Shown: one piece after another, positions 1 through 64,000 of the stretch | Numbering within the stretch: position 1 is the first letter of the stretch | How the letters are laid out: every line of letters begins with the position of its first letter | Assembly (NCBI RefSeq): GCF_014204545.1 | Contig: NZ_JACHLJ010000002.1 | Coordinates: forward strand, 496,001-560,000 | DNA: 64,000 bases | Reading direction: 5' to 3' | From: Brevundimonas vesicularis | GTDB taxonomy: Bacteria; Pseudomonadota; Alphaproteobacteria; Caulobacterales; Caulobacteraceae | Program-made: the position numbers and the translations under genes | The notes under the pieces: model-generated | What the model was told of the DNA's origin: nothing | What the model saw: the letters and a program-made list of their open reading frames with translations, nothing else | Database searches by the model: none

Positions 1-73
1 CCAGCAGTTCCGCCTTCAGCGGCTCGGCCGCGTTAAGGTCCAGCATGTCGGACAGGATCAGGGTTTCAGTCAT
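1..73 (-). CDS. CheX-like STAS-domain chemotaxis protein (partial, runs off the window)
   Basis: Only the first 24 codons are inside the window, reading [18 protein letters not shown] and on to the edge. The start codon shares one base with the stop of the chemoreceptor gene (TGATG), so the two are translationally coupled. The opening strand-turn with an LDLNAAEPLKAELL-type helix start resembles the small single-domain STAS proteins (CheX in Caulobacter) that follow mcpA in alphaproteobacterial chemotaxis operons. That identity rests on position plus a short stretch of sequence, so it is tentative. The rest of the che operon would lie to the left. Confidence 0.6.
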   Translation of the reverse strand, partial: MTETLILSDMLDLNAAEPLKAELL

Positions 74-2022
74 CAGAACTCCTCCCAACCGTCTTCGACG
101 GCGGCGGCTTGAGGCCGGGGCGCGGCGCCGCCACGGCCGATGGTCTTCAGCGCGGCGACCATGTGGCTGGAGCGAGCAGCGGGCTTGGCGACGGGCGCAG
201 GCGTGCGAACCGGCGCAGGCGCAGCGGCGCGCGGCGACGAGGCCGCGACGCGGAACTGGGCCACCGAGGCTTGCAGGCTCTCCGCCTCCTGGGCCAGCGA
301 ATGGCTGGCCGCCGTCGACTGCTCGACCATGGCCGCATTCTGCTGAGTGACCTGGTCCATCTGGTTCACGGCGGTGTTGACCTGGGCCAGGCCGACGGCC
401 TGTTCCTGGGCCGAGGCCGCGATTTCGGTGACCAGGCTGTCGATCTCGGCGACCCGGTCCACGATGCGTTGCAGGGCCTCGCCGGTCTCGCCAACCAGTT
501 TGACGCCCACACCGACCTGACCCGTCGAGGCCGAGATCAAAGTCTTGATCTCCTTGGCGGCTTCGGCCGAACGCTGGGCCAGTGCACGAACTTCGGAGGC
601 GACCACCGCGAAGCCTCGACCGGCGTCGCCCGCTCGCGCGGCCTCGACGCCGGCGTTCAGGGCCAGAAGGTTGGTCTGGAAGGCGATCTCGTCGATGACG
701 CCGATGATCTGGTTGATCTGGGATGACGAGCCTTCAATGGCGCTCATGGCCTGGACGGCGTCATGCACGATCACGCCGCTCTTTTCGGCGTCGCCACGTG
801 CGGCCTGAACGACCTGCGAAGCTGCGCGGGCGCCAGAGGCGGTCTTGTTCACCGTGGCGGTGATTTCATCCAGTGCCGCGGCGGTCTGTTCCAGCGAGGC
901 GGCCTGCTGTTCGGTGCGGCGCGACAGGTCGTCGGCGGCCTGCGAGATTTCGCCGGCGCCCGAGCGGATGCCAGAGACATTGTTGACCACGACCGAGACC
1001 GCCTGCTGCAGCCGGGAGATAGCGGCATTGAAGTCGGTCTTGAGCTGAGCGGACTTGGCGCTGAATTCGATGTCGATACGATGAGTCAGGTCGCCGTTCG
1101 ACATAGCCGACAAACCTTGGCCCAAGGCCGCAACGGCCCGCGCGTCGTCTGCGGCTTCGCGCGCCTTTTCAGCCTCGCGTTCGGCGCGTTCCTGCTCGGA
1201 CATAGAACGCTGCGACAGCGCATCTTTTTCGACGCGGACCTTCTCGATCGCGGCGTCGCGGAAGGCCACGATAGCCTGACCCATCTTGCCGAACTCATCC
1301 TTGCGCTCGGCGCTGGCGACCTTGATGTCGGTGTCGCCGGCCATCAGCTTTTGCATATAGCCGATCATCGTGAAGATCGGGCGCACGATGGAGCGCGTCG
1401 CGACAAAACCGGCGATGACGGCGATCACCAAGGCCGAGATCAGGCCCACGATCGTGCCGATCAGCGCGGTGCGGCTGGCGGCGGCCTGAGCTTCGGTCGA
1501 GGCCTTGCGCGCCACACCATTGGCGCTCTTGATCTGGTCGATCGTGTCTTCGATCGGCGCGACGTAGTTGTCGGCCGTTCCGTTGCGCCCGACCATCTGA
1601 ACGGCCTGGGCCGCGCGACCGTCGCGCACCATCGCAGAACCGGCTTCAACGACATTCTTGTACCAGGTCGCATTGCCCTCCACGGCCTTGTCGATCAGGG
1701 CGGAGCGATCGGCGGGCAGTTCGCCGCGCAGCTCCTCCATGGCCGCCAGGAACTTGGCGCGGTGCGCGTCGATGCGTTCGATATAGTAGGGATCCTGAGA
1801 CAGCAGGTAGCCACGCAAGGCGTTTTCCTGACGCGAGATATAGAACTCCGCCGTCGCGGTGGTGCGATTGATCTGATTTTCCGCCGTGCGAACCTCGCTG
1901 GCCTTCTCCAACTGAAGCAGACTGGCGATGACGACGGCGCCCATGACGGCGATCGCCGCCAAAACGAGACCAAAGGCCGCGAACAGCTTGCGGCCGACAG
2001 GCATATTTTCAATCAACTTCAA
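73..2022 (-). CDS. mcpA: Methyl-accepting chemotaxis protein (McpA-like)
   Basis: Transmembrane chemoreceptor of 649 residues that signals to CheA/CheW. Membrane segments lie near residues 10-32 and 187-208 and flank a periplasmic helical sensor of the CHASE3/four-helix type. A HAMP domain follows (about 209-262), then a second HAMP-like stretch, and then the long coiled-coil signalling domain. Its hairpin tip around residue 445 contains [12 protein letters not shown] and [17 protein letters not shown]. The protein ends in WEEF, a C-terminal tail like those that recruit CheR/CheB in other alphaproteobacterial receptors. The chosen start is TTG, seven bases after a GGGGGA ribosome site; an in-frame ATG at 2004 is the alternative. 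It is the first gene of a minus-strand operon whose next gene is CheX-like, as in the Caulobacter major che cluster. The ligand cannot be told from the sequence. Confidence 0.93.
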
Positions 2023-2234
2023 CTCAGCATCCCCCGGTGGATCGGTAACTCAGAACGAATGGGTGGCGGTCGCAGCAGACCGGCCATGCGGTCGGCGACG
2101 CCCTGCTCCAAGGTCTTGCTCTTGCGTCGCTATCGACGTCGGCCGATCGGTCGAAGGTCTGTAAAAAGGTGGTGAGCGACGCATGGCGATCCTCGGAGCT
2201 GCGTCATTCTGCAGCTTAAGGATGAGGCGATGAT

Positions 2235-2260
2235 TAATACCGAACCTGAGCCGGGTATTA
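2235..2260. repeat. Inverted repeat upstream of mcp
   Basis: TAATACC at 2235-2241 and GGTATTA at 2254-2260 are perfect complements around a 12-base spacer. It lies 210 bases upstream of the mcp start. It could be an operator or part of a hairpin, but no run of T follows, so a terminator is unlikely. Confidence 0.4.
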
Positions 2261-2341
2261 TGTAGGATTGCTTTGGAGAGTCGGCGGAAGGGCCCGAGAG
2301 GGCAAAGGCCTGGGCTCCAGCGTAATCCAACAACCCCACAT

Positions 2342-2368
2342 ACGTATTTTCACGTATCGAAAATACGT
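2342..2368. promoter_or_regulatory. Inverted repeat, candidate operator upstream of fixLJ-like genes
   Basis: ACGTATTTT (2342-2350) and AAAATACGT (2360-2368) form a perfect 9-bp inverted repeat with a 9-base spacer that carries a further ACGTA. It lies about 100 bases upstream of the kinase gene. It does not match the FixK/FNR consensus (TTGAT-N4-ATCAA). A dimeric regulator site, possibly autoregulatory for the FixJ-like protein, is one reading. Confidence 0.4.
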
Positions 2369-2475
2369 CTATGACAAAATGTCAGGAAAATGACCTGGCC
2401 GTTCAGGATTAGATCACGCTGCTATGAAATCTTGCATTCACCGTGCATATCTCCCGATTCATTCAGTATAGAATT

Positions 2476-3906
2476 ATGAATTTCCGATCCATGACATGGT
2501 GGAGCGGGGTCTTGATCGCGTGCCTGGCTATCCTTGTGGCGACGCTGGTTCGTAGCGCGCTCGAACCGTTTGGAAACTTCTATTATCTGCCTCTGGTTCC
2601 GGCGGTGATTGTTACGGCTCTGCTGGCGCAAAGGGGGGCGGTCGTGCTCGCGATCCTGTTGGCCATCGGGGCCAATCTGTGGTTGGTGGATCGCGAAAGT
2701 ACAGTTGATGCGGCGACCAACGCCGCGCTTTTCGCAGTCATCGCCTGGGTCATCGCCGAGGTCTGTCGTCGGCTGATCGACTCGTTGGAACAGGCTCGCG
2801 CCCTGACGCGCGATCTGGCGCTGCGCGAGATGCTGCTCGACACCATCGTGGCCACCACGCCGATCGTAACGCTGGACCGGGAAGGACGCACGCGCCGCGT
2901 AACGCCAGCCGCCGCCGATCTGCTGCGCGTGGATCGCGAGGCGGCGATGGCGCAGCCGTTCGCATCGCTGCTGCCCGGCTTCGACGACGCGGCCCTGGCG
3001 AAGGCTCGCCAGGGAGGCGAGGTTCTGGCTCCGTCCTCCAGCCCCTGGACAAGCCGGAACATAGATACACCCGGGCCGTCGCTGACGCTTCACGCCAATG
3101 TGCTCCCCGACGACATCGCCCCCGAACACATCGTTCTGACGCTGGGCGATCAAAGCCAGGCCGAGACGATCCGCAAGGGCGAACGCGACCTGAACGACAA
3201 GCTCAGCAGCGTCTGGCGTCTGAACTCGATGGGCGAAATGGCCGCAACCTTGGCCCACGAACTGAACCAGCCGCTGACCGCCGCCACCGTGTATTTGCAT
3301 GCCGGCCAGGCCGAACTGACACGGCTGGGGCCGCCGGGGGAGCGGCCAGCCAGGACCATCGACCTGGCCAAGACCCAGTTGCTGCGCGCGGGAGACATCA
3401 TCCGGCGCATGCGCGAACAGGTCGCCACAGGTTCGCAGTCCTTCACCGAGGAGCGGGCCTCGCTGATCGTCCTGGACCTGGCGCCGGTTTTCGCCCTGAC
3501 GGGACAGGACACCGACACGACGATCGCTCTGGATGTGGAAGAAGACGACGATCAGGTTCTGGCCGACCGCATTCAAATTCAGCAGGCGCTGGCCAATCTA
3601 GTGCGCAACGCCGTGGACGCCGTCATCGGACGCGAGGGCGCGCACGTGACGGTGACCGGCCGGACGCTGGGCGCGGACGGCTATGAGATCGCGGTGTGCG
3701 ACAATGGCGACGGCATCCCCGAAGACAGAATCGACAGCATCTTTCATCCGATGGCGACGACCAAGGCTGGCGGCATGGGTCTGGGGCTGTCGGTCACGCG
3801 TTCAATCGTCGAGAGCCACGGCGCGACTCTGGTCATCAGCCGAAATTCTCAAGGTGGAGCGACCTTCTCGTTTCGTCTGCCGCGTCCAACGGAGTCCGAA
3901 ATCTGA
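2476..3906 (+). CDS. FixL-like sensor histidine kinase (membrane, PAS domain)
   Basis: Membrane histidine kinase of about 476 residues. The N-terminus has a small group of hydrophobic helices (residues 5-95, DUF4118-like). Next come a PAS domain (about 125-225), the dimerisation/phosphoacceptor helix with AHELNQPLTAATVYLHAG (His near residue 261) and an HATPase domain with DNGDGIP and GMGLGLSVTRSI. The H-box and catalytic part are FixL/DctB-like. The PAS domain lacks the histidine-containing DPHIIG-type loop that binds heme in rhizobial FixL, so oxygen sensing should not be assumed. The start is uncertain: ATG at 2476 is used here, an in-frame GTG lies at 2443, and neither has a good ribosome site. 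It overlaps the response regulator gene by one base (TGATG), so the pair is one operon. Confidence 0.85.
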   Translation: MNFRSMTWWSGVLIACLAILVATLVRSALEPFGNFYYLPLVPAVIVTALLAQRGAVVLAILLAIGANLWLVDRESTVDAATNAALFAVIAWVIAEVCRRLIDSLEQARALTRDLALREMLLDTIVATTPIVTLDREGRTRRVTPAAADLLRVDREAAMAQPFASLLPGFDDAALAKARQGGEVLAPSSSPWTSRNIDTPGPSLTLHANVLPDDIAPEHIVLTLGDQSQAETIRKGERDLNDKLSSVWRLNSMGEMAATLAHELNQPLTAATVYLHAGQAELTRLGPPGERPARTIDLAKTQLLRAGDIIRRMREQVATGSQSFTEERASLIVLDLAPVFALTGQDTDTTIALDVEEDDDQVLADRIQIQQALANLVRNAVDAVIGREGAHVTVTGRTLGADGYEIAVCDNGDGIPEDRIDSIFHPMATTKAGGMGLGLSVTRSIVESHGATLVISRNSQGGATFSFRLPRPTESEI

Positions 3907-4517
3907 TGAGCCCGCACTCTGTTTTCATCATCGACGACGACCCCGCCATGCGCGACGCCCTGGTGCTGATGCTGCGCGGGGCCGGGTATCGGGCGCGCAG
4001 TTTCGTCAGCGCCGACGACTTCCTGACCAATCTGCCCGAAGACCGCAGCGCCTGTGTCATCACTGATGTGCGGATGCCGGGGCTTCAAGGTTCTGAGCTG
4101 GTCGGGCGCCTCAAAAGCCTGCGCGGCGACACCTGGCCGGTGATCGTCATCACGGGTCATGGGGAGGTGACGCTGGCGGTTGAGTTGATGAAGGCGGGCG
4201 TCGTGGATTTCGTCGAAAAGCCATTCGATCCGCAGCGAATGCTGGACGCGGTTTCCAGCTGCCTCGCCTCACTGACCAGTCTGGAGGCCGAGCGGATCGC
4301 GCGCGAGGACGCCAAGGCCCGACTGGACACCCTGACCCCGCGCGAGCGGCAGGTCTTCGACGCCCTGATCGACGGCTGCTCCAACAAGGAGATCGCCCAG
4401 CGGCTGGAGATCAGCCCGCGCACGGTGGAAATCTTTCGCGCCAAGGTGATGACGAAAATGCAGGCCGCGAACCTGTCCACCCTGGTCCGAATCGGAATGC
4501 GCGCCAGCGACGCTTGA
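3906..4517 (+). CDS. FixJ-family response regulator
   Basis: Response regulator of 203 residues. The receiver domain has the acidic pocket IIDDDP (Asp10-12), the phosphoacceptor Asp54 in VITDVRMPG, Thr in VIVITGHG and Lys in FVEKPFD. The C-terminal domain is a LuxR/FixJ helix-turn-helix starting at LTPRERQVFDAL, with the recognition helix in NKEIAQRLEISPRTVEIF. It is coupled to the kinase gene upstream by a one-base overlap and is almost certainly its partner. In the family, phosphorylation of the receiver releases the DNA-binding domain. The target genes are unknown here. The helicase gene follows after 34 bases on the same strand, but probably as a separate function. Confidence 0.92.
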   Translation: MSPHSVFIIDDDPAMRDALVLMLRGAGYRARSFVSADDFLTNLPEDRSACVITDVRMPGLQGSELVGRLKSLRGDTWPVIVITGHGEVTLAVELMKAGVVDFVEKPFDPQRMLDAVSSCLASLTSLEAERIAREDAKARLDTLTPRERQVFDALIDGCSNKEIAQRLEISPRTVEIFRAKVMTKMQAANLSTLVRIGMRASDA

Positions 4518-4551
4518 GCCCGAAGAGATTCGTCGCCACCTTAGTCGCGAC

Positions 4552-7041
4552 ATGAGCGACCGGTCCGCAGGCCTCGCCCCGTCCCGCGTGACTGCGGTCC
4601 TGGGGCCCACCAACACCGGCAAGACCCATCTGGCGGTCGAGCGGATGCTGGGTCACGCCTCGGGCATGATCGGCCTGCCGCTGCGCCTGCTGGCCCGCGA
4701 GATCTATGAGCGGATCGTCAAGCAGCGCGGCGCGGCGGCCGTCGCCCTGATCACCGGCGAGGAAAAGATCGTCCCGCCGCGTCCGCACTATTTTGTCTGC
4801 ACCGTCGAGGCCATGCCGCTGGAGCGATCGGTCGAGTTTCTGGCCATCGACGAAATCCAGCTGGTCGCCGACCCCGAACGCGGCCACGTCTTCACCCAGC
4901 GGCTGCTGCACGCGCGCGGCCGGTTCGAGACGATGTTCCTGGGCGCAGGCACCATGGAGCCCCTGATACGCCGCCTGGTCCCGGACGTGGAGATCGTGAC
5001 GCGCGACCGGCTGTCCACCCTGTCCTATGCGGGCTCCAAGAAGCTGACCCGCCTGCCCCGCCGCAGCGCCATCGTCGCCTTCTCGACGGACCGGGTGTAC
5101 GCCATCGCCGAACTGATCAGACGTCAGCGCGGCGGCGCGGCGGTGGTGATGGGCAGTCTGTCTCCCCGCACCCGCAACGCCCAGGTGGCCATGTATCAGT
5201 CGGGCGAGGTCGATTTCCTGGTCGCCACCGACGCCATCGGCATGGGGCTGAACATGGATGTGGACCATGTCGCCTTCGCGGGCCTGAGAAAGTTCGACGG
5301 GCGGCGCACCCGCTGGCTTTACGCCCATGAGATCGGCCAGATCGCCGGGCGGGCCGGCCGGCATCTGCGCGACGGCACCTTCGGCGTCACGGCCGAGGCG
5401 GAGGATCTGGACCCCGATCTGGTCGAACAGGTGGTCGAGCATCGGTTCGATCCCATCGAGGCGGCGGAGTGGCGGAACGCCCGGCTGGATTTCGACACAC
5501 TGCCCGATCTGCTGCGCTCGCTGACGGTGACGCCCCAGCGATCGGGACTGAGCCTGACGGCGGAGGCGCTGGACGAGACCCTGCTGCGTCGCCTGATCAA
5601 GGATGAGGAGATCGCACGCGTGGGGCGCTCGCGCGGCGCAGTCATGCGTTTGTGGGAGGCGTGCCAGTTGCCCGACTTCCAGAAGACGACGCTGGATGAA
5701 CACGCCCGGTTGGCCAAGGACGTCTTCCACGCCCTGACCGGCAAGCGGGGCCGGCTGACCGACGACTGGATGGCGCCACGCTTCGCCTTCGTGGATCGTG
5801 ACGACGGTCAGATCGACCAGCTGTCGGCGCGGCTGTCGGCGGTGCGCACCCTGTCCTACATCGCCAACCGGCCGGATTGGGTTCACGACGCGCAAGCCTG
5901 GCGCGACAAGACCCGTGCGCTGGAGGACCGGTTGTCCGACGTGTTGCACGAGCGGCTGACCGCCCGGTTCGTGGATCGCCGAACCACCGCCCTGATGCGA
6001 GCGCTGAACGTGCGCGAAGACACGTTTGCAGGCGTCGCAGAAGACGGCGAGGTCACGGTCGAGGGCCAGGTCGTCGGCCAGCTGGAGGGCGTGCGCTTTC
6101 AGATGGAGAAGGGCTCTTCGGCCCTGGAAGACCGCACCCTGCGCCAGGCCGCCGTGCGTGCGGTGACGCCCGAGATCAATCGACGGCTGGGGCGTCTGGC
6201 GGCCGAGACCGACGACGGATTTTCGGTCACGCCGGACGGGGCGGTGCTGTGGCGCGGCGTGCTGACGGCGCAGATCAATGCGACGCCGCAGGGGGTCGAT
6301 CCCTTTACGCCCTCCGTGCGCCTGCTGGGCGATCTGGGACCGACGCCCGCCCGCGAGCGCGCCCAGCGCCGGATCGAGGCGTGGCTGGCGGCGGAAGCGG
6401 GCCGTGCGCTGCGTGATCTGCGACGGCTGCGTCAGGCGGTGGAGTCGGGGACATTGAAGGGCCTTCCGCGCGGCATCGCTTTCCGTCTGATCGAGGCCGG
6501 CGGCGTGATCGACCGGCGCGAGGTCGAGCGCGATCTGGCCGCGCTCAGTCAGGTCGAGCGCCGCACGCTGCGCAGTTTCGCCATCCGCATCGGCGTGCAT
6601 TCGGTGTGGCTGCCTGGTCTTCAGAAACCGCGCGGCCGCCATTTCGCCCAGGCCTTCGTCGCCGCGCCGCTGATCCCGGCGACGCCCGATCTGATCCCCG
6701 CGCCCGTGGAGCCGGCCTCGGCGCGTCTGTTGTCCGCACACGGATTGCGATTGGCGGGACGGTGGCTGGCGCCGGTCGAGACGCTGGAGAAGATGGCTGA
6801 CCTCAGGACCGCCAATCACGGCCGGCTGTCCGACGAGGCCCTGACGGATCTGGGCTGGCGCGCCGATCAGGCCAAACAGATCATCGCCGCCCTGAAGGTC
6901 GAACGCGCCCGCTTGCCCGACAAGCCGGGCGCGGCGCCGAAGATCGTCAAGGACTCGCCCTTCGCCGCCCTCGCCGCCCTGACGGAGGCGCCGCCGGCCC
7001 GGCCCAAGCGTCGTCGTCCGCGTCGAAAGGCGAAGGCTTGA
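4552..7041 (+). CDS. Suv3-like superfamily 2 helicase
   Basis: Predicted ATP-dependent RNA helicase of 829 residues. The Walker A motif is GPTNTGKTHLA (residues 18-28), motif II is DEIQLVADPERG, and motif VI is HEIGQIAGRAGR. This signature and order belong to the Suv3 (mitochondrial degradosome helicase) branch of SF2, which alphaproteobacteria also carry. The C-terminal half (about 350-780) has no motif I can name; the end is basic (PKRRRPRRKAKA), which fits nucleic acid binding. Its stop codon overlaps the start of the S4-domain gene by four bases (TTGA), and this pairing suggests shared work on RNA. In the family the role is RNA unwinding for decay; here that is inference. It is clearly complete. 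Confidence 0.88.
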   Translation: MSDRSAGLAPSRVTAVLGPTNTGKTHLAVERMLGHASGMIGLPLRLLAREIYERIVKQRGAAAVALITGEEKIVPPRPHYFVCTVEAMPLERSVEFLAIDEIQLVADPERGHVFTQRLLHARGRFETMFLGAGTMEPLIRRLVPDVEIVTRDRLSTLSYAGSKKLTRLPRRSAIVAFSTDRVYAIAELIRRQRGGAAVVMGSLSPRTRNAQVAMYQSGEVDFLVATDAIGMGLNMDVDHVAFAGLRKFDGRRTRWLYAHEIGQIAGRAGRHLRDGTFGVTAEAEDLDPDLVEQVVEHRFDPIEAAEWRNARLDFDTLPDLLRSLTVTPQRSGLSLTAEALDETLLRRLIKDEEIARVGRSRGAVMRLWEACQLPDFQKTTLDEHARLAKDVFHALTGKRGRLTDDWMAPRFAFVDRDDGQIDQLSARLSAVRTLSYIANRPDWVHDAQAWRDKTRALEDRLSDVLHERLTARFVDRRTTALMRALNVREDTFAGVAEDGEVTVEGQVVGQLEGVRFQMEKGSSALEDRTLRQAAVRAVTPEINRRLGRLAAETDDGFSVTPDGAVLWRGVLTAQINATPQGVDPFTPSVRLLGDLGPTPARERAQRRIEAWLAAEAGRALRDLRRLRQAVESGTLKGLPRGIAFRLIEAGGVIDRREVERDLAALSQVERRTLRSFAIRIGVHSVWLPGLQKPRGRHFAQAFVAAPLIPATPDLIPAPVEPASARLLSAHGLRLAGRWLAPVETLEKMADLRTANHGRLSDEALTDLGWRADQAKQIIAALKVERARLPDKPGAAPKIVKDSPFAALAALTEAPPARPKRRRPRRKAKA

Positions 7042-7316
7042 ACGAGAACGCCTGCCGCATCGACATCTGGCTGTGGCGCGCGCGGTTCGTGAAGACGCGT
7101 GGCCTGGCGGCCGGTCTGGTGGAGCGGGGCGCGGTGCGGCTGACGCACCAGGGGCGCGAGACGCGGCTCGACAAGCCCAGCCGGTGCGTTCACGTCGGCG
7201 ACCTGCTGACCTTCGCCCAGAACGGACGCGTCACCAGCCTGAAGATCGAGGGGCTGGGCGAAAGGCGCGGGCCTGCCGATGAGGCCCGCGCCCTTTACAA
7301 AACGATAGAACCCTGA
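7038..7316 (+). CDS. S4-domain RNA-binding protein (Hsp15/HslR-like)
   Basis: Small protein of 92 residues made almost entirely of an S4 RNA-binding fold. It has CRIDIWLWRARFVKTRGLA and the following VRLTHQGRETRLDKPSRCVHVGDLL, the usual alpha-L beta-hairpin. Hsp15 of E. coli uses this fold to bind 50S subunits carrying stalled nascent chains. The start is TTG, overlapping the helicase stop by four bases (TTGA), so it is translated by coupling. It converges with the YceI-like gene; 23 bases separate the two stops and hold a repeated palindromic element. Confidence 0.85.
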   Translation: MNENACRIDIWLWRARFVKTRGLAAGLVERGAVRLTHQGRETRLDKPSRCVHVGDLLTFAQNGRVTSLKIEGLGERRGPADEARALYKTIEP

Positions 7317-7340
7317 CGGGCTCAAGTAGCGCGATAGCCC
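7315..7340. repeat. Palindromic intergenic repeat, copy 1
   Basis: The first 20 bases (7315-7334, GACGGGCTCAAGTAGCGCGA) are identical to 16840-16859. The element is framed by GGGCT (7318-7322) and AGCCC (7336-7340), so it can fold into a hairpin. It lies between the convergent ends of the S4 gene and the YceI gene and includes part of both stop codons. It may double as a weak bidirectional terminator. Confidence 0.7.
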
Positions 7341-7966
7341 TATTTCTGAATGACGAACTCGCCTTCGATGTGCAGCTTCACCTCGTCGGACACGGCCGGC
7401 AAGGCGTAGTTGATGCCGAAGTCCGAGCGTTTGATGGTGGCCTCGCCGTCGAAGCCAGCCTTGTAGGCGCCCATGACGGTTCCTGCGCCGTTGAACTCGA
7501 CCTCGATGGTGACGGGCTTGGTCACGCCCTTGAGGGTCAGATCGCCGACCACGGTCGCCTCGTTGGCGTCATCGGCGTCGACCGTAACCGAGCGCGAGAC
7601 GAAGGTCGCGGTCGGGTACTGGGCGGTGTCGAAGAAGTCGGCGGTCTGCAGGTGGGCCTTCAGACGGTCGTCGTTGGGCGCCACGTCGGTGAGCGGGATG
7701 GTCGCGGTCAGGGTCGAGGCCGACGGGTTGGCCGGGTCCAGCTTCAGCACGGCCTTCACGTTCACGAACTGGCCCGTATAGGTCGACAGGCCGAAGTGAT
7801 TGACCGACCAGGTGATCTTGCCGTGGCTGGATTCCAGGTCGTAGTTCCCGGCGGTGACTTCGGCGGGGTTCTTGGTCAGGGCAGCCTGAGCCACCACCGC
7901 GCCGCCTGCGACGAGGCTGAGGGCGGCGGCGCCGGCGACGGCGTATTTCATGAAGGGGGTGCGCAT
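7340..7966 (-). CDS. YceI-family periplasmic lipid-binding protein
   Basis: Secreted protein of 208 residues. A signal peptide runs from MRTPFMKYAVAGAAALS to the AQA cleavage region near residue 28. The rest is a YceI/lipocalin-like beta barrel: it begins with YDLESSHGKITWSVNHFG and includes LKAHLQTADFFDTAQYPTATF, ADFFD being typical of the family. YceI proteins bind polyprenoid or fatty lipids in the periplasm; the ligand here is unknown. The start at 7966 is set by the signal peptide and an AGGAA ribosome site; reading further upstream would add 56 residues that look non-coding. Confidence 0.9.
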   Translation of the reverse strand: MRTPFMKYAVAGAAALSLVAGGAVVAQAALTKNPAEVTAGNYDLESSHGKITWSVNHFGLSTYTGQFVNVKAVLKLDPANPSASTLTATIPLTDVAPNDDRLKAHLQTADFFDTAQYPTATFVSRSVTVDADDANEATVVGDLTLKGVTKPVTIEVEFNGAGTVMGAYKAGFDGEATIKRSDFGINYALPAVSDEVKLHIEGEFVIQK

Positions 7967-8137
7967 GGGGAGTTCCTGTCGATGGGGCGGATATGCAATC
8001 AATACAGTTGCGATTAGACGCTGTTCTGTCAAGGCGCTGCGAATGGCTCTCGCCTTAAGCCGCGCTGTTGACAGTTGGTTGCGTGGCCGCCATGTCGCAG
8101 GCCTCCCGCCCACAGACCGACACCCGTTTTTCACCCA

Positions 8138-8479
8138 ATGACCTACATCGTCACCGACGCCTGCGTGAAATGTAAGTTCATGGACTGCGTCGAGGTATGT
8201 CCGGTGGACTGCTTCTACGAGGGCGAGAACTTCCTGGTGATCGCGCCGGACGAATGCATCGATTGCGGCGTGTGCGAACCGGAATGCCCTGTCGACGCCA
8301 TCGTGCCGGACACCGAGGACGAGCCCGACGGCAAATGGCTTCAGGTCAACGCCGAATACGCCAAGGTCTGGCCCAACATCACCGTCAAGGGCACGCCCCC
8401 CGCCGACCGCGAACAGTACGAGCGCGAAACCGGCAAATACGAGAAATACTTCAGCCCCAAGCCGGGCAAGGGTTCCTGA
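8138..8479 (+). CDS. fdxA: Ferredoxin FdxA (3Fe-4S/4Fe-4S)
   Basis: Soluble 7Fe-type ferredoxin of 113 residues. The first cluster motif is C9-x2-C12-x4-C17-x3-C21-P, the arrangement seen in Azotobacter-type ferredoxins where one cluster is 3Fe-4S. The second is [12 protein letters not shown], a standard 4Fe-4S set. A C-terminal extension ([17 protein letters not shown] and on) is typical of FdxA in proteobacteria. It carries electrons in the cytoplasm; the redox partner cannot be read from context. The start is the ATG giving MTYIVTDAC, the standard N-terminus. It is followed by a hairpin and then the carD gene, an order I recall from other Caulobacterales. Confidence 0.95.
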
Positions 8480-8779
8480 TTTAAGGCTTGGCGGCGCTCA
8501 AGCCTTGCCGTGTTTGCACGTCCGCCCTGTGGACGTTTTGAAATTCCGCAGATTTGTGATAGGTTCTGTTTCATTGGATCGGGCGGTCCGCGAAATCTTC
8601 GCGCCGCCCGTGTTTGCGACAGAATCCCGCCCTAGACGGGATCGGCCAGAGGTTTGGTGATCCGTTTCCGCTTTTGACGTCCAACATCATCCCCTCCGAC
8701 GGAGCGATCCGGCGGATGAGATCCTGTTTGCGTTTCCTGCGCCTTCGTTTCGCCCGGCCCTGACCGGGAAAGGACGATT
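8480..8779. other. Intergenic region between fdxA and carD
   Basis: Three hundred bases without a gene. The first part holds a perfect 8-bp hairpin (8483-8506), probably the end of fdxA transcription, and a second smaller one, ACGTCC/GGACGT (8518-8536), followed by TTTTG. The carD promoter should lie after that. A TTGAAA at 8538 with TAGGTT at 8560 (16-base spacer) is the best candidate but is weak. One GAATC site lies at 8622. The leader to carD would then be about 200 bases, which is long. Confidence 0.5.
8483..8506 (+). terminator. Hairpin after fdxA
   Basis: AAGGCTTG and CAAGCCTT pair perfectly over 8 bp with an 8-base loop, directly after the fdxA stop. There is no run of T behind it, so termination would be inefficient or rho-assisted. 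Confidence 0.4.
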
Positions 8780-9310
8780 ATGACGAGCAAGACTGGTCTG
8801 GAGTTCAAGGTTGGCGACGCGGTCGTCTATCCGGCGCACGGCGTCGGCAAGGTGGCGGCGATCGAGACCCAGGAAGTCGCGGGTATGTCGCTGGAGGTCT
8901 ACGTCGTGACCTTCGACCACGAGAAAATGACCCTGCGCGTCCCGACCAAGAAGGCCGTGACGGCCGGCCTGCGTTCGCTGGCCGCCGACGACGTCGTGAC
9001 CAAGGCCCTGACCACCCTGAAGGGCCGCGCGCGCATCAAGCGCACCATGTGGTCGCGTCGCGCCCAGGAATACGAAGCCAAGATCAACTCGGGCGACCTG
9101 ATTTCCATCGCCGAAGTGGTTCGCGATCTGCACCGCGCCGACACCCAGCCGGAACAGTCCTATTCGGAGCGCCAGCTCTATGAATCGGCCCTGGACCGCA
9201 TGGCGCGCGAAGTCGCCGCCGCCAACAAGATCGACAAGGACGCCGCCGTCGAACTGCTCGCCAAGTCGCTCAGCGCCAAAAAGCCGATCCCGACCGCAGA
9301 AGCCGCCTAA
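8780..9310 (+). CDS. carD: CarD-family transcriptional regulator (CdnL-like)
   Basis: RNA polymerase-binding protein of 176 residues. The N-terminal Tudor-like RNA polymerase interaction domain begins GLEFKVGDAVVYPAHGVGKV (about residues 5-70). It is followed by a helical DNA-contacting domain with a basic patch and the conserved RRAQEYEAKINSGDL region. CdnL/CarD stabilises open complexes at housekeeping promoters such as those for rRNA; in Caulobacter CdnL supports growth and metabolism. The length is normal for the family. A ribosome site (GGAAAGG) stands just upstream of ATG. A strong intrinsic terminator follows at 9331. Confidence 0.93.
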   Translation: MTSKTGLEFKVGDAVVYPAHGVGKVAAIETQEVAGMSLEVYVVTFDHEKMTLRVPTKKAVTAGLRSLAADDVVTKALTTLKGRARIKRTMWSRRAQEYEAKINSGDLISIAEVVRDLHRADTQPEQSYSERQLYESALDRMAREVAAANKIDKDAAVELLAKSLSAKKPIPTAEAA

Positions 9311-9330
9311 GCTTCGAGTTTCGGACAAAG

Positions 9331-9362
9331 AAAAGGCCCCGGAGCGATCCGGGGCCTTTTTT
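9331..9362 (+). terminator. Intrinsic terminator of carD
   Basis: AAGGCCCCGGA and TCCGGGGCCTT form a perfect stem around GCGA, followed by TTTTTT. It contains CCCGGAGCGATCCGGG, one base away from the 16-bp palindrome seen at 24240 and 55680. Confidence 0.9.
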
Positions 9363-9382
9363 GATGCGTCGCAGAGCCGGGG

Positions 9383-9862
9383 TCAGAAGTATTCGGCGTT
9401 GGCCGGGCACTGGGCGCTGATGCGGCGCGCGGTTATGCTGGCGGGGATATAGGGGGTGCCGCGCACGATCTGGGCGCCGCCACGGAAGCTGAAGCTGGTT
9501 TCCGTGTAGGTGCCGTTCAGGCGGACAGCGATGCGACGGCCCTTGCGATCCTGGCAGGTTCCCTCGAAGCGGGCGTTGCCGTTGCCGACCACGCGGGTCG
9601 GATAGGTGCAGCGCCACTTGTTGGTCGACAGGCCCCCGAAGAATCGGTTGATCTCGCTGGGCCGCACGCACTTCTGCTCAGTGTCGCGCTGGCCCACCGC
9701 GCTGGTGGTGTATTCCCAGTAGCCTGGCAGGACTTCGGACTGAGCCGCGGTCTGGGCCGGAGCGATGGCGGGCGAGGCCAGCATGAAGCCGCCGGCCATC
9801 ACCGGGGCCAGGACGGCGAGCGCGCGCTTGGGCAGACGGTCGATCAAGGACGGACGGGACAT
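9383..9862 (-). CDS. Secreted DUF3617-like protein
   Basis: Predicted exported protein of 159 residues. A basic, hydrophobic signal segment (residues 1-38, ending APAQTA) is followed by a mature domain that begins VLPGYWEYTTSAVGQRDTEQKCV. It has four regularly placed cysteines (KCV, WRC, GTC, AQC). The PGYWE opening and cysteine spacing resemble DUF3617, a family of unknown function common in proteobacterial periplasms. Start at 9862 is chosen for its AGAAGG ribosome site; ATGs at 9904 and 9928 would add 14 or 22 residues before the signal peptide. It is divergent from rpmB. No function can be given. Confidence 0.7.
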   Translation of the reverse strand: MSRPSLIDRLPKRALAVLAPVMAGGFMLASPAIAPAQTAAQSEVLPGYWEYTTSAVGQRDTEQKCVRPSEINRFFGGLSTNKWRCTYPTRVVGNGNARFEGTCQDRKGRRIAVRLNGTYTETSFSFRGGAQIVRGTPYIPASITARRISAQCPANAEYF

Positions 9863-9968
9863 GGAAGCCTTCTGTTCTGCTTGGGTCTCTTTTGAGGTCG
9901 TCATCATATGGGCCATACAGGGCGGCATTTGAATGACGGCTGAACGAGGTGTGGGGACGATAGGCCCA

Positions 9969-10006
9969 GACTCGGGTTGACGCCGAACCGCCTCTTCCCT
10001 TATACG
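9969..10006 (+). promoter_or_regulatory. rpmB promoter with adjacent GANTC site
   Basis: TTGACG at 9977-9982 and TTATAC at 10000-10005 with a 17-base spacer are a good housekeeping promoter for rpmB. A CcrM methylation site, GACTC (9969-9973), stands three bases before the -35. Confidence 0.7.
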
Positions 10007-10098
10007 GCCCCCTCTCGCGCGGGCTGGTTCCCGCGCGCAACTGTTTCATGCGTCCTCTCCCACGCTCGGGCTGGACGCCGCACCTTAAGGATCTGACG

Positions 10099-10395
10099 AT
10101 GTCGCGTCGTTGCGAACTCACCGGTATCGGCCCCATGGTCGGCCACAACGTGAGCCACTCGAACATCAAGACCAAGCGCCGCTTCCTGCCGTCGCTGAAG
10201 ACGGTCAAGGTCACGTCGGAAGCCTTGGGCCAGACGTTCAGCCTGCGCATTTCGAACGCCGCGCTGCGCACCCTGGACTACAAGGGCGGCCTGGACGTCT
10301 TCATCGTCAAGGCCCGCGACGAGCAGCTGTCGATCGCCGCTCAGCGCATCAAGCGCCAGATTCGCGCCAAGCTGGCCGAACAAGCCGCCGCCTGA
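10099..10395 (+). CDS. rpmB: 50S ribosomal protein L28
   Basis: Ribosomal protein of the large subunit, 98 residues. The N-terminus MSRRCELTGIGPMVGHNVSHS and the following NIKTKRRFLPSLK are the L28 signature; the zinc-ribbon cysteine pairs of some L28 forms are absent (only one Cys near the start). The start is fixed by the family N-terminus and an AAGGA ribosome site. It stands alone between its own promoter (9969-10006) and terminator (10425-10450), so it is a single-gene unit. Confidence 0.98.
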   Translation: MSRRCELTGIGPMVGHNVSHSNIKTKRRFLPSLKTVKVTSEALGQTFSLRISNAALRTLDYKGGLDVFIVKARDEQLSIAAQRIKRQIRAKLAEQAAA

Positions 10396-10424
10396 TCGGC
10401 GACCGCGATATAGAGTTCTGGAAG

Positions 10425-10450
10425 AGGCCGGTGGAAACACCGGCCTTTTT
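10425..10450 (+). terminator. Intrinsic terminator of rpmB
   Basis: AGGCCGGTG and CACCGGCCT pair perfectly around a GAAA tetraloop, followed by TTTT. Confidence 0.9.
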
Positions 10451-10504
10451 CTTTGCGCCATTGCCTGCTCGCGCTAGCCTGTCGCCTCAGACGGGGGACG
10501 GTTC

Positions 10505-12229
10505 ATGCGCATCAAGATTTTGCTTTTGGCCGCGTCCAGCGCGCTGACCCTGTCGGCCTGCGCCACCGTCGCCCAGCCGGCGCCGACGCCGCGCGAATCG
10601 ACCGCCTTCACCCTGGCCACCGATCAGCCGCTGACGCCGGAACAGCAGGCGATGCAGTTCGACAAGGCCGATTTGTCGATCAAGGTCCTGCCCGACGACA
10701 AGGCTATCGACGCGGTCGCCGTGCTGGACTTCACAGCCAAGGCGCCCCTGACCGCTCTGGTCGTCGAGCTGGATGCGCTGCTGACCATTTCCTCGGTCCA
10801 GATCGACGGGGTCGAGGTCGCCGTCGATCGCTGGTCCAACCCCGAAGGCCGGCTGACGGTGCAACTGCCCGAGACCCTGGCCACGGGCCGGTCGGTGGCT
10901 CTGCGCGTCGCCTACGCCGGCCAGCCGCGCGTGGCGCCCCGTGCGCCGTGGGACGGCGGCTTCGTCTGGTCCACCGCGCCGTCGGGCGAGCCATGGATCG
11001 CCACGGCGGTTCAGGGCGAGGGCTGCGACATCTTCTGGCCCTGCATCGACAGCCCGCACGGCGAACCGGGCCGGGTCGATCTGCACATCACTGTGCCATC
11101 CGCCCTGTCGGCGCCGTCCAATGGCCGCTTCCTGGGTAAGGTCGATCACGGCGACGGCTGGACCACTTGGAACTGGTCGGCGAAATCGCCCAACACCTAT
11201 GCCATCGCGCTGAACGTCGGGCCCTATGAAGAGGTGTCGGGCGATTACGCCAGCCGGTTCGGCAACACGATCCCGATGCGCTACTGGCATCTGAAATCGG
11301 ACACCCCCGAACAGGTCCAGGGCCTGTTCGCCCAGTTCCCAAAGATGCTGGACTTCTTCGAAGCCGCCGTCGGCCCCTTCCCCTTCGGCGACGAGAAGAT
11401 GGGGGTGGTCGAGACCCCGCACCTGGGCATGGAGCACCAGACGATCAACGCCTATGGCAACGGCTACAAGATCGACGGCCGGGGCTATGACTGGCTGTTG
11501 CAGCACGAGTTCGCCCACGAATGGTTCGGCAATCAGCTGACCAATCAGAACGCCGACGACATGTGGCTGCACGAGGGATTGGGGTCATACATGCAGCCGC
11601 TCTATGCCCGCTGGCTGGTGGGCGACCGCTACATGCAGCGCGAACTGGCCAATCAGCGCGAGGGTCTGATCAACAAATATCCCGTCGTCTCGGGCACATC
11701 CAAGACCGAAGACGAGATCTACAAAGGCGACGTTGGGCCGGGGCTCGACATCTACAACAAGGGTTCGCTGATAAGCCATTCGCTGCGGATGCTGATCGGC
11801 GACGCCGCCTTCCATCAGGCGGTCACGCGTCTGGTCTATGGCCGACCCGACCCCCGGCCGGGCAATTTCGCGCCGCTGTACCGGTCCACTGGCGACTTCT
11901 TGGCGATCATCAACGACGTCACGGGCCAGGACTATGGCTGGTTCTTCCGCGGCTATCTGTACAACGCCGCCCTGCCGATGCTCACCCAGACCCGCGACGG
12001 CGGTGTGCTGAAGCTGGAGTGGACGACGGGCGACGGCGGCGTCTTCCCCATGCCGCTGGAGGTCGAGATCGACGGGCGCGTTCAGACTGTCGTCATGACC
12101 GGCGGGCGCGGCCAGATCGCGGCCCCGGCCGGCGCCCATGTGCTGATCGATCCGCAGAATAAGGTGCTGCGCCAGATGGACGTGATCGACGAGCTTCAGG
12201 CCTATAAGGCGGCGCAGAAGCCGAAGTAG
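10505..12229 (+). CDS. M1-family zinc metallopeptidase, lipoprotein
   Basis: Predicted zinc aminopeptidase-like protein of 574 residues. A lipoprotein signal ends in LSAC (Cys18), so it is probably anchored in the cell envelope. The beta-rich N-terminal domain is followed by the catalytic domain. That has a GMEH motif in the place of the M1 GxMEN exopeptidase motif, then HEFAH (334-338) and the third zinc ligand Glu357 in LHEGLG, giving HExxH-x18-E. Another conserved piece is YNKGSLISHSLRMLIGD. It lacks the long C-terminal helical domain of PepN and resembles the shorter cold-active or LTA4-hydrolase-type M1 proteins. The substrate is unknown. It follows the rpmB terminator and converges with the transglutaminase gene seven bases on. 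Confidence 0.9.
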   Translation: MRIKILLLAASSALTLSACATVAQPAPTPRESTAFTLATDQPLTPEQQAMQFDKADLSIKVLPDDKAIDAVAVLDFTAKAPLTALVVELDALLTISSVQIDGVEVAVDRWSNPEGRLTVQLPETLATGRSVALRVAYAGQPRVAPRAPWDGGFVWSTAPSGEPWIATAVQGEGCDIFWPCIDSPHGEPGRVDLHITVPSALSAPSNGRFLGKVDHGDGWTTWNWSAKSPNTYAIALNVGPYEEVSGDYASRFGNTIPMRYWHLKSDTPEQVQGLFAQFPKMLDFFEAAVGPFPFGDEKMGVVETPHLGMEHQTINAYGNGYKIDGRGYDWLLQHEFAHEWFGNQLTNQNADDMWLHEGLGSYMQPLYARWLVGDRYMQRELANQREGLINKYPVVSGTSKTEDEIYKGDVGPGLDIYNKGSLISHSLRMLIGDAAFHQAVTRLVYGRPDPRPGNFAPLYRSTGDFLAIINDVTGQDYGWFFRGYLYNAALPMLTQTRDGGVLKLEWTTGDGGVFPMPLEVEIDGRVQTVVMTGGRGQIAAPAGAHVLIDPQNKVLRQMDVIDELQAYKAAQKPK

Positions 12230-12236
12230 CGACGGT

Positions 12237-13013
12237 TCAGGCCGCCGCCACCGTCACTGACTGCTGAACCATCTGACAGCGCTCCTGCGTCGTCAGGAAG
12301 GCGATGTCCGCCGCATCGCGCCCGCAGGCGATCCGCACCAGACCTTCGACCGGCGCCAGGCCCGTCGGGTCGACCAGCCACCAGCCATTGTCCAGCCAGA
12401 CCTCGAAGATGGCGTGGAAGTCGGGCGGGCTGAGTTGGTGGGCGAAGGCGCTGACCGCGCGCGCAGGAATGCCCGACGCGCGGCACAGCGTCATGCCCAG
12501 ATGGGTGAAGTCGCGGCACACGCCGGCCCGGTCGATGAAGGTGCGCGCCGCTGTGGTTTCGGTGTCCGACACGCCGTGCTCGTAATCGACGTTCTCGCTG
12601 ATCCAGTTCAGGATCGCGAGCACGCGCGCACCGCCCGCCGTGTCGCCGAACTCGCGCGTCACGAAGCGGCCGAACTGGTCCGACGGGCAATAGCGGCTGG
12701 GCTGGAGATAGGGCAGGACCTCGGCGGGCAGCTCGCCCCAGTCATGCTGGGACACGCTGGGGGGCAGCCCCTTCAGCACGCCGTTCTCGACCACCGCCTC
12801 ATAGGTCAGCTTGACCTCGCCCTCGACATGGCAACGCAGGGTGCGGGCGCCGAAGTCGATGTCCTCGTCCTCGTGGAAATCGACCGGCGGGTCGAAGGTC
12901 AGGGTTTCTTCCAGAATGTCCTGACCCGGCCAGTGGGCGACCTGGATCTTGTAGATGGCGTCCGTCGGCGGATCGAAACGATAGACGAGTTCGGCGCGGA
13001 CGCGCAGTTTCAT
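12237..13013 (-). CDS. Transglutaminase-like cysteine peptidase family protein
   Basis: Cytoplasmic-looking protein of 258 residues with a transglutaminase/protease-like fold. The N-terminal beta domain (MKLRVRAELVYRFDPPTDA) is followed by the catalytic core. That shows the Cys in RAGVCRDFTHLG, the His in DFHAIFEVW and the Asp in WWLVDPTG, a complete Cys-His-Asp triad. These proteins are widespread in alphaproteobacteria, often near circularly permuted ATP-grasp genes, which are absent here. The reaction is not known. The start at 13013 follows family length. It is divergent from the heme oxygenase gene, with 131 bases between. Confidence 0.87.
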   Translation of the reverse strand: MKLRVRAELVYRFDPPTDAIYKIQVAHWPGQDILEETLTFDPPVDFHEDEDIDFGARTLRCHVEGEVKLTYEAVVENGVLKGLPPSVSQHDWGELPAEVLPYLQPSRYCPSDQFGRFVTREFGDTAGGARVLAILNWISENVDYEHGVSDTETTAARTFIDRAGVCRDFTHLGMTLCRASGIPARAVSAFAHQLSPPDFHAIFEVWLDNGWWLVDPTGLAPVEGLVRIACGRDAADIAFLTTQERCQMVQQSVTVAAA

Positions 13014-13144
13014 GAAAATCTGCCGATCAAGGGGGAAGAGAAGGTTGCTGGTGAACGCCGCGCGGTCGGGGCCGTTCCGTGGCGGTCCGCGCCTTCTGGC
13101 CCGTGCAAATCGACAAGACAAGACAGTGTGTTAATCTGAGCCCC

Positions 13145-13732
13145 ATGATCGCTTCCCCTGCCCTTCTCGCTCTTCGGGAAGCCACCGCCTCAGCCCACGA
13201 AACCCTGGAAGTCCAGGCTCGGATCGAGCCGCGTCTGTCGGACCCCGCCACGCGTGGGGCGACCGTGGCGGCCTTTCACCGCTTCCATGCCGGACTGGAG
13301 CCGCTCAGCCATCCGCTGGTGGCGGCGTTGAACGCCGACCTCAACGCAGGTTTCGAACCACGATCACGCGCGGACGGGATCGCCCAGGACCTGACGATAC
13401 TGGGCCAGCGCGTTCCCTCGCCCGCGCGTCCGGCCGCGCCCGCCTCGGCTGGCGAAGCCTTGGGCTGGGTCTATGTGGCCGAAGGGTCGATGCTGGGCGG
13501 TCGGATCATTCGACGCCGACTGACCGCCGAAGGTCGCGATCTGGACGGCCTCGGCTTTCTGGATCCCTACGGCGAAGAAACCGGCGCACGCTGGCGCGTC
13601 TTCATGGATCTGCTGGACCGGGCCTGTGCAAGCGGCCACACCACGATCGATCAGGTGGTGAAGGGCGGGGTCGATGGCTTCGCCTTCGCCCACCGCACCT
13701 TGCAACCCCAGCCGCAGGAGGCCGCGGCATGA
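13145..13732 (+). CDS. bphO: Biliverdin-producing heme oxygenase
   Basis: Heme oxygenase of 195 residues that opens heme to biliverdin, iron and CO. The N-terminus LREATASAHETLE carries the likely proximal heme ligand His; EALGWVYVAEGSMLGGRII is the distal-helix glycine stretch of the bacterial family. Its last bases overlap the phytochrome start (ATGA), so the two are co-translated. The product biliverdin is the chromophore of the next gene's protein, which supports the BphO name. The family is divergent, but context and the VAEGSMLGG motif make the call firm. Confidence 0.92.
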   Translation: MIASPALLALREATASAHETLEVQARIEPRLSDPATRGATVAAFHRFHAGLEPLSHPLVAALNADLNAGFEPRSRADGIAQDLTILGQRVPSPARPAAPASAGEALGWVYVAEGSMLGGRIIRRRLTAEGRDLDGLGFLDPYGEETGARWRVFMDLLDRACASGHTTIDQVVKGGVDGFAFAHRTLQPQPQEAAA

Positions 13733-15903
13733 CCGAGACGCTCGACCTGGCCGACGCCGCGCTCAACGAGTGTGATCGCGAGCCGATCCACATTCCTCAA
13801 TCGATCCAGCCGCACGGCTTCATGCTGGTGCTGGATCTGCAATCCCTGACCATCCGGCAGGGCGCGGGCGCCATCGAGGAGCTGACCGGCCGTAAGGTCT
13901 GGATCGACCGCACCGTCGCCGACGTGCTGGGCGACGTCGCCGACCGGGCCGTGCGCGCCATGGCCGCGCATCAGGAGGCCGGCTTCGCCTGTCGCTGGCG
14001 CGCGACCAATCGTCTGGAATACGACGTCGTGGTGCACCGCGCGCCGGGCACGACCGCTGGCGCGATCAACGATCTGATGATCATCGAGGTCGAACAAAGC
14101 TCGCAGCAGGCCCGGCTCGGCGTCGATCTGATCGCCAGTCTGGACGCCGCCGGCGCCGCGCTGGAACGGGCGGTGACGATCCAGACGGTGTGCGAGCGGG
14201 CGGCGGACGCCTTCCGGCGCCTGACCGGCTTCGACCGGGTAATGATCTATCGCTTCCAGGACGACGAGGCGGGTCAGGTCGTCGCCGAAAGCCGCGCCGA
14301 TGGGTCCGGCTCCTTCCTGAACCACCATTTCCCTGCGACAGACATCCCGCAGCAGGCGCGCGCCCTTTATCTGCGCAATCCCGTGCGGGTCATTCCCGAC
14401 AGCCGCTATACGCCCCAGCCCCTGCGCCCCATCGCGCCTGGCGAGGCGCCGCTGGACATGAGCGACAGCGGCCTGCGCTCGGTGTCGCCGATCCATCTGC
14501 AATATCTACGCAACATGGACGTTCGGGCCTCGGCCTCGGTGTCGATCATCGTCGATGACGCCCTGTGGGGTCTCGTGGCCTGTCACAACGCCTCGCCCAA
14601 GCTGCTGCCTTATGAGCTGCGCGTGGGTTGCACGGCTCTGGCCCGCAATCTGGCGCGACAGCTGAAATCCCGGAGCGACGCCGACCTCTATCGCGAGCGC
14701 ACGCGCCTGCGTCGGATGGAGGACGAACTGCTCTTGCGGCTGTCGCCGGATCGGCCGATGCGAGAGGCGCTGGGTGAAAAAGCCGACGCCCTGATGCAGC
14801 TGACCAGCGCGGACGGTCTGGCCATCGTCAGCGACGGGGATGTCCAGACCTTCGGCCACACGCCGCCCGAAGACGGCGTACGCGCCATCGCCGCCTGGGT
14901 TGCGGAACGGCCGGGCCTGCGCCCTGTTTCGTCGCATCACCTGTCCTCGATCCTACCGGGCGCTGAGGCGTGGAAGACGCATGCCAGCGGCCTGCTGGCG
15001 GTGACCCTGCAGCTGGAGCAGCCCGTGTCGTTGCTGTGGTTCCGCTCGGAGGTGCTGGAAACGGTGCGCTGGGCCGGCAATCCGGCGACGGCGGAGAAGA
15101 CCGGACCCAACGCCATTCTGACGCCCCGCGCGTCGTTCGAAAGCTGGTCGGACACCGTCTCGGGCCGTGCGCACCGGTGGGGCCCCGCCGCGGTCGAATC
15201 CGCCGCGCGGCTGAGGGACGCGCTGGCCGACTACGCCGCAGTCCATCAGATCCGCCGGCTGAACCGATCGCTGCAGGACCGCCTGTCCGAGCGCGACCTG
15301 CGGCTGGAGCAGCAGCAGTATCTGATCCGCGAGGTGAACCACCGGGTTCAGAACAGCCTGACGCTGGTGTCCAGCTTCCTGGGCCTTCAGGCGCGAGAAC
15401 AGGCGGGCGGCTCGGCCGCGACCGCGCTGAACGAGGCGCGCCGTCGCGTGCGCGCCGTGTCCGCCGTCCACAGTCGGCTGTATCTGAGCGATCAGGTCAC
15501 CACTATCGATATGAGCCGCTATATCGGCGAGCTGATCGGCGATCTGGGCTCCAGCATGGGGCCGGACTGGGTCGCTGCCTTGGAGACGGATCTGGACCCC
15601 GTCTGCATCGAACCAGGGCGCGCCATCACCATCGGCCTGATCCTGACCGAACTGATCATCAACGCCCAGAAATACGCCTATGGCGGCAAGCCCGGCCCGC
15701 TTTGCATTCGCTTCGACGAAGACAAGGCTTTCTTCCGCATGACGGTGGAGGACGAGGGTGCCGGCGGGCATCTGGCCGGCAAGGGTTTCGGCTCGATGAT
15801 GATCAAGAGCCTGGTCGGTCAGCTGGACGGGACGATCGACTATCGCGACCGCGCGCCGGGCCTTAGCGTCGTGCTGCGGGCGCGGATCGACCCACTCGTT
15901 TGA
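13729..15903 (+). CDS. bphP: Bacteriophytochrome histidine kinase (HWE/HisKA_2 output)
   Basis: Red/far-red photoreceptor of 724 residues. The PAS domain has the biliverdin-binding Cys15 just before DREPIHIPQSIQPHG. The GAF domain has FPATDIPQQARALY (DIP motif) and IHLQYLRNMDVRAS. The PHY domain has the tongue motif PRASFESW. The kinase module carries a REVNHRVQNSL box with the phosphoacceptor near His538, then an ATPase domain; this H-box belongs to the HisKA_2/HWE group rather than the classic HisKA of BphP. No response regulator gene is adjacent. The heme oxygenase upstream supplies the chromophore. All residues expected for a photoactive protein are present. Confidence 0.95.
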   Translation: MTETLDLADAALNECDREPIHIPQSIQPHGFMLVLDLQSLTIRQGAGAIEELTGRKVWIDRTVADVLGDVADRAVRAMAAHQEAGFACRWRATNRLEYDVVVHRAPGTTAGAINDLMIIEVEQSSQQARLGVDLIASLDAAGAALERAVTIQTVCERAADAFRRLTGFDRVMIYRFQDDEAGQVVAESRADGSGSFLNHHFPATDIPQQARALYLRNPVRVIPDSRYTPQPLRPIAPGEAPLDMSDSGLRSVSPIHLQYLRNMDVRASASVSIIVDDALWGLVACHNASPKLLPYELRVGCTALARNLARQLKSRSDADLYRERTRLRRMEDELLLRLSPDRPMREALGEKADALMQLTSADGLAIVSDGDVQTFGHTPPEDGVRAIAAWVAERPGLRPVSSHHLSSILPGAEAWKTHASGLLAVTLQLEQPVSLLWFRSEVLETVRWAGNPATAEKTGPNAILTPRASFESWSDTVSGRAHRWGPAAVESAARLRDALADYAAVHQIRRLNRSLQDRLSERDLRLEQQQYLIREVNHRVQNSLTLVSSFLGLQAREQAGGSAATALNEARRRVRAVSAVHSRLYLSDQVTTIDMSRYIGELIGDLGSSMGPDWVAALETDLDPVCIEPGRAITIGLILTELIINAQKYAYGGKPGPLCIRFDEDKAFFRMTVEDEGAGGHLAGKGFGSMMIKSLVGQLDGTIDYRDRAPGLSVVLRARIDPLV

Positions 15904-15960
15904 GGTCAAGGCAGACGGCCTCTGTGGCGTCAGGTCGCAGGGCGTCGTAAGAGCCGGGCC

Positions 15961-16854
15961 ATGTCCGCCCTGGCCTTTCGCCCTTCCTCGCGCACCTTCG
16001 CGCTGATCGTTCTGCTGATCGCCGCCAGCGTGTTGGGCCTGGCGCCCATTCTGGTGCGGTTGACCGAGACGGGGCCGGCGGCGGCGGGGTTCTGGCGGTT
16101 CCTGTTCGCCCTGCCCCTCCTAACCATCCTGGCGTCGCGCGAGCCGGGCGGCGTCGGCGCGCCGTCGAAATGGGCGCTGCTGGCGGGCCTGTTCTTCGCC
16201 CTGGACCTCAGCTTCTGGCACTACGGCATCGTCATGACCTCGGTCGCCAACGCCACGGTGCTGTGCAACCTGACGCCGGTTGTCGTGACCCTCTTCGGCT
16301 GGTTCGTACTGAAGGAGCGGCCGCACCGGCTGTTCATCCTGGCCCTGGCCCTGGCCATGGGCGGCGCCTTCGCCATGGCGGCGGGCGCTGATGGCGGCCA
16401 AGGGACCAATCCGATGCTGGGCGACCTGTTCTCCCTGTCGGTGGCGGTCTGGTACTCGGGCTATTTTCTGGCGGTGCAGGCGGCGCGGCGCACGGCCGGC
16501 GCGATGCGGGTGACCTTCTGGGCGACCCTGCTGGGCGCGCCTCTGCTGTTGATCGTCGCCCTGGCGCTGGGCGAGGCTGTCATCCCCGCCGGACCGGCGG
16601 GCTGGGCCGCCTGCGTGGCCATGGGCGTGATGCACGTCTTCGGACAAGGCGGCGTGGCCTGGGCGCTGGGCAAACTGCCGGCATCGGTCACAGCCGTGAC
16701 CATCCTGATCCAGCCGGTTGTCGCGGGCCTGCTGGGCTGGTGGATCTTCGGCGAGACCCTGACGCCGGTTCAGGCCCTGGGCGGCGCCCTGGTGCTGGGC
16801 GCCATCGTCCTGGCGCAGCGGTCGCAGAGGGCGAAGCCCGACGGGCTCAAGTAG
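15961..16854 (+). CDS. EamA/DMT-family transporter
   Basis: Integral membrane protein of 297 residues with ten predicted helices in two EamA repeats; the second half repeats the pattern of the first. SVANATVLCNLTPVVVTLFGWFVLKERP is the EamA signature in the first repeat, and LPASVTAVTILIQPVVAGLLGWWIFGE is its counterpart in the second. The family exports metabolites or amino acids; the substrate is not predictable. The last residues (KPDGLK) and the stop are written by a repeated palindromic element shared with 7315-7340. Confidence 0.88.
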   Translation: MSALAFRPSSRTFALIVLLIAASVLGLAPILVRLTETGPAAAGFWRFLFALPLLTILASREPGGVGAPSKWALLAGLFFALDLSFWHYGIVMTSVANATVLCNLTPVVVTLFGWFVLKERPHRLFILALALAMGGAFAMAAGADGGQGTNPMLGDLFSLSVAVWYSGYFLAVQAARRTAGAMRVTFWATLLGAPLLLIVALALGEAVIPAGPAGWAACVAMGVMHVFGQGGVAWALGKLPASVTAVTILIQPVVAGLLGWWIFGETLTPVQALGGALVLGAIVLAQRSQRAKPDGLK

Positions 16855-16872
16855 CGCGAAGCGCGGTAGCCC
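16840..16872. repeat. Palindromic intergenic repeat, copy 2 (overlaps the EamA stop)
   Basis: Bases 16840-16859 are identical to 7315-7334. The element is framed by GGGCT (16843-16847) and AGCCC (16868-16872), with an inner CGCG...CGCG pair. Relative to copy 1 it has about seven more bases in the middle. It supplies the last four codons and the TAG of the transporter gene. Confidence 0.7.
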
Positions 16873-16873
16873 A

Positions 16874-16910
16874 CAAAACAAAACGGGCGCGGGAGAAACT
16901 CCCGCGCCCG
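16874..16910 (-). terminator. Intrinsic terminator of the cold-shock gene
   Basis: On the minus strand CGGGCGCGGGAG and CTCCCGCGCCCG form a perfect 12-bp stem with a three-base loop, followed by TTTTGTTTT. Confidence 0.88.
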
Positions 16911-16937
16911 CCTCTAAGCCTTGAAGGCTGGATCGAC

Positions 16938-17141
16938 TTAAAGAACCTTGAGGTCGATCGCCGAAGTCTTGCCGCGCTGGTTTTCCAGCTCGTACTCGAC
17001 CTTGGCGTTCTCATCGAGGCCCTGAAGTCCGGCCTTCTGAACGGCGGTGACGTGAACGAACACGTCGGAGCCGCCGCTATCGGGCTGGATGAAGCCGTAG
17101 CCCTTGGTGGGGTTGAACCACTTGACCGTGCCGGTCGCCAT
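16938..17141 (-). CDS. Cold-shock domain protein
   Basis: Single cold-shock domain of 67 residues. RNP1 is KGYGFIQP and RNP2 is VFVHVTAV; the start MATGTVKWFNPTKG is standard. It binds single-stranded nucleic acid and acts as an RNA chaperone. The gene has its own terminator. There is a gap of almost 200 bases upstream before the extensin-like gene. On the minus strand that gap holds TTGACC (17299-17304) with a GACTC site nine bases before it, so a leader of over 100 bases is likely, as is common for csp genes. Confidence 0.96.
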   Translation of the reverse strand: MATGTVKWFNPTKGYGFIQPDSGGSDVFVHVTAVQKAGLQGLDENAKVEYELENQRGKTSAIDLKVL

Positions 17142-17337
17142 GTCTGCGTCTCCGTAAACGCGCTTTTCCAGGCGGATCCCCCTCGAGGTGACCCGACAAT
17201 CCATCTGGACAGCTCGTTCAGGCGAAGGAGCGAAACGCGGGTTTGGACCCCACGCGAAATCCGGACTGCAGCGATGTTGTCACCCGGCTTTTCCAGACGG
17301 TCAACAGCAAAGCGAGTCGCACCGGACGCATTCAAGC

Positions 17338-18099
17338 TTAACGACAGAGGCCCCGCGCGGCCCCGTCGATGTGCAGATGGTTGGCGTGGGCAGCGTTGTA
17401 GTCGGGCGTCAACACCGTCGAGAACAGCTGGCAGGCCCCGTCGCGCAAGGCGTGCAAGAAGCGGCCGCCCGGCTCACCCGCCGGCCCGTCGCCGCGCCAA
17501 TCGTTCAGAACGCTGACGGTCCGACCGTCCTTTAAGGTCACCGCTGCGACATCCAGCGCATTGGCCTTGGCGTGTTCGCTGGGCCGCTCGGTCTCGTCCT
17601 GCGAGCCGTAGATGCGGCGGCACGAATAGGTTCCGTAGTTCTCCACCCGCGCGGGGGCCGAGCCCAGAATGTCGCGCGAGGCCGGGCGCAGCACCTGTCG
17701 ATCCCAGATGACGTAGCGGACCGCCAGCGGGCACTGCATCACGACATCGGCCGGCGCCAGCGGCGTCACCTCGCCGCCCGTGATCCGCACCGCCCCGCGC
17801 ACCACGCAGAAGCCGCCGTCGTCGCGGTCGGGCGCGCGTTCGACCTGAACACCCGCATTGCGCAGCGCCTGCATACAGGCCTCTGTCGCGCCCTCCACGG
17901 CCTCGGGCGTGGCGGCGGTCGGCACATCGAAGGCGGCGACCTTTGCGGTGGTCGCGCGGCCCAGCGGACGATCCAGGTCCAGCGGCTTCCACGGCAGGTC
18001 CTGGGGCGGGGCGAAGGCGTTCAGCAACGCAAAGCCGGCGCAGACCAGCAGCGCCAGCTCCCACACCAGATTCCACATGTCCGCCAGATCGCGCTTCAT
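17338..18099 (-). CDS. Extensin-like family protein
   Basis: Envelope protein of 253 residues with one N-terminal membrane helix (about 11-29) and an extensin-like C-terminal domain (about 75-253). The domain contains several cysteines, EHAKANALDVAAV, LNDW and AHANHLHID. The His/Asp pattern resembles the zinc-peptidase fold of D-Ala-D-Ala carboxypeptidases (VanY/MepA type), so a murein role is possible, but this is inference. The family is common in alphaproteobacteria and uncharacterised. It stands alone; the PPK2 gene is divergent, about 100 bases away. Confidence 0.82.
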   Translation of the reverse strand: MKRDLADMWNLVWELALLVCAGFALLNAFAPPQDLPWKPLDLDRPLGRATTAKVAAFDVPTAATPEAVEGATEACMQALRNAGVQVERAPDRDDGGFCVVRGAVRITGGEVTPLAPADVVMQCPLAVRYVIWDRQVLRPASRDILGSAPARVENYGTYSCRRIYGSQDETERPSEHAKANALDVAAVTLKDGRTVSVLNDWRGDGPAGEPGGRFLHALRDGACQLFSTVLTPDYNAAHANHLHIDGAARGLCR

Positions 18100-18201
18100 T
18101 CGGCCCCTCGCAGGCCGGACGGGCCCGGCGCCTTAACGCCCAGCTTCGCAGTCGGCTCCCTCGCCCTTGCTCTCTGCCGGCCCTCGGCCCACTCTCTTGC
18201 C

Positions 18202-18951
18202 ATGGGAAAGAAATCCGACGCCTATGACGCCGAGCTGGAGCAGATTCAGCTGGCCATCGTCCAGACCCAGGCCTGGAGCATCGAGCATGGCTCGCGCGTG
18301 GTCATCGTGCTGGAGGGGCGCGACACCGCCGGCAAGGACGGCGCGATCAAGCGCCTGACCGAACATATGTCTCCGCGCCAGACCCGCGTCATCGCCCTGC
18401 CCAAGCCCAGCGACCGCGAGACCAGCCAGTGGTATTTCCAGCGCTATGTCCCGCACCTGCCGGCGGCGGGCGAGACGGTGATCTTCAACCGGTCCTGGTA
18501 CAACCGCGCCGGGGTCGAGCCGGTCATGGGTTATTGCACGCCCGAGCAGTACGCCCAGTTCATGACGGACGCGCCGCGCTTCGAGCGGATGCTGACCGAC
18601 GACGGGATCATCCTGATCAAGATCTGGCTGGATATCTCGCGCAAGGAGCAGGCCAAGCGGCTCAAGGAACGCCGCGAGGATCCGTTGAAGAAGTTCAAGC
18701 TGTCGTCGCTGGACGCCGAGGCCGAAGCGCGGTTCGACGCCTATTCCGACGCCCGCGACCGGATGCTGGACGAGACCGACCGCGACTACGCGCCGTGGAC
18801 CGTCGTGGCCACCGACGACAAGAAGACGGCTCGGCTGAATATCGGCCGCTACATCCTGTCGGTGCTGAGCCACACCAGCATCGACATCAAGAAGCCGGAT
18901 CCCGACGTGGTCTTCAGCGCCGGAAAGGCCAAGGGCAAGCTGGCGCGCTAA
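18202..18951 (+). CDS. ppk2: Polyphosphate kinase 2
   Basis: Class I-type PPK2 of 249 residues, a single P-loop kinase domain. Walker A is EGRDTAGKDG (Lys45), the lid region has RSWYNRAGVEPVMGY, and Walker B is IKIWLDIS. PPK2 enzymes move phosphate between polyphosphate and nucleoside diphosphates. The preference for ADP or GDP cannot be judged here. The start MGKKSDAYDAELEQIQ fits the family and lies well inside a longer open frame whose upstream part looks non-coding. It converges with the Rieske gene eight bases later. Confidence 0.94.
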   Translation: MGKKSDAYDAELEQIQLAIVQTQAWSIEHGSRVVIVLEGRDTAGKDGAIKRLTEHMSPRQTRVIALPKPSDRETSQWYFQRYVPHLPAAGETVIFNRSWYNRAGVEPVMGYCTPEQYAQFMTDAPRFERMLTDDGIILIKIWLDISRKEQAKRLKERREDPLKKFKLSSLDAEAEARFDAYSDARDRMLDETDRDYAPWTVVATDDKKTARLNIGRYILSVLSHTSIDIKKPDPDVVFSAGKAKGKLAR

Positions 18952-18958
18952 GGGCGCC

Positions 18959-19342
18959 TCAGGCCGTTCTGACGATCCCGCCAGAGGCCGCCACCGGCCA
19001 GGGCGTCAGCCGCCCGCCCGCGCAGGGGCCGCCCTTGCATTCGCCGGTCAGCGGCTCGAACACCGCCCCGTGCCAGCCGCACAGGATCAGCGCGCCGTCC
19101 GGCGTCAGATAGCGGTCGATCTCCATGGCGATGGGAAAACCTGCGTGCGGGCAGCGATCGACCCAGCCCGCGACCTGACCGTCCTTCCTGACCACGAAGC
19201 CGTGAAAGAAGGCCTCGCCGATCTGCAGCACGAAGCCGCGCGAGCCGGGGTCGGCGATGTCGCTCTCGGCGCACAGCGCCACGCCAGGCGGCGTCTTCCA
19301 GACCCTTTTGCGCTCGGCCGGCGCTTCGGCGGCTTCAGACAC
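18959..19342 (-). CDS. Rieske [2Fe-2S] protein
   Basis: Soluble Rieske-domain protein of 127 residues. The cluster ligands are Cys64 and His66 in CPHAG and Cys88 and His91 in CGWHG, the CxH...CxxH set of ferredoxin-like Rieske proteins. There is no membrane helix and no catalytic oxygenase domain, so it is probably an electron carrier or a stand-alone accessory. The gene overlaps the end of gpsA by eight bases and is the last gene of the tsaD-gpsA-Rieske operon. Its partner is unknown. Confidence 0.9.
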
Positions 19343-20363
19343 GTTCGGCCTTCAGCGGCCGCGACAGCAGGCCGTCGATCAGACCATCGACATCGATTTC
19401 GCCGGCCAGCAGGGCGGCAACGCCTTCGGAGATCGGGATTTCCACACTCAGACGCGCGGCCAGTTCGCGAACCGCCGGCGCGCTCTCATAGCCTTCCGCC
19501 ACCGACCGTTTGCCAGCCAAGGCCTGCTCGACCGTCTGTCCCTGCCCCAGGGCCAGACCCAGGCTCATGTTGCGCGATTGGGGGCTGGAGCAGGTCAGAA
19601 CCAGGTCGCCCAGGCCGCACAGGCCCGCCACCGTCTCCGCCTGGCCGCCCATGGCGACGGCGAGGCGGGTCATTTCCGCAAAGCCGCGCGTGATCAGGGC
19701 GGCGTGGGCGCTGCGTCCCAACTGGCGCCCCTCGGAGATGCCGCAGGCGATGGCCAAGACGTTCTTCAGCGCCCCGCCCGCCTCGGCGCCCACCAGATCG
19801 GTCGCCAGATAGGGCCGGAAGCCCGGCGCCGACAGGGTGTTCAGCAGGGCCTCGCCCAGCGTCTGATCCGCACAGGCCAGGGTCACGGCGGTCGGCAGGC
19901 CGCGCGACACCTCGCCCGCGAAACTGGGACCAGACAGCACGGCGGCGGGGGCGTCCGGCAGGGTCTCGGCCAGCACCTCGGTCATCAGCTTCATCGTGCC
20001 GCGCTCGACGCCCTTGGAGCACAGCACCACCGGCACGCCGGCGCGATAGTGGGACGCAAACGCCGTCAGCGTCGCGCGCATATGCTGGGCCGGCGGCACG
20101 GCCAGGATCACGTCGCAGTCGCCCAGATCAGCCAGATCGGCGGTGAATTTCAGTTCGTCGGCCAGAGGCACGCCGGGCAGATAAAGGTCGTTGGCCCGCG
20201 TCGCCCGCATCGTCTCAACCAACTGCTGCTCGCGCGCCTGCAAGGTCGTGTCCAGTCCGGCCCGAACGCAGACCTGCGCCAGAGCCGTGCCCCAGGCGCC
20301 CGCGCCGATGACCCCTGCCGTGCGGAATTCCATACGCCCTCCCGAGGCGGTTTCGTTCGTCAT
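19335..20363 (-). CDS. gpsA: Glycerol-3-phosphate dehydrogenase [NAD(P)+]
   Basis: Reduces dihydroxyacetone phosphate to sn-glycerol 3-phosphate for phospholipid synthesis; 342 residues, cytoplasmic. The Rossmann motif is [15 protein letters not shown]. Further hallmarks are [23 protein letters not shown] and the catalytic Lys in [13 protein letters not shown]. The start shares ATGA with the tsaD stop; an internal ATG at 20333 would remove ten residues. The tsaD-gpsA order is widespread in alphaproteobacteria. Confidence 0.97.
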
Positions 20364-21502
20364 GCTTTAGCGCCCTTGCGACCCGGCTTGTGCGAAGGAT
20401 CAGACAGGGCGCGCGCTTCGTCCAGCGGCCATCGCGGCCGGGCGACCACGTCGATGTCGCTGGTCAGGCCCAGCGCCAGCCGTTCCGCCCCAGCCAGGGC
20501 GATCATCGCCGCATTGTCGGTGCAATAGGCCATGGGCGGCGCCAGGAAGTCGAAGCCATGTTTCGCCGCCGTCGCCTGCAAGGTCGCGCGGATGGTCTTG
20601 TTGGCCGCAACTCCGCCCGCGACGACGAAGAGTTTGTGGTCATGCGTCTCCGCATAGGCCGCCAAGGCCCGCTCCGACCGATCCGAAAGTTGGCGCGCGA
20701 TGGCGTTTTGCACCGCGTCGGCCAGGTCCGCCTTGTCCTGCTCGGTCTCGCAGGTCTGAGCGATACGGAAGGCCGCCGTCTTCAGGCCTGAGAAGGAGAA
20801 ATCGCAATCCTTGCGGCCCAAGAGGGCGCGCGGCAGATCGATCTTCGACCCGTCGCCCTGCATGGCCAACCGCTCCAGCGCCGGGCCGCCCGGATAACCC
20901 AGGCCCAAGGCCTTGGCGATCTTGTCGAAGGCCTCGCCCGCCGCGTCGTCAATGGTGGCCCCGATCCGGCTCATGTCGCCGACGCCGCGCACCTCCAGAA
21001 GCTGGCAATGGCCGCCCGACACCAGCAGCAGCAGGAAGGGATAGGCCACCTCAGCCCCCAGCCGGGCCGACACCGCATGCCCCTCAAGATGGTTGACCGC
21101 CACCAGCGGAAGACCGCGCGCGAGCGCCGCCGCCTTGCCGAAGCTGAGGCCCACCATGACCCCGCCGACCAGACCCGGCCCGGCGGTCGCCGCGATCCCG
21201 TCCAGCCCGTCATAGCCCATATCGGCCTCGGCCATCGCGCGGCGCGTGACCTCGGCGATCATCTCGACATGGCTGCGCGCCGCAATCTCGGGAACCACGC
21301 CGCCATAGGCCGCATGGTCGTCGATCTGGCTGTGAACGACCGAGGACAACACCTCCGCCCGACCACCCGTCAGGCGCACGACCGAGGCGGCGGTCTCGTC
21401 GCAACTGGTCTCCAGGCCCAGCACCGTCAGCGCATGACCAGGACGAGCGGGAACATCCCGTCCAGTTGCCGCATCGGTTCGGCTGCTATAGTCGGCGGAC
21501 AT
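20360..21502 (-). CDS. tsaD: tRNA N6-threonylcarbamoyladenosine transferase subunit TsaD
   Basis: Makes t6A at position 37 of ANN-decoding tRNAs together with TsaB/E/C; 380 residues, cytoplasmic. The N-terminal ASKHA strand is [13 protein letters not shown], the metal-binding motif is NHLEGHAVS, and later come [11 protein letters not shown] and [11 protein letters not shown]. The start is uncertain: ATG at 21502 (or 21508) leaves about 27 extra residues before the family start. The open frame continues upstream over hemC but that part is antisense to a real gene. It is divergent from hemC with fewer than 50 bases between, so the promoters must overlap. Confidence 0.96.
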
Positions 21503-21548
21503 CTCCATCGGGTCGAGGTAGCGACCCGGCGACCGGTGCGCAACGCTC

Positions 21549-22502
21549 ATGACCTTTCCTCTCCGCATCGGCACCCGGCGCTCCAAGCTGGCGCTCGCCC
21601 AATCCGGCATGATGCAGCGCGCCATCGGCCGCGCCCTGAACGTGCCCGAGGCCGAGATCGAAACGGCCGTTCCTCTGGTCGAGATCGTCACCACCGGCGA
21701 CCGCATCCAGGATCGCCGCCTGCTGGAAGTCGGCGGCAAGGCGCTGTTCACTAAGGAGATCGAAGAGGCCCTGCTGGCCGGCCGGATCGACATCGCCATC
21801 CATTCGATGAAGGACGTCCCCGCCGAACAGCCTGAGGGCCTGTGCATCGCCGCCATTCCTGAGCGCGAGGACGCCCGCGACGCCTTCATCAGCCGCGATT
21901 TCGACAGTTTCGACGCCCTGCCCTTCGGCGCGCGCCTGGGCACCGCCAGCCTGAGACGGCAAGCCCAGGCGCTTGCCCTGCGGCCGGACCTCAAGGTCGA
22001 GATGCTGCGCGGAAATATCGACACCCGCCTGCGCCGCGCGGCCGAGGGCGACTTCGACGCCATCCTTCTGGCCGTCTCGGGCATGACGCGCCTGGGCGTC
22101 ACCGACCCTATCCGCGAGAAACTATCGCTGGACGCCTTCCTGCCGGCGCCGGGCCAGGGCGCCCTGGCGATCCAGACCCGCGCCGCCGACAGCAACTCAG
22201 ACTGGGTCGCCGCCTTGAACCACCCTGAGACCGCCCTGTGCATCGCCGCCGAGCGCGGCGCCATGACGGCGCTGGAGGGGTCGTGCCGCACCGCCGTCGG
22301 CGCCTTTGCCCGCATCGAACACGACACCCTGCATCTGACCACCGAAATGCTCAGCCCGGACGGCTCCGCCCGCTGGCGCCGCGTCGGCGACCTTTTCCAA
22401 CCGACCGAAGCCGACGCGCGCGCCTTGGGCCAACGCCTGGGCGGCGAGGTCCACGGCTCGGCCGGCGATCAGGAAGTCGATCCCGCGACCCTGGACGGAT
22501 GA
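21549..22502 (+). CDS. hemC: Porphobilinogen deaminase (hydroxymethylbilane synthase)
   Basis: Condenses four porphobilinogens into hydroxymethylbilane; 317 residues. It opens with LRIGTRRSKLALAQS, has the IHSMKDVP motif and LGTASLRRQAQ, and carries the cofactor-binding Cys in LEGSCRTAVGAF. All conserved arginines and the catalytic Asp region appear present. It overlaps hemD by four bases (ATGA), so the next enzyme of the pathway is made in step. Confidence 0.97.
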   Translation: MTFPLRIGTRRSKLALAQSGMMQRAIGRALNVPEAEIETAVPLVEIVTTGDRIQDRRLLEVGGKALFTKEIEEALLAGRIDIAIHSMKDVPAEQPEGLCIAAIPEREDARDAFISRDFDSFDALPFGARLGTASLRRQAQALALRPDLKVEMLRGNIDTRLRRAAEGDFDAILLAVSGMTRLGVTDPIREKLSLDAFLPAPGQGALAIQTRAADSNSDWVAALNHPETALCIAAERGAMTALEGSCRTAVGAFARIEHDTLHLTTEMLSPDGSARWRRVGDLFQPTEADARALGQRLGGEVHGSAGDQEVDPATLDG

Positions 22503-23206
22503 ACGTCACACCAACACGCGTCTGGATCACCCGCGCCGAACCGGGCGCCGCGCGCACCGCCGCCCGTCTGCGCGACATGGGGTTCGAGCCGATCGTCACG
22601 CCCCTGCTGGCGATCAAACACCTGGCCCCGCCGGTTCCCGATCTGGCGTCGTTCGCCGCCTTGGCCTTCACCAGCATCAACGGCGTCGCCGCCTTCGCCC
22701 TCCTGACGCCCCGTCGCGACCTGCCGGTCTTCGCCGTGGGCGATGCGACCGCCCAGGCCGCCCATGACGCGGGGTTCAGAAATGTCCGCTCCGCTTCCGG
22801 CGACCTGCACGCCCTCGCCCGCTTGATCGCCAGCGCCATCTCCAACGCCGCCGTCCTGGTCCCTCAGGCCGAAGCCCCCGCCGGCGATTTCACCGCCGCC
22901 CTCACCGCCGCCGGCGCCCGCAATGTGTCGATCCAGTCGCTGACGGTCTATCGCGCCATCGAAATGCCAGCCGCGGCGCCCGCGCTGTTCGACGCCGTTC
23001 TGATCCACTCCCCCCGCGCCGGACAAGCGCTCGCCAAACGTGGTAACGACGCCCTGGCGCACGCGGTCCTCGCCTGCATCTCTCCCGCCGCCGCCGCCCC
23101 GCTCGTCGCGCTCGGCCTGACGCCCGTCATCGCAACATCGCCCGATGAGGCCTCCTTGCTCACGATCTTGAACGCGGCGCTTGGCAAGCGCGATCCGGCC
23201 GTATAA
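22499..23206 (+). CDS. hemD: Uroporphyrinogen-III synthase
   Basis: Cyclises hydroxymethylbilane with inversion of ring D; 235 residues. The sequence is poorly conserved across the family. It shows the usual RVWITRAEPGAARTAARLRDMG start, LAFTSINGVAAFA, a central LVPQAEAPAGDFTAAL and the VYRAIE strand before the second lobe. The ATGA overlap with hemC is the strongest support. Its final codons (GTA TAA) also contain the likely -10 of the tRNA gene that follows. Confidence 0.93.
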   Translation: MNVTPTRVWITRAEPGAARTAARLRDMGFEPIVTPLLAIKHLAPPVPDLASFAALAFTSINGVAAFALLTPRRDLPVFAVGDATAQAAHDAGFRNVRSASGDLHALARLIASAISNAAVLVPQAEAPAGDFTAALTAAGARNVSIQSLTVYRAIEMPAAAPALFDAVLIHSPRAGQALAKRGNDALAHAVLACISPAAAAPLVALGLTPVIATSPDEASLLTILNAALGKRDPAV

Positions 23207-23207
23207 A
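23181..23207 (+). promoter_or_regulatory. Candidate tRNA promoter inside the end of hemD
   Basis: TTGGCA (23181-23186) and TATAAA (23202-23207) with a 15-base spacer, 40 bases before the tRNA. The -10 includes the hemD stop codon. The spacer is short, so confidence is modest. Confidence 0.45.
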
Positions 23208-23247
23208 GACCCCGTCTCGCGCGGACAGCTTCGTCCGTCGCAACCGG

Positions 23248-23323
23248 GCCGCTTTAGCTCAGCCGGTAGAGCACATCATTCGTAATGATGGGGTCAGGTG
23301 TTCGAGTCACCTAAGCGGCACCA
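23248..23323 (+). tRNA. tRNA-Thr (anticodon CGU)
   Basis: Complete cloverleaf of 76 bases. Acceptor GCCGCTT pairs with AAGCGGC. The D arm is GCTC/GAGC, the anticodon stem CATCA/TGATG with loop TTCGTAA (anticodon CGT at 23281-23283), and the T arm AGGTG/CACCT with loop TTCGAGT. The discriminator is A and CCA is encoded. It reads ACG threonine codons. Confidence 0.97.
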
Positions 23324-23494
23324 CTTCCCCGAGCGCGGTTCGCGCGGGAGGCGGCGTCTGGAGCGCCGAAATATATCCTCAAGGTTGAATCGTCACCTGT
23401 GGCGCACGTAGCAATCCCTAGCTGAGCAGCTTTGGCTTGACGGGATTGGTGTTTTGGGGCCATGGCGCCGCATTATCTATGCCCGCAGGCTGAC

Positions 23495-23848
23495 ATGAAC
23501 GACGCAGTTGATCCCGTAGACATCGCCATCGGCGGACGCATCCGCACCCGTCGTGAGGAACTGCGCATCACCCAGGCGCAGTTGGCCGCCGGCGCTGGCG
23601 TGACCTTCCAGCAGATTCAGAAGTATGAGCGGGGCGTGAACCGCGTCTCGGCCGCCCGCCTGCTGCAGATCGCCTCGGTGCTGAAATCGACCGGCGCGGC
23701 CCTGCTGGGCGAACTGGAAACGGCCGAGGGCGACGAGCTGGCTTTGGCTGCCCCCGGCGTCGCCGAACTGCTGGCGGCCTTCCGCGGCATCAAGGACGCC
23801 GCTCAACGCGACGCCCTTCTGACCGTGGCCAAGGGCCTGCGCGGCTGA
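23495..23848 (+). CDS. XRE-family helix-turn-helix regulator
   Basis: DNA-binding protein of 117 residues. A Cro/C1-type HTH (about 12-68) reads IGGRIRTRREELRITQAQLA and VTFQQIQKYERGVNRVSAARLLQIASVL. The VTFQQIQKYERG recognition region is that of a well-known alphaproteobacterial XRE group. The C-terminal part is short and helical. In other Caulobacterales I recall this regulator directly upstream of metK; here 1.8 kb of minus-strand genes separate the two. Start at 23495 follows the family; an ATG at 23462 would add 11 residues. The target is unknown. Confidence 0.88.
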   Translation: MNDAVDPVDIAIGGRIRTRREELRITQAQLAAGAGVTFQQIQKYERGVNRVSAARLLQIASVLKSTGAALLGELETAEGDELALAAPGVAELLAAFRGIKDAAQRDALLTVAKGLRG

Positions 23849-24217
23849 TCAGGCCCGGTTGCTGGCGCTTTTCAGCAACTTCTCGACCTCATCGCGATGG
23901 TCGGCTCCGTCGAGAGCCGCGCGTGCCAGCCATGACTGGATGGCGTCCAGCGCACGCGCATCGCGACCGTCCGAGCGGCCGCCGTCGGACAGGCTCTGGC
24001 GGATGATCTCGATCATGCAGACCGCTTCGACGGCCGAGGTCGGGGCGTGATCGAGAAGCGTGGTTTCCGCCGCTTCCATCGGCGCCAAATCCAGTTCGAC
24101 GAGCAGATTCTCGCCGCTGGCGGACAGCGATGACGATCCGACCTGTTTCGCCAGATTGGCCGTTTCCAGCCACGAGCGGAAAAGCGGCATGAAGGCGGGG
24201 GTGGTTTGGGTGTTCAT
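23849..24217 (-). CDS. Hypothetical protein, last gene of the LuxR-TM cassette
   Basis: Predicted soluble, mostly helical protein of 122 residues that I do not recognise. It starts MNTQTTPAFMPLFRSWLETA, has a central LLVELDLAPMEAAETTLL, and ends acidic-basic. There is no signal peptide or membrane helix. It lies five bases after the membrane protein gene of the cassette and its stop abuts the stop of the XRE gene. Function unknown. Confidence 0.7.
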   Translation of the reverse strand: MNTQTTPAFMPLFRSWLETANLAKQVGSSSLSASGENLLVELDLAPMEAAETTLLDHAPTSAVEAVCMIEIIRQSLSDGGRSDGRDARALDAIQSWLARAALDGADHRDEVEKLLKSASNRA

Positions 24218-24222
24218 GACAT

Positions 24223-24696
24223 TCAGACTTTCTGTAGCGCCCGGATCGATCCGGGCGCTGACTTGGGACGGGCGTAGGGGGCGCACTGGGCCTCCCAGAC
24301 GCCGAAGAGGGCGAGAAGCAGGAGCTCGAACCAGACGACCATTCGGGTCGATACGATCGACCACAGCAGAGCGTCGGAACCGGCGATGCCGGCCAGATGG
24401 GTCGAAACCGCGATGAGCTGGGCGCCGGCGGCTAGAAGCAGCCACCATCGGTCGTAACGGAGCGCCAGACCGACCAGCAGACAGAACATGGACACCGACA
24501 GGATCGCCACCCCCCACCGGAAATGCCCGATGAACAGGTGATCGACCAATGGCGTGCCCCAGTTGAGGACGAACAGTGCGACCAGGGCGATCCGCTCTGG
24601 CATACGACCCTTCCAGAGCAAAAGCGCCATGACGCCGTAGGTCAGGCACATCAGAAACAAGGACAGCGGCGACCCCATTCCGACGGTCGCGATCAA
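24223..24696 (-). CDS. Small polytopic membrane protein of the LuxR-TM cassette
   Basis: Membrane protein of 157 residues with about five helices (roughly 9-28, 35-52, 61-78, 82-103, 112-133) and a short soluble tail. I recognise no family. A TTG start overlaps the stop of the preceding gene (TTGA); ATG at 24678 is the alternative and gives 151 residues. The tail is encoded by a 24-bp perfect palindrome (24236-24259). By eye the gene is less GC-rich than its surroundings, though I did not compute this. Confidence 0.72.
   Translation of the reverse strand: MIATVGMGSPLSLFLMCLTYGVMALLLWKGRMPERIALVALFVLNWGTPLVDHLFIGHFRWGVAILSVSMFCLLVGLALRYDRWWLLLAAGAQLIAVSTHLAGIAGSDALLWSIVSTRMVVWFELLLLALFGVWEAQCAPYARPKSAPGSIRALQKV
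24236..24259. repeat. 24-bp perfect palindrome with a 16-bp core repeated elsewhere
   Basis: The half-site is AGCGCCCGGATC and the other half is its exact complement. The core CCCGGATCGATCCGGG (24240-24255) recurs exactly at 55680-55695 and with one change at 9338-9353. It lies inside the end of a coding region. Confidence 0.8.
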
Positions 24697-25031
24697 GCGG
24701 CGACGGCGAGAACCGGGGCGAACCCAGTGGGTTTGACAGTCTTGTCTTCGTGCGCCCCGTCCATATACCAGCCGACCTGATGGTCGTCGGCGACCTGGGC
24801 CAGTTCGCAGTGACTGGCGATCACGGCGCTACGAACCTCGGCCAGTTGGCTTAGGCCGCGCACCATATTGGCCAAGGCTTCCTGTCCGACTTCGGCCGCC
24901 AGACGCGCCTCGACCCGACCTTCCAACGCGGTCTGAACCAAGCGGCTGACTTCGATCATCGCCTGATCGACGGCGTATTCTGCGGTTCTGACCTGCCGCG
25001 CCACGCGGACGCCGACGTGCATGTTCTTCAT
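24693..25031 (-). CDS. Hypothetical protein of the LuxR-TM cassette
   Basis: Soluble helical protein of 112 residues. It begins MKNMHVGVRVARQVRTAEYAVD and has a long amphipathic stretch to about residue 70, then a glycine/tryptophan segment VGWYMDG. I do not recognise the family. The start has a GGAAGG ribosome site a short distance upstream. It is the second gene of the cassette, 27 bases after the LuxR-type gene, and its stop overlaps the TTG start of the membrane protein. Function unknown. Confidence 0.72.
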   Translation of the reverse strand: MKNMHVGVRVARQVRTAEYAVDQAMIEVSRLVQTALEGRVEARLAAEVGQEALANMVRGLSQLAEVRSAVIASHCELAQVADDHQVGWYMDGAHEDKTVKPTGFAPVLAVAA

Positions 25032-25058
25032 TGGCTCACCTTCCTTTAAGCCGTTTGG

Positions 25059-25505
25059 TCAGCGCATTTCAGCGGGAGCAAGCCGGTCGAAAAGGGATGG
25101 AACCACCATGCCCGCCGTCACGATCCCGATGGCGAACACAAGGGCGATGGCGGCCCCGGCGACGATGATCCCCACTCTCGCCAGAGCGCCCCGAGGAGGC
25201 GCAGGCAGAAGCCAGGAAGTCGTTGGGTCGGAAACCGCATCGTCCGACTGTTCGGCCGACGTGGGATCATTGAGCGTATGGAGGCCGGTGTCGGGAATGA
25301 GTATCGACGCCTCTGAGTAGCCAATACTCAGTCGCCGGGCCGCCAGCTTGCGGTCCGAAACGCCCAGCTTGGCGTAGGCGCGATGCAGATGGTTGCCGAC
25401 CGTGCGTGGCGAGATGCGCAGGCGCGCAGCGATTTCCTTGTCCTCCAGACCTTGGCCGGCCAGGCGGACGCATTCGCTCTCTCTCGTCGTCAGGCCGTCT
25501 CGCAT
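25059..25505 (-). CDS. Membrane-tethered LuxR-type transcriptional regulator
   Basis: Regulator of 148 residues with an unusual order. A LuxR/GerE helix-turn-helix is at the N-terminus (residues 4-60, LTTRESECVRLAGQ and EIAARLRISPRTVGNHLHRAY), followed by a linker and one hydrophobic helix (111-134) near the C-terminus. The DNA-binding domain would sit in the cytoplasm, held to the inner membrane. Sphingomonads and relatives have small LuxR-TM proteins of this shape, but their signal is not known. It heads a four-gene minus-strand cassette with a small membrane protein and two soluble unknowns. It has a strong AAGGGGG ribosome site before ATG. Confidence 0.85.
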   Translation of the reverse strand: MRDGLTTRESECVRLAGQGLEDKEIAARLRISPRTVGNHLHRAYAKLGVSDRKLAARRLSIGYSEASILIPDTGLHTLNDPTSAEQSDDAVSDPTTSWLLPAPPRGALARVGIIVAGAAIALVFAIGIVTAGMVVPSLFDRLAPAEMR

Positions 25506-25607
25506 GGGAACCCCCTTGGGGCCTGTTTAGCCTAAAATGAGGGGGAGTCAGCCGATATGCTTACGCCGCGAAGCAGTTTCTGCAGGTTGCGCGCCGCGTC
25601 AGATCAC

Positions 25608-25636
25608 TTGAACATATAAGCATATCTTTATATGCC
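25608..25636 (+). promoter_or_regulatory. metK promoter containing a palindromic operator
   Basis: TTGAAC (25608-25613) and TATGCC (25631-25636) have a 17-base spacer; the spacer and -10 are covered by CATATAA-N8-TTATATG (25613-25634), a 22-bp palindrome. A nested hairpin GCATAT/ATATGC (25620-25635) lies within it, and ATATGCTTA at 25555-25563 is a further complementary copy. A repressor bound here would block RNA polymerase. SahR-type (SAH-sensing, ArsR family) or the nearby XRE protein are candidates. Confidence 0.55.
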
Positions 25637-25657
25637 TGTCGGTCTGACACTGACAGG
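25635..25657 (+). promoter_or_regulatory. Hairpin over the metK ribosome-binding site
   Basis: CCTGTC (25635-25640) pairs with GACAGG (25652-25657). The right arm includes the first bases of the AGGAG ribosome site (25655-25659), six bases before the TTG start. The left arm would be at the very start of the predicted transcript. Confidence 0.35.
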
Positions 25658-25665
25658 AGCCTCTC

Positions 25666-26871
25666 TTGGCCGCTCGTTCTTCCTTCCTCTTCACCTCGGA
25701 AAGCGTTTCCGAAGGCCACCCCGACAAGGTCGCGGACCGCATCTCGGACACCGTCGTGGACGCCTTCCTGGCCAAGGATCCCGAGGCGCGCGTGGCGTGC
25801 GAGACCTTGGTGACGACTCAGCGCATCGTGTTGGCCGGCGAGGTTCGCGCCACCCAGCCGGGCAACACCAAAGAACAGAACGAAGCCTTCACCCAGAGCA
25901 TCATCGACAGCCTGGAGCCGCTGGTCCGCGCCGCGGTCAAGGACATCGGCTATGAGCAGGAGGGCTTCCACTGGGAGACGGCGGACTATTCCTGCTTCCT
26001 GCACGCCCAGTCGGCCGACATCGCCGTCGGCGTCGACTCGACCACCGAGAAGGACGAGGGCGCGGGCGATCAGGGCATCATGTTCGGCTATGCGTCGAAC
26101 GAGACGCCCGAGCTGATGCCGGCCACCCTGCAGTACAGCCACAACATCCTGAAGCGCCTGGCCGAGGTTCGTCACGCCGGCGGCTCGCAGCTTGAGCCCG
26201 ACGCCAAGAGCCAGGTCACGATCGAATACGAGGACGGCAAGCCGGTCCGCGCCACCTCGATCGTCCTGTCGACCCAGCACGCCAAGGGTCTGAGCTCCGA
26301 ACAGGTCGCCGAGATCGTCAAACCCTATATCCTCGAAGTGCTGCCGGAAGGCTTCACCGACGAGAACACCGTCTGGCACATCAACCCGACCGGCATCTTC
26401 GAGATCGGCGGACCGGACGGCGACGCCGGCCTGACCGGCCGTAAGATCATCGTCGACACCTACGGCGGCGCGGCGCCCCACGGCGGCGGCGCCTTCTCGG
26501 GCAAGGACCCGACCAAGGTGGACCGTTCGGCCGCCTACGCCTGCCGCTATCTGGCCAAGAACGTCGTCGCCGCCGGCCTGGCCGACCGCTGCACGATCCA
26601 GATCTCCTACGCCATCGGCGTGGCCAAGCCCCAGTCGATCCACGTCGATCTGCACGGCACCGGCAAGATTTCCGAAGCGGTGTTGGAAGACAAGATTCTG
26701 GACCTGATCGGCGGCGCCACGCCGCGTGCGATCCGCCAGCACCTGGGCCTGAACAAGCCCATCTATGCCCGCACGACCGCCTATGGCCATTTCGGCCGCG
26801 AGCCGGATGCGGACGGCGGTTTCAGCTGGGAAAAGACTGATCTGGTCGATCAGCTGAAGGCCTTGGCCTAG
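25666..26871 (+). CDS. metK: S-adenosylmethionine synthetase
   Basis: Makes SAM from methionine and ATP; 401 residues, cytoplasmic. It begins [22 protein letters not shown], has the ATP-binding motif [12 protein letters not shown] and the phosphate loop [19 protein letters not shown]. The length is normal for alphaproteobacteria. The start is TTG with a good AGGAG site, a combination that lowers translation and suits tight control. The promoter carries a palindromic operator. It converges with the pentapeptide-repeat gene, whose stop is four bases away. Confidence 0.97.
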
Positions 26872-26875
26872 GCCT

Positions 26876-28144
26876 TCAAGCGGCCTGATCGATGGTCAGG
26901 CCGCGCACGCCCGCCACATTGGCGTCGGTCAGGTCGGCCTGACGGGTCTGGGCGCCGTGCAATGTCGCACGACCCAGATCGGCGCCGGCCAGGACGGCGC
27001 GCTTCAAGTCGGCGCCCGACAGGTCCGCGCCGCGGAGCACGGCGCCAGTAAGATCGGCAGGCATCAGCCGGTCGGCGGCGATCAGAAGCGGGCCCAGTTG
27101 CGCCTCGCGCATGTCCGCTCCGTTCAGTCTCGCGCCTCGCAGGCGCGCGCCGCGCAGGTCGGCGCGCCGCAGTTTGGCTGAGCGCAGGTCGGCGTTGTCG
27201 AGCTGGGCGCCCTGCAACTGCACCCCCTCCATATCCAGGCCGTAGAAGACCGCGCCCTTGGCCGACAATGCGGTCAGGTTCAGGCCGGTGATCGACTTCA
27301 GCGGACGCAGGTCGACGCCGTTGAAGACCGAAGGCTGCCCCTCGGCTCCACCAGTCTCGCACCAGCGCGCATGTTCGCGCAGCATCTCGGCGGCGGGCAT
27401 CTTTTCCACGGACTCGCAGGACGATTTGTTGTCGGTCAGGGCGCCCTGCATATCGGCGCCGTCGGCGCGCCACATGGTCGTCTTGCAGCCCACGAGGATG
27501 GCGTCGCGCAGGTCCGCGCCCGACAGGTCCGCCCCTGACAGATCGGCGCCGGCGAGGTCGGCGCCGCGGAAATCCGCCTGTTTCAGATTGGCCCGCACAA
27601 GCTTGCAGTCCTTCATCACCGCGCCGGAGAAGTCGGCCTTCACGGCGATGACGCCGGCCATTTTGGAGCGTTGAAGATTGGCGCCGGCCAGGCAGGCGCC
27701 GCTGGCCTCGGTCTCGTCGCGGTGGCGCGGTTCGATGACCTTGAAGCCTAATCTGGCGTCGGCGGCCGCGATGGTGCCCTCGCGCAGGTCGGCCTCGAAC
27801 AGATCGGCCCCCGACAGGTCCGCCCCGCGCAGGCAGGCGCCGCGCAGGTCGGAGCGGCGCAGGCTGGCTTCGGCCAGGATCGCGTCCTGCATGTCCGCGC
27901 CGAAGAAGTTGGCGTTATCCAGCTTGGCCCCGGTCAGGTCGCAGCCTTCCAGACAGGCGGCGGCGAAATCGGCGTCGGCCAGATTGCGGCCCTTCAGGCT
28001 GAGGCCCGACAGGTCCATCCAGGCGAAGACGGCGCGCGCGCCGCCGGGTCGGGCCTGGAACAGCCGGTCGTGCCGGGCGCAGATGACGTCCAGCTCCGCC
28101 TGCGTCAGGCGCTTTCTCACGAGGGGTTCAGCGGCGAGGGCCAT
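26876..28144 (-). CDS. Pentapeptide-repeat protein
   Basis: Protein of 422 residues, largely A(D/N)LxxA pentapeptide repeats. Blocks run from about residue 50 to 130, 165 to 235 and 285 to 415, for example ADLSGADLSGADLRDA. Two non-repeat inserts separate them (about 125-155 and 235-285, the second with several Cys). The repeats build a right-handed quadrilateral beta helix. There is no signal peptide. Qnr/MfpA-type gyrase protection proteins are about half this size and uninterrupted, so that role should not be assumed. Function unknown. Confidence 0.9.
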   Translation of the reverse strand: MALAAEPLVRKRLTQAELDVICARHDRLFQARPGGARAVFAWMDLSGLSLKGRNLADADFAAACLEGCDLTGAKLDNANFFGADMQDAILAEASLRRSDLRGACLRGADLSGADLFEADLREGTIAAADARLGFKVIEPRHRDETEASGACLAGANLQRSKMAGVIAVKADFSGAVMKDCKLVRANLKQADFRGADLAGADLSGADLSGADLRDAILVGCKTTMWRADGADMQGALTDNKSSCESVEKMPAAEMLREHARWCETGGAEGQPSVFNGVDLRPLKSITGLNLTALSAKGAVFYGLDMEGVQLQGAQLDNADLRSAKLRRADLRGARLRGARLNGADMREAQLGPLLIAADRLMPADLTGAVLRGADLSGADLKRAVLAGADLGRATLHGAQTRQADLTDANVAGVRGLTIDQAA

Positions 28145-28196
28145 CGGGGCACATTACGCGCCCTGACTTAAGAAACCTTTGAACGGCGAAGCCGTC

Positions 28197-28826
28197 TCAG
28201 GCGGTCAGCAGCCCCTGGGCCTGAAGGGCCTCGGCCAGTTCCCCCGGCCCGGTCCACAGCCGGGTATAACCGGCTTCGCCCAGCCGCTTCAGCTCGGTGA
28301 CCAGATCGGCCTTGGGCGAGGCGACGAACCGGCCGTCGAAGCCGGCGCCGTCCTCGCTGATGCGCACCATCGGGCGGCCGGTTTCCAACCGATGCAGGAA
28401 ACCTTCGCACAGGGCCGCGCCCTCTTCGCACATCAGCCCGGTTTCCACGGTCAGCCCTTGCGCGCGCAGGCGCTCGGTGCCGCGTCCGGCCGCAAACGGC
28501 GACGGGTCCATACAGGCGATTACGACCCGCGCCACGCCCGCCTCGGTCAGGAAGTGGGCGCAGGACTTTCGGCCCGACGACCGGGCGCCGCAGGGTTCCA
28601 GCGTGACATAGACGGTCGAGCCGACGACGTCCGCGCCGGCGGCGGGCACGGCCTGCTCCTCGGCATGGGGACGACCGCCCGGTGCGGTGGCGGCCTGGGC
28701 GATGACCCGGCCGTCCTTGACGATGACGCAGCCGACCGCCGGGTTGGGCCAGGTCTCGCCCATGCGGCCGGTCGCCAGGGCGATCGCCTGGGCCATGAAG
28801 GCCTGGTCGGCTTCGCTCCAGCTCAT
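28197..28826 (-). CDS. RibD-like deaminase with a collapsed reductase domain
   Basis: Protein of 209 residues, against about 360 for RibD. The N-terminal deaminase domain is intact. It has zinc-binding HAEEQAV (His-Ala-Glu) and PCGARSSGRKSC, with NPAVGCVIV and MDPSPFAAGRG as in riboflavin-type pyrimidine deaminases. After residue 150 it passes from RPMVRISEDGAGFDGRF, which resembles the first strand of the RibD reductase, straight to LKRLGEAGYTRLWTGPGELAEAL, which resembles the last part. The NADPH-binding middle is missing. It overlaps gpmA by four bases (ATGA). It may be a stand-alone deaminase, with a full RibD elsewhere. Confidence 0.8.
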   Translation of the reverse strand: MSWSEADQAFMAQAIALATGRMGETWPNPAVGCVIVKDGRVIAQAATAPGGRPHAEEQAVPAAGADVVGSTVYVTLEPCGARSSGRKSCAHFLTEAGVARVVIACMDPSPFAAGRGTERLRAQGLTVETGLMCEEGAALCEGFLHRLETGRPMVRISEDGAGFDGRFVASPKADLVTELKRLGEAGYTRLWTGPGELAEALQAQGLLTA

Positions 28827-29536
28827 GATGCGGTCGGCAATGTCTCGGCGCGAGCGGCGTCGAGGTAGCGGGCTGCGGTCGGCTTCAGATTCGCGTCGAG
28901 ATCGATCTCCAGCGGATTTCCCGTGGGGATTTCGACGCCGACGATCTCATCGTCCGGCACGCCGAACAGCAGTTTGACGATGGCGCGCAGGGAGTTTCCG
29001 TGGGCGGCGATCAGCACGTCCCCGCCCGCCTTCAGGCGCGGCGCAATCTCGGCGTCCCAATAGGGCTTCACCCGGTCCAGCGTGGTCTTCAGGCTTTCGG
29101 TGTCGGGTATGGCCTTGCCGGCGTAGCGGGGGTCGGCGTTGAAATCGAACTCGCCGCCCGGCGCCAGCGGGGGTGGCGGCACATCATAGCTGCGGCGCCA
29201 AATCTTGACCTGGTCCTCGCCGTGCTTCTGCGCCGTCTCGGCCTTGTTCAGACCCGTCAGACCGCCGTAGTGGCGCTCGTTCAGCCGCCAGTCCTCGATC
29301 ACCGGCACATCGGTCAGGCCCGCCGACTGCAACGCCAAGGCGCCGGTGCGCTGGGCGCGCGTCAGGACCGAGGTGAACATCACCGCCGGCTTGAACCCGG
29401 CCTCGGCGATCAGTTCGCCGCCGCGACGCGCCTGGGCCTCGCCCTCAGCCGTCAGATCGACGTCGACCCAGCCGGTGAAGCGGTTCTCGAGGTTCCACTG
29501 GCTCTGGCCGTGGCGGAGCAGGATCAGGCGCGGCAT
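28823..29536 (-). CDS. gpmA: 2,3-bisphosphoglycerate-dependent phosphoglycerate mutase
   Basis: Interconverts 3- and 2-phosphoglycerate in glycolysis; 237 residues. The catalytic phospho-His is in LLRHGQSQWN (His9), the acid/base Glu in NERHYGGLTGLNK, and the second His in AAHGNSLRAIVK. It is followed on the same strand by the RibD-like gene with a four-base overlap, although the two have no obvious metabolic link. Confidence 0.97.
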   Translation of the reverse strand: MPRLILLRHGQSQWNLENRFTGWVDVDLTAEGEAQARRGGELIAEAGFKPAVMFTSVLTRAQRTGALALQSAGLTDVPVIEDWRLNERHYGGLTGLNKAETAQKHGEDQVKIWRRSYDVPPPPLAPGGEFDFNADPRYAGKAIPDTESLKTTLDRVKPYWDAEIAPRLKAGGDVLIAAHGNSLRAIVKLLFGVPDDEIVGVEIPTGNPLEIDLDANLKPTAARYLDAARAETLPTAS

Positions 29537-29653
29537 TCGGTCGGTCCTTCGAAATACGGCCTTTCGGGGTAGGACGCCCTCCGAAGTCGGTCAAGGCTCG
29601 CGGGCCTCGCCATCGCTTGTCGCGCCGCGCAGGTCGGGGTAACGATCGGATCG

Positions 29654-29731
29654 ATGTCCGACCGTCTTTTCTTTCCCCTGGCGCTCGCCGCCGCCGTCAT
29701 GATGATCGCGCTGGCGACCGTCTGGCCCTGA
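29654..29731 (+). CDS. Tiny single-helix membrane peptide
   Basis: A 25-codon frame from ATG to TGA encodes MSDRLFFPLALAAAVMMIAL followed by ATVWP, one hydrophobic helix with a charged N-terminus. Similar RLFFPLA...ALVWP peptides are widespread as small hypothetical proteins in alphaproteobacteria, usually with a longer C-terminal tail; here the frame stops right after VWP. GGGG stands upstream as a possible ribosome site. It lies between gpmA and the receptor gene, both on the other strand. Too short for most gene finders. Confidence 0.5.
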   Translation: MSDRLFFPLALAAAVMMIALATVWP

Positions 29732-29735
29732 TCCG

Positions 29736-32279
29736 TTAGAAGAGGATCTTGCGCAGATTGATGCGGAAGACGCGCCCCTGCGGGTCCAGATAGTCGCGCT
29801 GATAGTTGACCGGCCTCTGACCGTCGCTGCTGGTCACCGAGACGCGGTCGTCAAAGATGTTCTGAACGCCGAAGCCGATCCGCGTGCCCTTCAGGAACGG
29901 GAAGCGTTCGACCCATGACGTGCGTTGGGTCAAATCGGCGAAGGCGAACAGATTGACCGTGGTCCGTCCCGAGAAGTCCAGATCGGGCGAGCCCAGCGCG
30001 TCGCCGTTGACCGTCGTGCCCGAGCGCCAGTTGGCGTTGACGAAGGCGCCCACGCCGTTTCTGGACAGGCCGGTCTGAAGCTGAACCTCATGGCGCGACT
30101 GACCGCCCGAGCCGGAGATGGAATCGCCGTCCAGCAGGTCCAGCGGCGCCAGACCGTCGCGAATGGTGACCTCGTCCTGGACACGCCAGGTGTGGGTCAG
30201 CGACAGGTTGAAGATGCCTTGGCCAGGCTGCATTCCCGATCCCCGCCCGCCGCGCATCCGCCCGCCTCCGCCGGGGCCGCCCGGGCCTCCCATCATCATC
30301 ATGCCGCCGCCGCCCGGACCGCCACCAGGACCGCCGCGTCCGCCCGGACCCCGACCGCCCGCGGCCGCGGGGTTGGGCTTGCCGAACGGGCGCGAGAAGT
30401 TGAAGCCCCACTGAACGTCCTGCTGCTCGCGCTTGAAGAAGTTCAGCGGACGGGCGTCGATGGACACCAGATTGCCGTCCGCATCGCGAACGAACCGATC
30501 CGGCAGGGCCGCTTCCAGATCCGGAGTGATGGCTGGGAAGCTGGAGATTTCGTTGTCCGCCTCGGTGCGGGTGTAGGCCAGGTTCAGGCGGAAATCCTTG
30601 TCCGACACCGGCTGCCAATTCATGCCCAGCTTCAGGATGCGCCGATCCTCGGCCTGCAGATTGGGATCGCCGCCGGTGATGCGGTTGATCTCGACGGTCT
30701 GGCCGGTGCGGAAGTCGAAGACCGGCGTATTCGGCGTCCCCACCGTCGGGTCGTTCAACTGCTGGACCGTCGGGGCCTTGCCCTCGTCGGAATAGTTGGC
30801 CGAGAAGGACAGCCGCTCGACCGGCGACCAGTTCAGCCCGGCCCCGACCGAAGATACGCCGCCGAAGTCTGACAGTTCTTGGTAAGCCAGGTTCAGATTG
30901 GCCGACAGGTCGCCGATCTTGGGTAGGACGCCGCGCTCGACGTTGGAGATCGGCAGGTCGAAGTTGGCCTGGACGCTGCCCGAGTTGCGCGACTGCGACC
31001 GATCCACGGCCACGCCCGATCGCAGGCTCTCGGAATCCAGTGATTGATAACCGGCCCCCACCTTGAAGGTCGAGGTGATGTCGCCGGCCGGCAGCTCATA
31101 GGGACGCCCGTTCAGCACCAGTTCCGCCGTCGCCGTCTGGGCCACCGAGTTGGCGGTGTCGCGCGGCCTCACCACAGCCCGGTCGGTCAGGTCGCCGAAC
31201 GGATTGACCGTCAGATCGCCCTCGATCAGATCCTGCAGCGCATCCGCATCGACGCCACGCCCCGTCGTGGTGTCGGTCTCGACACGGCTGTATTCGCCCG
31301 TCGCCGTCCAGCGCCAATCGCCGACATAGCCGTCGAACACCGTGCCCAGCTCAGCGGTACGGGTATCGGTCTTGCGCGTCAGGGCGCCGGGCAGGTCCAG
31401 ATAGCTGAACAGGTTCACGTCCTGGCCGGTCGGCGAGAACGGATTGGTCCCCGGCACGGTCAGCTGAACATTGGGCAGGCCTTGGTAGCTGAAGCTGTTG
31501 GAGTCCTCCACGCTGCCGCTCAGCGTCATGCCGACCTTGTCGTTCAGGTCGTGCTTGTAAGTCCCCGACACCGACAGCTCGTCCGTCTTGGGCAGCAGGG
31601 TGCGATAGGCGTTGGCCAGTTCGCTGTCGCCGCCCGCCGTCGTGCTGCGGTCGATGTCGCGCTCGGTCTCGAACAGGGTGTTGGAGGTCGTGCCGTTGAT
31701 ATCGACTGACCAACGGTCGGACCCGGCGATGCGCAGGACGTTATTCTCGCTGGCGGTGGTCGTGCGACCGCCCTGCTCTGGCCGGCTGACGTTGACCGAG
31801 GCGGTCAGGGACTTGAAGTCCGCCTTCAGCACGATGTTCACCACCCGCTGATTGGCGCTGTAGCCATAGGACAGCGCGGTCTCTTCCGGCAGGACGTCGA
31901 ACCGGTCGATGGCCTCGGGCGGAATCCCGCGGATCTCGCGGAAGCCCGAGATACGCCGCCCGTTGACCAGGAAGACCGGAGACCCGCCGCGCGCGCTGCG
32001 GGTCTGGGCCTCCAGCAGGGTGATCAGTTCGCCGATATTGGTCGCGCCGAACGCCTGGATCTGGGCGGTATCGTAGGAGACGATCGGTTCCTGCCCGCCC
32101 AGGGCCACCCCGCGCCGCGCCGCCGTCACTTCCACGTCCGGCAGAACGACCGTCGGCTCGTCCTGCTGGACCTGCGCCTGGGCTTCGACAGGTTGAGCCT
32201 CGGTGGTTTGGGCCTGAACAGGCTGGACGACACCGGCGGCGGGGGCCAGCGCAAGCAGGAGAAGCGCGGTCTGGGTCAT
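29736..32279 (-). CDS. TonB-dependent receptor with Gly/Met-rich insert
   Basis: Outer membrane receptor of 847 residues. It has a signal peptide (1-23), a proline/glutamine-rich linker (VQAQTTEAQPVEAQAQVQQ), a plug domain (about 48-155, VFLVNGRRISGFREIRGIP and NIVLK) and a beta barrel ending in FRINLRKILF with terminal Phe, as needed for barrel assembly. Around residues 645-690 a low-complexity segment of glycine, arginine, proline and four methionines in a row interrupts the barrel, probably as a surface or periplasmic loop. The substrate is unknown, and no TonB or transport gene is adjacent. Confidence 0.88.
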   Translation of the reverse strand: MTQTALLLLALAPAAGVVQPVQAQTTEAQPVEAQAQVQQDEPTVVLPDVEVTAARRGVALGGQEPIVSYDTAQIQAFGATNIGELITLLEAQTRSARGGSPVFLVNGRRISGFREIRGIPPEAIDRFDVLPEETALSYGYSANQRVVNIVLKADFKSLTASVNVSRPEQGGRTTTASENNVLRIAGSDRWSVDINGTTSNTLFETERDIDRSTTAGGDSELANAYRTLLPKTDELSVSGTYKHDLNDKVGMTLSGSVEDSNSFSYQGLPNVQLTVPGTNPFSPTGQDVNLFSYLDLPGALTRKTDTRTAELGTVFDGYVGDWRWTATGEYSRVETDTTTGRGVDADALQDLIEGDLTVNPFGDLTDRAVVRPRDTANSVAQTATAELVLNGRPYELPAGDITSTFKVGAGYQSLDSESLRSGVAVDRSQSRNSGSVQANFDLPISNVERGVLPKIGDLSANLNLAYQELSDFGGVSSVGAGLNWSPVERLSFSANYSDEGKAPTVQQLNDPTVGTPNTPVFDFRTGQTVEINRITGGDPNLQAEDRRILKLGMNWQPVSDKDFRLNLAYTRTEADNEISSFPAITPDLEAALPDRFVRDADGNLVSIDARPLNFFKREQQDVQWGFNFSRPFGKPNPAAAGGRGPGGRGGPGGGPGGGGMMMMGGPGGPGGGGRMRGGRGSGMQPGQGIFNLSLTHTWRVQDEVTIRDGLAPLDLLDGDSISGSGGQSRHEVQLQTGLSRNGVGAFVNANWRSGTTVNGDALGSPDLDFSGRTTVNLFAFADLTQRTSWVERFPFLKGTRIGFGVQNIFDDRVSVTSSDGQRPVNYQRDYLDPQGRVFRINLRKILF

Positions 32280-32618
32280 GGAACGACGATCCGGGAGATG
32301 ATTTCAGCCCTTGTCAGGACGCGACAAACATGGCCGTAAAACGACACAATTCATGAACAAAGTGAAAGCGTTGCGTACTTTCAACACGACGCAAAAACCT
32401 GCGACGGAAAGTCCGCTAAAGCGCGTTAAAGCCTGTTGGGTTGCGTTCCGAAGGTAACGCGCAAGGCGCGCTCAAACTGACGTCTTGGCCCAACCTCGGA
32501 GTCCAGCGATGAAGACTCCGCGTTGACCGCCTCCGGGCTTTCGGCTATAGGCCCGCCCTCTTGAGATTTCCGCGCCGTGGACGTGTGCTCCGCGGCGTTT
32601 TCCGTTCGAAGGTTTGAC
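32280..32618. other. Divergent intergenic region between the TonB receptor and rpsT
   Basis: The left part (32280-32480) should carry the receptor promoter on the minus strand, but I could not choose one. The right part holds the rpsT promoter (32523-32551) with two GANTC sites in front. No open frame of interest. Confidence 0.6.
32499..32551 (+). promoter_or_regulatory. rpsT promoter with two GANTC sites
   Basis: TTGACC (32523-32528) and TATAGG (32546-32551) with a 17-base spacer. GAGTC (32499-32503) and GACTC (32514-32518) lie just upstream, the second four bases before the -35; with flanking bases GGAGTCC and GACTCC they form a loose inverted pair. Confidence 0.7.
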
Positions 32619-32888
32619 ATGGCCAACAACCCCGGCGCCCGCAAGGCGATCCGCAAGATCGAAGCGCGTACCGAAGTGAACAAGGCGCGCCGCTCGCGCG
32701 TCCGCACCTATCTGCGCAAGTTCCAGGAAGCTCTGGCCGGCGGCGACGCCGCCGTCGCCAAGACCGCCTTCATCGAGGCTCAGTCCGAGCTGATGCGCGC
32801 CGTCTCCAAGGGCGTCGTTCACAAGAACACCGGCTCGCGCAAGGTCTCGCGCCTGGCCGCCCAGCTGAAGAAGCTGTCGGCCGCCTGA
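32619..32888 (+). CDS. rpsT: 30S ribosomal protein S20
   Basis: Small-subunit protein of 89 residues. It starts [27 protein letters not shown], a typical S20 helix rich in Arg/Lys, and ends in [18 protein letters not shown]. The start is fixed by the family. It is a single-gene unit with its own promoter and an intrinsic terminator at 32959. It lies immediately before dnaA, as in Caulobacter. Confidence 0.98.
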
Positions 32889-32958
32889 GCCAAAATTAAT
32901 CCAGCAGCGGACGGAGCAGCTGTCGCTGTTTCGTTGTGGGATTGTAAAGCAATATCAA

Positions 32959-32990
32959 CGGCGAAGGCGCGCAAGCTCCTTCGCCGTTTT
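32959..32990 (+). terminator. Intrinsic terminator of rpsT
   Basis: CGGCGAAGG and CCTTCGCCG form a perfect 9-bp stem with a 10-base loop, followed by TTTT. Confidence 0.85.
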
Positions 32991-33077
32991 GCGTTGTGTC
33001 GCTAACTGTCAAAATCGAACACACTGATCGTCGAGCCATGATCCGGCCGAAATTCCAAGCGGTGTCAGGGTTTGGCG

Positions 33078-33146
33078 GAGTCAAACAATTTAACTGCGAA
33101 TCGACCAACGAATCAGCGTTGACCCACCCGGCTCGCGGCGTAAGTT
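33078..33146 (+). promoter_or_regulatory. dnaA promoter with three GANTC methylation sites
   Basis: TTGACC (33119-33124) and TAAGTT (33141-33146) with a 16-base spacer. GAGTC (33078-33082), GAATC (33098-33102) and GAATC (33110-33114) precede it, the last four bases before the -35. In Caulobacter, CcrM methylation of GANTC at the dnaA promoter raises its transcription and ties it to fork passage. The same logic is likely here. Confidence 0.65.
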
Positions 33147-33244
33147 TTGGCCTCTAACGCACTTCCATCCCAGCACGGATGAAGACGGCGCGAGGCCTAT
33201 GTTTCGCGTCGGCGGGAGATGTCTGTTCAGAGGTTAGACCCCGT

Positions 33245-33265
33245 CCGAAAAGCATCGCTTTTCGG
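33245..33265 (+). promoter_or_regulatory. Hairpin in the dnaA leader
   Basis: CCGAAAAGC and GCTTTTCGG pair perfectly over 9 bp with a three-base loop, about 80 bases before the dnaA start. No T run follows. In Caulobacter the dnaA leader affects translation under starvation; whether this hairpin does so is inference. Confidence 0.5.
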
Positions 33266-33343
33266 CGCAGGAGAAGTCGTCCCTGAACCATCGCCCTGAA
33301 GCGCGGAAGGTCGGAATGGTTCTTCTAAGGTGGGCGGGCAAAG

Positions 33344-34819
33344 ATGGTTGGGGGCGCAACGGCGATGGCAGGCGGAACGAAGACGTCGGGACTGACGGAT
33401 CCGGACCGCATCTGGAGCGAGGCGTCCGTGCGCCTGCGCGCTGAAATCGGTGATGGCCCGTTCTCCTCCTATATCGCCCCGTCTGCCGTCCGCCTGGACA
33501 ACGCCGGCCATCTGATCCTGGTCACCCCGACCGCCTATGCCCGCGACTGGGTGCGCAAGAACGCCCTGCGTCGCATGAACGAGCTGTGGCTGGGCCTGGA
33601 CGGCCTGTCGCGCCGCCTCGAGGTGCGTTGCCGCGCCGAAGTGGGTTCGGCCCCGCCGGCCTCGGCCGTGATGCCGGGCAATGTGGTGGACGCCGCCCCG
33701 CGCCTGGCCGCCTTCGCCGCCACGCCGCAGATGGCGCCCGCCGCCCCGATCAGCGCCGACGGCGCCCGCGCCGTACGCGCCGCCGGTCTGCAGGATCGCC
33801 TGACGTTCGACAGCTTCGTCGAGGGCCAGGGCAACGCCTTCGCCCTGGCCATCGCCAAACAGGTGGCCAGCTGGGCCGACGGACACTTCAACCCCGTCTT
33901 CTTCTGCGGCCCCTATGGCTACGGCAAGACGCACCTGCTGAACGCCATCGCCTGGGAGGCCCAGCGTCTGCGGCCAGAGGCCAAGGTCGTCTATCTGACC
34001 GCCGAACGTTTTCTGTCCACCTTCGTCAAGGCGATGCAGGACCGCTCGACCGCCGCCTTCAAGGAAAGCCTGCGCTCGGCCGACATGCTGCTGCTGGACG
34101 ACGTCCAGTTCGTGGGCGGCAAGACCTCGACCCAGGAAGAGCTGCTCTCGACCCTGACCGCTCTGATCGAGGACGGCAAACGCATCGTCTTCTCGGCCGA
34201 CCGTGCGCCCATGGCCCTGACCGAGGTCGAGCCGCGCCTGCGCAGCCACCTCGCCGCCGGCCTGACCTGCCCGGTCGAGGCGGGCGACCGCGAGCTGAAG
34301 ATCGCCGTGGCCCAGAACCGTCTGAAGGCCCTGTCGGCCCTGGGCGTCGTCCAGGGCGAGGCCAACCCGGAGGTCCTGGCCCAGCTGGTGGACCGCACCC
34401 CCGGCTCGATGCGCGAGCTTGAGGGCGCCGTGAACACTTTGGCCGCCGCTGCGGGCGCGCGCCTGTCGTCGGTGTCGGTCGACGAAGCCTCGACCCTTTT
34501 GGGCATGGCCATGCGCGGCGGTCCTGAGCGTCGCATCACCGTGGACGAGATTCAGAAGACGGTCGCCGACCACTTCAACATGAAACAGGCCGACCTGCTG
34601 AGCGAGCGCCGCACCCGTTCGGTCGCCCGCCCGCGCCAGATCGCCATGTATCTGTGCAAGCAGCACACGACCCGCTCCTACCCCGACATCGGGCGTCGGT
34701 TCGGCGGACGCGACCACACCACGGTCCTGCACGGCGTGCGCAAGATTGAGGAGCTGATGCCGCAGGACGATCAGATCGCCCGCGACGTCGAGGCCCTGAC
34801 ACGCAAGCTGCGGGGCTGA
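33344..34819 (+). CDS. dnaA: Chromosomal replication initiator DnaA
   Basis: AAA+ initiator of 491 residues. Domain I is near the N-terminus (IWSEASVRLRAEIGD), then a short Ala/Pro-rich linker. Domain III has LTFDSFVEGQGNAFALAIAK, Walker A GPYGYGKTHLLNA and Walker B LLLDDVQFVGG. Domain IV has the DnaA signature RSYPDIGRRFGGRDHTTVLH. The start at 33344 has an AAGGTGG site; ATG at 33365 is a shorter alternative. dnaN, recF and gyrB follow on the same strand. Transcription is probably methylation-sensitive through the GANTC cluster upstream. Confidence 0.98.
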   Translation: MVGGATAMAGGTKTSGLTDPDRIWSEASVRLRAEIGDGPFSSYIAPSAVRLDNAGHLILVTPTAYARDWVRKNALRRMNELWLGLDGLSRRLEVRCRAEVGSAPPASAVMPGNVVDAAPRLAAFAATPQMAPAAPISADGARAVRAAGLQDRLTFDSFVEGQGNAFALAIAKQVASWADGHFNPVFFCGPYGYGKTHLLNAIAWEAQRLRPEAKVVYLTAERFLSTFVKAMQDRSTAAFKESLRSADMLLLDDVQFVGGKTSTQEELLSTLTALIEDGKRIVFSADRAPMALTEVEPRLRSHLAAGLTCPVEAGDRELKIAVAQNRLKALSALGVVQGEANPEVLAQLVDRTPGSMRELEGAVNTLAAAAGARLSSVSVDEASTLLGMAMRGGPERRITVDEIQKTVADHFNMKQADLLSERRTRSVARPRQIAMYLCKQHTTRSYPDIGRRFGGRDHTTVLHGVRKIEELMPQDDQIARDVEALTRKLRG

Positions 34820-34928
34820 AGCTGTGGAGCAGCGGGTCTGACCCGTTGCTCCCGCCGCGCAATCCGCTAGTGTCCCAGGTCACTTAACCGCAGCCGCCTT
34901 GCGAGTCGGCCGCGCCGGGCGAGACGAC

Positions 34929-36047
34929 ATGCAGCTGACCATCGAACGATCCGCGCTCCTGAAGGCCCTGGGCCACGTGCAGAGTGTCGTCGAACGTCGA
35001 AACACCATTCCGATCCTGTCCAACGTCCTGCTGAGCGCGGGCCGCGACCGGCTGGCCTTCGCCGCCACCGATCTGGATATGGAGATGGTGGACGAGGCCG
35101 AGGCTCAGGTTCAGGTCGAGGGTCAGATCACGGCCCCCGCCCACACCCTGTACGAAATCGTGCGCAAGCTGCCGGAAGGCGCCGAGGTCTCGCTGCTCTA
35201 TTCGGGCGACGATCCACGCCTGGTCGTCTCGGCCGGCCGGTCGCGCTTCAACCTGCCGGTCCTGCCGGCGGGCGACTTCCCCGTCATGTCCACCGACAGC
35301 GCCGGCGCCTCCTATGTCTTGCCCAAGGAAGACCTGGCCCGCCTGATCGACAAGACCCGGTTCGCGGTCTCGACCGAGGAAACGCGCTACTATCTGAACG
35401 GCCTTTATCTGCACACGGTCGCCGAGGCCGGCATTCCGCTGTTGCGCGCCGTCGCCACCGACGGCCACCGACTGGCCCTGGCTGAGACCCCAGCTCCTGA
35501 AGGCGCGGCCGGCGGCCCCGGCGTCATCGTGCCGCGCAAGACCGTGGATCAGGTCCGTCGCCTGCTGGACGACGCCGGCGGCCCGGTCGAGGTCACCGTC
35601 TCGGCCCAGAAGATCCGCTTCCAGATGGGCGAGGCGTCCCTGACGTCCAAGGTCATCGACGGCGCCTTCCCCGACTATCTGCGCGTCATCCCGCGCGGCA
35701 ACGACAAACAGGCTGACATCGACAACGCCCTGTTCGCCAAGGCCGTCGACCGCGTCGCCACCATCTCGGCCGAGAAGAGCCGTTCGGTGAAGCTGGCCTT
35801 CGATAACGACCGGGTGAAGCTGACCGTGCGCAACATGGAAGCCGGCCAGGCCGAGGAAGAGGTCGAGATCGGCTATTCCGATGAACCGTTCGAAATCGGC
35901 TTCAACGCCCGCTATCTGCTGGACGTCGCCGGCCAGATCACCGGCGAAAACGCCGCCTTCCGCTTCGCCGACCCGGCCTCGCCGACCCTGGTGCTCGATC
36001 CGGGCGATCCGGGCGTTCAGTATGTGCTGATGCCCCTGCGGGTGTAA
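34929..36047 (+). CDS. dnaN: DNA polymerase III beta sliding clamp
   Basis: Ring-shaped clamp subunit of 372 residues with three repeated clamp folds. It begins MQLTIERSALLKALGHVQSVVERRNTIPILSNV cut by the family start, has RYYLNGLYLH and ATDGHRLA in the middle domain, and ends VQYVLMPLRV, the standard clamp C-terminus. The gap to dnaA is 109 bases. recF follows after 29 bases. Confidence 0.98.
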   Translation: MQLTIERSALLKALGHVQSVVERRNTIPILSNVLLSAGRDRLAFAATDLDMEMVDEAEAQVQVEGQITAPAHTLYEIVRKLPEGAEVSLLYSGDDPRLVVSAGRSRFNLPVLPAGDFPVMSTDSAGASYVLPKEDLARLIDKTRFAVSTEETRYYLNGLYLHTVAEAGIPLLRAVATDGHRLALAETPAPEGAAGGPGVIVPRKTVDQVRRLLDDAGGPVEVTVSAQKIRFQMGEASLTSKVIDGAFPDYLRVIPRGNDKQADIDNALFAKAVDRVATISAEKSRSVKLAFDNDRVKLTVRNMEAGQAEEEVEIGYSDEPFEIGFNARYLLDVAGQITGENAAFRFADPASPTLVLDPGDPGVQYVLMPLRV

Positions 36048-36076
36048 TCCTGCCTCACCCGCGTTAGAGAGCGAGC

Positions 36077-37198
36077 GTGATCCGCTCCCTCACCCTCACC
36101 GACTTCCGCTCCTATGCAGGGGCGCGGCTGGAGATGACCTCCGGGCCTGTCGTGCTGCATGGGCCGAACGGGGCGGGAAAGACCAATCTCTTGGAGGCGA
36201 TCAGCCTGTTGACCCCCGGCAAGGGGCTGCGGGGCGCCACCGCCGCCGAGATGGGGCGGCGCGAGCCGGGCGAGGCGACCGGACGCGCCTGGGCCGTCAT
36301 GGTCGAACTGGACGACGAGACGCGGCTGGGCACCGGCGTTCAGGCGGCGGGCGCCGCGCGGCGCATCGTGCGGATCGATGGCGAGACGGCGCAGCCGGGG
36401 CGGCTGCTCGACTACCTGCGTCCCGTCTGGGCCACGCCGGAACAGGACCGCCTGTTTTCGGACGCGCGCGCCGAGCGGCTGAAGTTCTTCGACCGGCTGG
36501 TCTTCGCCGCCGACCCCGACCACGCCGCCAGCGTCTCCGCCTATGAGAAAGCCCTGCGCGAGCGGCTGCGCCTGCTGAACGACGCTCAGGACGGTCGCGA
36601 GGCCGACCCGGTCTGGCTGGACGCCCTGGAGGTTCGGCTGGGCGAGGCCGGAGCCCGCGCCGCCCTCGCCCGCGTCGCCGCCCTGCACGCGCTTCAGGCC
36701 GCCATCGACGCCCGCAGCGACCGCCCCTTCCCCCAGGCCGACCTGGGTCTGGACGGCGCCGCCGAACAGATGGTCGAAGCGGGCGCCGAGGAGGACGAGA
36801 TCGCCGCCGCCATCCGCGACGGCCTGGCCAAGGCCCGCGCCCGCGACGGCGCCGCCGGACGTTCCCTGTTCGGGCCGCATCGCACCGACCTGACCGCGCT
36901 TCACCGCGAGAAACAGCGCCCCGCCGCCGAGGGCTCTTCAGGCGAGCAGAAGGCCCTGGTCCTGAACCTGATTTTGGCGCAGATCGCGCGGCTTTCCGAT
37001 CACGCTGCGCGCCCGATCCTGCTGCTTGACGAAGCCCCCGCCCACCTCGACGAGGCGCGCCGCACCGCCCTGTTCGACGAGATCACGGCGCTGGATCTGC
37101 AGGCCTTCATGACCGGGACCGAACGCGACCTGTTCGCCGGTCTGGAAGGCCGCGCCCAGTTCGTCCGCGTGGCCGGCGGCGCGCTGGAAACCGACTAG
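36077..37198 (+). CDS. recF: DNA replication and repair protein RecF
   Basis: SMC-like ATPase of 373 residues that helps load RecA at gaps. Walker A is [14 protein letters not shown] near residue 32, the ABC signature is [16 protein letters not shown] and Walker B is [12 protein letters not shown]. The central part is shortened and helical, as usual. The start GTG at 36077 gives [13 protein letters not shown], the family N-terminus. It lies in the dnaN-recF-gyrB block. Confidence 0.97.
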
Positions 37199-39769
<2,571 letters not shown>

Positions 39770-39778
39770 TGGCGAAAG

Positions 39779-39802
39779 GGGCGCGGCCTACTGGCCGCGC
39801 CC
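39779..39802. terminator. Hairpin at the convergent ends of gyrB and the next gene
   Basis: GGGCGCGGCC and GGCCGCGCCC form a perfect 10-bp stem with a four-base loop. It covers the last codons of the minus-strand gene. On the minus strand CTTTCG follows, on the plus strand no T run, so activity is uncertain. Confidence 0.45.
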
Positions 39803-40228
39803 ACCCGCGATGAAGGCCTGGATGGTGGGAAACGCCGCAGTCTGGGGCCGCATGTCCTCGCAGGCGAAGGATTTGATGGCACCATAGATGCCGCCGGCCG
39901 GCGTCGCTTCCCACGGCGTGTCCTCGGAATAGCGATCGGTTTCCGCCCCGTCCGCGCCATAGGTCACCGTCGCGCCCGAACGCGACTGGCCGTCCGAACA
40001 CCGCACCATGACCTCCTCGGTTTCATGGCTGAGATTGGTCGCCTCGCCACGCGCAGGCACCCGCGCCATCCGCGTCGTCGCCACGCCGTCCACCGGCGTC
40101 AGCGCATCGACATCCACCAGATAGACGGTGGCGTCGCTGCGTGAAAACGCAGCCCAGCTTTCGGCTGCTGATGGCGATGCGATCGCCGCCATCGCCAGGA
40201 TCGCCGCCACGCCGATTGTTCTGATCAT
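39788..40228 (-). CDS. Secreted hypothetical protein (surface-adhesin-E-like)
   Basis: Exported protein of 146 residues. A signal peptide ends near SPSAAES (residue 23). The mature part begins WAAFSRSDATVYLVDVDAL, has TTRMARVPARGEATN and two Cys, and ends AFIAGGRGQ. The opening resembles small proteins of the surface-adhesin E type, which are of unclear function and common in alphaproteobacterial periplasms. It stands alone on the minus strand. Confidence 0.7.
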   Translation of the reverse strand: MIRTIGVAAILAMAAIASPSAAESWAAFSRSDATVYLVDVDALTPVDGVATTRMARVPARGEATNLSHETEEVMVRCSDGQSRSGATVTYGADGAETDRYSEDTPWEATPAGGIYGAIKSFACEDMRPQTAAFPTIQAFIAGGRGQ

Positions 40229-40315
40229 CCTCTTCCCTCCCCAGGCAAGGCGACCATTTCATACCCGCGCGCGCGAGAATTCAATCTCTCCCGACGGCCC
40301 CGAACGCGTTTTCGA

Positions 40316-40702
40316 TCAGGGCCGATCGCGAGACGGCAGGGCCTCGATCTCTGCGGTCGTCAGCTTCTTTATGATCCGCACGCGGCACGGTTGAGGGCCC
40401 GTCGCTGGGGTGAGCAAGGCGGCCTGATCGCCGGGACACAGGCGGCTGGATCCGGCCACCGGTTCCAGCGCGATCGACAGAGCGCGGGTCATGTCGCGAC
40501 AGAAGGGGGTTTCGATCTGGAACATCCCGGCGTCGGCCGTGCGGACATACAGGGTCTGGTCGTTCGGCGCCGTGAAGTTGCGCACCAGATTGGGCCGGAA
40601 GCACTGGCCGGCGTCGGCGCGGCTGGCCGTCGCCACGCCCGGCGATGGCGCACAGGCTGACAAGGCGAGGAGGGCCGCCGACGACAGGATAAGACGATGC
40701 AC
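40316..40702 (-). CDS. Putative lipoprotein, unknown
   Basis: Small lipoprotein of 128 residues. The signal peptide ends at the lipobox LSAC (near residue 15). The mature part has several Cys in CFRPN, FCRDM, LCPGD and PCRVR and begins with a Ser/Ala-rich linker. The start is a GTG seven bases after AGGAG; no good in-frame ATG is available inside the gap to mnmC. It follows mnmC by 25 bases on the same strand. I do not recognise the family. Confidence 0.7.
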   Translation of the reverse strand: MHRLILSSAALLALSACAPSPGVATASRADAGQCFRPNLVRNFTAPNDQTLYVRTADAGMFQIETPFCRDMTRALSIALEPVAGSSRLCPGDQAALLTPATGPQPCRVRIIKKLTTAEIEALPSRDRP

Positions 40703-40727
40703 ATTCAACTCCTGAACAAGCCCCGCT

Positions 40728-42560
40728 TCATCCTGCGCGCGTAGGCGGCGACGATGCAAGGGCGTCCGTCAGAACCGCAGACCGACGGGGCGACACGCGC
40801 GCCGCCAGATCGCGCAGCAGCGGCGAGGGCTGACCAAGGATGAGGGCGGCGATATGCTCGCCCAGCAAGGGCGCGACGCAAAAGCCGCGCGACCCCAGAC
40901 CGCCGAGCACATAGAGGCCGTCATCGAGAGGGCCCGCCACAGGCAGGCGATCCGGCGTGGTGGCGCGGATCGCGGCGCGGCTCTGGATTGGCCCAGCCGC
41001 CGCGATGCGCTTGGCCAACTCTGGCAGGCGCGCTTCCAGGTTCGCCAGATTTCGCGCGCTGTCGTCCCCGCGCGGCGCCGTGTCGGTGTCGCCCCGATCA
41101 TGGGTCGCGCCGAACAGTACCCCTTGGCCCGTCGGAGCCGCATAGCCGCCCCAGGCCATGGGGTGGACGGTCACGTCCCCGTCGATCCAGTCTGCCTGGC
41201 CCCGAACGGGCGACAGGCGCGGCGTCTGGTCGAACCCGTTCAGCAGGGCGGCCAATCCCCAGCCGGCGGCGAGAACCACCGCATCGGCCTCGCCCGTCAC
41301 GACGTCGTCGTCGCCGATCAGCCGCCAGCAGCCGTCGGCGCGCTCCAGCCGTGTCACGGGCTCAGAGTGCATCTCCGCGTCGGCCAGCCAGTTCGAGAGC
41401 ACCGCCGCAGGGCGCACCGCGAATGCCCCCTTCATCAGCAGACCGCCCTGCCCCGTCGCTTCGCCGGCGACGGCTGACGCCTCCCCGTCGTCCAGCACCG
41501 ACATTTCATCGTCATTCCAGATCGGCTGACGAGCGATCTTTTCAAACCGGGCGGCATCGCGCGGCGCCTGGGGCAGTTGCAACACGCCATGGCCCGTCAC
41601 GGCGTCCGGGATCGCGGCGTAGAGATGCCGCGCCCGCTCCAGCGCCTGGGCGTGCAGGGCGGCGATGCCGTGGTCGCCAGCATCAAGACGCGGCGTAACC
41701 AGGGCCGCCGGAAAGCCCGAGCCGCCCGCGCCGGGGCGCTCGCCCTCGAACACCATCGCCCGGACGCCCTGCGCCTTCAGGGCCCGCACCACCGATGCGC
41801 CGGCGATGCCCGCGCCGATTACCACGACGCGGGGCGGCGGCGATGGTTCGAAAACCGAGGGGAGATGGGCCTCAAGACGCTCGCGCTTGCGGCCATGACC
41901 GGGGCGCTTCTCGACGACGAACCCCTGCTCGGCTAGGCCCCGGCGGACGGCCCCCGCGACGGTGAAGGTGGCCAGGCGCGCGCCCGGCGCCGAGCGCTTG
42001 GCGATCAAGGCCATCACTTCGGGCGACCACATGCCCGGGTTCAGCGCAGGCGAGAAACCGTCCAGAAACCAGGCGTCCGCCGATCCCGACCACTGCTCCA
42101 GCGCCCAGGCCGCATCGCCCACCGCCAGGTCCAGCACGGCGTTGAAATCCGGCAGGTCCACCCGGTGAAAGCCCGGCGTCGCGGCCGGCCAGTTTGCGAT
42201 CAAGGCCTCGGTCGCCTCCGTCAGTTCGGGCCAGGCGCCCAGCGCCCGCGCCGCTTCCGCCGCCGTCAACGGAAACCCCTCGATAGAGAAGATGTTGAGC
42301 CGCCCGCCCTCGGGCCGGGTCCGTCGCCATAGATCCAGCAGGGCGGCGATGTTCAACCCCGTGCCGAACCCCAGCTCGGCCACCGTAAAATGGTCCCGAC
42401 CGGTCCAGCCGTCCGGCAGGCCGCAACCGTCCAGAAACACCGCCTGCGTTTCGGCCAGGCCGTCGTCTCGCGAAAAATAGACGTCGCCGAACCGGCCGGA
42501 GCGCGGCTCGCCCTCTTCGGTCCAGGTCAGCAGGGGCGAGGCGTCGTCATCAGGCGTCAT
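40728..42560 (-). CDS. mnmC: Bifunctional tRNA mnm5s2U biosynthesis protein MnmC
   Basis: Completes the wobble-uridine modification mnm5(s2)U; 610 residues. The N-terminal methyltransferase domain (1-240) has FTVAELGFGTGLNIAAL and the WFLDGFSPALNPGMW motif. The C-terminal FAD-dependent oxidoreductase domain begins VVVIGAGIAGASVVRALKAQG and continues to LYVLGGLGSRGFCVAPLLGE. Both halves are intact, so removal of the carboxymethyl group and methylation are expected in one protein. Confidence 0.95.
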   Translation of the reverse strand: MTPDDDASPLLTWTEEGEPRSGRFGDVYFSRDDGLAETQAVFLDGCGLPDGWTGRDHFTVAELGFGTGLNIAALLDLWRRTRPEGGRLNIFSIEGFPLTAAEAARALGAWPELTEATEALIANWPAATPGFHRVDLPDFNAVLDLAVGDAAWALEQWSGSADAWFLDGFSPALNPGMWSPEVMALIAKRSAPGARLATFTVAGAVRRGLAEQGFVVEKRPGHGRKRERLEAHLPSVFEPSPPPRVVVIGAGIAGASVVRALKAQGVRAMVFEGERPGAGGSGFPAALVTPRLDAGDHGIAALHAQALERARHLYAAIPDAVTGHGVLQLPQAPRDAARFEKIARQPIWNDDEMSVLDDGEASAVAGEATGQGGLLMKGAFAVRPAAVLSNWLADAEMHSEPVTRLERADGCWRLIGDDDVVTGEADAVVLAAGWGLAALLNGFDQTPRLSPVRGQADWIDGDVTVHPMAWGGYAAPTGQGVLFGATHDRGDTDTAPRGDDSARNLANLEARLPELAKRIAAAGPIQSRAAIRATTPDRLPVAGPLDDGLYVLGGLGSRGFCVAPLLGEHIAALILGQPSPLLRDLAARVSPRRSAVLTDALASSPPTRAG

Positions 42561-42591
42561 CGCGCGGCTCTAGCACCTTCGTCGCCGACAT

Positions 42592-42620
42592 GAAAAAGGC
42601 CGCCCCGGTCGGAGCGGCCT
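42592..42620 (-). terminator. Intrinsic terminator of the small lipoprotein gene
   Basis: On the minus strand AGGCCGC and GCGGCCT form a 7-bp stem with a 10-base loop, followed by TTTTT. It separates this gene from mnmC downstream. Confidence 0.8.
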
Positions 42621-42645
42621 CTTCGGTCTTTGGTTGCGACGCGGC

Positions 42646-42951
42646 CTAGTGGGCGGCCGACGGACCATGCGCAGGTTCGGCCGGCGCGACAGGCGCCGGC
42701 GCGGCGGCGGAGGCATCGGCGCCCTGCATCGTCGTGGCGGCCTGGGCGGCGGTGTCTTCCTGAATGGCCTGATTGGCCGCCGCTTCGGCGTCCTTGGCCG
42801 CCTGATCGACGGTCAGGGCGGCTTCTTCGGCGCTGCCGGCGGCCTCGACCGCATCGGTGGCCGGCGCCTCGGCCTTTTCTTCCGGGGCCTTGCTGCAGGC
42901 GGCCAGGACCAGGAGCGCGGCGGATGCGGCGACGAGGGCTTTGATACGCAT
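42646..42951 (-). CDS. Small Ala-rich lipoprotein
   Basis: Lipoprotein of 101 residues. The signal peptide MRIKALVAASAALLVLAAC ends in the lipobox LAAC. The mature part is rich in Ala, Glu and Pro and predicted to be helical with no fold I can name. The AGA-rich context before ATG is a weak ribosome site. It has its own terminator. Confidence 0.75.
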   Translation of the reverse strand: MRIKALVAASAALLVLAACSKAPEEKAEAPATDAVEAAGSAEEAALTVDQAAKDAEAAANQAIQEDTAAQAATTMQGADASAAAPAPVAPAEPAHGPSAAH

Positions 42952-43049
42952 GAAGATGTCTCCGAAGCTAGCGAGACCGGAACGTCTCTTGGCGCAAACG
43001 ATAGGGCCGCCGCGCGACGCAGGGCAAGTTAAGATCACGAAAGTCGGGA

Positions 43050-43928
43050 TCAGTCGGCGGTGATGCTGTTCAGCGCCTCTTCCATCTCGCCGAACGAAGG
43101 CTGCGCTGATGACGGGATGTCGCCCCGGCCGATCTCGACCGAAATCTGGGCGGCGTTGCCGTGCAGGTGGGCGACCAGCACCGACTGGATGATCTTATAG
43201 TAGGCGGCTTCCTCGTTGATGATGGCCGTCAGGCGCGCCGCAAACGGACCGACCAGACCATAGGCCAGGAACACGCCCATGAAGGTGCCGACCAGGGCGC
43301 CGCCGATCATGCCGCCCAGCACCTCGGGCGGCTCGGTGATCGAACCCATGGTCTTGATGACCCCCAACACGGCCGCGACGATGCCCAGCGCAGGCAGGCC
43401 GTCGGCGAGGTTCTGAAGCGCGTGGGCGTTTTCCAGATGCTCGTGATGGTGCTTTTCGAGCTGCTTTTCCATCGCATCCTCGACCTGGTGCGGATCCTCC
43501 AGGTTCATCGTCATCATCCGCAGGGTGTCGCAGATGAAGTCGACGGCGAAATGGTCCTTCAGCACCTTGGGGTACTTCTGGAAGATGGTCGATTCCTTGG
43601 GCTTTTCGATATGGCTTTCCAGCGCCACCACGCCCTTGGATTTCATCGTCTTGGTCAGCTGGAACAGCAGCGACAGCAGGTCCTTGTAGTCCTGCTTCTT
43701 CCACTTAGGCCCGGCGAAGGTCTTGCCCAGCCCCGCCATGGAACCCTTGATCACCGGCAGCGAGTTGGAGATCAGGAACGCGGCTATGCCCGCCCCGCCG
43801 ATGGCCATCAGCTCGTGCGGCGCGGCGTGCAGGATCACTTCGAACTTGCCGCCCGAAATGGCGTAGCTGCCGAAGACGAGGCCGAACAGCAGCACGATGC
43901 CGATGATCTGGAACATGGAGGCGAACAA
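43050..43928 (-). CDS. motA: Flagellar motor stator protein MotA
   Basis: Proton-channel stator subunit of 292 residues with four membrane helices. It begins MFQIIGIVLLFGLVFGSYAISGG, has the long cytoplasmic loop (about 70-165) with charged residues that touch FliG, and ends with the pair LADGLPALGIVAAVLGVIKTM and ALVGTFMGVFLAYGLVGP, the MotA/TolQ signature. The loop has an HHHEHLENAH stretch. No motB gene is next to it; in Caulobacter motA and motB are also unlinked. Its start could be the first or second Met (MFASMFQ). Confidence 0.95.
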   Translation of the reverse strand: MFASMFQIIGIVLLFGLVFGSYAISGGKFEVILHAAPHELMAIGGAGIAAFLISNSLPVIKGSMAGLGKTFAGPKWKKQDYKDLLSLLFQLTKTMKSKGVVALESHIEKPKESTIFQKYPKVLKDHFAVDFICDTLRMMTMNLEDPHQVEDAMEKQLEKHHHEHLENAHALQNLADGLPALGIVAAVLGVIKTMGSITEPPEVLGGMIGGALVGTFMGVFLAYGLVGPFAARLTAIINEEAAYYKIIQSVLVAHLHGNAAQISVEIGRGDIPSSAQPSFGEMEEALNSITAD

Positions 43929-43971
43929 TCCTGACGCGAGAGGTCGGGACTATCGCCATTAATCATTAAGA

Positions 43972-43990
43972 CGGCGTTTCGCGAACGCCG
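43972..43990 (-). terminator. Hairpin between the acyl-CoA synthetase gene and motA
   Basis: CGGCGTT and AACGCCG pair perfectly with a five-base loop, just after the acyl-CoA synthetase stop on the minus strand. TCTTAAT follows, so it is at best a weak terminator. Confidence 0.35.
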
Positions 43991-44002
43991 CCTTCCCAGT
44001 CG

Positions 44003-45802
44003 TTACAGACGGCTTTCGCCCTTCAGGATGGCGTTGCGTCCCGCCGCCGTCAGCTTCTGATAGCCCGCAGCCCCGCCCCGCACATAGAGGGCGGAGCCGG
44101 TCTTGGACGGATCGAACCCGTCCACTACCAGATCGGCCTTGCGGTATTTGAAGGTGCCGGTCGTCTCCGCCGATTTGATCAGCCGCACAAACACCGGTTG
44201 GGCATAGGCGGGCAGCTTGGCCTCGACATGGTCGGAGAAGGCCTGGGCGTCGAACTTGCCCTCCACCACCAGGGCCGCCATTCCGGCCTTGCCGTCCTGG
44301 GCCGGCACAGGCACGCCATAGACGATGGCTTCGGTCACGCCCGGCGCGTCCATCAGCACCTGTTCGACCTCAGAGGTCGAGACGTTCTCGCCCTTCCAGC
44401 GGAAGGTGTCGCCCATCCGATCGACGAAGTAGAAATAGCCTTCCTTGTCCTGCTTCATCAGGTCGCCGGTGCGGAACCAGCGGTCGCCCTTCTTGAACAC
44501 GTCGGTCAGGATCTTCTTCTGCGAGGCGGCCTTGTCGGCATAGCCCGAGAAGTCGTGGCGGATGTCGTTGCCGATCAGGCCGATGGCCTCGCCGACCTCG
44601 CCGACGCGCGCCAGGCGACACAGACCGTCCGAGCCGCGGATGGGCTGTTCGGTCTCCACGTCGAATTCGACCAGGCGAATATTGATCTGCGACTTCAGGA
44701 AGCTCGGCACCCGACCGATCGCGCCCTGTTTGCCGTCGAAGTTGAACAGCGAGACATTGCCTTCGGTCGAGCCATAGAACTCCAGGATGTCAGGAATCTT
44801 GAACCGACTCTGGAAGTCGGGCCACACATCGGCGCGCAGGCCGTTGCCGAACGCCAGACGCAGCTTGTGCTTGGTTTCGTCCTCGTGCTGCGGGCAGTTG
44901 ACCAGATAGCGGCACAGTTCGCCGATATAGACGAACATGGTCGCGCCCGACGAGCGCACGTCGGGCCAGAAGGTGCTGGCCGAGAACTTCTTGCGGATCA
45001 CCAGCCGCGCGCCGTTCAGCAGCGCTGCGCCCACCCCGACCAGACCGCCGGTCGAGTGATACAGCGGCAGGACGTTGAAGATCCGGTCCTCGGGCGTCGA
45101 ACGCGTGGCGCCAGCGAAGGCGCGCATATAGGTGCGGGCGCGCGAATGCGGGATGCGCGCCGCCTTGGGCAGACCGGTAGTGCCGGAGGTGTAGATATAA
45201 AGGGCGGTGTCGCGGTTGGTCAGGCCTTCGCGCGCCGACTTGGACGGCCGCACCGAGGATCCGCCGCGCACGGGCTTGTCCAGGCCGCGACGGTCGCTGG
45301 TCTCCAGATCGTCGGTCAGGCCCAGAACCCAGAGCGCCAGGTTGTGATCGACCAGAGGCCGCGCCTCCTCGATCTGACGCCAGCAATCCTCGTCCGCGAC
45401 GACGTTGAAGGCCTTGGAGATGGCCAGGCAGTGGGCCAGCCCTTGTCCGTTCAGATTGGTGTTGATCAGGGCCGTGGCGATGCCGACCTTGGAGAAGCCG
45501 ATCCAAGCCGCCAGATACTCAATCCGGTTGGTCATCATCAGGGCGATGGTGTCGCTGCGGCGCAGTCCCCGGTTCTTGGCCCAGTGGGCGAAGCGGTTGG
45601 CCATGGCGTCCAGGTCGCGATAGGTCAGGGTGCGCTGACCGTCGTCGATGGCGATGTTGTCGGCGAACTTGTCGACGGCTTCTTCGAAGTCGTCGCAAAG
45701 CAGGACGTCGCTGTCCAACTCGATGGGCTTGATGCGTTTCAACAGACGGAACAGGCCGCGCGCGAACCGGACATCCCTACGGATATTGGCTACAAAACCC
45801 AT
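44003..45802 (-). CDS. Long/very-long-chain acyl-CoA synthetase (FATP-type)
   Basis: Activates fatty acids to acyl-CoA; 599 residues. The AMP-binding motif is YIYTSGTTGLPKAARIPHSR. Later motifs are FYGSTEGNVSLFNFDG and FYFVDRMGDTFRWKGENVSTSEVE, which belongs to the FATP/very-long-chain branch rather than E. coli FadD. The C-terminal lid domain is complete. There is no clear membrane anchor. The gene stands alone, so uptake, degradation or membrane repair are all possible roles. Confidence 0.9.
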   Translation of the reverse strand: MGFVANIRRDVRFARGLFRLLKRIKPIELDSDVLLCDDFEEAVDKFADNIAIDDGQRTLTYRDLDAMANRFAHWAKNRGLRRSDTIALMMTNRIEYLAAWIGFSKVGIATALINTNLNGQGLAHCLAISKAFNVVADEDCWRQIEEARPLVDHNLALWVLGLTDDLETSDRRGLDKPVRGGSSVRPSKSAREGLTNRDTALYIYTSGTTGLPKAARIPHSRARTYMRAFAGATRSTPEDRIFNVLPLYHSTGGLVGVGAALLNGARLVIRKKFSASTFWPDVRSSGATMFVYIGELCRYLVNCPQHEDETKHKLRLAFGNGLRADVWPDFQSRFKIPDILEFYGSTEGNVSLFNFDGKQGAIGRVPSFLKSQINIRLVEFDVETEQPIRGSDGLCRLARVGEVGEAIGLIGNDIRHDFSGYADKAASQKKILTDVFKKGDRWFRTGDLMKQDKEGYFYFVDRMGDTFRWKGENVSTSEVEQVLMDAPGVTEAIVYGVPVPAQDGKAGMAALVVEGKFDAQAFSDHVEAKLPAYAQPVFVRLIKSAETTGTFKYRKADLVVDGFDPSKTGSALYVRGGAAGYQKLTAAGRNAILKGESRL

Positions 45803-46127
45803 GCGCGCCGTACTCCGGTCAATGCGTGTTCCACCCGGTCCGGTGATGGACGAAGGCGGCCGGTCGGGTCAACCGTAGGGTCCGCAATCCTTCGCGAACC
45901 TGACGAATTGCCGTGCAGCCGTGATCCATTTGTTCGCTTGACGCGGCGGAAATCCAGAGTGCCGCTCTGCTTTTTATTGCCGCATTGACGGCAAATGCGG
46001 CGGACGCGCGCACGGTCTTCGCCCCATTCCGGGCGGAAACGGTGTTTCTTCAGGGCTTTTGCGCACTACGCGGAACGGCGTTGCCGGACGGCGGGTTGGT
46101 TGATCGACGTTATGGAGGACAGAAACA
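45803..46127. other. Divergent intergenic region before the Ala/Pro-rich membrane protein
   Basis: About 325 bases without a gene. It holds a perfect inverted repeat GCCGCATT/AATGCGGC (45979-46001, 7-base loop) and, at its right end, a strong GGAGGAC ribosome site for the next gene. I could not assign promoters with confidence. Confidence 0.5.
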
Positions 46128-46691
46128 ATGTCTATGACCTATGCCAACGCCAACACCGAAGCCCGCGCTGACGACACGACCTTCGTTCCGCGCTACGCCC
46201 GCACGACAAAGTCCAAGAAGTCGGTGAAGACCTGGATGATCCTGGCCCCAATCGGCGCAGTCGTGCTGCTGGGCAGCGGCGTCGCCATGATGATGGGCGG
46301 CGAACAGGCTGCTCCGGCCCAGCCCGCCGAGACCGCCGCACCGGCCATGCAGACCGCGCCCGCCGCAATGACGGCCGCCCAGGCGCCGGTCACGCCCGCC
46401 CCAGCTGAGGTCGCGCCCACGCCGGCTGCGGCGCCAACGCCCGCTGCCGCCCCTGCGCCGGTCGCTCGCCGCGCCGAACCCGTGGCCCGTCGCGCTGCGC
46501 CAGTGGTTGAACGCCCGGCCGCCGCTCGTGTTGAAACGCCTGCTACGCCTGCAGGTCCGCAAGCCTACAGTGCGCCGGCCGCTTCGACGTCAAGCACCAG
46601 CCAGTTGAACACCGGGCCCGCAGCCTCGACCCCGGCTCCGGTCGCGACCACACCCGCCGCTCCCGCGATTACGGTCCAGCCGCTGAATTGA
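46128..46691 (+). CDS. Single-pass membrane protein with Ala/Pro-rich tail, unknown
   Basis: Protein of 187 residues with a cytoplasmic N-terminus, one membrane helix (about 36-56, after KSKKSVK) and a long low-complexity tail of Ala, Pro and Thr with RR pairs. The topology resembles TonB or periplasm-spanning linkers, but there is no folded C-terminal domain, so no function is offered. A strong GGAGGAC ribosome site and an intrinsic terminator show it is a real, probably well-expressed single gene. Confidence 0.75.
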   Translation: MSMTYANANTEARADDTTFVPRYARTTKSKKSVKTWMILAPIGAVVLLGSGVAMMMGGEQAAPAQPAETAAPAMQTAPAAMTAAQAPVTPAPAEVAPTPAAAPTPAAAPAPVARRAEPVARRAAPVVERPAAARVETPATPAGPQAYSAPAASTSSTSQLNTGPAASTPAPVATTPAAPAITVQPLN

Positions 46692-46708
46692 TCTCAGCAG
46701 AATAATGG

Positions 46709-46736
46709 AAAGCCCCGGCCTCGGTTGGGGCTTTTT
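46709..46736 (+). terminator. Intrinsic terminator
   Basis: AGCCCC and GGGGCT pair around a 10-base loop, followed by TTTTT, right after the Ala/Pro-rich membrane protein gene. Confidence 0.82.
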
Positions 46737-46749
46737 CTATGATCGAGGG

Positions 46750-48072
46750 TCAGGCGCCGCTGACGCGCCAGATGACATTGCCCACGTCGTCGGCGACCAA
46801 CAGCGCGCCTTGCCGGTCGATCTGTACCCCGACGGGCCGGCCCTGAGCCTGACCTTGGGCGTTCAGAAATCCGGTCAGAACATCCTGCGGCGGCCCGGCG
46901 GGACGCCCATCGACGAACGGCACGAAGATCACCTTGTATCCGCTGCGGACGCTGCGATTCCACGATCCATGCTGGCCGACGAAAACGCCCGAGCGCAAGG
47001 CTGGCGGCAACAGGCTCGCGTCTTGTCCGAATGTCAGCCCCAGCGACGCCGTGTGCGCGCCCAGGGCGTAATCCGGCCGGATCGCGCGCGCGACCATCGC
47101 CGGATTGGCGGGTGGGCGCGTATCGACAGTCTGGCCGTAATAGCTCCACGGCCAGCCATAGAAGGCGCCTGGTGTCACCGAGGTCATATAGTCGGGCACC
47201 AGATCGTCGCCGATCTTATCACGCTCGTTGACCGCCACCCACAGCTGGCCGGTCTGCGGGTTCCAATCCATGCCGACCGGATTGCGCAGGCCCGAGGCAT
47301 AGACCTGCCGCGCGCCCGTCGCCGGATCGATCTCCAGGATGGCGGCGCGATCGACTTCCTCGTCCAGGCCGTTTTCGCCGACGTTGGAGTTGGATCCGAC
47401 CCCGATATACAGCCTCCGCCCGTCCGGGCTGGCGACAAGGCTCTTGGTCCAGTGGTGATTGCGGCCGGCAGGCAGGTCCGCGACCTTCGTGGATGCAGCG
47501 TCGATCCGCGTCTGGCCGCTCCGATACGGAAAGGCCACCACCGCATCGGCATTGGCGACATACAGCCGGTCGCCGACCAGAGCCATGCCGAATGGCGAGT
47601 TCAGTCCGGTCACGAAATCGGTCGTGATCTCCGCTGCGCCGTCGCCATCCGCATCCCGCAGCAGGACGATCTTGTTGGGGCTCGGGACACCGGCGCCGGC
47701 CTCGGCCATGACCTTGCCCATCACCCAGCCACGCAGACCGCCCTTCTTGTCTTCGGGTTTGGGCGGCGCATTCGACTCCGCGACCAGAATATCGCCGTTG
47801 GGCAGGCGATAGAGCCAGCGCGGGTGATCCAGGCCTGTCGCAAACGCCTGTACGCGCAATCCCGCCGCCGCGACCGGCGTCGCGCCTTCGGGCCAGCTCG
47901 ACGCCGGGGCGATATTGACGGTAGGCAGCAAGCCCTGACGCGGCTCTGGCAGTTGCGGGTCTGGACCAAATCCCGCCGCGACGGGCAAGGCTGTTCCGCC
48001 AGCGCAGGCTCCCAGACCGATCACCGTCGCAAGCAGTGTCGAGGCGAACAAGACCGTCCGGGAAGAGCGCAT
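46750..48072 (-). CDS. PQQ-dependent sugar dehydrogenase-like protein (sorbosone dehydrogenase type)
   Basis: Exported six-bladed beta-propeller of 440 residues. The signal peptide has a Cys (LGACAG), so it may be a lipoprotein. The propeller has [50 protein letters not shown] and HGSWNRS, all characteristic of the L-sorbosone/soluble glucose dehydrogenase family. Whether it binds PQQ and which sugar it oxidises is not known. It lies 12 bases downstream of the lipocalin gene on the same strand, so they form an operon. Confidence 0.86.
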
Positions 48073-48084
48073 AACCTTTGATCC

Positions 48085-48636
48085 TTACCGCGCTGGTTGG
48101 GCCGGGAACTCCAGTCGACTGACGTCGTATCCGAGGGCCCGCGCCCGTTCGGTCAAGGCGCGCACCTGCTGCTCGCTGGGCAGGTCGCGCGTGTAGATGA
48201 ACAGGCGATTGAAGGTCGGATCCGCCGATATGAACCAGCTGTAGTCGTCCGCCCGGTCCAGCACCCAATAGTCCCAGGTCACAAACCCGGCCAGGTATTT
48301 GACCCTCAGCTTGGCGTTGGTGCCTGGGTCGAGGATTTCGCCCCGTCCGCCGATAGCCTTTTCCTTGCCGGCCGGCGTGCCGACCTGACAGGTGTCGCGC
48401 ACGTCGACCCGCGTCCCCTCCACCGGCGTATAGATCGACACGCCGGCGACGCAGCCGTCGGTCAGCCGATCCGGCAGGCGCGCGATCTCGTGCCAACGCC
48501 CGGACCACAGACGCTGCACATCCACCGGCTTGGCCGGCTGCGGCGCGCGATATTCGGATGGAGACGGTGCGGTCACGCATCCCGCCAGCGCGATCGCGGC
48601 GGCGGCGGATGCGGCGAGGGATTTCAGGCTGGACAT
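48085..48636 (-). CDS. blc: Bacterial lipocalin (Blc-like lipoprotein)
   Basis: Lipoprotein of 183 residues. The signal peptide ends in LAGC. The lipocalin barrel has the GxW motif in WSGRWHEIARLPDRL, two Cys that may pair, and the family segment WDYWVLDRADDYSWFISADP. E. coli Blc is anchored in the outer membrane and binds lysophospholipids. It is first in a two-gene operon with the sugar dehydrogenase. Confidence 0.9.
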   Translation of the reverse strand: MSSLKSLAASAAAAIALAGCVTAPSPSEYRAPQPAKPVDVQRLWSGRWHEIARLPDRLTDGCVAGVSIYTPVEGTRVDVRDTCQVGTPAGKEKAIGGRGEILDPGTNAKLRVKYLAGFVTWDYWVLDRADDYSWFISADPTFNRLFIYTRDLPSEQQVRALTERARALGYDVSRLEFPAQPAR

Positions 48637-48808
48637 GGGCGTTTCCGTTTTGATGCCATAAGCCGCTTTCAGCGACCCTGGTTCCGTTACGCTCCGACGA
48701 CGAAATCGGACGCTGCGGGCCGAAAATCTCCTAGCGGGGAACAGGAACCCTCGCTTGTCCCCTGGCGCACATTGGCGTTGTCACATGGCGTTCGACGGAG
48801 ACGCCTCG

Positions 48809-49753
48809 GTGAATATCGCCACCCTAACCAGAAACAGCCTCGCCCTGTCCGCGCCGCGCCTGACGCACCTACAGCGCCTGGAGGCCGAGAGTATCCATAT
48901 CCTGCGCGAGGTGGCGGCCGAGGTCGAGCGTCCGGTCATGCTGTACTCGATCGGCAAGGACTCGGCCGTCTTGCTGCATCTGGCGAAGAAGGCCTTCTAT
49001 CCGTCCAAGCCGCCCTTCCCGCTTCTGCACGTCGACACGACGTGGAAGTTCCGCGCCATGTACGCGATGCGGGAACGGGCCGCCGCCGATCTGGGCGTCG
49101 AACTGCTGGTCCACCAGAACCCCGGCGCCGTCGCGCGCGGCATCAACCCCTTCGATCACGGCTCGGCCCTGCACACGGACTTGTGGAAGACCGAAGGTCT
49201 GAAACAGGCCCTGAACCATTACGGCTTTGACGCGGCCTTCGGCGGCGCCCGTCGCGACGAGGAGAAATCGCGCGCCAAGGAACGCATCTTCTCCTTCCGC
49301 ACCGCCGAACACCGTTGGGACCCCAAGAACCAGCGGCCTGAACTCTGGCGGCTCTACAACACGCGCAAAAAGCCCGGTGAGAGCATCCGCGTCTTCCCTA
49401 TCTCAAACTGGACCGAGTTGGATGTCTGGCAATACATCCACCTCGAGCAGATCCCCATCGTGCCGCTGTATCTGGCCGCCGAACGGCCGGTGGTGGAACG
49501 TGACGGCGCCCTGATCATGGTCGATGACGACCGGTTCCGGCTGCGCCCCGGCGAGACGCCGCAGATGAAGTCCGTCCGGTTCCGCACCCTGGGCTGCTAC
49601 CCCCTTACCGGCGCAGTCGAGAGCACGGCCGCGACCCTGCCCGAGGTGATCCAGGAAATGCTGCTGACCACCACCTCGGAACGCCAGGGCCGGATGATCG
49701 ACCACGACCAGTCCGCCTCGATGGAGAAGAAGAAGCAGGAGGGCTATTTCTGA
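48809..49753 (+). CDS. cysD: Sulfate adenylyltransferase small subunit
   Basis: With CysN makes APS from sulfate and ATP; 314 residues from the GTG start. The family start [21 protein letters not shown] is followed by the PP-loop motif [15 protein letters not shown], and the conserved [17 protein letters not shown] and [10 protein letters not shown]. The GTG at 48809 has a GGAG site eight bases before it; an in-frame ATG at 48785 lacks a ribosome site and is the alternative. Its stop shares one base with the cysNC start (TGATG). Confidence 0.96.
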
Positions 49754-51666
49754 TGGCTCACCAATCGGATTTGATCGCCGCGGATATCGACGCCTATCTG
49801 GACGCCCACCAGCACAAGAGCCTGCTGCGCTTCATCACCTGCGGCAGCGTGGACGACGGCAAGTCCACCCTGATCGGGCGACTGCTCTACGACTCCAAGA
49901 TGATCTTCGAGGATCAGATGGCGGCGCTGGAGGCGGACAGCCGCCGCGTCGGCACCCAGGGCGGCGACATCGACTTCGCCCTGCTGGTCGATGGTCTGGC
50001 TGCCGAGCGGGAGCAGGGCATCACCATCGACGTGGCCTATCGCTTCTTCTCGACCGAAAAGCGGAAGTTCATCGTCGCCGACACGCCCGGCCATGAGCAG
50101 TACACGCGCAACATGGTCACCGGCGCCTCGACCGCCGACGCCGCCGTCATCCTGATCGACGCCCGGCGCGGCGTGCTGACCCAGACGCGCCGTCACGCCT
50201 ATCTGGTCAGCCTGCTGGGCATCCGCCACGTCGTCCTGGCGGTGAACAAGATGGACCTGATGGGCTGGTCGCAGGCGGTGTTCGACGCCATCGTCGCCGA
50301 CTTCCGCACCTTCGCTGGCCAGATCGGGCTCCAGACCTTCGACGCCATACCGATGTCGGCCCTGCGCGGCGACAACAACACCGAACCCAGCAGCCATTCG
50401 CCCTGGTACGCCGGCCCACCGCTGATGAGCCTTTTGGAATCGCTGGAGGTCGGCGACGATCTTCAGGCCGATCCGTTCCGCCTGCCGGTGCAGTGGGTCA
50501 ACCGGCCCAACCTCGACTTCCGCGGCTTCTCCGGCCAGATCGCCGCCGGGACGGTGCGGCCCGGCGATCCCGTCCGCGTCCTGCCGTCGGGCAAGACCTC
50601 GACCGTGGCCCGCATCGTCACCGCCGACGGCGACTTGGGTTTGGCCGTCGCCGGCCAGTCGATCACCCTGACCCTGGCCGACGAGATCGATGTCTCGCGC
50701 GGCGACGTCCTGGCCAGCGCCGACGCCCCGCCCGAGGCGGCCGATCAGTTCGAGGCCACCGTGGTCTGGATGGACGACGAGCCCCTGCTGCCGGGCCGCC
50801 CTTACCTGCTCAAGATCGGCGCCAAACTGGTGGGCGCCACCATCACCGAGCCCAAGCACAAGGTGAACGTCAACACCCTGGAGCAGCAACCGGCCAAGCG
50901 GCTGGAACTGAACGAGATCGGCGTCTGCAACCTGTCGCTGGACGCCTCCATCGCCTTCGCCCCCTATGCCCAAAACAAGGATCTGGGCGGCTTCATCCTG
51001 ATCGACCGCATCTCGAACCGCACGGTCGGGGCTGGTCTGCTGCACTTCGCCCTGCGCCGCGCCCACAACATCCATTGGCAGGCCCTGTCGGTCGACAAGG
51101 ACGCTCGGGCGGCCATCAAGAACCAAAAAGGGCGCGTCATCTGGCTGACCGGCCTGTCGGGCGCAGGCAAATCGACCATCGCCGATCTGGTGGAAAAGCG
51201 GCTGCACGCCGACGGTCGCCACACCTATCTGCTGGACGGCGATAATGTCCGCCACGGCCTGAACCGCGACCTGGGCTTTACAGAGGAGGACCGGGTCGAG
51301 AACATCCGCCGCGTCGCCGAGGTGTCGAAACTGATGGTGGACGCGGGCCTGATCGTCCTGGTCAGCTTCATCTCGCCCTTCCGCGCTGAACGCCGTCTGG
51401 CCCGCGACCTGCTGGGCGAGGGCGAGTTCGTCGAGGTCCATGTCGATACGCCGCTGGCGGTCGCCGAGGCTCGCGACGTCAAGGGTCTGTATAAGAAGGC
51501 CCGCGCGGGAGAGCTCAAAAACTTCACCGGCATCGACAGCCCTTATGAAGACCCCGAAAGCCCCGAGATCGTCGTGGACACCACCACCATGTCGCCCGAG
51601 GACGCAGCCGAGCGCATCGTCGCCTGGCTTGATGGGCGCTTCTCGACCGAGGACTTCGCCATCTAG
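49753..51666 (+). CDS. cysNC: Bifunctional sulfate adenylyltransferase GTPase / APS kinase (CysN-CysC fusion)
   Basis: Two enzymes of sulfate activation in one 637-residue chain. The CysN part (1-445) has G1 [16 protein letters not shown]3 DTPGHEQY and G4 NKMD. The APS kinase part has its P-loop GLSGAGKST (from residue 467) and [23 protein letters not shown]. The fusion is common in alphaproteobacteria (NodQ-type) and delivers PAPS directly. It is coupled to cysD. CysQ, which clears PAP, is encoded 10 kb further right. Confidence 0.97.
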
Positions 51667-51706
51667 GTTCGGAACCTTGACCGTTCGCTGGACGCTCTAG
51701 GATGCG

Positions 51707-52756
51707 ATGACCAATCCGATCCAGAAGCTGGGCCTCGACACCATCGAGCAGTCGCAGATCGCCCGTATCGCCGGGATCAATCTGACGTTGGGCGGTCTGA
51801 TCAGCGCGGGCGTCATCCTCCTGATCGCCTTCGCCGCCCACTGGCTGGTGACGCGGTCGCTGCGCCGGGTGCGCGAGCGCTCGGACCGCAGCCGTCAGGC
51901 GATCTATCTGCTGGAGCGTCTGGCCGGCTACGGCATCATCGTCGTGGGGATCATGTCGGCCCTGTCCGCGGCGGGGCTGAACCTGTCGTCCCTGACCGTC
52001 TTCGCCGGCGCGCTCGGCATCGGCGTGGGTCTCGGGCTGCAGGGCGTGGTCAAGGAGTTCGTCTCCGGCCTGTTCCTGATCTTCGACCGGATGGTGTCGG
52101 TCGGCGACTATATCGAGATCGAAGACATCGGCATCCGCGGCGCCATCATGGAGATCGGCCCTCGCGCCACCCGTGTCCGCACCAACGACAACGTCAATGT
52201 CCTGGTGCCCAACTCGCGCTTCATCGAACAGCCCGTCACCAACTGGACCATGAAGGGCGACACCCGCCGCATCCATGTGCCCTTCACCGTCGCCTATGGC
52301 TCGGACCGGGGACAGGTGCGCGATGCGGTCCTGGCCGCCGCCCGCGCCAGCCCCTTCACCCTGCCGGAGACGGAGGCCCGCAAGAGCCAGGTCTGGCTGG
52401 TGGCCTTCGGCGATCGGGGCCTGGCGTTCGAACTGGTGGTCTGGCCGACGCGTGACGCCGTCAAACGTCCGGCGGCCATGCACGCCGCCTACACCTGGCT
52501 GATCGCCGACGCCCTGGATTCAGCGGGCGTCGAGGTGCCGGTGCCCCAGACCGATCTTCGCCTGCGCACCGCCTTCGGCCTGGATGGCGAAGAAGCCTTG
52601 AAGCGCCTAGGCTACGGCGTCGGCGCACCACCGCGACCGACCGGCCCGCAAAGCCCCGCCCGAACCGCCAACGACGCCGCCGACGACGTCATGGCCGACG
52701 ATGAAGCGGAGATCCCGGAACCGCCCGCTTCACCCAAGGCCCGTCAGACGGACTGA
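51707..52756 (+). CDS. MscS-family mechanosensitive ion channel
   Basis: Small-conductance channel of 349 residues with three membrane helices (about 25-45, 62-85, 93-115). The pore helix is [25 protein letters not shown], and the beta domain has [38 protein letters not shown]. The alpha/beta domain follows, and then a disordered acidic tail of about 50 residues. It releases solutes on osmotic downshock. Its end overlaps the end of the convergent glcB gene by 13 bases. Confidence 0.94.
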
Positions 52757-54888
52757 GCGGCCTTCGCCTTCAACCGCCAGGCATGCAGCAATGGCTCGGT
52801 ATAGCCGTTCGGCTGCTCGACGCCTTCGAACACCAACGCCCGCGCCGCCTGATAGGCCAGACTGCTATCCGGGTCCGCCGCCATCGGCCGATAAAGCGGA
52901 TCGCCCGCATTCTGACCATCGACCTTGGCCGCCATGCGCTGGAAGGCCGCTTCGACCTGATCGGTCGTGCAGACCCCGTGCAGCAGCCAGTTGGCGATAT
53001 GCTGCGAACTGATCCGCAGCGTCGCCCGGTCTTCCATCAGGCCGATGTCGTGGATGTCCGGCACCTTGGAACACCCCACGCCCTGATCAATCCAGCGCAC
53101 GACATAGCCCAGTATGCCCTGGGCGTTGTTGTCCAACTCGGCCGCCACCTCGTCCTCGGACCAGTTGACGCCGTTCGCCAGCGGCGGGGTCAGCAAAGCC
53201 TCCAGCCCCGGCGTCTCGCGCCCGGCCACCTCCTTCTGAACCGTGAACACATCGACAGCATGATAGTGCAGCGCGTGCAGGGTCGCCGCCGTCGGCGAGG
53301 GGGTCCAGGCGGTGTTCGCGCCCGTCTTCGGATGACCGATCTTCTGCTCCAGCATGTCCGCCATCCGGTCCGGCGCCGCCCACATCCCCTTGCCGATCTG
53401 CGCCTTGCCCGACAGGCCGCATTTCAGGCCGATGGCGACGTTTCTCGCCTCATAGGCCGCGATCCAGGGGCTGGACTTGATGTCCGCCTTCCGCACCACC
53501 GGCCCGGCCTGCATGGCGGTGTGGATCTCGTCGCCTGTCCGGTCCAGGAAGCCGGTGTTGATGAAGACGATCCGGTCCTTCACCGCGTGGATACAGGCCG
53601 CCAGATTGGCCGAGGTGCGCCGCTCCTCGTCCATGACCCCGACCTTGATCGCATGGCGCGGCAGGGCCAGCAGATCCTCGACCGCGTCGAACAGCCGGTC
53701 GGTGAAGGCCGCCTCGTCCGGCCCATGCATCTTCGGCTTGACGATATAGACCGAGCCCGTCGCGCTGTTGGCGAACGCCCCCAGGTCCTTGATGTCATAC
53801 AGGGCGATCAAACTGGTCACGATCGCGTCCATGATCCCCTCGGGCGCATCCGACCCGTCGGCCAGGCGAATGGCCGGCGTGGTCATCAGATGGCCGACGT
53901 TGCGCACGAACAGCAGGCTGCGCCCCTTCAGGATCACCGACGACCCGTCCGGCGCCGTCCACTGGCGATCCGGCTCCAGAGCGCGGGTCAGTGTCTCGCC
54001 GCCCTTCTTGAACGTCGCCGACAGATCGCCGCGCATCAGACCCAGCCAGTTGCGATAAGCCTCGGCCTTGTCCGCCGCATCGACGGCCGCGACGGAATCC
54101 TCCAGATCGACGATGGTCGAAAGGGCCGATTCCAGCACCACATCCGCCAGCCCCGCCGCATCGCCGCGCCCCACCGGATGGCTGCGGTCGATCACCAGTT
54201 CTATGTGCAGTCCGTTGTTGACCAGCAGGATCGAGGCGGGTGCGCCGGCCTCGCCGGTGAAACCGACGAACTGTCCCGCATCCCTCAACGCGGGCGACAG
54301 TTTGCCATCGACCACCGACCAGCCGCCCACGTCCGCGTGCGAACCATCGGCCAGCGGCGCCGCATCGTCCAAAAAGGCCTTGGCCCGCGCGACCACCCGC
54401 GCGCCGCGCGCCGCGTCATAGCCGCCGCCGGCCGGCAGGTCGCCCAACGCATCCGTGCCGTAAAGCGCGTCATACAGGCTGCCCCACCGTGCATTGGCGG
54501 CGTTCAGCAGGAAGCGAGCGTTCAGCACCGGCACGACCAACTGCGGCCCGGCCATGCGCGCGATCTCGGCGTCCGCGCCTTCAGTCCCGATCGTGAACGG
54601 CGCCGGCTCCTCGACCAGATAGCCGATATCTTTCAGAAACGCCTCGGACGCCGCCACATCATACGGCTGGCCCCGCCGCGCCCGGTTCCAATCGTCGATC
54701 TGCGCCTGCAAGGCGTCGCGTCGCGCCAGCAGCGCCCGGTTCTCTGGCGCGAACCGCTCGAAGATCGCCGCCGCCCCGCTCCAAAATGCCGCCGCATCAA
54801 GCCCCAGCCCCGGCAGCACATCCTGCTCGATCAGGGCGATCAGTTCGCCCGCGACCTTCAGCCCTGCGCGATCTTCATGGGTCGTCAT
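52744..54888 (-). CDS. glcB: Malate synthase G
   Basis: Condenses glyoxylate and acetyl-CoA to malate; 714 residues, the normal length for isoform G. It has the N-terminal helical clasp, the TIM barrel with [45 protein letters not shown] and [16 protein letters not shown], and the C-terminal plug with catalytic Asp in [23 protein letters not shown]. The long open frame on the opposite strand is its shadow. The start at 54888 ([14 protein letters not shown]) follows the family. Confidence 0.97.
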
Positions 54889-55116
54889 GACGGCCTCTCT
54901 CCGGCGCGACGCCGGCCTGTAACAATGCGTGATCAGGTAAGCCGAGGCCGGACACTGGCGCAAGGGTCACGTCGCGTCATCGCCGTCGCTTTTCGCCCAA
55001 GGCGAAGCCCGGCTGGTCACAAACGCTTAACCGCGTCCGTGAACGGGACCGCAAGCGACGGCGCCTATTGTGAGCTTACGGACGAACTCGCGTCCGGTCA
55101 GTCGAGCGTCTCGCCC

Positions 55117-55491
55117 ATGCTGTTTCTTCTGAACGACGTCGTGTTCGACCTGGACGAGGCCTGCCCGGTCACGCCTGCCGACGCGCGCCGGTTCGAGAAG
55201 CTGGGTCTGGACTATCTGCTGGAACTGGGTTGCGAACTGTTCGCCGAGGACCCGCTGCTTCATCGCAACGATCCCGAACGCGCCCGTCGCCTGGCCTGGC
55301 TCATCGCCGAGCGCAGCCCGGACGTGAACGCCGCTCTGTTCGCGGCGCCTGCCGCCGCCTGCAATCCGGACCTGGTAGAGCCGCGTTTCTGCACCCTGCC
55401 CGAACAGGTGATGCGCCAGCTTCAGGCCAAGGGCCGTCGCCTCGACGCCGTCTCTGCCGACCGCGCCGTCTGGAACCGCCTGGCCGCCTGA
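55117..55491 (+). CDS. Hypothetical protein
   Basis: Soluble protein of 124 residues, starting MLFLLNDVVFDLDEACPVTP and containing LDYLLELGCELFAEDPLLHR and PRFCTLPEQVMRQLQAKG. It has no signal peptide or membrane helix. I do not recognise it by name, but the regular helix pattern and codon use look real. An in-frame GTG at 55039 would add 26 residues. It is divergent from glcB. Function unknown. Confidence 0.75.
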   Translation: MLFLLNDVVFDLDEACPVTPADARRFEKLGLDYLLELGCELFAEDPLLHRNDPERARRLAWLIAERSPDVNAALFAAPAAACNPDLVEPRFCTLPEQVMRQLQAKGRRLDAVSADRAVWNRLAA

Positions 55492-55509
55492 TCGCGGCCT
55501 GGAACGCCG

Positions 55510-55656
55510 TCAGAAGACGGCGTTGAACACCACATGGACCAGCGTCGCCACGGCTACGATAAAACCGAAGCCGACGACCAGCCCCACCGCCGGATGCAGC
55601 GGCGCCCGCTCACGCGGCGCATGGGCGATACGGTCTTGAGGATGGATGAGAGCCAT
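55510..55656 (-). CDS. Small single-pass membrane protein
   Basis: A 48-residue protein starting MALIHPQDRIAHAPRERAPL with one membrane helix (about 23-45) at its C-terminal end. A good AAGGAC ribosome site precedes the ATG. A basic N-terminus suggests it stays inside. Its stop is 18 bases from the end of the hypothetical gene on the other strand. Function unknown. Confidence 0.65.
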   Translation of the reverse strand: MALIHPQDRIAHAPRERAPLHPAVGLVVGFGFIVAVATLVHVVFNAVF

Positions 55657-55679
55657 CGTCCTTGTCCTTTCCCTATGAT

Positions 55680-55695
55680 CCCGGATCGATCCGGG
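55680..55695. repeat. 16-bp palindrome, second exact copy
   Basis: CCCGGATCGATCCGGG, identical to 24240-24255 and one base from part of the carD terminator (9338-9353). It lies upstream of the small membrane protein gene and of the divergent peptidase-like gene. Confidence 0.8.
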
Positions 55696-55856
55696 AGGGG
55701 AGCGTCGGACTCTGACGGCCTGATCGTCTCCTCCAGAACCGAGCATGACTCCGATAGCCCTTCATGGCGAGGGGTTATTTGACGTGGACCAATCGGCTGG
55801 ACGGCGGCGCGTGGAAGTTGCACGCTCGCGCCCAAGAGATGTTCGGGACTGATTGT

Positions 55857-57461
55857 ATGAGTTCGAAGCTGGTGACCTGCGCCATTGCGGCGGTGGGATC
55901 GATTGTGTTTGCCGCAATGGCCCAGCCCGCGCGGGCGGATTGGCTGCGCGCCGAAAGCGAACGCTTCATCGTCTATAGCGACGGCGGCGAGCGCGCCCTG
56001 CGCGATTACGTCCAGAAACTCGAGATTTTCGATCGTGTCATGCAGGTTCGACACGGCGGCTCGATGTCGGCCGAGCCGCAGCGCAAGATGCCGATCTATC
56101 TCGTCAGCGGTCGCCGAGGCCTGACGCGTGTGCATCCGCAAAGCGGTGAAAACACGATGGGCACCTACTTCCCGACGGAAGAGGACATCTTCGCGGTCGC
56201 CATCAGAGGCGACGGCTCCGGCGGAATGTCGGGCGACGACATCCTGATGCACGAATACGCCCACCATTTCATGCTGGGCAACTTCCCCGGATCCTACCCG
56301 GCGTGGTTCGTCGAAGGCTTTGCCGAATACTACATGACCGCGGACATCGACGTCCGAGATCGAAAGGTTCAGCTGGGCCAGTTCAACCAGAACCGCGCCT
56401 ACTGGATCATGGCGGAAACCTGGATCCCGCTTGATGTCCTGCTGACCAAGCGTCCGGGTGAAGTTCAGTCCGAGAGTCAGAAGGCGACCTACTATCCGAT
56501 CGCCTGGCTGCTGACCCACTGGTTCATCAGCGATCCTGCGCGTCTGGCGCAGTTCGAAGACTATCTGAAGCGCGTTTCGGCCGGCGAGGACTCCGTATCT
56601 GCGATGGAGGCTTCCACTGGCATGTCGCTGCGAGAGCTTCAGGCCGCGCTTCGACGCTACACCCGTGGTCGCCTGATGGGCAGGACGCTCAGCGGCCAGT
56701 TTCCAACGGCCGACATCAGCGTCACGCGACTGTCGCCCGCCGCCGACGACCTCCTGCTCATCAATCAACGGCTCAAGATCGGCGTCCCCGACGAAGATCG
56801 CCAGGCCTTGGGCCAGGAGGTCGCCAGGCTGGCGGCCCGGCATGGCGACGATCCTTTGGCCTTGCTCGCCGCCGGCCATGCCGGTCTCCATTTCGGTGAT
56901 CGCCCCGCCGGCGAACGTGCGCTTCAACGCCTGCTGGAAATCGATCCGGACCATGTCGAAGCCCTGCAGTTCCTGGCGCAGGAGCGGCTCAAACAGGCGC
57001 GCGAGGCCGAAGACGACGACCAGGCCAAGGCGTTGCGCGTCCAGGCGCGCGGCTATCTCGCTCGCGCCTATGCAGCCGGTCAGAACGACTACCGCACCCT
57101 TATGCTGCTGTCCGAACTTCGCCGGACCCAGCCCGGCTATCCCAATGACAACGATTTGCTGACCCTGGGCCTGGCGCTGGACCGCGCTCCTCAGCTGGCG
57201 GCGGTGCGCTTCCCCTATGCGGACGCCCTGGTGAAAACCGGCAAGCCGGAAGAGGCGATCGCGGTGCTGAACCCGTTGGCCAACAATCCCCACGGCGGCG
57301 CCGCCTCCGTCTTCGCCAGCGGCATGATCGCCGCAATCGAAAAGGGCCAGGCCTTGCCGGAAATCACGCAAGACGCCGAAGCGCCTCAAATCAGCGAGCC
57401 GGAGCCGGAAACCCCTCCGCAAACACCGTCTGAATCCGCTCCATCTCCCGCCAGCGAGTGA
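55857..57461 (+). CDS. Exported HExxH peptidase-like protein with TPR repeats
   Basis: Predicted periplasmic protein of 534 residues. A signal peptide ends near AQPARADW (residue 28). The first domain (30-270) carries HEYAH (132-136) and WFVEGFAEYY with Glu153, the gluzincin arrangement seen in peptidase-MA/DUF1570 proteins. The second domain (about 300-510) is made of TPR-like helix pairs, for example LLAAGHAGLHFGDRPAGERALQRLLEIDP. The tail is acidic and Pro-rich. All zinc ligands appear present, but the substrate is unknown. Related proteins occur in Caulobacterales as uncharacterised genes. An ATG at 55839 is an alternative start. Confidence 0.82.
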   Translation: MSSKLVTCAIAAVGSIVFAAMAQPARADWLRAESERFIVYSDGGERALRDYVQKLEIFDRVMQVRHGGSMSAEPQRKMPIYLVSGRRGLTRVHPQSGENTMGTYFPTEEDIFAVAIRGDGSGGMSGDDILMHEYAHHFMLGNFPGSYPAWFVEGFAEYYMTADIDVRDRKVQLGQFNQNRAYWIMAETWIPLDVLLTKRPGEVQSESQKATYYPIAWLLTHWFISDPARLAQFEDYLKRVSAGEDSVSAMEASTGMSLRELQAALRRYTRGRLMGRTLSGQFPTADISVTRLSPAADDLLLINQRLKIGVPDEDRQALGQEVARLAARHGDDPLALLAAGHAGLHFGDRPAGERALQRLLEIDPDHVEALQFLAQERLKQAREAEDDDQAKALRVQARGYLARAYAAGQNDYRTLMLLSELRRTQPGYPNDNDLLTLGLALDRAPQLAAVRFPYADALVKTGKPEEAIAVLNPLANNPHGGAASVFASGMIAAIEKGQALPEITQDAEAPQISEPEPETPPQTPSESAPSPASE

Positions 57462-57492
57462 CTTTCGGCGCGCGGCGGGTTAGTCGCGCGCC

Positions 57493-59136
57493 ATGTCCTC
57501 CTTGACCCTGCCTGAAGAAGCGGCGCGCCGCCGGACCTTCGCCATCATCGCCCACCCGGATGCGGGCAAGACCACCCTGACCGAGCACATCCTGCTGGCG
57601 GGCGGCGCCATTCGCGCGGCCGGCGCTGTGCGGGCGCGCGGCGAGAACCGGCGCACCCGTTCGGACTGGATGAAGATCGAGAAGGAGCGGGGCATCTCGG
57701 TCTCGGCCTCGGTCATGACGTTCGAGCACGACGGCAAGATGTTCAACCTGCTCGATACCCCCGGGCACGAGGACTTTTCCGAAGACACCTATCGCACCCT
57801 GACCGCCGCCGATTGCGCCATCATGGTGCTCGACGCCGCCAAGGGGATCGAGCCGCAGACGCTGAAGCTGTTCGAGGTCTGCCGCCTGCGCGACATTCCG
57901 ATCATCACCTTCATCAACAAGCTGGACCGCGAGGCCCAGGACCCGATGGCCCTGCTGGACGACATCGCGTCGCGCCTTCAGCTGGACCCCGCCCCGATCT
58001 GGTGGCCGGCCGAGAGCGGCAATCGCCTGCGCGGCATGGTCGAGGTCGGAACCGGCCGGTTCCAGCCCTATACCCGCAAGGTCGCCGGGTCGGCCGAGGA
58101 TCCCGAACACCCCCCCGCCCTGCCGCTGGATCAGGCGGCGCAGTATTTCGAGGCGGGCGAGCAGGCTGACCTCGCCGAGGCCGTCGAACTGGTAGAGGGC
58201 GGCTATCCGGCCTTTGACCGCCAAGCCTTCCTGGAGGGTCACATGACGCCGGTGCTGTGGGGATCGGCGCTTCGCCACTTCGGCATCGACGAACTGCTGA
58301 AGGCCATCGGCGACTGGGCCCCGGCGCCCAAGGTGATGAAGGCGAAGAAAGAATCGCCGCCCGAGACCCGCAACGCCCCGGCCCCCGTCGAGACCGAGGT
58401 CGAGCCGGGATCGAACGAGGTCACCGGTTTCGTCTTCAAGGTCCAGGCGAACATGGACCCCAACCACCGCGACCGGATCGCCATGTTCCGTATGGCGTCG
58501 GGCGCCTTCAAGCGCGGCATGAAGCTGAAGGTGCAGAACACCGGCAAGTCGCTGTCGGTCAATGCGCCGATCATGTTCTTCGCCTCGGATCGGGAACTGG
58601 CTGACGACGCCTTCGCCGGCGACGTGATCGGCATTCCCAACCACGGCGTGCTGCGCGTCGGCGACAGCCTGTCAGAGAGCGGCGTGGTTCGTTTCGCCGG
58701 CCTGCCTAACTTCGCCCCGGAAATTCTGCAGCGGGTTCGCGTGAAGGATCCGCTGAAGGCCAAACATCTGAAGAAGGCGCTGGAAGGTCTGGCCGAGGAA
58801 GGCGTGACCCAGCTTTTCCGTCCCGAAATCGGCTCGGACTTCATCGTCGGCGCCGTGGGCCAGCTGCAGTTCGAAGTCATGGCCGACCGTCTGGGCGAGG
58901 AGTACGGCCTGGACGTCGTCTTCGAACCCTCCCCCTACGCCGAAGCGCGCTGGATCGCTCCAGGCGCGGAGGGTTCCGACGCGGACGTCGAGGACTTCAG
59001 CGGCAAATATCGCCCCCAGATGGCCCGCGACATCGACCAGGCCCCGGTCTTCCTGGCCAAGTCGAGCTGGGAAACCGGCTATGTCGGCGAACGCTTCCCC
59101 AAGATCGCCTTCACCAAGACGAAGGAACGCGGGTAA
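57493..59136 (+). CDS. prfC: Peptide chain release factor 3
   Basis: Translational GTPase that removes RF1/RF2 after termination; 547 residues. G1 is IAHPDAGKTTLTEH, G2 lies in KERGISVSASVMTF, G3 is LLDTPGHEDFSEDTYRTL and G4 is NKLD. Domain II and III follow with GVLRVGDSLSE and FAPEILQRVRVKDP. It has an insert of charged/Pro residues near 275-300 (KAKKESPPETRNAPAPVETEVE). The length is a little above E. coli (529) because of that insert. Confidence 0.96.
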   Translation: MSSLTLPEEAARRRTFAIIAHPDAGKTTLTEHILLAGGAIRAAGAVRARGENRRTRSDWMKIEKERGISVSASVMTFEHDGKMFNLLDTPGHEDFSEDTYRTLTAADCAIMVLDAAKGIEPQTLKLFEVCRLRDIPIITFINKLDREAQDPMALLDDIASRLQLDPAPIWWPAESGNRLRGMVEVGTGRFQPYTRKVAGSAEDPEHPPALPLDQAAQYFEAGEQADLAEAVELVEGGYPAFDRQAFLEGHMTPVLWGSALRHFGIDELLKAIGDWAPAPKVMKAKKESPPETRNAPAPVETEVEPGSNEVTGFVFKVQANMDPNHRDRIAMFRMASGAFKRGMKLKVQNTGKSLSVNAPIMFFASDRELADDAFAGDVIGIPNHGVLRVGDSLSESGVVRFAGLPNFAPEILQRVRVKDPLKAKHLKKALEGLAEEGVTQLFRPEIGSDFIVGAVGQLQFEVMADRLGEEYGLDVVFEPSPYAEARWIAPGAEGSDADVEDFSGKYRPQMARDIDQAPVFLAKSSWETGYVGERFPKIAFTKTKERG

Positions 59137-59191
59137 GCCCAGGCGCCGCAAACGACTTCCTTTGGTCACGCGGCTGAGCCATTCTCAGGTC

Positions 59192-59536
59192 ATGTCGACG
59201 CTTCTCGCCTTCGCCAGCACCGTCTTAATGCTGCAGGCCGCCCCTTCCGTGGGGCTGGTTTCGTATGACGAGGCGGTGCGCTGTGCGGGCCTGACCCAGG
59301 CCGCGTCGGAGCTTGAAGGCGGCGAGAGCGCCCAGGGGCGGCGGCTGTATGACGCCGCGCTCTACTGGTCCCTTGCGGCCATGCAGGCCGCGACGGCGGC
59401 GGGCAAGGCGGCGCCGGCCGCAGAGGCCGATCAGACCCGCGCGCGCATCGCCGCAGTGCGTCAGCTCAACGCCGATGCGCCCGAGGCGCGCGCCAACCTG
59501 CAACGCTGCCAGCAGAAGACGCCGAAACTCGACTAG
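59192..59536 (+). CDS. Hypothetical exported protein
   Basis: Protein of 114 residues. A hydrophobic N-terminus (MSTLLAFASTVLMLQAAPS) is probably a signal peptide. The rest is helical and contains two Cys (VRCAGLTQ, LQRCQQK) that may form a disulfide. It has an AGG ribosome site. It lies 55 bases after prfC and 106 before the next gene. I do not recognise the family. Confidence 0.68.
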   Translation: MSTLLAFASTVLMLQAAPSVGLVSYDEAVRCAGLTQAASELEGGESAQGRRLYDAALYWSLAAMQAATAAGKAAPAAEADQTRARIAAVRQLNADAPEARANLQRCQQKTPKLD

Positions 59537-59642
59537 GTCGCCGGCTTAAGGCCAAGCCGAACCGCATTCCCGGCGCTGCGTTTGCATTGGACGCCGCAGG
59601 TGACGCAGTCTGCGTCCCGAAGCGGGATAACCGAGGTCCAGC

Positions 59643-60857
59643 ATGTTCGAATTCGGCCGTGATCTTCGAAAACTCTTCGCCCAGGCGCGAGAGAGCGAAG
59701 ACTTGGGCTGGGTCGAACTGATCGGCGCGGATCTGCTGCGCGCCGAGGCGAAACGCGAGGCCACGGACGCCGGACGCGTCTCCTGCGCCCGTCCCTTCGA
59801 GACCGAGAACCGCGCCTGCGCCCTGTGGCGCGAACACGCCCGACGCACCGGCGCCGCCGACAGTCTGGACCGGGCCGAACGCTGCGCCGACAGCCTGGCG
59901 CGTTCAGCCGTGGGCGAGGATCAGATCGCGCGAGCGGGCATGGCCAAGGCGGCGGTCCTGATGCTGCGCTTTGATATGTGCGGCGATCCCGCCCGTCTGG
60001 ACCGCGCGGCGACGACCCTTTCGGCGGTCGGACAGCCGCGCAGCCGACGCATCGCCGTCGACATGGCCGCGCTTCACGCGCGGCTGACGGTCCGCACGGC
60101 CCGGCTGAGCGGCGACATCGCCCGCCTTCATCAGGCGGCTGCCTTGATGGATGATGCGGTGCGCAGAGACGACGCTGAGGACATGGATCTGCGTATGGAT
60201 CGCGCGGCCCTGTCGCTGGAAATGGGCGTGGTCCAGCGCGACGTGCATCTGCTGGATCAGGCCGGCCGCGACCTGGGCGCCCTGGTCGAGGCCGCCTCGC
60301 CCGACCATCGCCCCCTGACCCGCGCCCGCGCCCTGGCCCTGTGCGGCGCCGGTCTGTCGGCCCTGGCCGCCATTGCGGGGCATGACGAGGCGCGTAACCA
60401 GGGGCGGATCATGTTCGACGCCGCCGCTGATCAGTTCACGCCGGATCACAGCCCCCTGGACTGGGCCGCGATCCAGGTGCTGCGTGTCGGCGACGACGCC
60501 CAGCCGCTGATGCTGCTGACCCAGGCGGAAACCCTGACGCAGGGCGGCGAACTGATCATCGGCGCCCTGGCGCGCGAGCGCCGCATCACGCGTGAAGTGG
60601 CCCTGGCCGAGGCGGTCAAGAACCTGACCGCCCTGATGACGCTGGAAACCCGGTTGCGGGCGCGCATGGCGACCGCGACGCCGCTCGACTGGGCCGCCGA
60701 TCAGATCGGCATGGCCGAGATCATGCTGGCCCGTCATCGTCTGGGCGGCGTCGTCCCGACCGACCTGGGTCTGATCCTGGGCGAGGCGGCGATGACCGCG
60801 CGGGAAATGGGCGTCGACGCCCTGGCCGACCGCGCCGAGGCGCTTCTGGGGCCCTAG
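59643..60857 (+). CDS. Hypothetical helical-repeat protein
   Basis: Cytoplasmic-looking protein of 404 residues, almost entirely helical. It has repeated segments such as DSLDRAERCADSLARSAVGEDQ and RLDRAATTLSAVG that read like degenerate TPR/SEL-type helix pairs, each with an Asp-x-x-Asp-Arg-Ala start (LDRAER, LDRAAT, LDQAGR). There is no signal peptide or catalytic motif. It may be a scaffold. It converges with cysQ. Function unknown. Confidence 0.75.
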   Translation: MFEFGRDLRKLFAQARESEDLGWVELIGADLLRAEAKREATDAGRVSCARPFETENRACALWREHARRTGAADSLDRAERCADSLARSAVGEDQIARAGMAKAAVLMLRFDMCGDPARLDRAATTLSAVGQPRSRRIAVDMAALHARLTVRTARLSGDIARLHQAAALMDDAVRRDDAEDMDLRMDRAALSLEMGVVQRDVHLLDQAGRDLGALVEAASPDHRPLTRARALALCGAGLSALAAIAGHDEARNQGRIMFDAAADQFTPDHSPLDWAAIQVLRVGDDAQPLMLLTQAETLTQGGELIIGALARERRITREVALAEAVKNLTALMTLETRLRARMATATPLDWAADQIGMAEIMLARHRLGGVVPTDLGLILGEAAMTAREMGVDALADRAEALLGP

Positions 60858-60860
60858 ACC

Positions 60861-61688
60861 TCAGCCGCCCATGGCGACAAAGGCGCCGTTCAGGAACCGC
60901 GTCTTGCCATAGGCCATCCGCTGCCCGTCATCGGCCAGCACCCGCCCGCCGGCGGCTTCCAGCACCGCCTGGCCTGCTGCAGTATCCCATTCCGAGGTCG
61001 GGCCCGTGCGCGGATAGGCATCGAACCGCCCCTCGGCGATCAGGCAGAATTTCAGCGACGAATCCGTCCCCTGCCAGCGCGAGCAGCCGTGACGGGCGGC
61101 CAGACGCGTCGCCTCTTCGTCGGTGACGCTATGGCTCAGCAGGGCCATGCCTTCCTGCGGCCGATCGCGCACCCGGATCGGGCGCCAGTCTTCGCCCGCA
61201 TGGGCCTCGCCGGCCTGCAGGGCGCCGAACTGACGCCGGAAGGCGCCGCCCTCGGGCTTGTCGGTGCGCCAGGTCGTCGCCGTCGCCGGCGCCGTAACCA
61301 CGCCAGCGACCGGATAGCCGTCATGGATCAGGGCGATATTGACGGTGAAGGCCTCGCCGCCGCGCACGAAGCCGCGCGTGCCGTCCAGCGGGTCGATCAG
61401 CCAGAACCAGTCCTCGGCGGTCTCAGGCGCGCCGTCGGCCGAGACGGCTTCCTCCGCCACCGTCTGCACGCCCGGATACAGGGCCGCCAGCCGCTCCAGG
61501 ATCAGGGCCTCGGCCGCCCGGTCGGCTTGCGTCACCGGGCTGTCGTCGGACTTGGTCTCGACCGCCGTGCCTGCGCGCCAATAGGGCAGGATCAGCCGCG
61601 CGGCCTCCTCTGCGATCTCGGCGATGGCCAGGGACAGCGCGCCGGACGTCAGATCGCGCTCAAGAGCAGGTGTCAAAGAGGTCGTCAT
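60861..61688 (-). CDS. cysQ: 3'(2'),5'-bisphosphate nucleotidase CysQ
   Basis: Inositol-monophosphatase-fold enzyme of 275 residues that hydrolyses PAP left over from PAPS use. The metal-binding motifs are VAEEAV, WLIDPLDGTRGFVRG and SEWDTAAGQAVLEAAGG. The FVRGGEAFTVNIALI segment favours CysQ over SuhB or histidinol phosphatase (HisN), though HisN-type activity cannot be excluded. Upstream extension of the open frame looks non-coding. It is divergent from chpT, with 96 bases between. Confidence 0.87.
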   Translation of the reverse strand: MTTSLTPALERDLTSGALSLAIAEIAEEAARLILPYWRAGTAVETKSDDSPVTQADRAAEALILERLAALYPGVQTVAEEAVSADGAPETAEDWFWLIDPLDGTRGFVRGGEAFTVNIALIHDGYPVAGVVTAPATATTWRTDKPEGGAFRRQFGALQAGEAHAGEDWRPIRVRDRPQEGMALLSHSVTDEEATRLAARHGCSRWQGTDSSLKFCLIAEGRFDAYPRTGPTSEWDTAAGQAVLEAAGGRVLADDGQRMAYGKTRFLNGAFVAMGG

Positions 61689-61784
61689 TGGCGGGTCGAT
61701 AGACCATCCGGGCGGTTCCATGAACCGGCAAATCACTCCAACTTCGCGCGCGACACGAACTGTGACCTGAGCGCGCCAGACATC

Positions 61785-62456
61785 ATGACCTCCCCCCACG
61801 ACACAGACGCCGCTCCGCTGGACCTTCCGGTCGATGGGACGGAGCTGGCGACCTACATCGCGGCCAAGCTGTGCCATGACTTCATCAGTCCGTCGGGCGC
61901 CATCGTCTCGGGCCTGGACCTGATGCAGGACCCGACGGCTCAGGACATGCGCGACGATGCCCTGGCCCTGATCGAGCAAAGCGCCAGGAAGATGGTCGCC
62001 CTGGTTCACTTCGCCCGCGTCGCCTTCGGCGCCGCCACCACTAGCGAGAAGTTCACCGCCCGCGAGATCGAAGGCCTGGTGTCCGGCATGGTCCAGGGCG
62101 GCCGCGCCTCGGTGGACTGGCGGATCGTCGACGGCGAGTTCACCAAGCCCCAGGCCCGCGCCCTGACCAACCTTGCCTATCTAACCGTCGGCGCCCTGCC
62201 GATGGGCGGCGTCGCGACCATTCAGTCGCGGGTGGAAAACGGCCTGCTCTATCTGGAAGGCTTCGCTGAGGGCGCCCGCGCCCGGCTGAAGCCGGAGGCC
62301 GTCACGGGTCTGGCTGGCGAACGCCTGGTCGACGGCCTGGCCGGCCAGTGGATCCAGCCCTACTGGCTGTGGCTGACCGTGAACGAGGCAGGCGGCGCTC
62401 TACGCGTTAAGGTTGAAGACGGAAAGGTCGCACTGGTCGCGCGAATGCCCGCCTGA
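61785..62456 (+). CDS. chpT: Histidine phosphotransferase ChpT
   Basis: Relays phosphate from CckA to CtrA and CpdR in the alphaproteobacterial cell-cycle circuit; 223 residues. The N-terminal helix carries the phosphoacceptor His31 in KLCHDFISPSGAIVSGLDLM, which is the ChpT signature, and the C-terminal half is a degenerate ATPase-like fold (LTNLAYLTVGALPMGG and on). It is a dimer in the family. The CckA-like gene lies only 1.3 kb downstream on the other strand. Confidence 0.94.
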   Translation: MTSPHDTDAAPLDLPVDGTELATYIAAKLCHDFISPSGAIVSGLDLMQDPTAQDMRDDALALIEQSARKMVALVHFARVAFGAATTSEKFTAREIEGLVSGMVQGGRASVDWRIVDGEFTKPQARALTNLAYLTVGALPMGGVATIQSRVENGLLYLEGFAEGARARLKPEAVTGLAGERLVDGLAGQWIQPYWLWLTVNEAGGALRVKVEDGKVALVARMPA

Positions 62457-62475
62457 GGCGTTTCCAAACGACTCA

Positions 62476-62490
62476 TTAACTGGCGTTTGA
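62476..62490 (+). promoter_or_regulatory. Possible CtrA-binding site upstream of the CheY-like gene
   Basis: TTAA (62476-62479), seven bases, then TTGA (62487-62490) is one base away from the CtrA consensus TTAA-N7-TTAA. It is 58 bases before the start of the CheY-like gene. A single imperfect site can occur by chance. Confidence 0.35.
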
Positions 62491-62547
62491 GATAAAAGCA
62501 GTCCATGCGCCACGGGCGAAAGCCGTCGTGCCATTGAGGGATCGACC

Positions 62548-62925
62548 TTGGACTTCCGAACCTGCCTGATCGTCGACGACAGCCGCATCATCCGCAAGGT
62601 TGCGCGTCGCATCGTCGAGGGCCTGGGCTATGAGGTCGATGAGGCGGCGGACGGCTCCGAGGCCCTGGCCTATTGCACCGGCGCCATGCCCGACGTGCTG
62701 CTGGTGGACTGGAACATGCCCGTGATGGACGGCATCACCTTCCTGCGTCGCCTGCGCGCCATGCCGGGCGGCAAGCAACCCAAGGTGCTGTTCTGCACGA
62801 TCGAGACCCGCCCCGAGCGGATCGCCGAAGCTCTGGCCGCCGGCGCCGACGACTATGTGATGAAGCCGTTCGACGGCGAAATCCTGCAGTCCAAGCTGAC
62901 GGAGGTCGGAGCGATCGCCGCATGA
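62548..62925 (+). CDS. CheY-like single-domain response regulator
   Basis: Receiver-only protein of 125 residues. It has the acidic pair in LIVDDSRIIRKVARR, the phosphoacceptor Asp in DVLLVDWNMPVMDG (about residue 53), the conserved Thr in VLFCTIET and the Lys in DYVMKPFDG. The start is TTG six bases after a GAGGGA ribosome site. It overlaps the CheR gene by four bases (ATGA). The chpT-cheY-cheR order matches, from memory, a cluster in Caulobacter crescentus. It may belong to a second chemosensory or surface-response branch. Confidence 0.92.
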   Translation: MDFRTCLIVDDSRIIRKVARRIVEGLGYEVDEAADGSEALAYCTGAMPDVLLVDWNMPVMDGITFLRRLRAMPGGKQPKVLFCTIETRPERIAEALAAGADDYVMKPFDGEILQSKLTEVGAIAA

Positions 62926-63737
62926 CGCCTGAGGACTTCGACAAGCTGCAGTCCCTTCTCGCCACCCGCGCCGGCTATCGGCTGTCGCGGGATCGCATTC
63001 ACCTGGCCGAACACCGGCTGGGTCCGATCGCGCGGCGCGAAGGCTACGCCAATGTCGAGGCTCTGCTGACGAACCTGTGGGCCAATCCGGTCGCCTCGCT
63101 GGCCTGGTCGGTCATCGAGGCTCTGCTGAACGCCGAGACCTGGTTCCGCCGCGACCGCACGCCCTTCCGCATTCTCGAAACCGAACTTCTGCCGGCCCTG
63201 TCCAAGGCGCGGCCCGACGGGCGGATCAAGATCTGGTCGGCCGGCTGCTCGACCGGCCAGGAGGCCTGGTCCATCGCCATGACGGCCAGGGAGATCGGTG
63301 TCGATGTCGATCTGGTCGCCACCGACCTGTCGCAGCGCGCGATCGAGAAGGCGCGCTCGGGCCTCTATACCGGCTTCGAAATCCAGCGCGGGCTTACGGC
63401 CAAGACTATGCTGCGCTGGTTCGAACCGCGAGAAGACCAGTGGATCGTCAAGGCCGAACTGGCTGACGCCGTGCGTTTCGGTCGCGCCAACCTGCTGGAC
63501 GAACCGACCGATGACGCCCGTTTCGACGTCATCTTCTGCCGCAATGTGATGGCCGATATGGACCCGTCGCGCCGGGCGCGTCTGCTCGACGGACTGGAGC
63601 GCCGCCTCGTCGATGACGGCTGCCTGCTTCTGGGCGTGGACGAAAGTCTTGAAGGCGAGACGGTCGCCTTCCGCGCCGTGAATGGCCGCCGGGGCCTGTA
63701 TGTAAAGGCGCCATCCGCGCTTCGCCGCGCCGCCTGA
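62922..63737 (+). CDS. cheR: CheR-type protein-glutamate methyltransferase
   Basis: SAM-dependent methyltransferase of 271 residues that methylates chemoreceptor glutamates. The N-terminal helical domain is followed by ALLNAETWFRRD, IWSAGCSTGQEAWSIAM (SAM motif I), VATDLSQRAIEKARSGLY and FDVIFCRNVMADMD. The beta-subdomain that binds the receptor tail seems present but short. It is coupled to the CheY-like gene and far from the main che operon at the left end, so it is a second CheR copy in all likelihood. Confidence 0.93.
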   Translation: MTPEDFDKLQSLLATRAGYRLSRDRIHLAEHRLGPIARREGYANVEALLTNLWANPVASLAWSVIEALLNAETWFRRDRTPFRILETELLPALSKARPDGRIKIWSAGCSTGQEAWSIAMTAREIGVDVDLVATDLSQRAIEKARSGLYTGFEIQRGLTAKTMLRWFEPREDQWIVKAELADAVRFGRANLLDEPTDDARFDVIFCRNVMADMDPSRRARLLDGLERRLVDDGCLLLGVDESLEGETVAFRAVNGRRGLYVKAPSALRRAA

Positions 63738-63758
63738 CCCCGCCCTTCATGCGGGCGA

Positions 63759-64000
63759 TCAGCCCGCGTGCAGCTCCTGCTTCACCCGCTCCGCCAGCGT
63801 CTTGATGTCCAGCGGCTTGGGCAGGAAGGATACGCCCGTCTCGTCTTGCAACAGGTCCGAGAAGTCGCTCTCGGCATAGCCCGAGATGAACATGACCGGC
63901 GCGTCGCCGAGATATTTGCGCGCCTTCTTCAGCAAGGACGGGCCGTCCAGCCCCGGCATGATGACGTCGGAGATCATCATGTCGATCTGGCCGGCGTGTT
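63759..64000 (-). CDS. cckA: CckA-like hybrid histidine kinase, C-terminal receiver (partial)
   Basis: The last 80 codons of a gene that runs off the right edge. They encode the end of a receiver domain with the phosphoacceptor in MMISDVIMPGLDGPSLL, then VMFISGYAESDFSDLL and FLPKPLDIKTLAERVKQEL. The SGYAES and FLPKP segments at a chain end are those of CckA, the cell-cycle hybrid kinase. Proximity to chpT agrees, though the CpdR and other CckA-like receivers cannot be ruled out without the rest. It converges with cheR. Confidence 0.75.
   Translation of the reverse strand, partial: HAGQIDMMISDVIMPGLDGPSLLKKARKYLGDAPVMFISGYAESDFSDLLQDETGVSFLPKPLDIKTLAERVKQELHAG

Follow-up and report, generated by a model that had tools for sequence, protein, structure and literature searches.

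The window, a stretch of 64,000 nucleotides, carries a four-gene cassette (A-B-C-D; 23849-25505, minus strand) between a plus-strand XRE regulator gene that ends at 23848 and metK, which starts on the plus strand at 25666. Gene A (25059..25505, minus strand) encodes a 148-aa protein with a LuxR/GerE helix-turn-helix (HTH) head and one predicted C-terminal transmembrane (TM) helix, as indicated by its Pfam GerE match, hydropathy and orthologues. Gene B (24693..25031, minus strand) encodes a predicted helical hairpin of 112 aa and gene C (24223..24678, minus strand) a predicted five-helix membrane protein, both of unnamed families, while gene D (23849..24217, minus strand) encodes a soluble protein of 122 aa with a DGRSDGxDxRAL motif. 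The XRE regulator, putatively of the CdxA/PraR type (23495..23848, plus strand, with an alternative ORF start at 23462), is convergent with D, and the stop codons of the two genes abut with zero spacer. On the opposite flank, a palindromic element in the metK leader (25613..25634) marks the metK-side edge of the probable insertion described below, and metK itself (25666..26871, plus strand; S-adenosylmethionine synthetase), so named in the first-pass annotation, has a match in 57 of 61 related genomes (E 1e-50).

The gene calls were made by a simple script and their starts are approximate; the presence of orthologous cassettes in related genomes argues against chance ORFs. All four minus-strand genes that the first-pass annotation had placed between XRE and metK were confirmed as ORFs, together with its spacings of 27 bases between A and B and 5 bases between C and D. 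The TTGA overlap it had described between B and C holds only if C starts at the alternative TTG 24696; since close orthologues begin at a matching ATG, the ATG at 24678, 14 bases after B and yielding 151 aa, is the probable start of C, and the TTG was rejected as the true one. The lower GC content that had been noticed by eye is correct in direction but slight: the cassette has 64.0% and the window as a whole 66.8%, which ranks the cassette 39th among 312 stretches of equal size, and GC3 is 0.73-0.82 in A-D against 0.82-0.89 in eight neighbouring genes. At such a rank, a strong compositional sign of recent import was rejected. Between 23000 and 26000, a tRNA at 23248-23320 is the sole Rfam match at gathering scores, and no other Rfam RNA was retained in this interval.

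The head of A matches Pfam GerE over residues 4-57 (E 8.2e-14; 51.4 bits, the cut-off being 23.5), and a hydrophobic segment (KD 2.8) lies near the C-terminus with few residues after it, in agreement with the initial description of a LuxR HTH with a predicted C-terminal membrane helix. By hydropathy, such a C-terminal segment is found in 64 of the 68 A proteins of the main set (the exceptions being L062, L074, L143 and L207) and in all 29 of 29 from a second, sphingomonad-like family, and on this measure A appears to be membrane-held. Only about 90 residues of A lie outside the HTH. Pfam gave no match to a receiver or autoinducer-binding domain, none rose above cut-off among the best 25 NCBIfam models, and Trans_reg_C likewise had no Pfam match in A. 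The GerE domain is common to A, LuxR/FixJ response regulators and LuxR solos, but A has a C-terminal membrane helix instead of a receiver or autoinducer domain. In ToxR/ToxS, TcpP/TcpH and CadC, a DNA-binding protein with a single membrane helix is combined with a neighbouring membrane partner gene, and ToxR and CadC have a winged-helix (Trans_reg_C) head and a periplasmic sensor domain. The cassette is like ToxR/ToxS and TcpP/TcpH in plan, with a membrane-held one-component regulator next to a membrane partner gene, and the membrane helix of the ToxR/CadC type is matched in A by the hydropathy counts (64/68 and 29/29). However, A has a GerE head rather than a winged helix and almost no periplasmic part after its helix, its partner C is a five-helix protein, and the units examined include a soluble third protein (B). 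In a survey of transmembrane regulators (PMC10269533), 'GerE' and 'LuxR' have 0 matches; a membrane-held LuxR protein with fixed partner families, if such it is, would widen the range of transmembrane regulators.

The three partners had been called unrecognisable, and profile searches lead to the same view: B has no Pfam match at E up to 1, the Pfam matches of C and D are at chance level only (E 0.15 or worse), D has no NCBIfam match, and those of B (E 0.11) and C (E 0.0094) lie far under the NCBIfam cut-off. Judged by sequence comparison, B, C, D and also E, a gene nested within A in sister cassettes and described below, are outside every family tested; a relation of D to E, or of either to B, was rejected (profile-comparison probabilities under 1%). 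Structure models, each built on six sequences, predict a two-helix hairpin with a low-confidence tail for B (mean pLDDT 67.5) and, for C, five long helices with an additional short helix towards the end (mean pLDDT 76.6). Glu18, Asp22 and His74 of B, numbered as in the window, do not vary among the members sharing less than 80% identity (83 of 83), and the same Glu/Asp/His set recurs in 9/9 diverse members, three of them from plasmids. Conserved positions of C include G24 (105/105), W79 (104/105), H94 (92/105) and Q87 (90/105). No solved structure is related to B by sequence (best E 0.084), and no fold stands out in comparisons of B and C, the hits being mostly designed bundles, channel helices and coiled coils, a null result that excludes nothing.

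Composition and distribution of the module

Gene neighbourhoods were compared over 124 B modules from 123 loci, which were picked from ranked B matches and are not a random sample (locus L241 has no B, and L154 and L155 were dropped because they duplicate L115 and L121). In every module (124 of 124) B is followed by C on the same strand; A lies upstream of B in 66, E is present in 39, and D lies downstream in 24, all from the window's genus. A CdxA-type XRE gene is found within 2 kb of 44 modules, all 44 of which also have A, with 17 located at metK loci and 27 elsewhere; the other 22 of the 66 A-bearing modules lack an XRE at this distance. An S24 regulator stands beside 18 of the 124, and none of A, E, D, XRE or S24 is present at 40. 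Within 2.5 kb of B (612 kb in all) there are 67 A, 45 XRE and 18 S24 matches, and the remaining 625 kb of the same stretches contain zero at those score limits (XRE at least 70 bits). Where A, S24 and XRE are all missing (39 loci), a divergent hybrid histidine kinase gene is present at 32 and serC lies downstream at 22, and Pfam shows kinase domains in the two hybrid kinases that were checked. Such hybrid kinase loci of Caulobacteraceae, often beside serC, carry B-C with no LuxR-TM, XRE or D match.

A-B-C is a recurring unit, and the B-C pair also accompanies other regulators. The first-pass annotation had treated the four genes as one unit and had held that partners occurring widely without the LuxR-TM gene would speak against it; this was in part what was found, since B-C lacks A in 58 of the 124 modules. 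With D also restricted to one genus, the four genes do not form an indivisible unit and the core is A-B-C.

Among 61 relatives, B is found in 35 genomes, C in 31 and D in 18, all of one genus and often in multiple copies. Within the family Caulobacteraceae, 169 of 199 genomes, from 18 of 22 genera, yielded B with profiles iterated on the same ORFs that were counted. A sample of the class yielded B and C in 4 of 190 genomes each, the same four, two belonging to the window's genus and two to a second family (f17) that appears to be sphingomonad-like, and a wider profile found B in 50 of 99 genomes and 46 of 94 genera of the latter. The order A-B-C is seen at 29 of the 30 loci returned from f17 (L297 has no A or C match), and the A-B-C core is present in two bacterial orders, often in several copies per genome. 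D matches are confined to the window's genus among all genomes and modules examined. On plasmids, B occurs in four records, from Caulobacter, Novosphingobium (two) and Sphingobium, with A, B and C all detected by profile, in that order, in 4/4; a plasmid search with the window's C gave no match at E 0.01. Three annotated plasmid loci read HTH - hypothetical (B) - hypothetical (C) and continue with one more gene type each, namely a second HTH gene, a MarR gene (after a JAB-domain gene) and a winged-helix gene.

It is possible, though somewhat unlikely, that B-C is a general sensing pair able to work with many kinds of regulator (LuxR-TM, S24, hybrid kinase), with the XRE linkage as one docking choice and A as one output. 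The 58 modules without A, the S24 regulators beside 18 modules and the divergent hybrid kinases (32/39, two with Pfam-confirmed kinase domains) and serC genes (22/39) are what such a pair would produce. However, A is carried by 29 of 30 second-family loci, so that A-B-C may be the original unit, and C is found without a B match, as A-E-C before metK, at five of 18 same-genus loci. A general pair would be compatible with the best explanation given below rather than excluding it.

One type of locus has a hybrid kinase alongside in 32 of 39 cases, which would also be expected if B were a phosphotransfer protein, its invariant histidine taking phosphate from a hybrid kinase and the signal reaching A as a receiverless LuxR output. 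The predicted hairpin and the invariant His, Glu and Asp (83/83) would suit this role, but the idea is improbable: HPt or HisKA was matched in 0 of 21 B members at E 0.1, no receiver domain was found in A, and the residues around the histidine are unlike the usual HPt and H-box motifs.

Occurrence on four plasmids, several copies per genome, patchiness at the metK slot and the combination of a small membrane protein with HTH genes are also features of a defence or toxin-antitoxin module, in which C would be a membrane effector, A and XRE repressors, and B and D antidotes. Such a module is very improbable here. In PADLOC-DB, B, C and D are unmatched at E 0.01 (A and XRE are matched through their HTH only), phage sequences contain nothing matching B or C, and B is present in 169/199 family genomes and 18/22 genera, with a repeated place beside kinase and serC genes. 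A phage origin of the cassette was likewise rejected, B and C having no phage match.

The XRE-metK slot and its regulators

The first-pass annotation had proposed that the cassette was inserted into an XRE-metK pair, and the comparison of gene order supports this. XRE lies directly before metK, free of any cassette, in the same-genus genome G035 and in the outgroups G047 and G049 (two other families of the order), and XRE and metK also have adjacent coordinates in G045 and G052. The metK of G035 is the closest outside the cassette group (88% identity), and the leader with its palindrome at 25613-25634 is alike in this genome and the window, which places the cassette between the XRE end and the leader. 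Given the bare pairs in G035 and two outgroups, the cassette probably entered the XRE-metK pair, to judge from gene order. Nine of the 37 same-genus genomes among the relatives have the four genes at metK by coordinates, the place having been inspected in 27 of the 37 (three of the other ten have no metK match). The four-gene cassette is absent from every other metK locus of the genus that was fetched (18 of 18): one of these has a bare XRE-metK pair, five have A-E-C directly before metK (with one or two C) and no XRE or B match, and 12 have no match to cassette or XRE genes (at L243, the coverage extends to 1.6 kb upstream of metK). Insertion is the simplest reading, and it is clear that the slot has changed on more than one occasion.

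The XRE protein beside D has an XRE HTH of about 120 aa (HTH_3, 2e-12) and matches the phages vB_BgoS-Bajun, PBC5 and Atu_ph08, which are among those named for the CdxA-type XRE group (PMC10688885). It is probably of the CdxA/PraR type, an assignment drawn from its place, HTH_3 and phage matches. XREs of this type are where the cassette touches the CdxA/RtrA/RtrB/CdxB and PraR regulators, with one flanking it at metK and relatives beside 44/124 modules, although the cassette proteins A-D themselves are not XREs. The neighbourhood of cdxA (CCNA_00049) has been described as conserved across Alphaproteobacteria and cdxA itself as probably ancestral (PMC10688885), and the window XRE would stand at the place of cdxA, the identity of that place with the metK locus being drawn from the bare loci found here. 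In that study, RtrA, RtrB, CdxA, CdxB and phage TgrL repress hfiA and gafYZ, deletion of the host XRE genes leads to a smaller phage burst size, and CdxA, RtrA, RtrB and CdxB control holdfast, gene transfer agents (GTAs) and phage burst (PMC10688885). There, its authors consider what regulates the activity of this XRE group to be largely open, with undiscovered anti-repressors a possibility; transcriptional control by SpdR and RtrC is known, and constitutive activity is also allowed (PMC10688885). The orthologous PraR is antagonised by the small protein CinS in Rhizobium (PMC4149787), and in Azorhizobium 2-oxoglutarate inhibits the binding of PraR to DNA (PMC5527310). The PraR box CAAC-N5-GTTG shows no enrichment upstream of A (3.7 per kb versus 4.6 per kb overall) and was rejected as an upstream site of A.

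A tree of 37 XREs, from which 10 of the 15 XREs at metK cassettes and every XRE scoring below 100 bits were left out, groups the XREs at cassette metK loci with the bare G035 copy (support 99/95), indicating that the XRE was present before the cassette. The bare G047/G049 metK XREs group with Caulobacter-type cassette XREs and not with that of the window, and the XREs beside other cassettes are spread over several groups. The topology fits repeated pairing of the module with XREs, but with 12 of 34 inner forks open, many long branches and the outgroup XREs apart, such pairing is not proven.

Could the cassette be a neutral passenger, an operon inserted beside an XRE by chance and unrelated to it? 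The grouping of the metK-locus XRE with the cassette-free G035 copy would agree with this, as would the 12 of 18 other same-genus metK loci without XRE and cassette, and by coordinates 43 of the 61 XRE matches listed, in 61 relatives, are not beside B or C (18 are); the window's own genome has five XREs among the matches listed, one of them beside a cassette. Yet 27 of the 44 XRE-linked modules are away from metK, with XREs of several tree groups, and every XRE of at least 70 bits in these stretches lies within 2.5 kb of B. Chance insertion is improbable. The 17 XRE-linked modules at metK loci of related genomes are not independent, which weakens the case for coupling. The XRE, which the first reading had taken as a mere flank, was indeed there before the cassette, but may belong with the module, beside which its type is found in 44 of 124 cases.

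A candidate membrane input to XRE regulators

The best account is that of a membrane-anchored one-component regulator with sensing partners that works with the XRE regulator, to which a probability of roughly 45% is assigned. It is built on gene order, the protein families, the hydrophobic segments, residue conservation and the XRE linkage, which is observed at several places. The LuxR head of A would be cytoplasmic, with its one C-terminal helix tying the protein to the inner membrane, and C would most simply be a sensor or a clamp holding A. B, with its Glu-Asp-His set, may be a cytoplasmic hairpin adaptor that links C with the DNA-binding proteins in signal relay, and D would be an accessory protein of the window's genus. 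The unit would act with the neighbouring CdxA/PraR-type XRE, either by controlling it or by sharing its targets. The original suggestion of sensing at the membrane and acting on DNA is consistent with this scheme, in which membrane topology, complex formation, the signal, the direction of control and any part in attachment, phage and GTA functions are all proposed. To judge from gene order, the unit is most likely coupled to the XREs that regulate attachment and phage/GTA genes.

It is doubtful whether A-B-C (with D or E) amounts to an undescribed class, in which a LuxR-TM switch, an adaptor and a sensor would provide the missing input to CdxA/RtrA/PraR and tie a membrane signal to attachment, GTA and phage, with part of the system encoded out of frame within the regulator gene in sister cassettes. 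Titles and abstract openings of the open-access papers listed name no LuxR-membrane protein with B or C, the S1/S2 Fig of PMC10688885 (gene neighbourhoods), which may show them, being outside this scope; 'LuxR' has 0 occurrences in three Caulobacter XRE/holdfast papers, including PMC10688885. A conserved membrane-held module beside XRE genes at several loci nevertheless offers a testable candidate input to the CdxA/RtrA/RtrB/CdxB regulators.

A reading frame nested in gene A

Sister cassettes carry gene E, of about 80-120 aa, within A: at 37 of 39 loci it occupies the +1 frame between the head and the membrane helix, and the remaining two have an interrupted A frame. A counterpart of E in the window was rejected, as the +1 frame of its A has stops and gives no E profile match; the window A has a shorter linker and no E. 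When synonymous codons of E were redrawn, an average of 11.6 of the 39 loci kept a stop-free A frame (variance 6.9) versus the 37 observed, a comparison that gives no strict probability as the loci are related. In 32 close pairs, which share members, the substitution rates in the head are 0.059, 0.036 and 0.303 by A-frame position, highest at the third. In the overlap the peak moves to the third position of the E frame, with rates of 0.151, 0.095 and 0.235 at E-frame positions 1, 2 and 3, and in the tail the third-position peak is again that of the A frame (0.146, 0.071 and 0.270). The nested E, with a frame switch visible in the substitutions, would be an example of bacterial dual coding that is well conserved.

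Gene E within the LuxR-membrane gene

In the sister (type II) cassettes, gene E lies in the +1 frame within the LuxR-membrane gene A, which encodes a LuxR-type HTH with a predicted C-terminal membrane helix, at 37 of 39 loci (for example, L124:4415-5122, with 36 more). Along A, the frame of the substitution pattern shifts and then reverts, and E is probably a conserved dual-coding gene.

The metK locus and its leader

In five other genomes of the same genus, metK is immediately preceded by A, E, and C, the last encoding a five-helix membrane protein (L245:4804-7184, and likewise L244, L247, L253, and L257), with no match to the helical-hairpin gene B or to XRE at these five loci. At the metK loci of L062 (4767-8836) and L074, two adjoining cassettes of different type were observed. 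The metK leader of the window contains the palindrome CATATAAAGATATGCTTATATG (25613-25634), which is perhaps a metK operator. It is near-identical in G035, a same-genus genome with a bare XRE-metK pair, and among those orthologous loci that were aligned.

B-C pairs with other regulators

Among the 39 B-C loci without A, S24, and XRE, 32 carry a hybrid histidine kinase gene divergent from B-C (L141:3011-7208 and 31 others), often with serC downstream. A second conserved B-C locus, present in the window's own genome (L058:6466-7843) and at L063, L068, L073, and L075, comprises two thioesterase-like genes (assigned by eye), one or two copies each of B and C, and then an S24/LexA-like HTH gene (S24 by Pfam).

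Plasmid-borne modules

On a Caulobacter rhizosphaerae plasmid, an HTH-B-C-HTH module (L266:2434-4246) adjoins conjugation genes; L266 and L143 probably represent the same molecule, the two being equal in length. In sphingomonad plasmids, HTH-B-C is accompanied by MarR or winged-helix genes.
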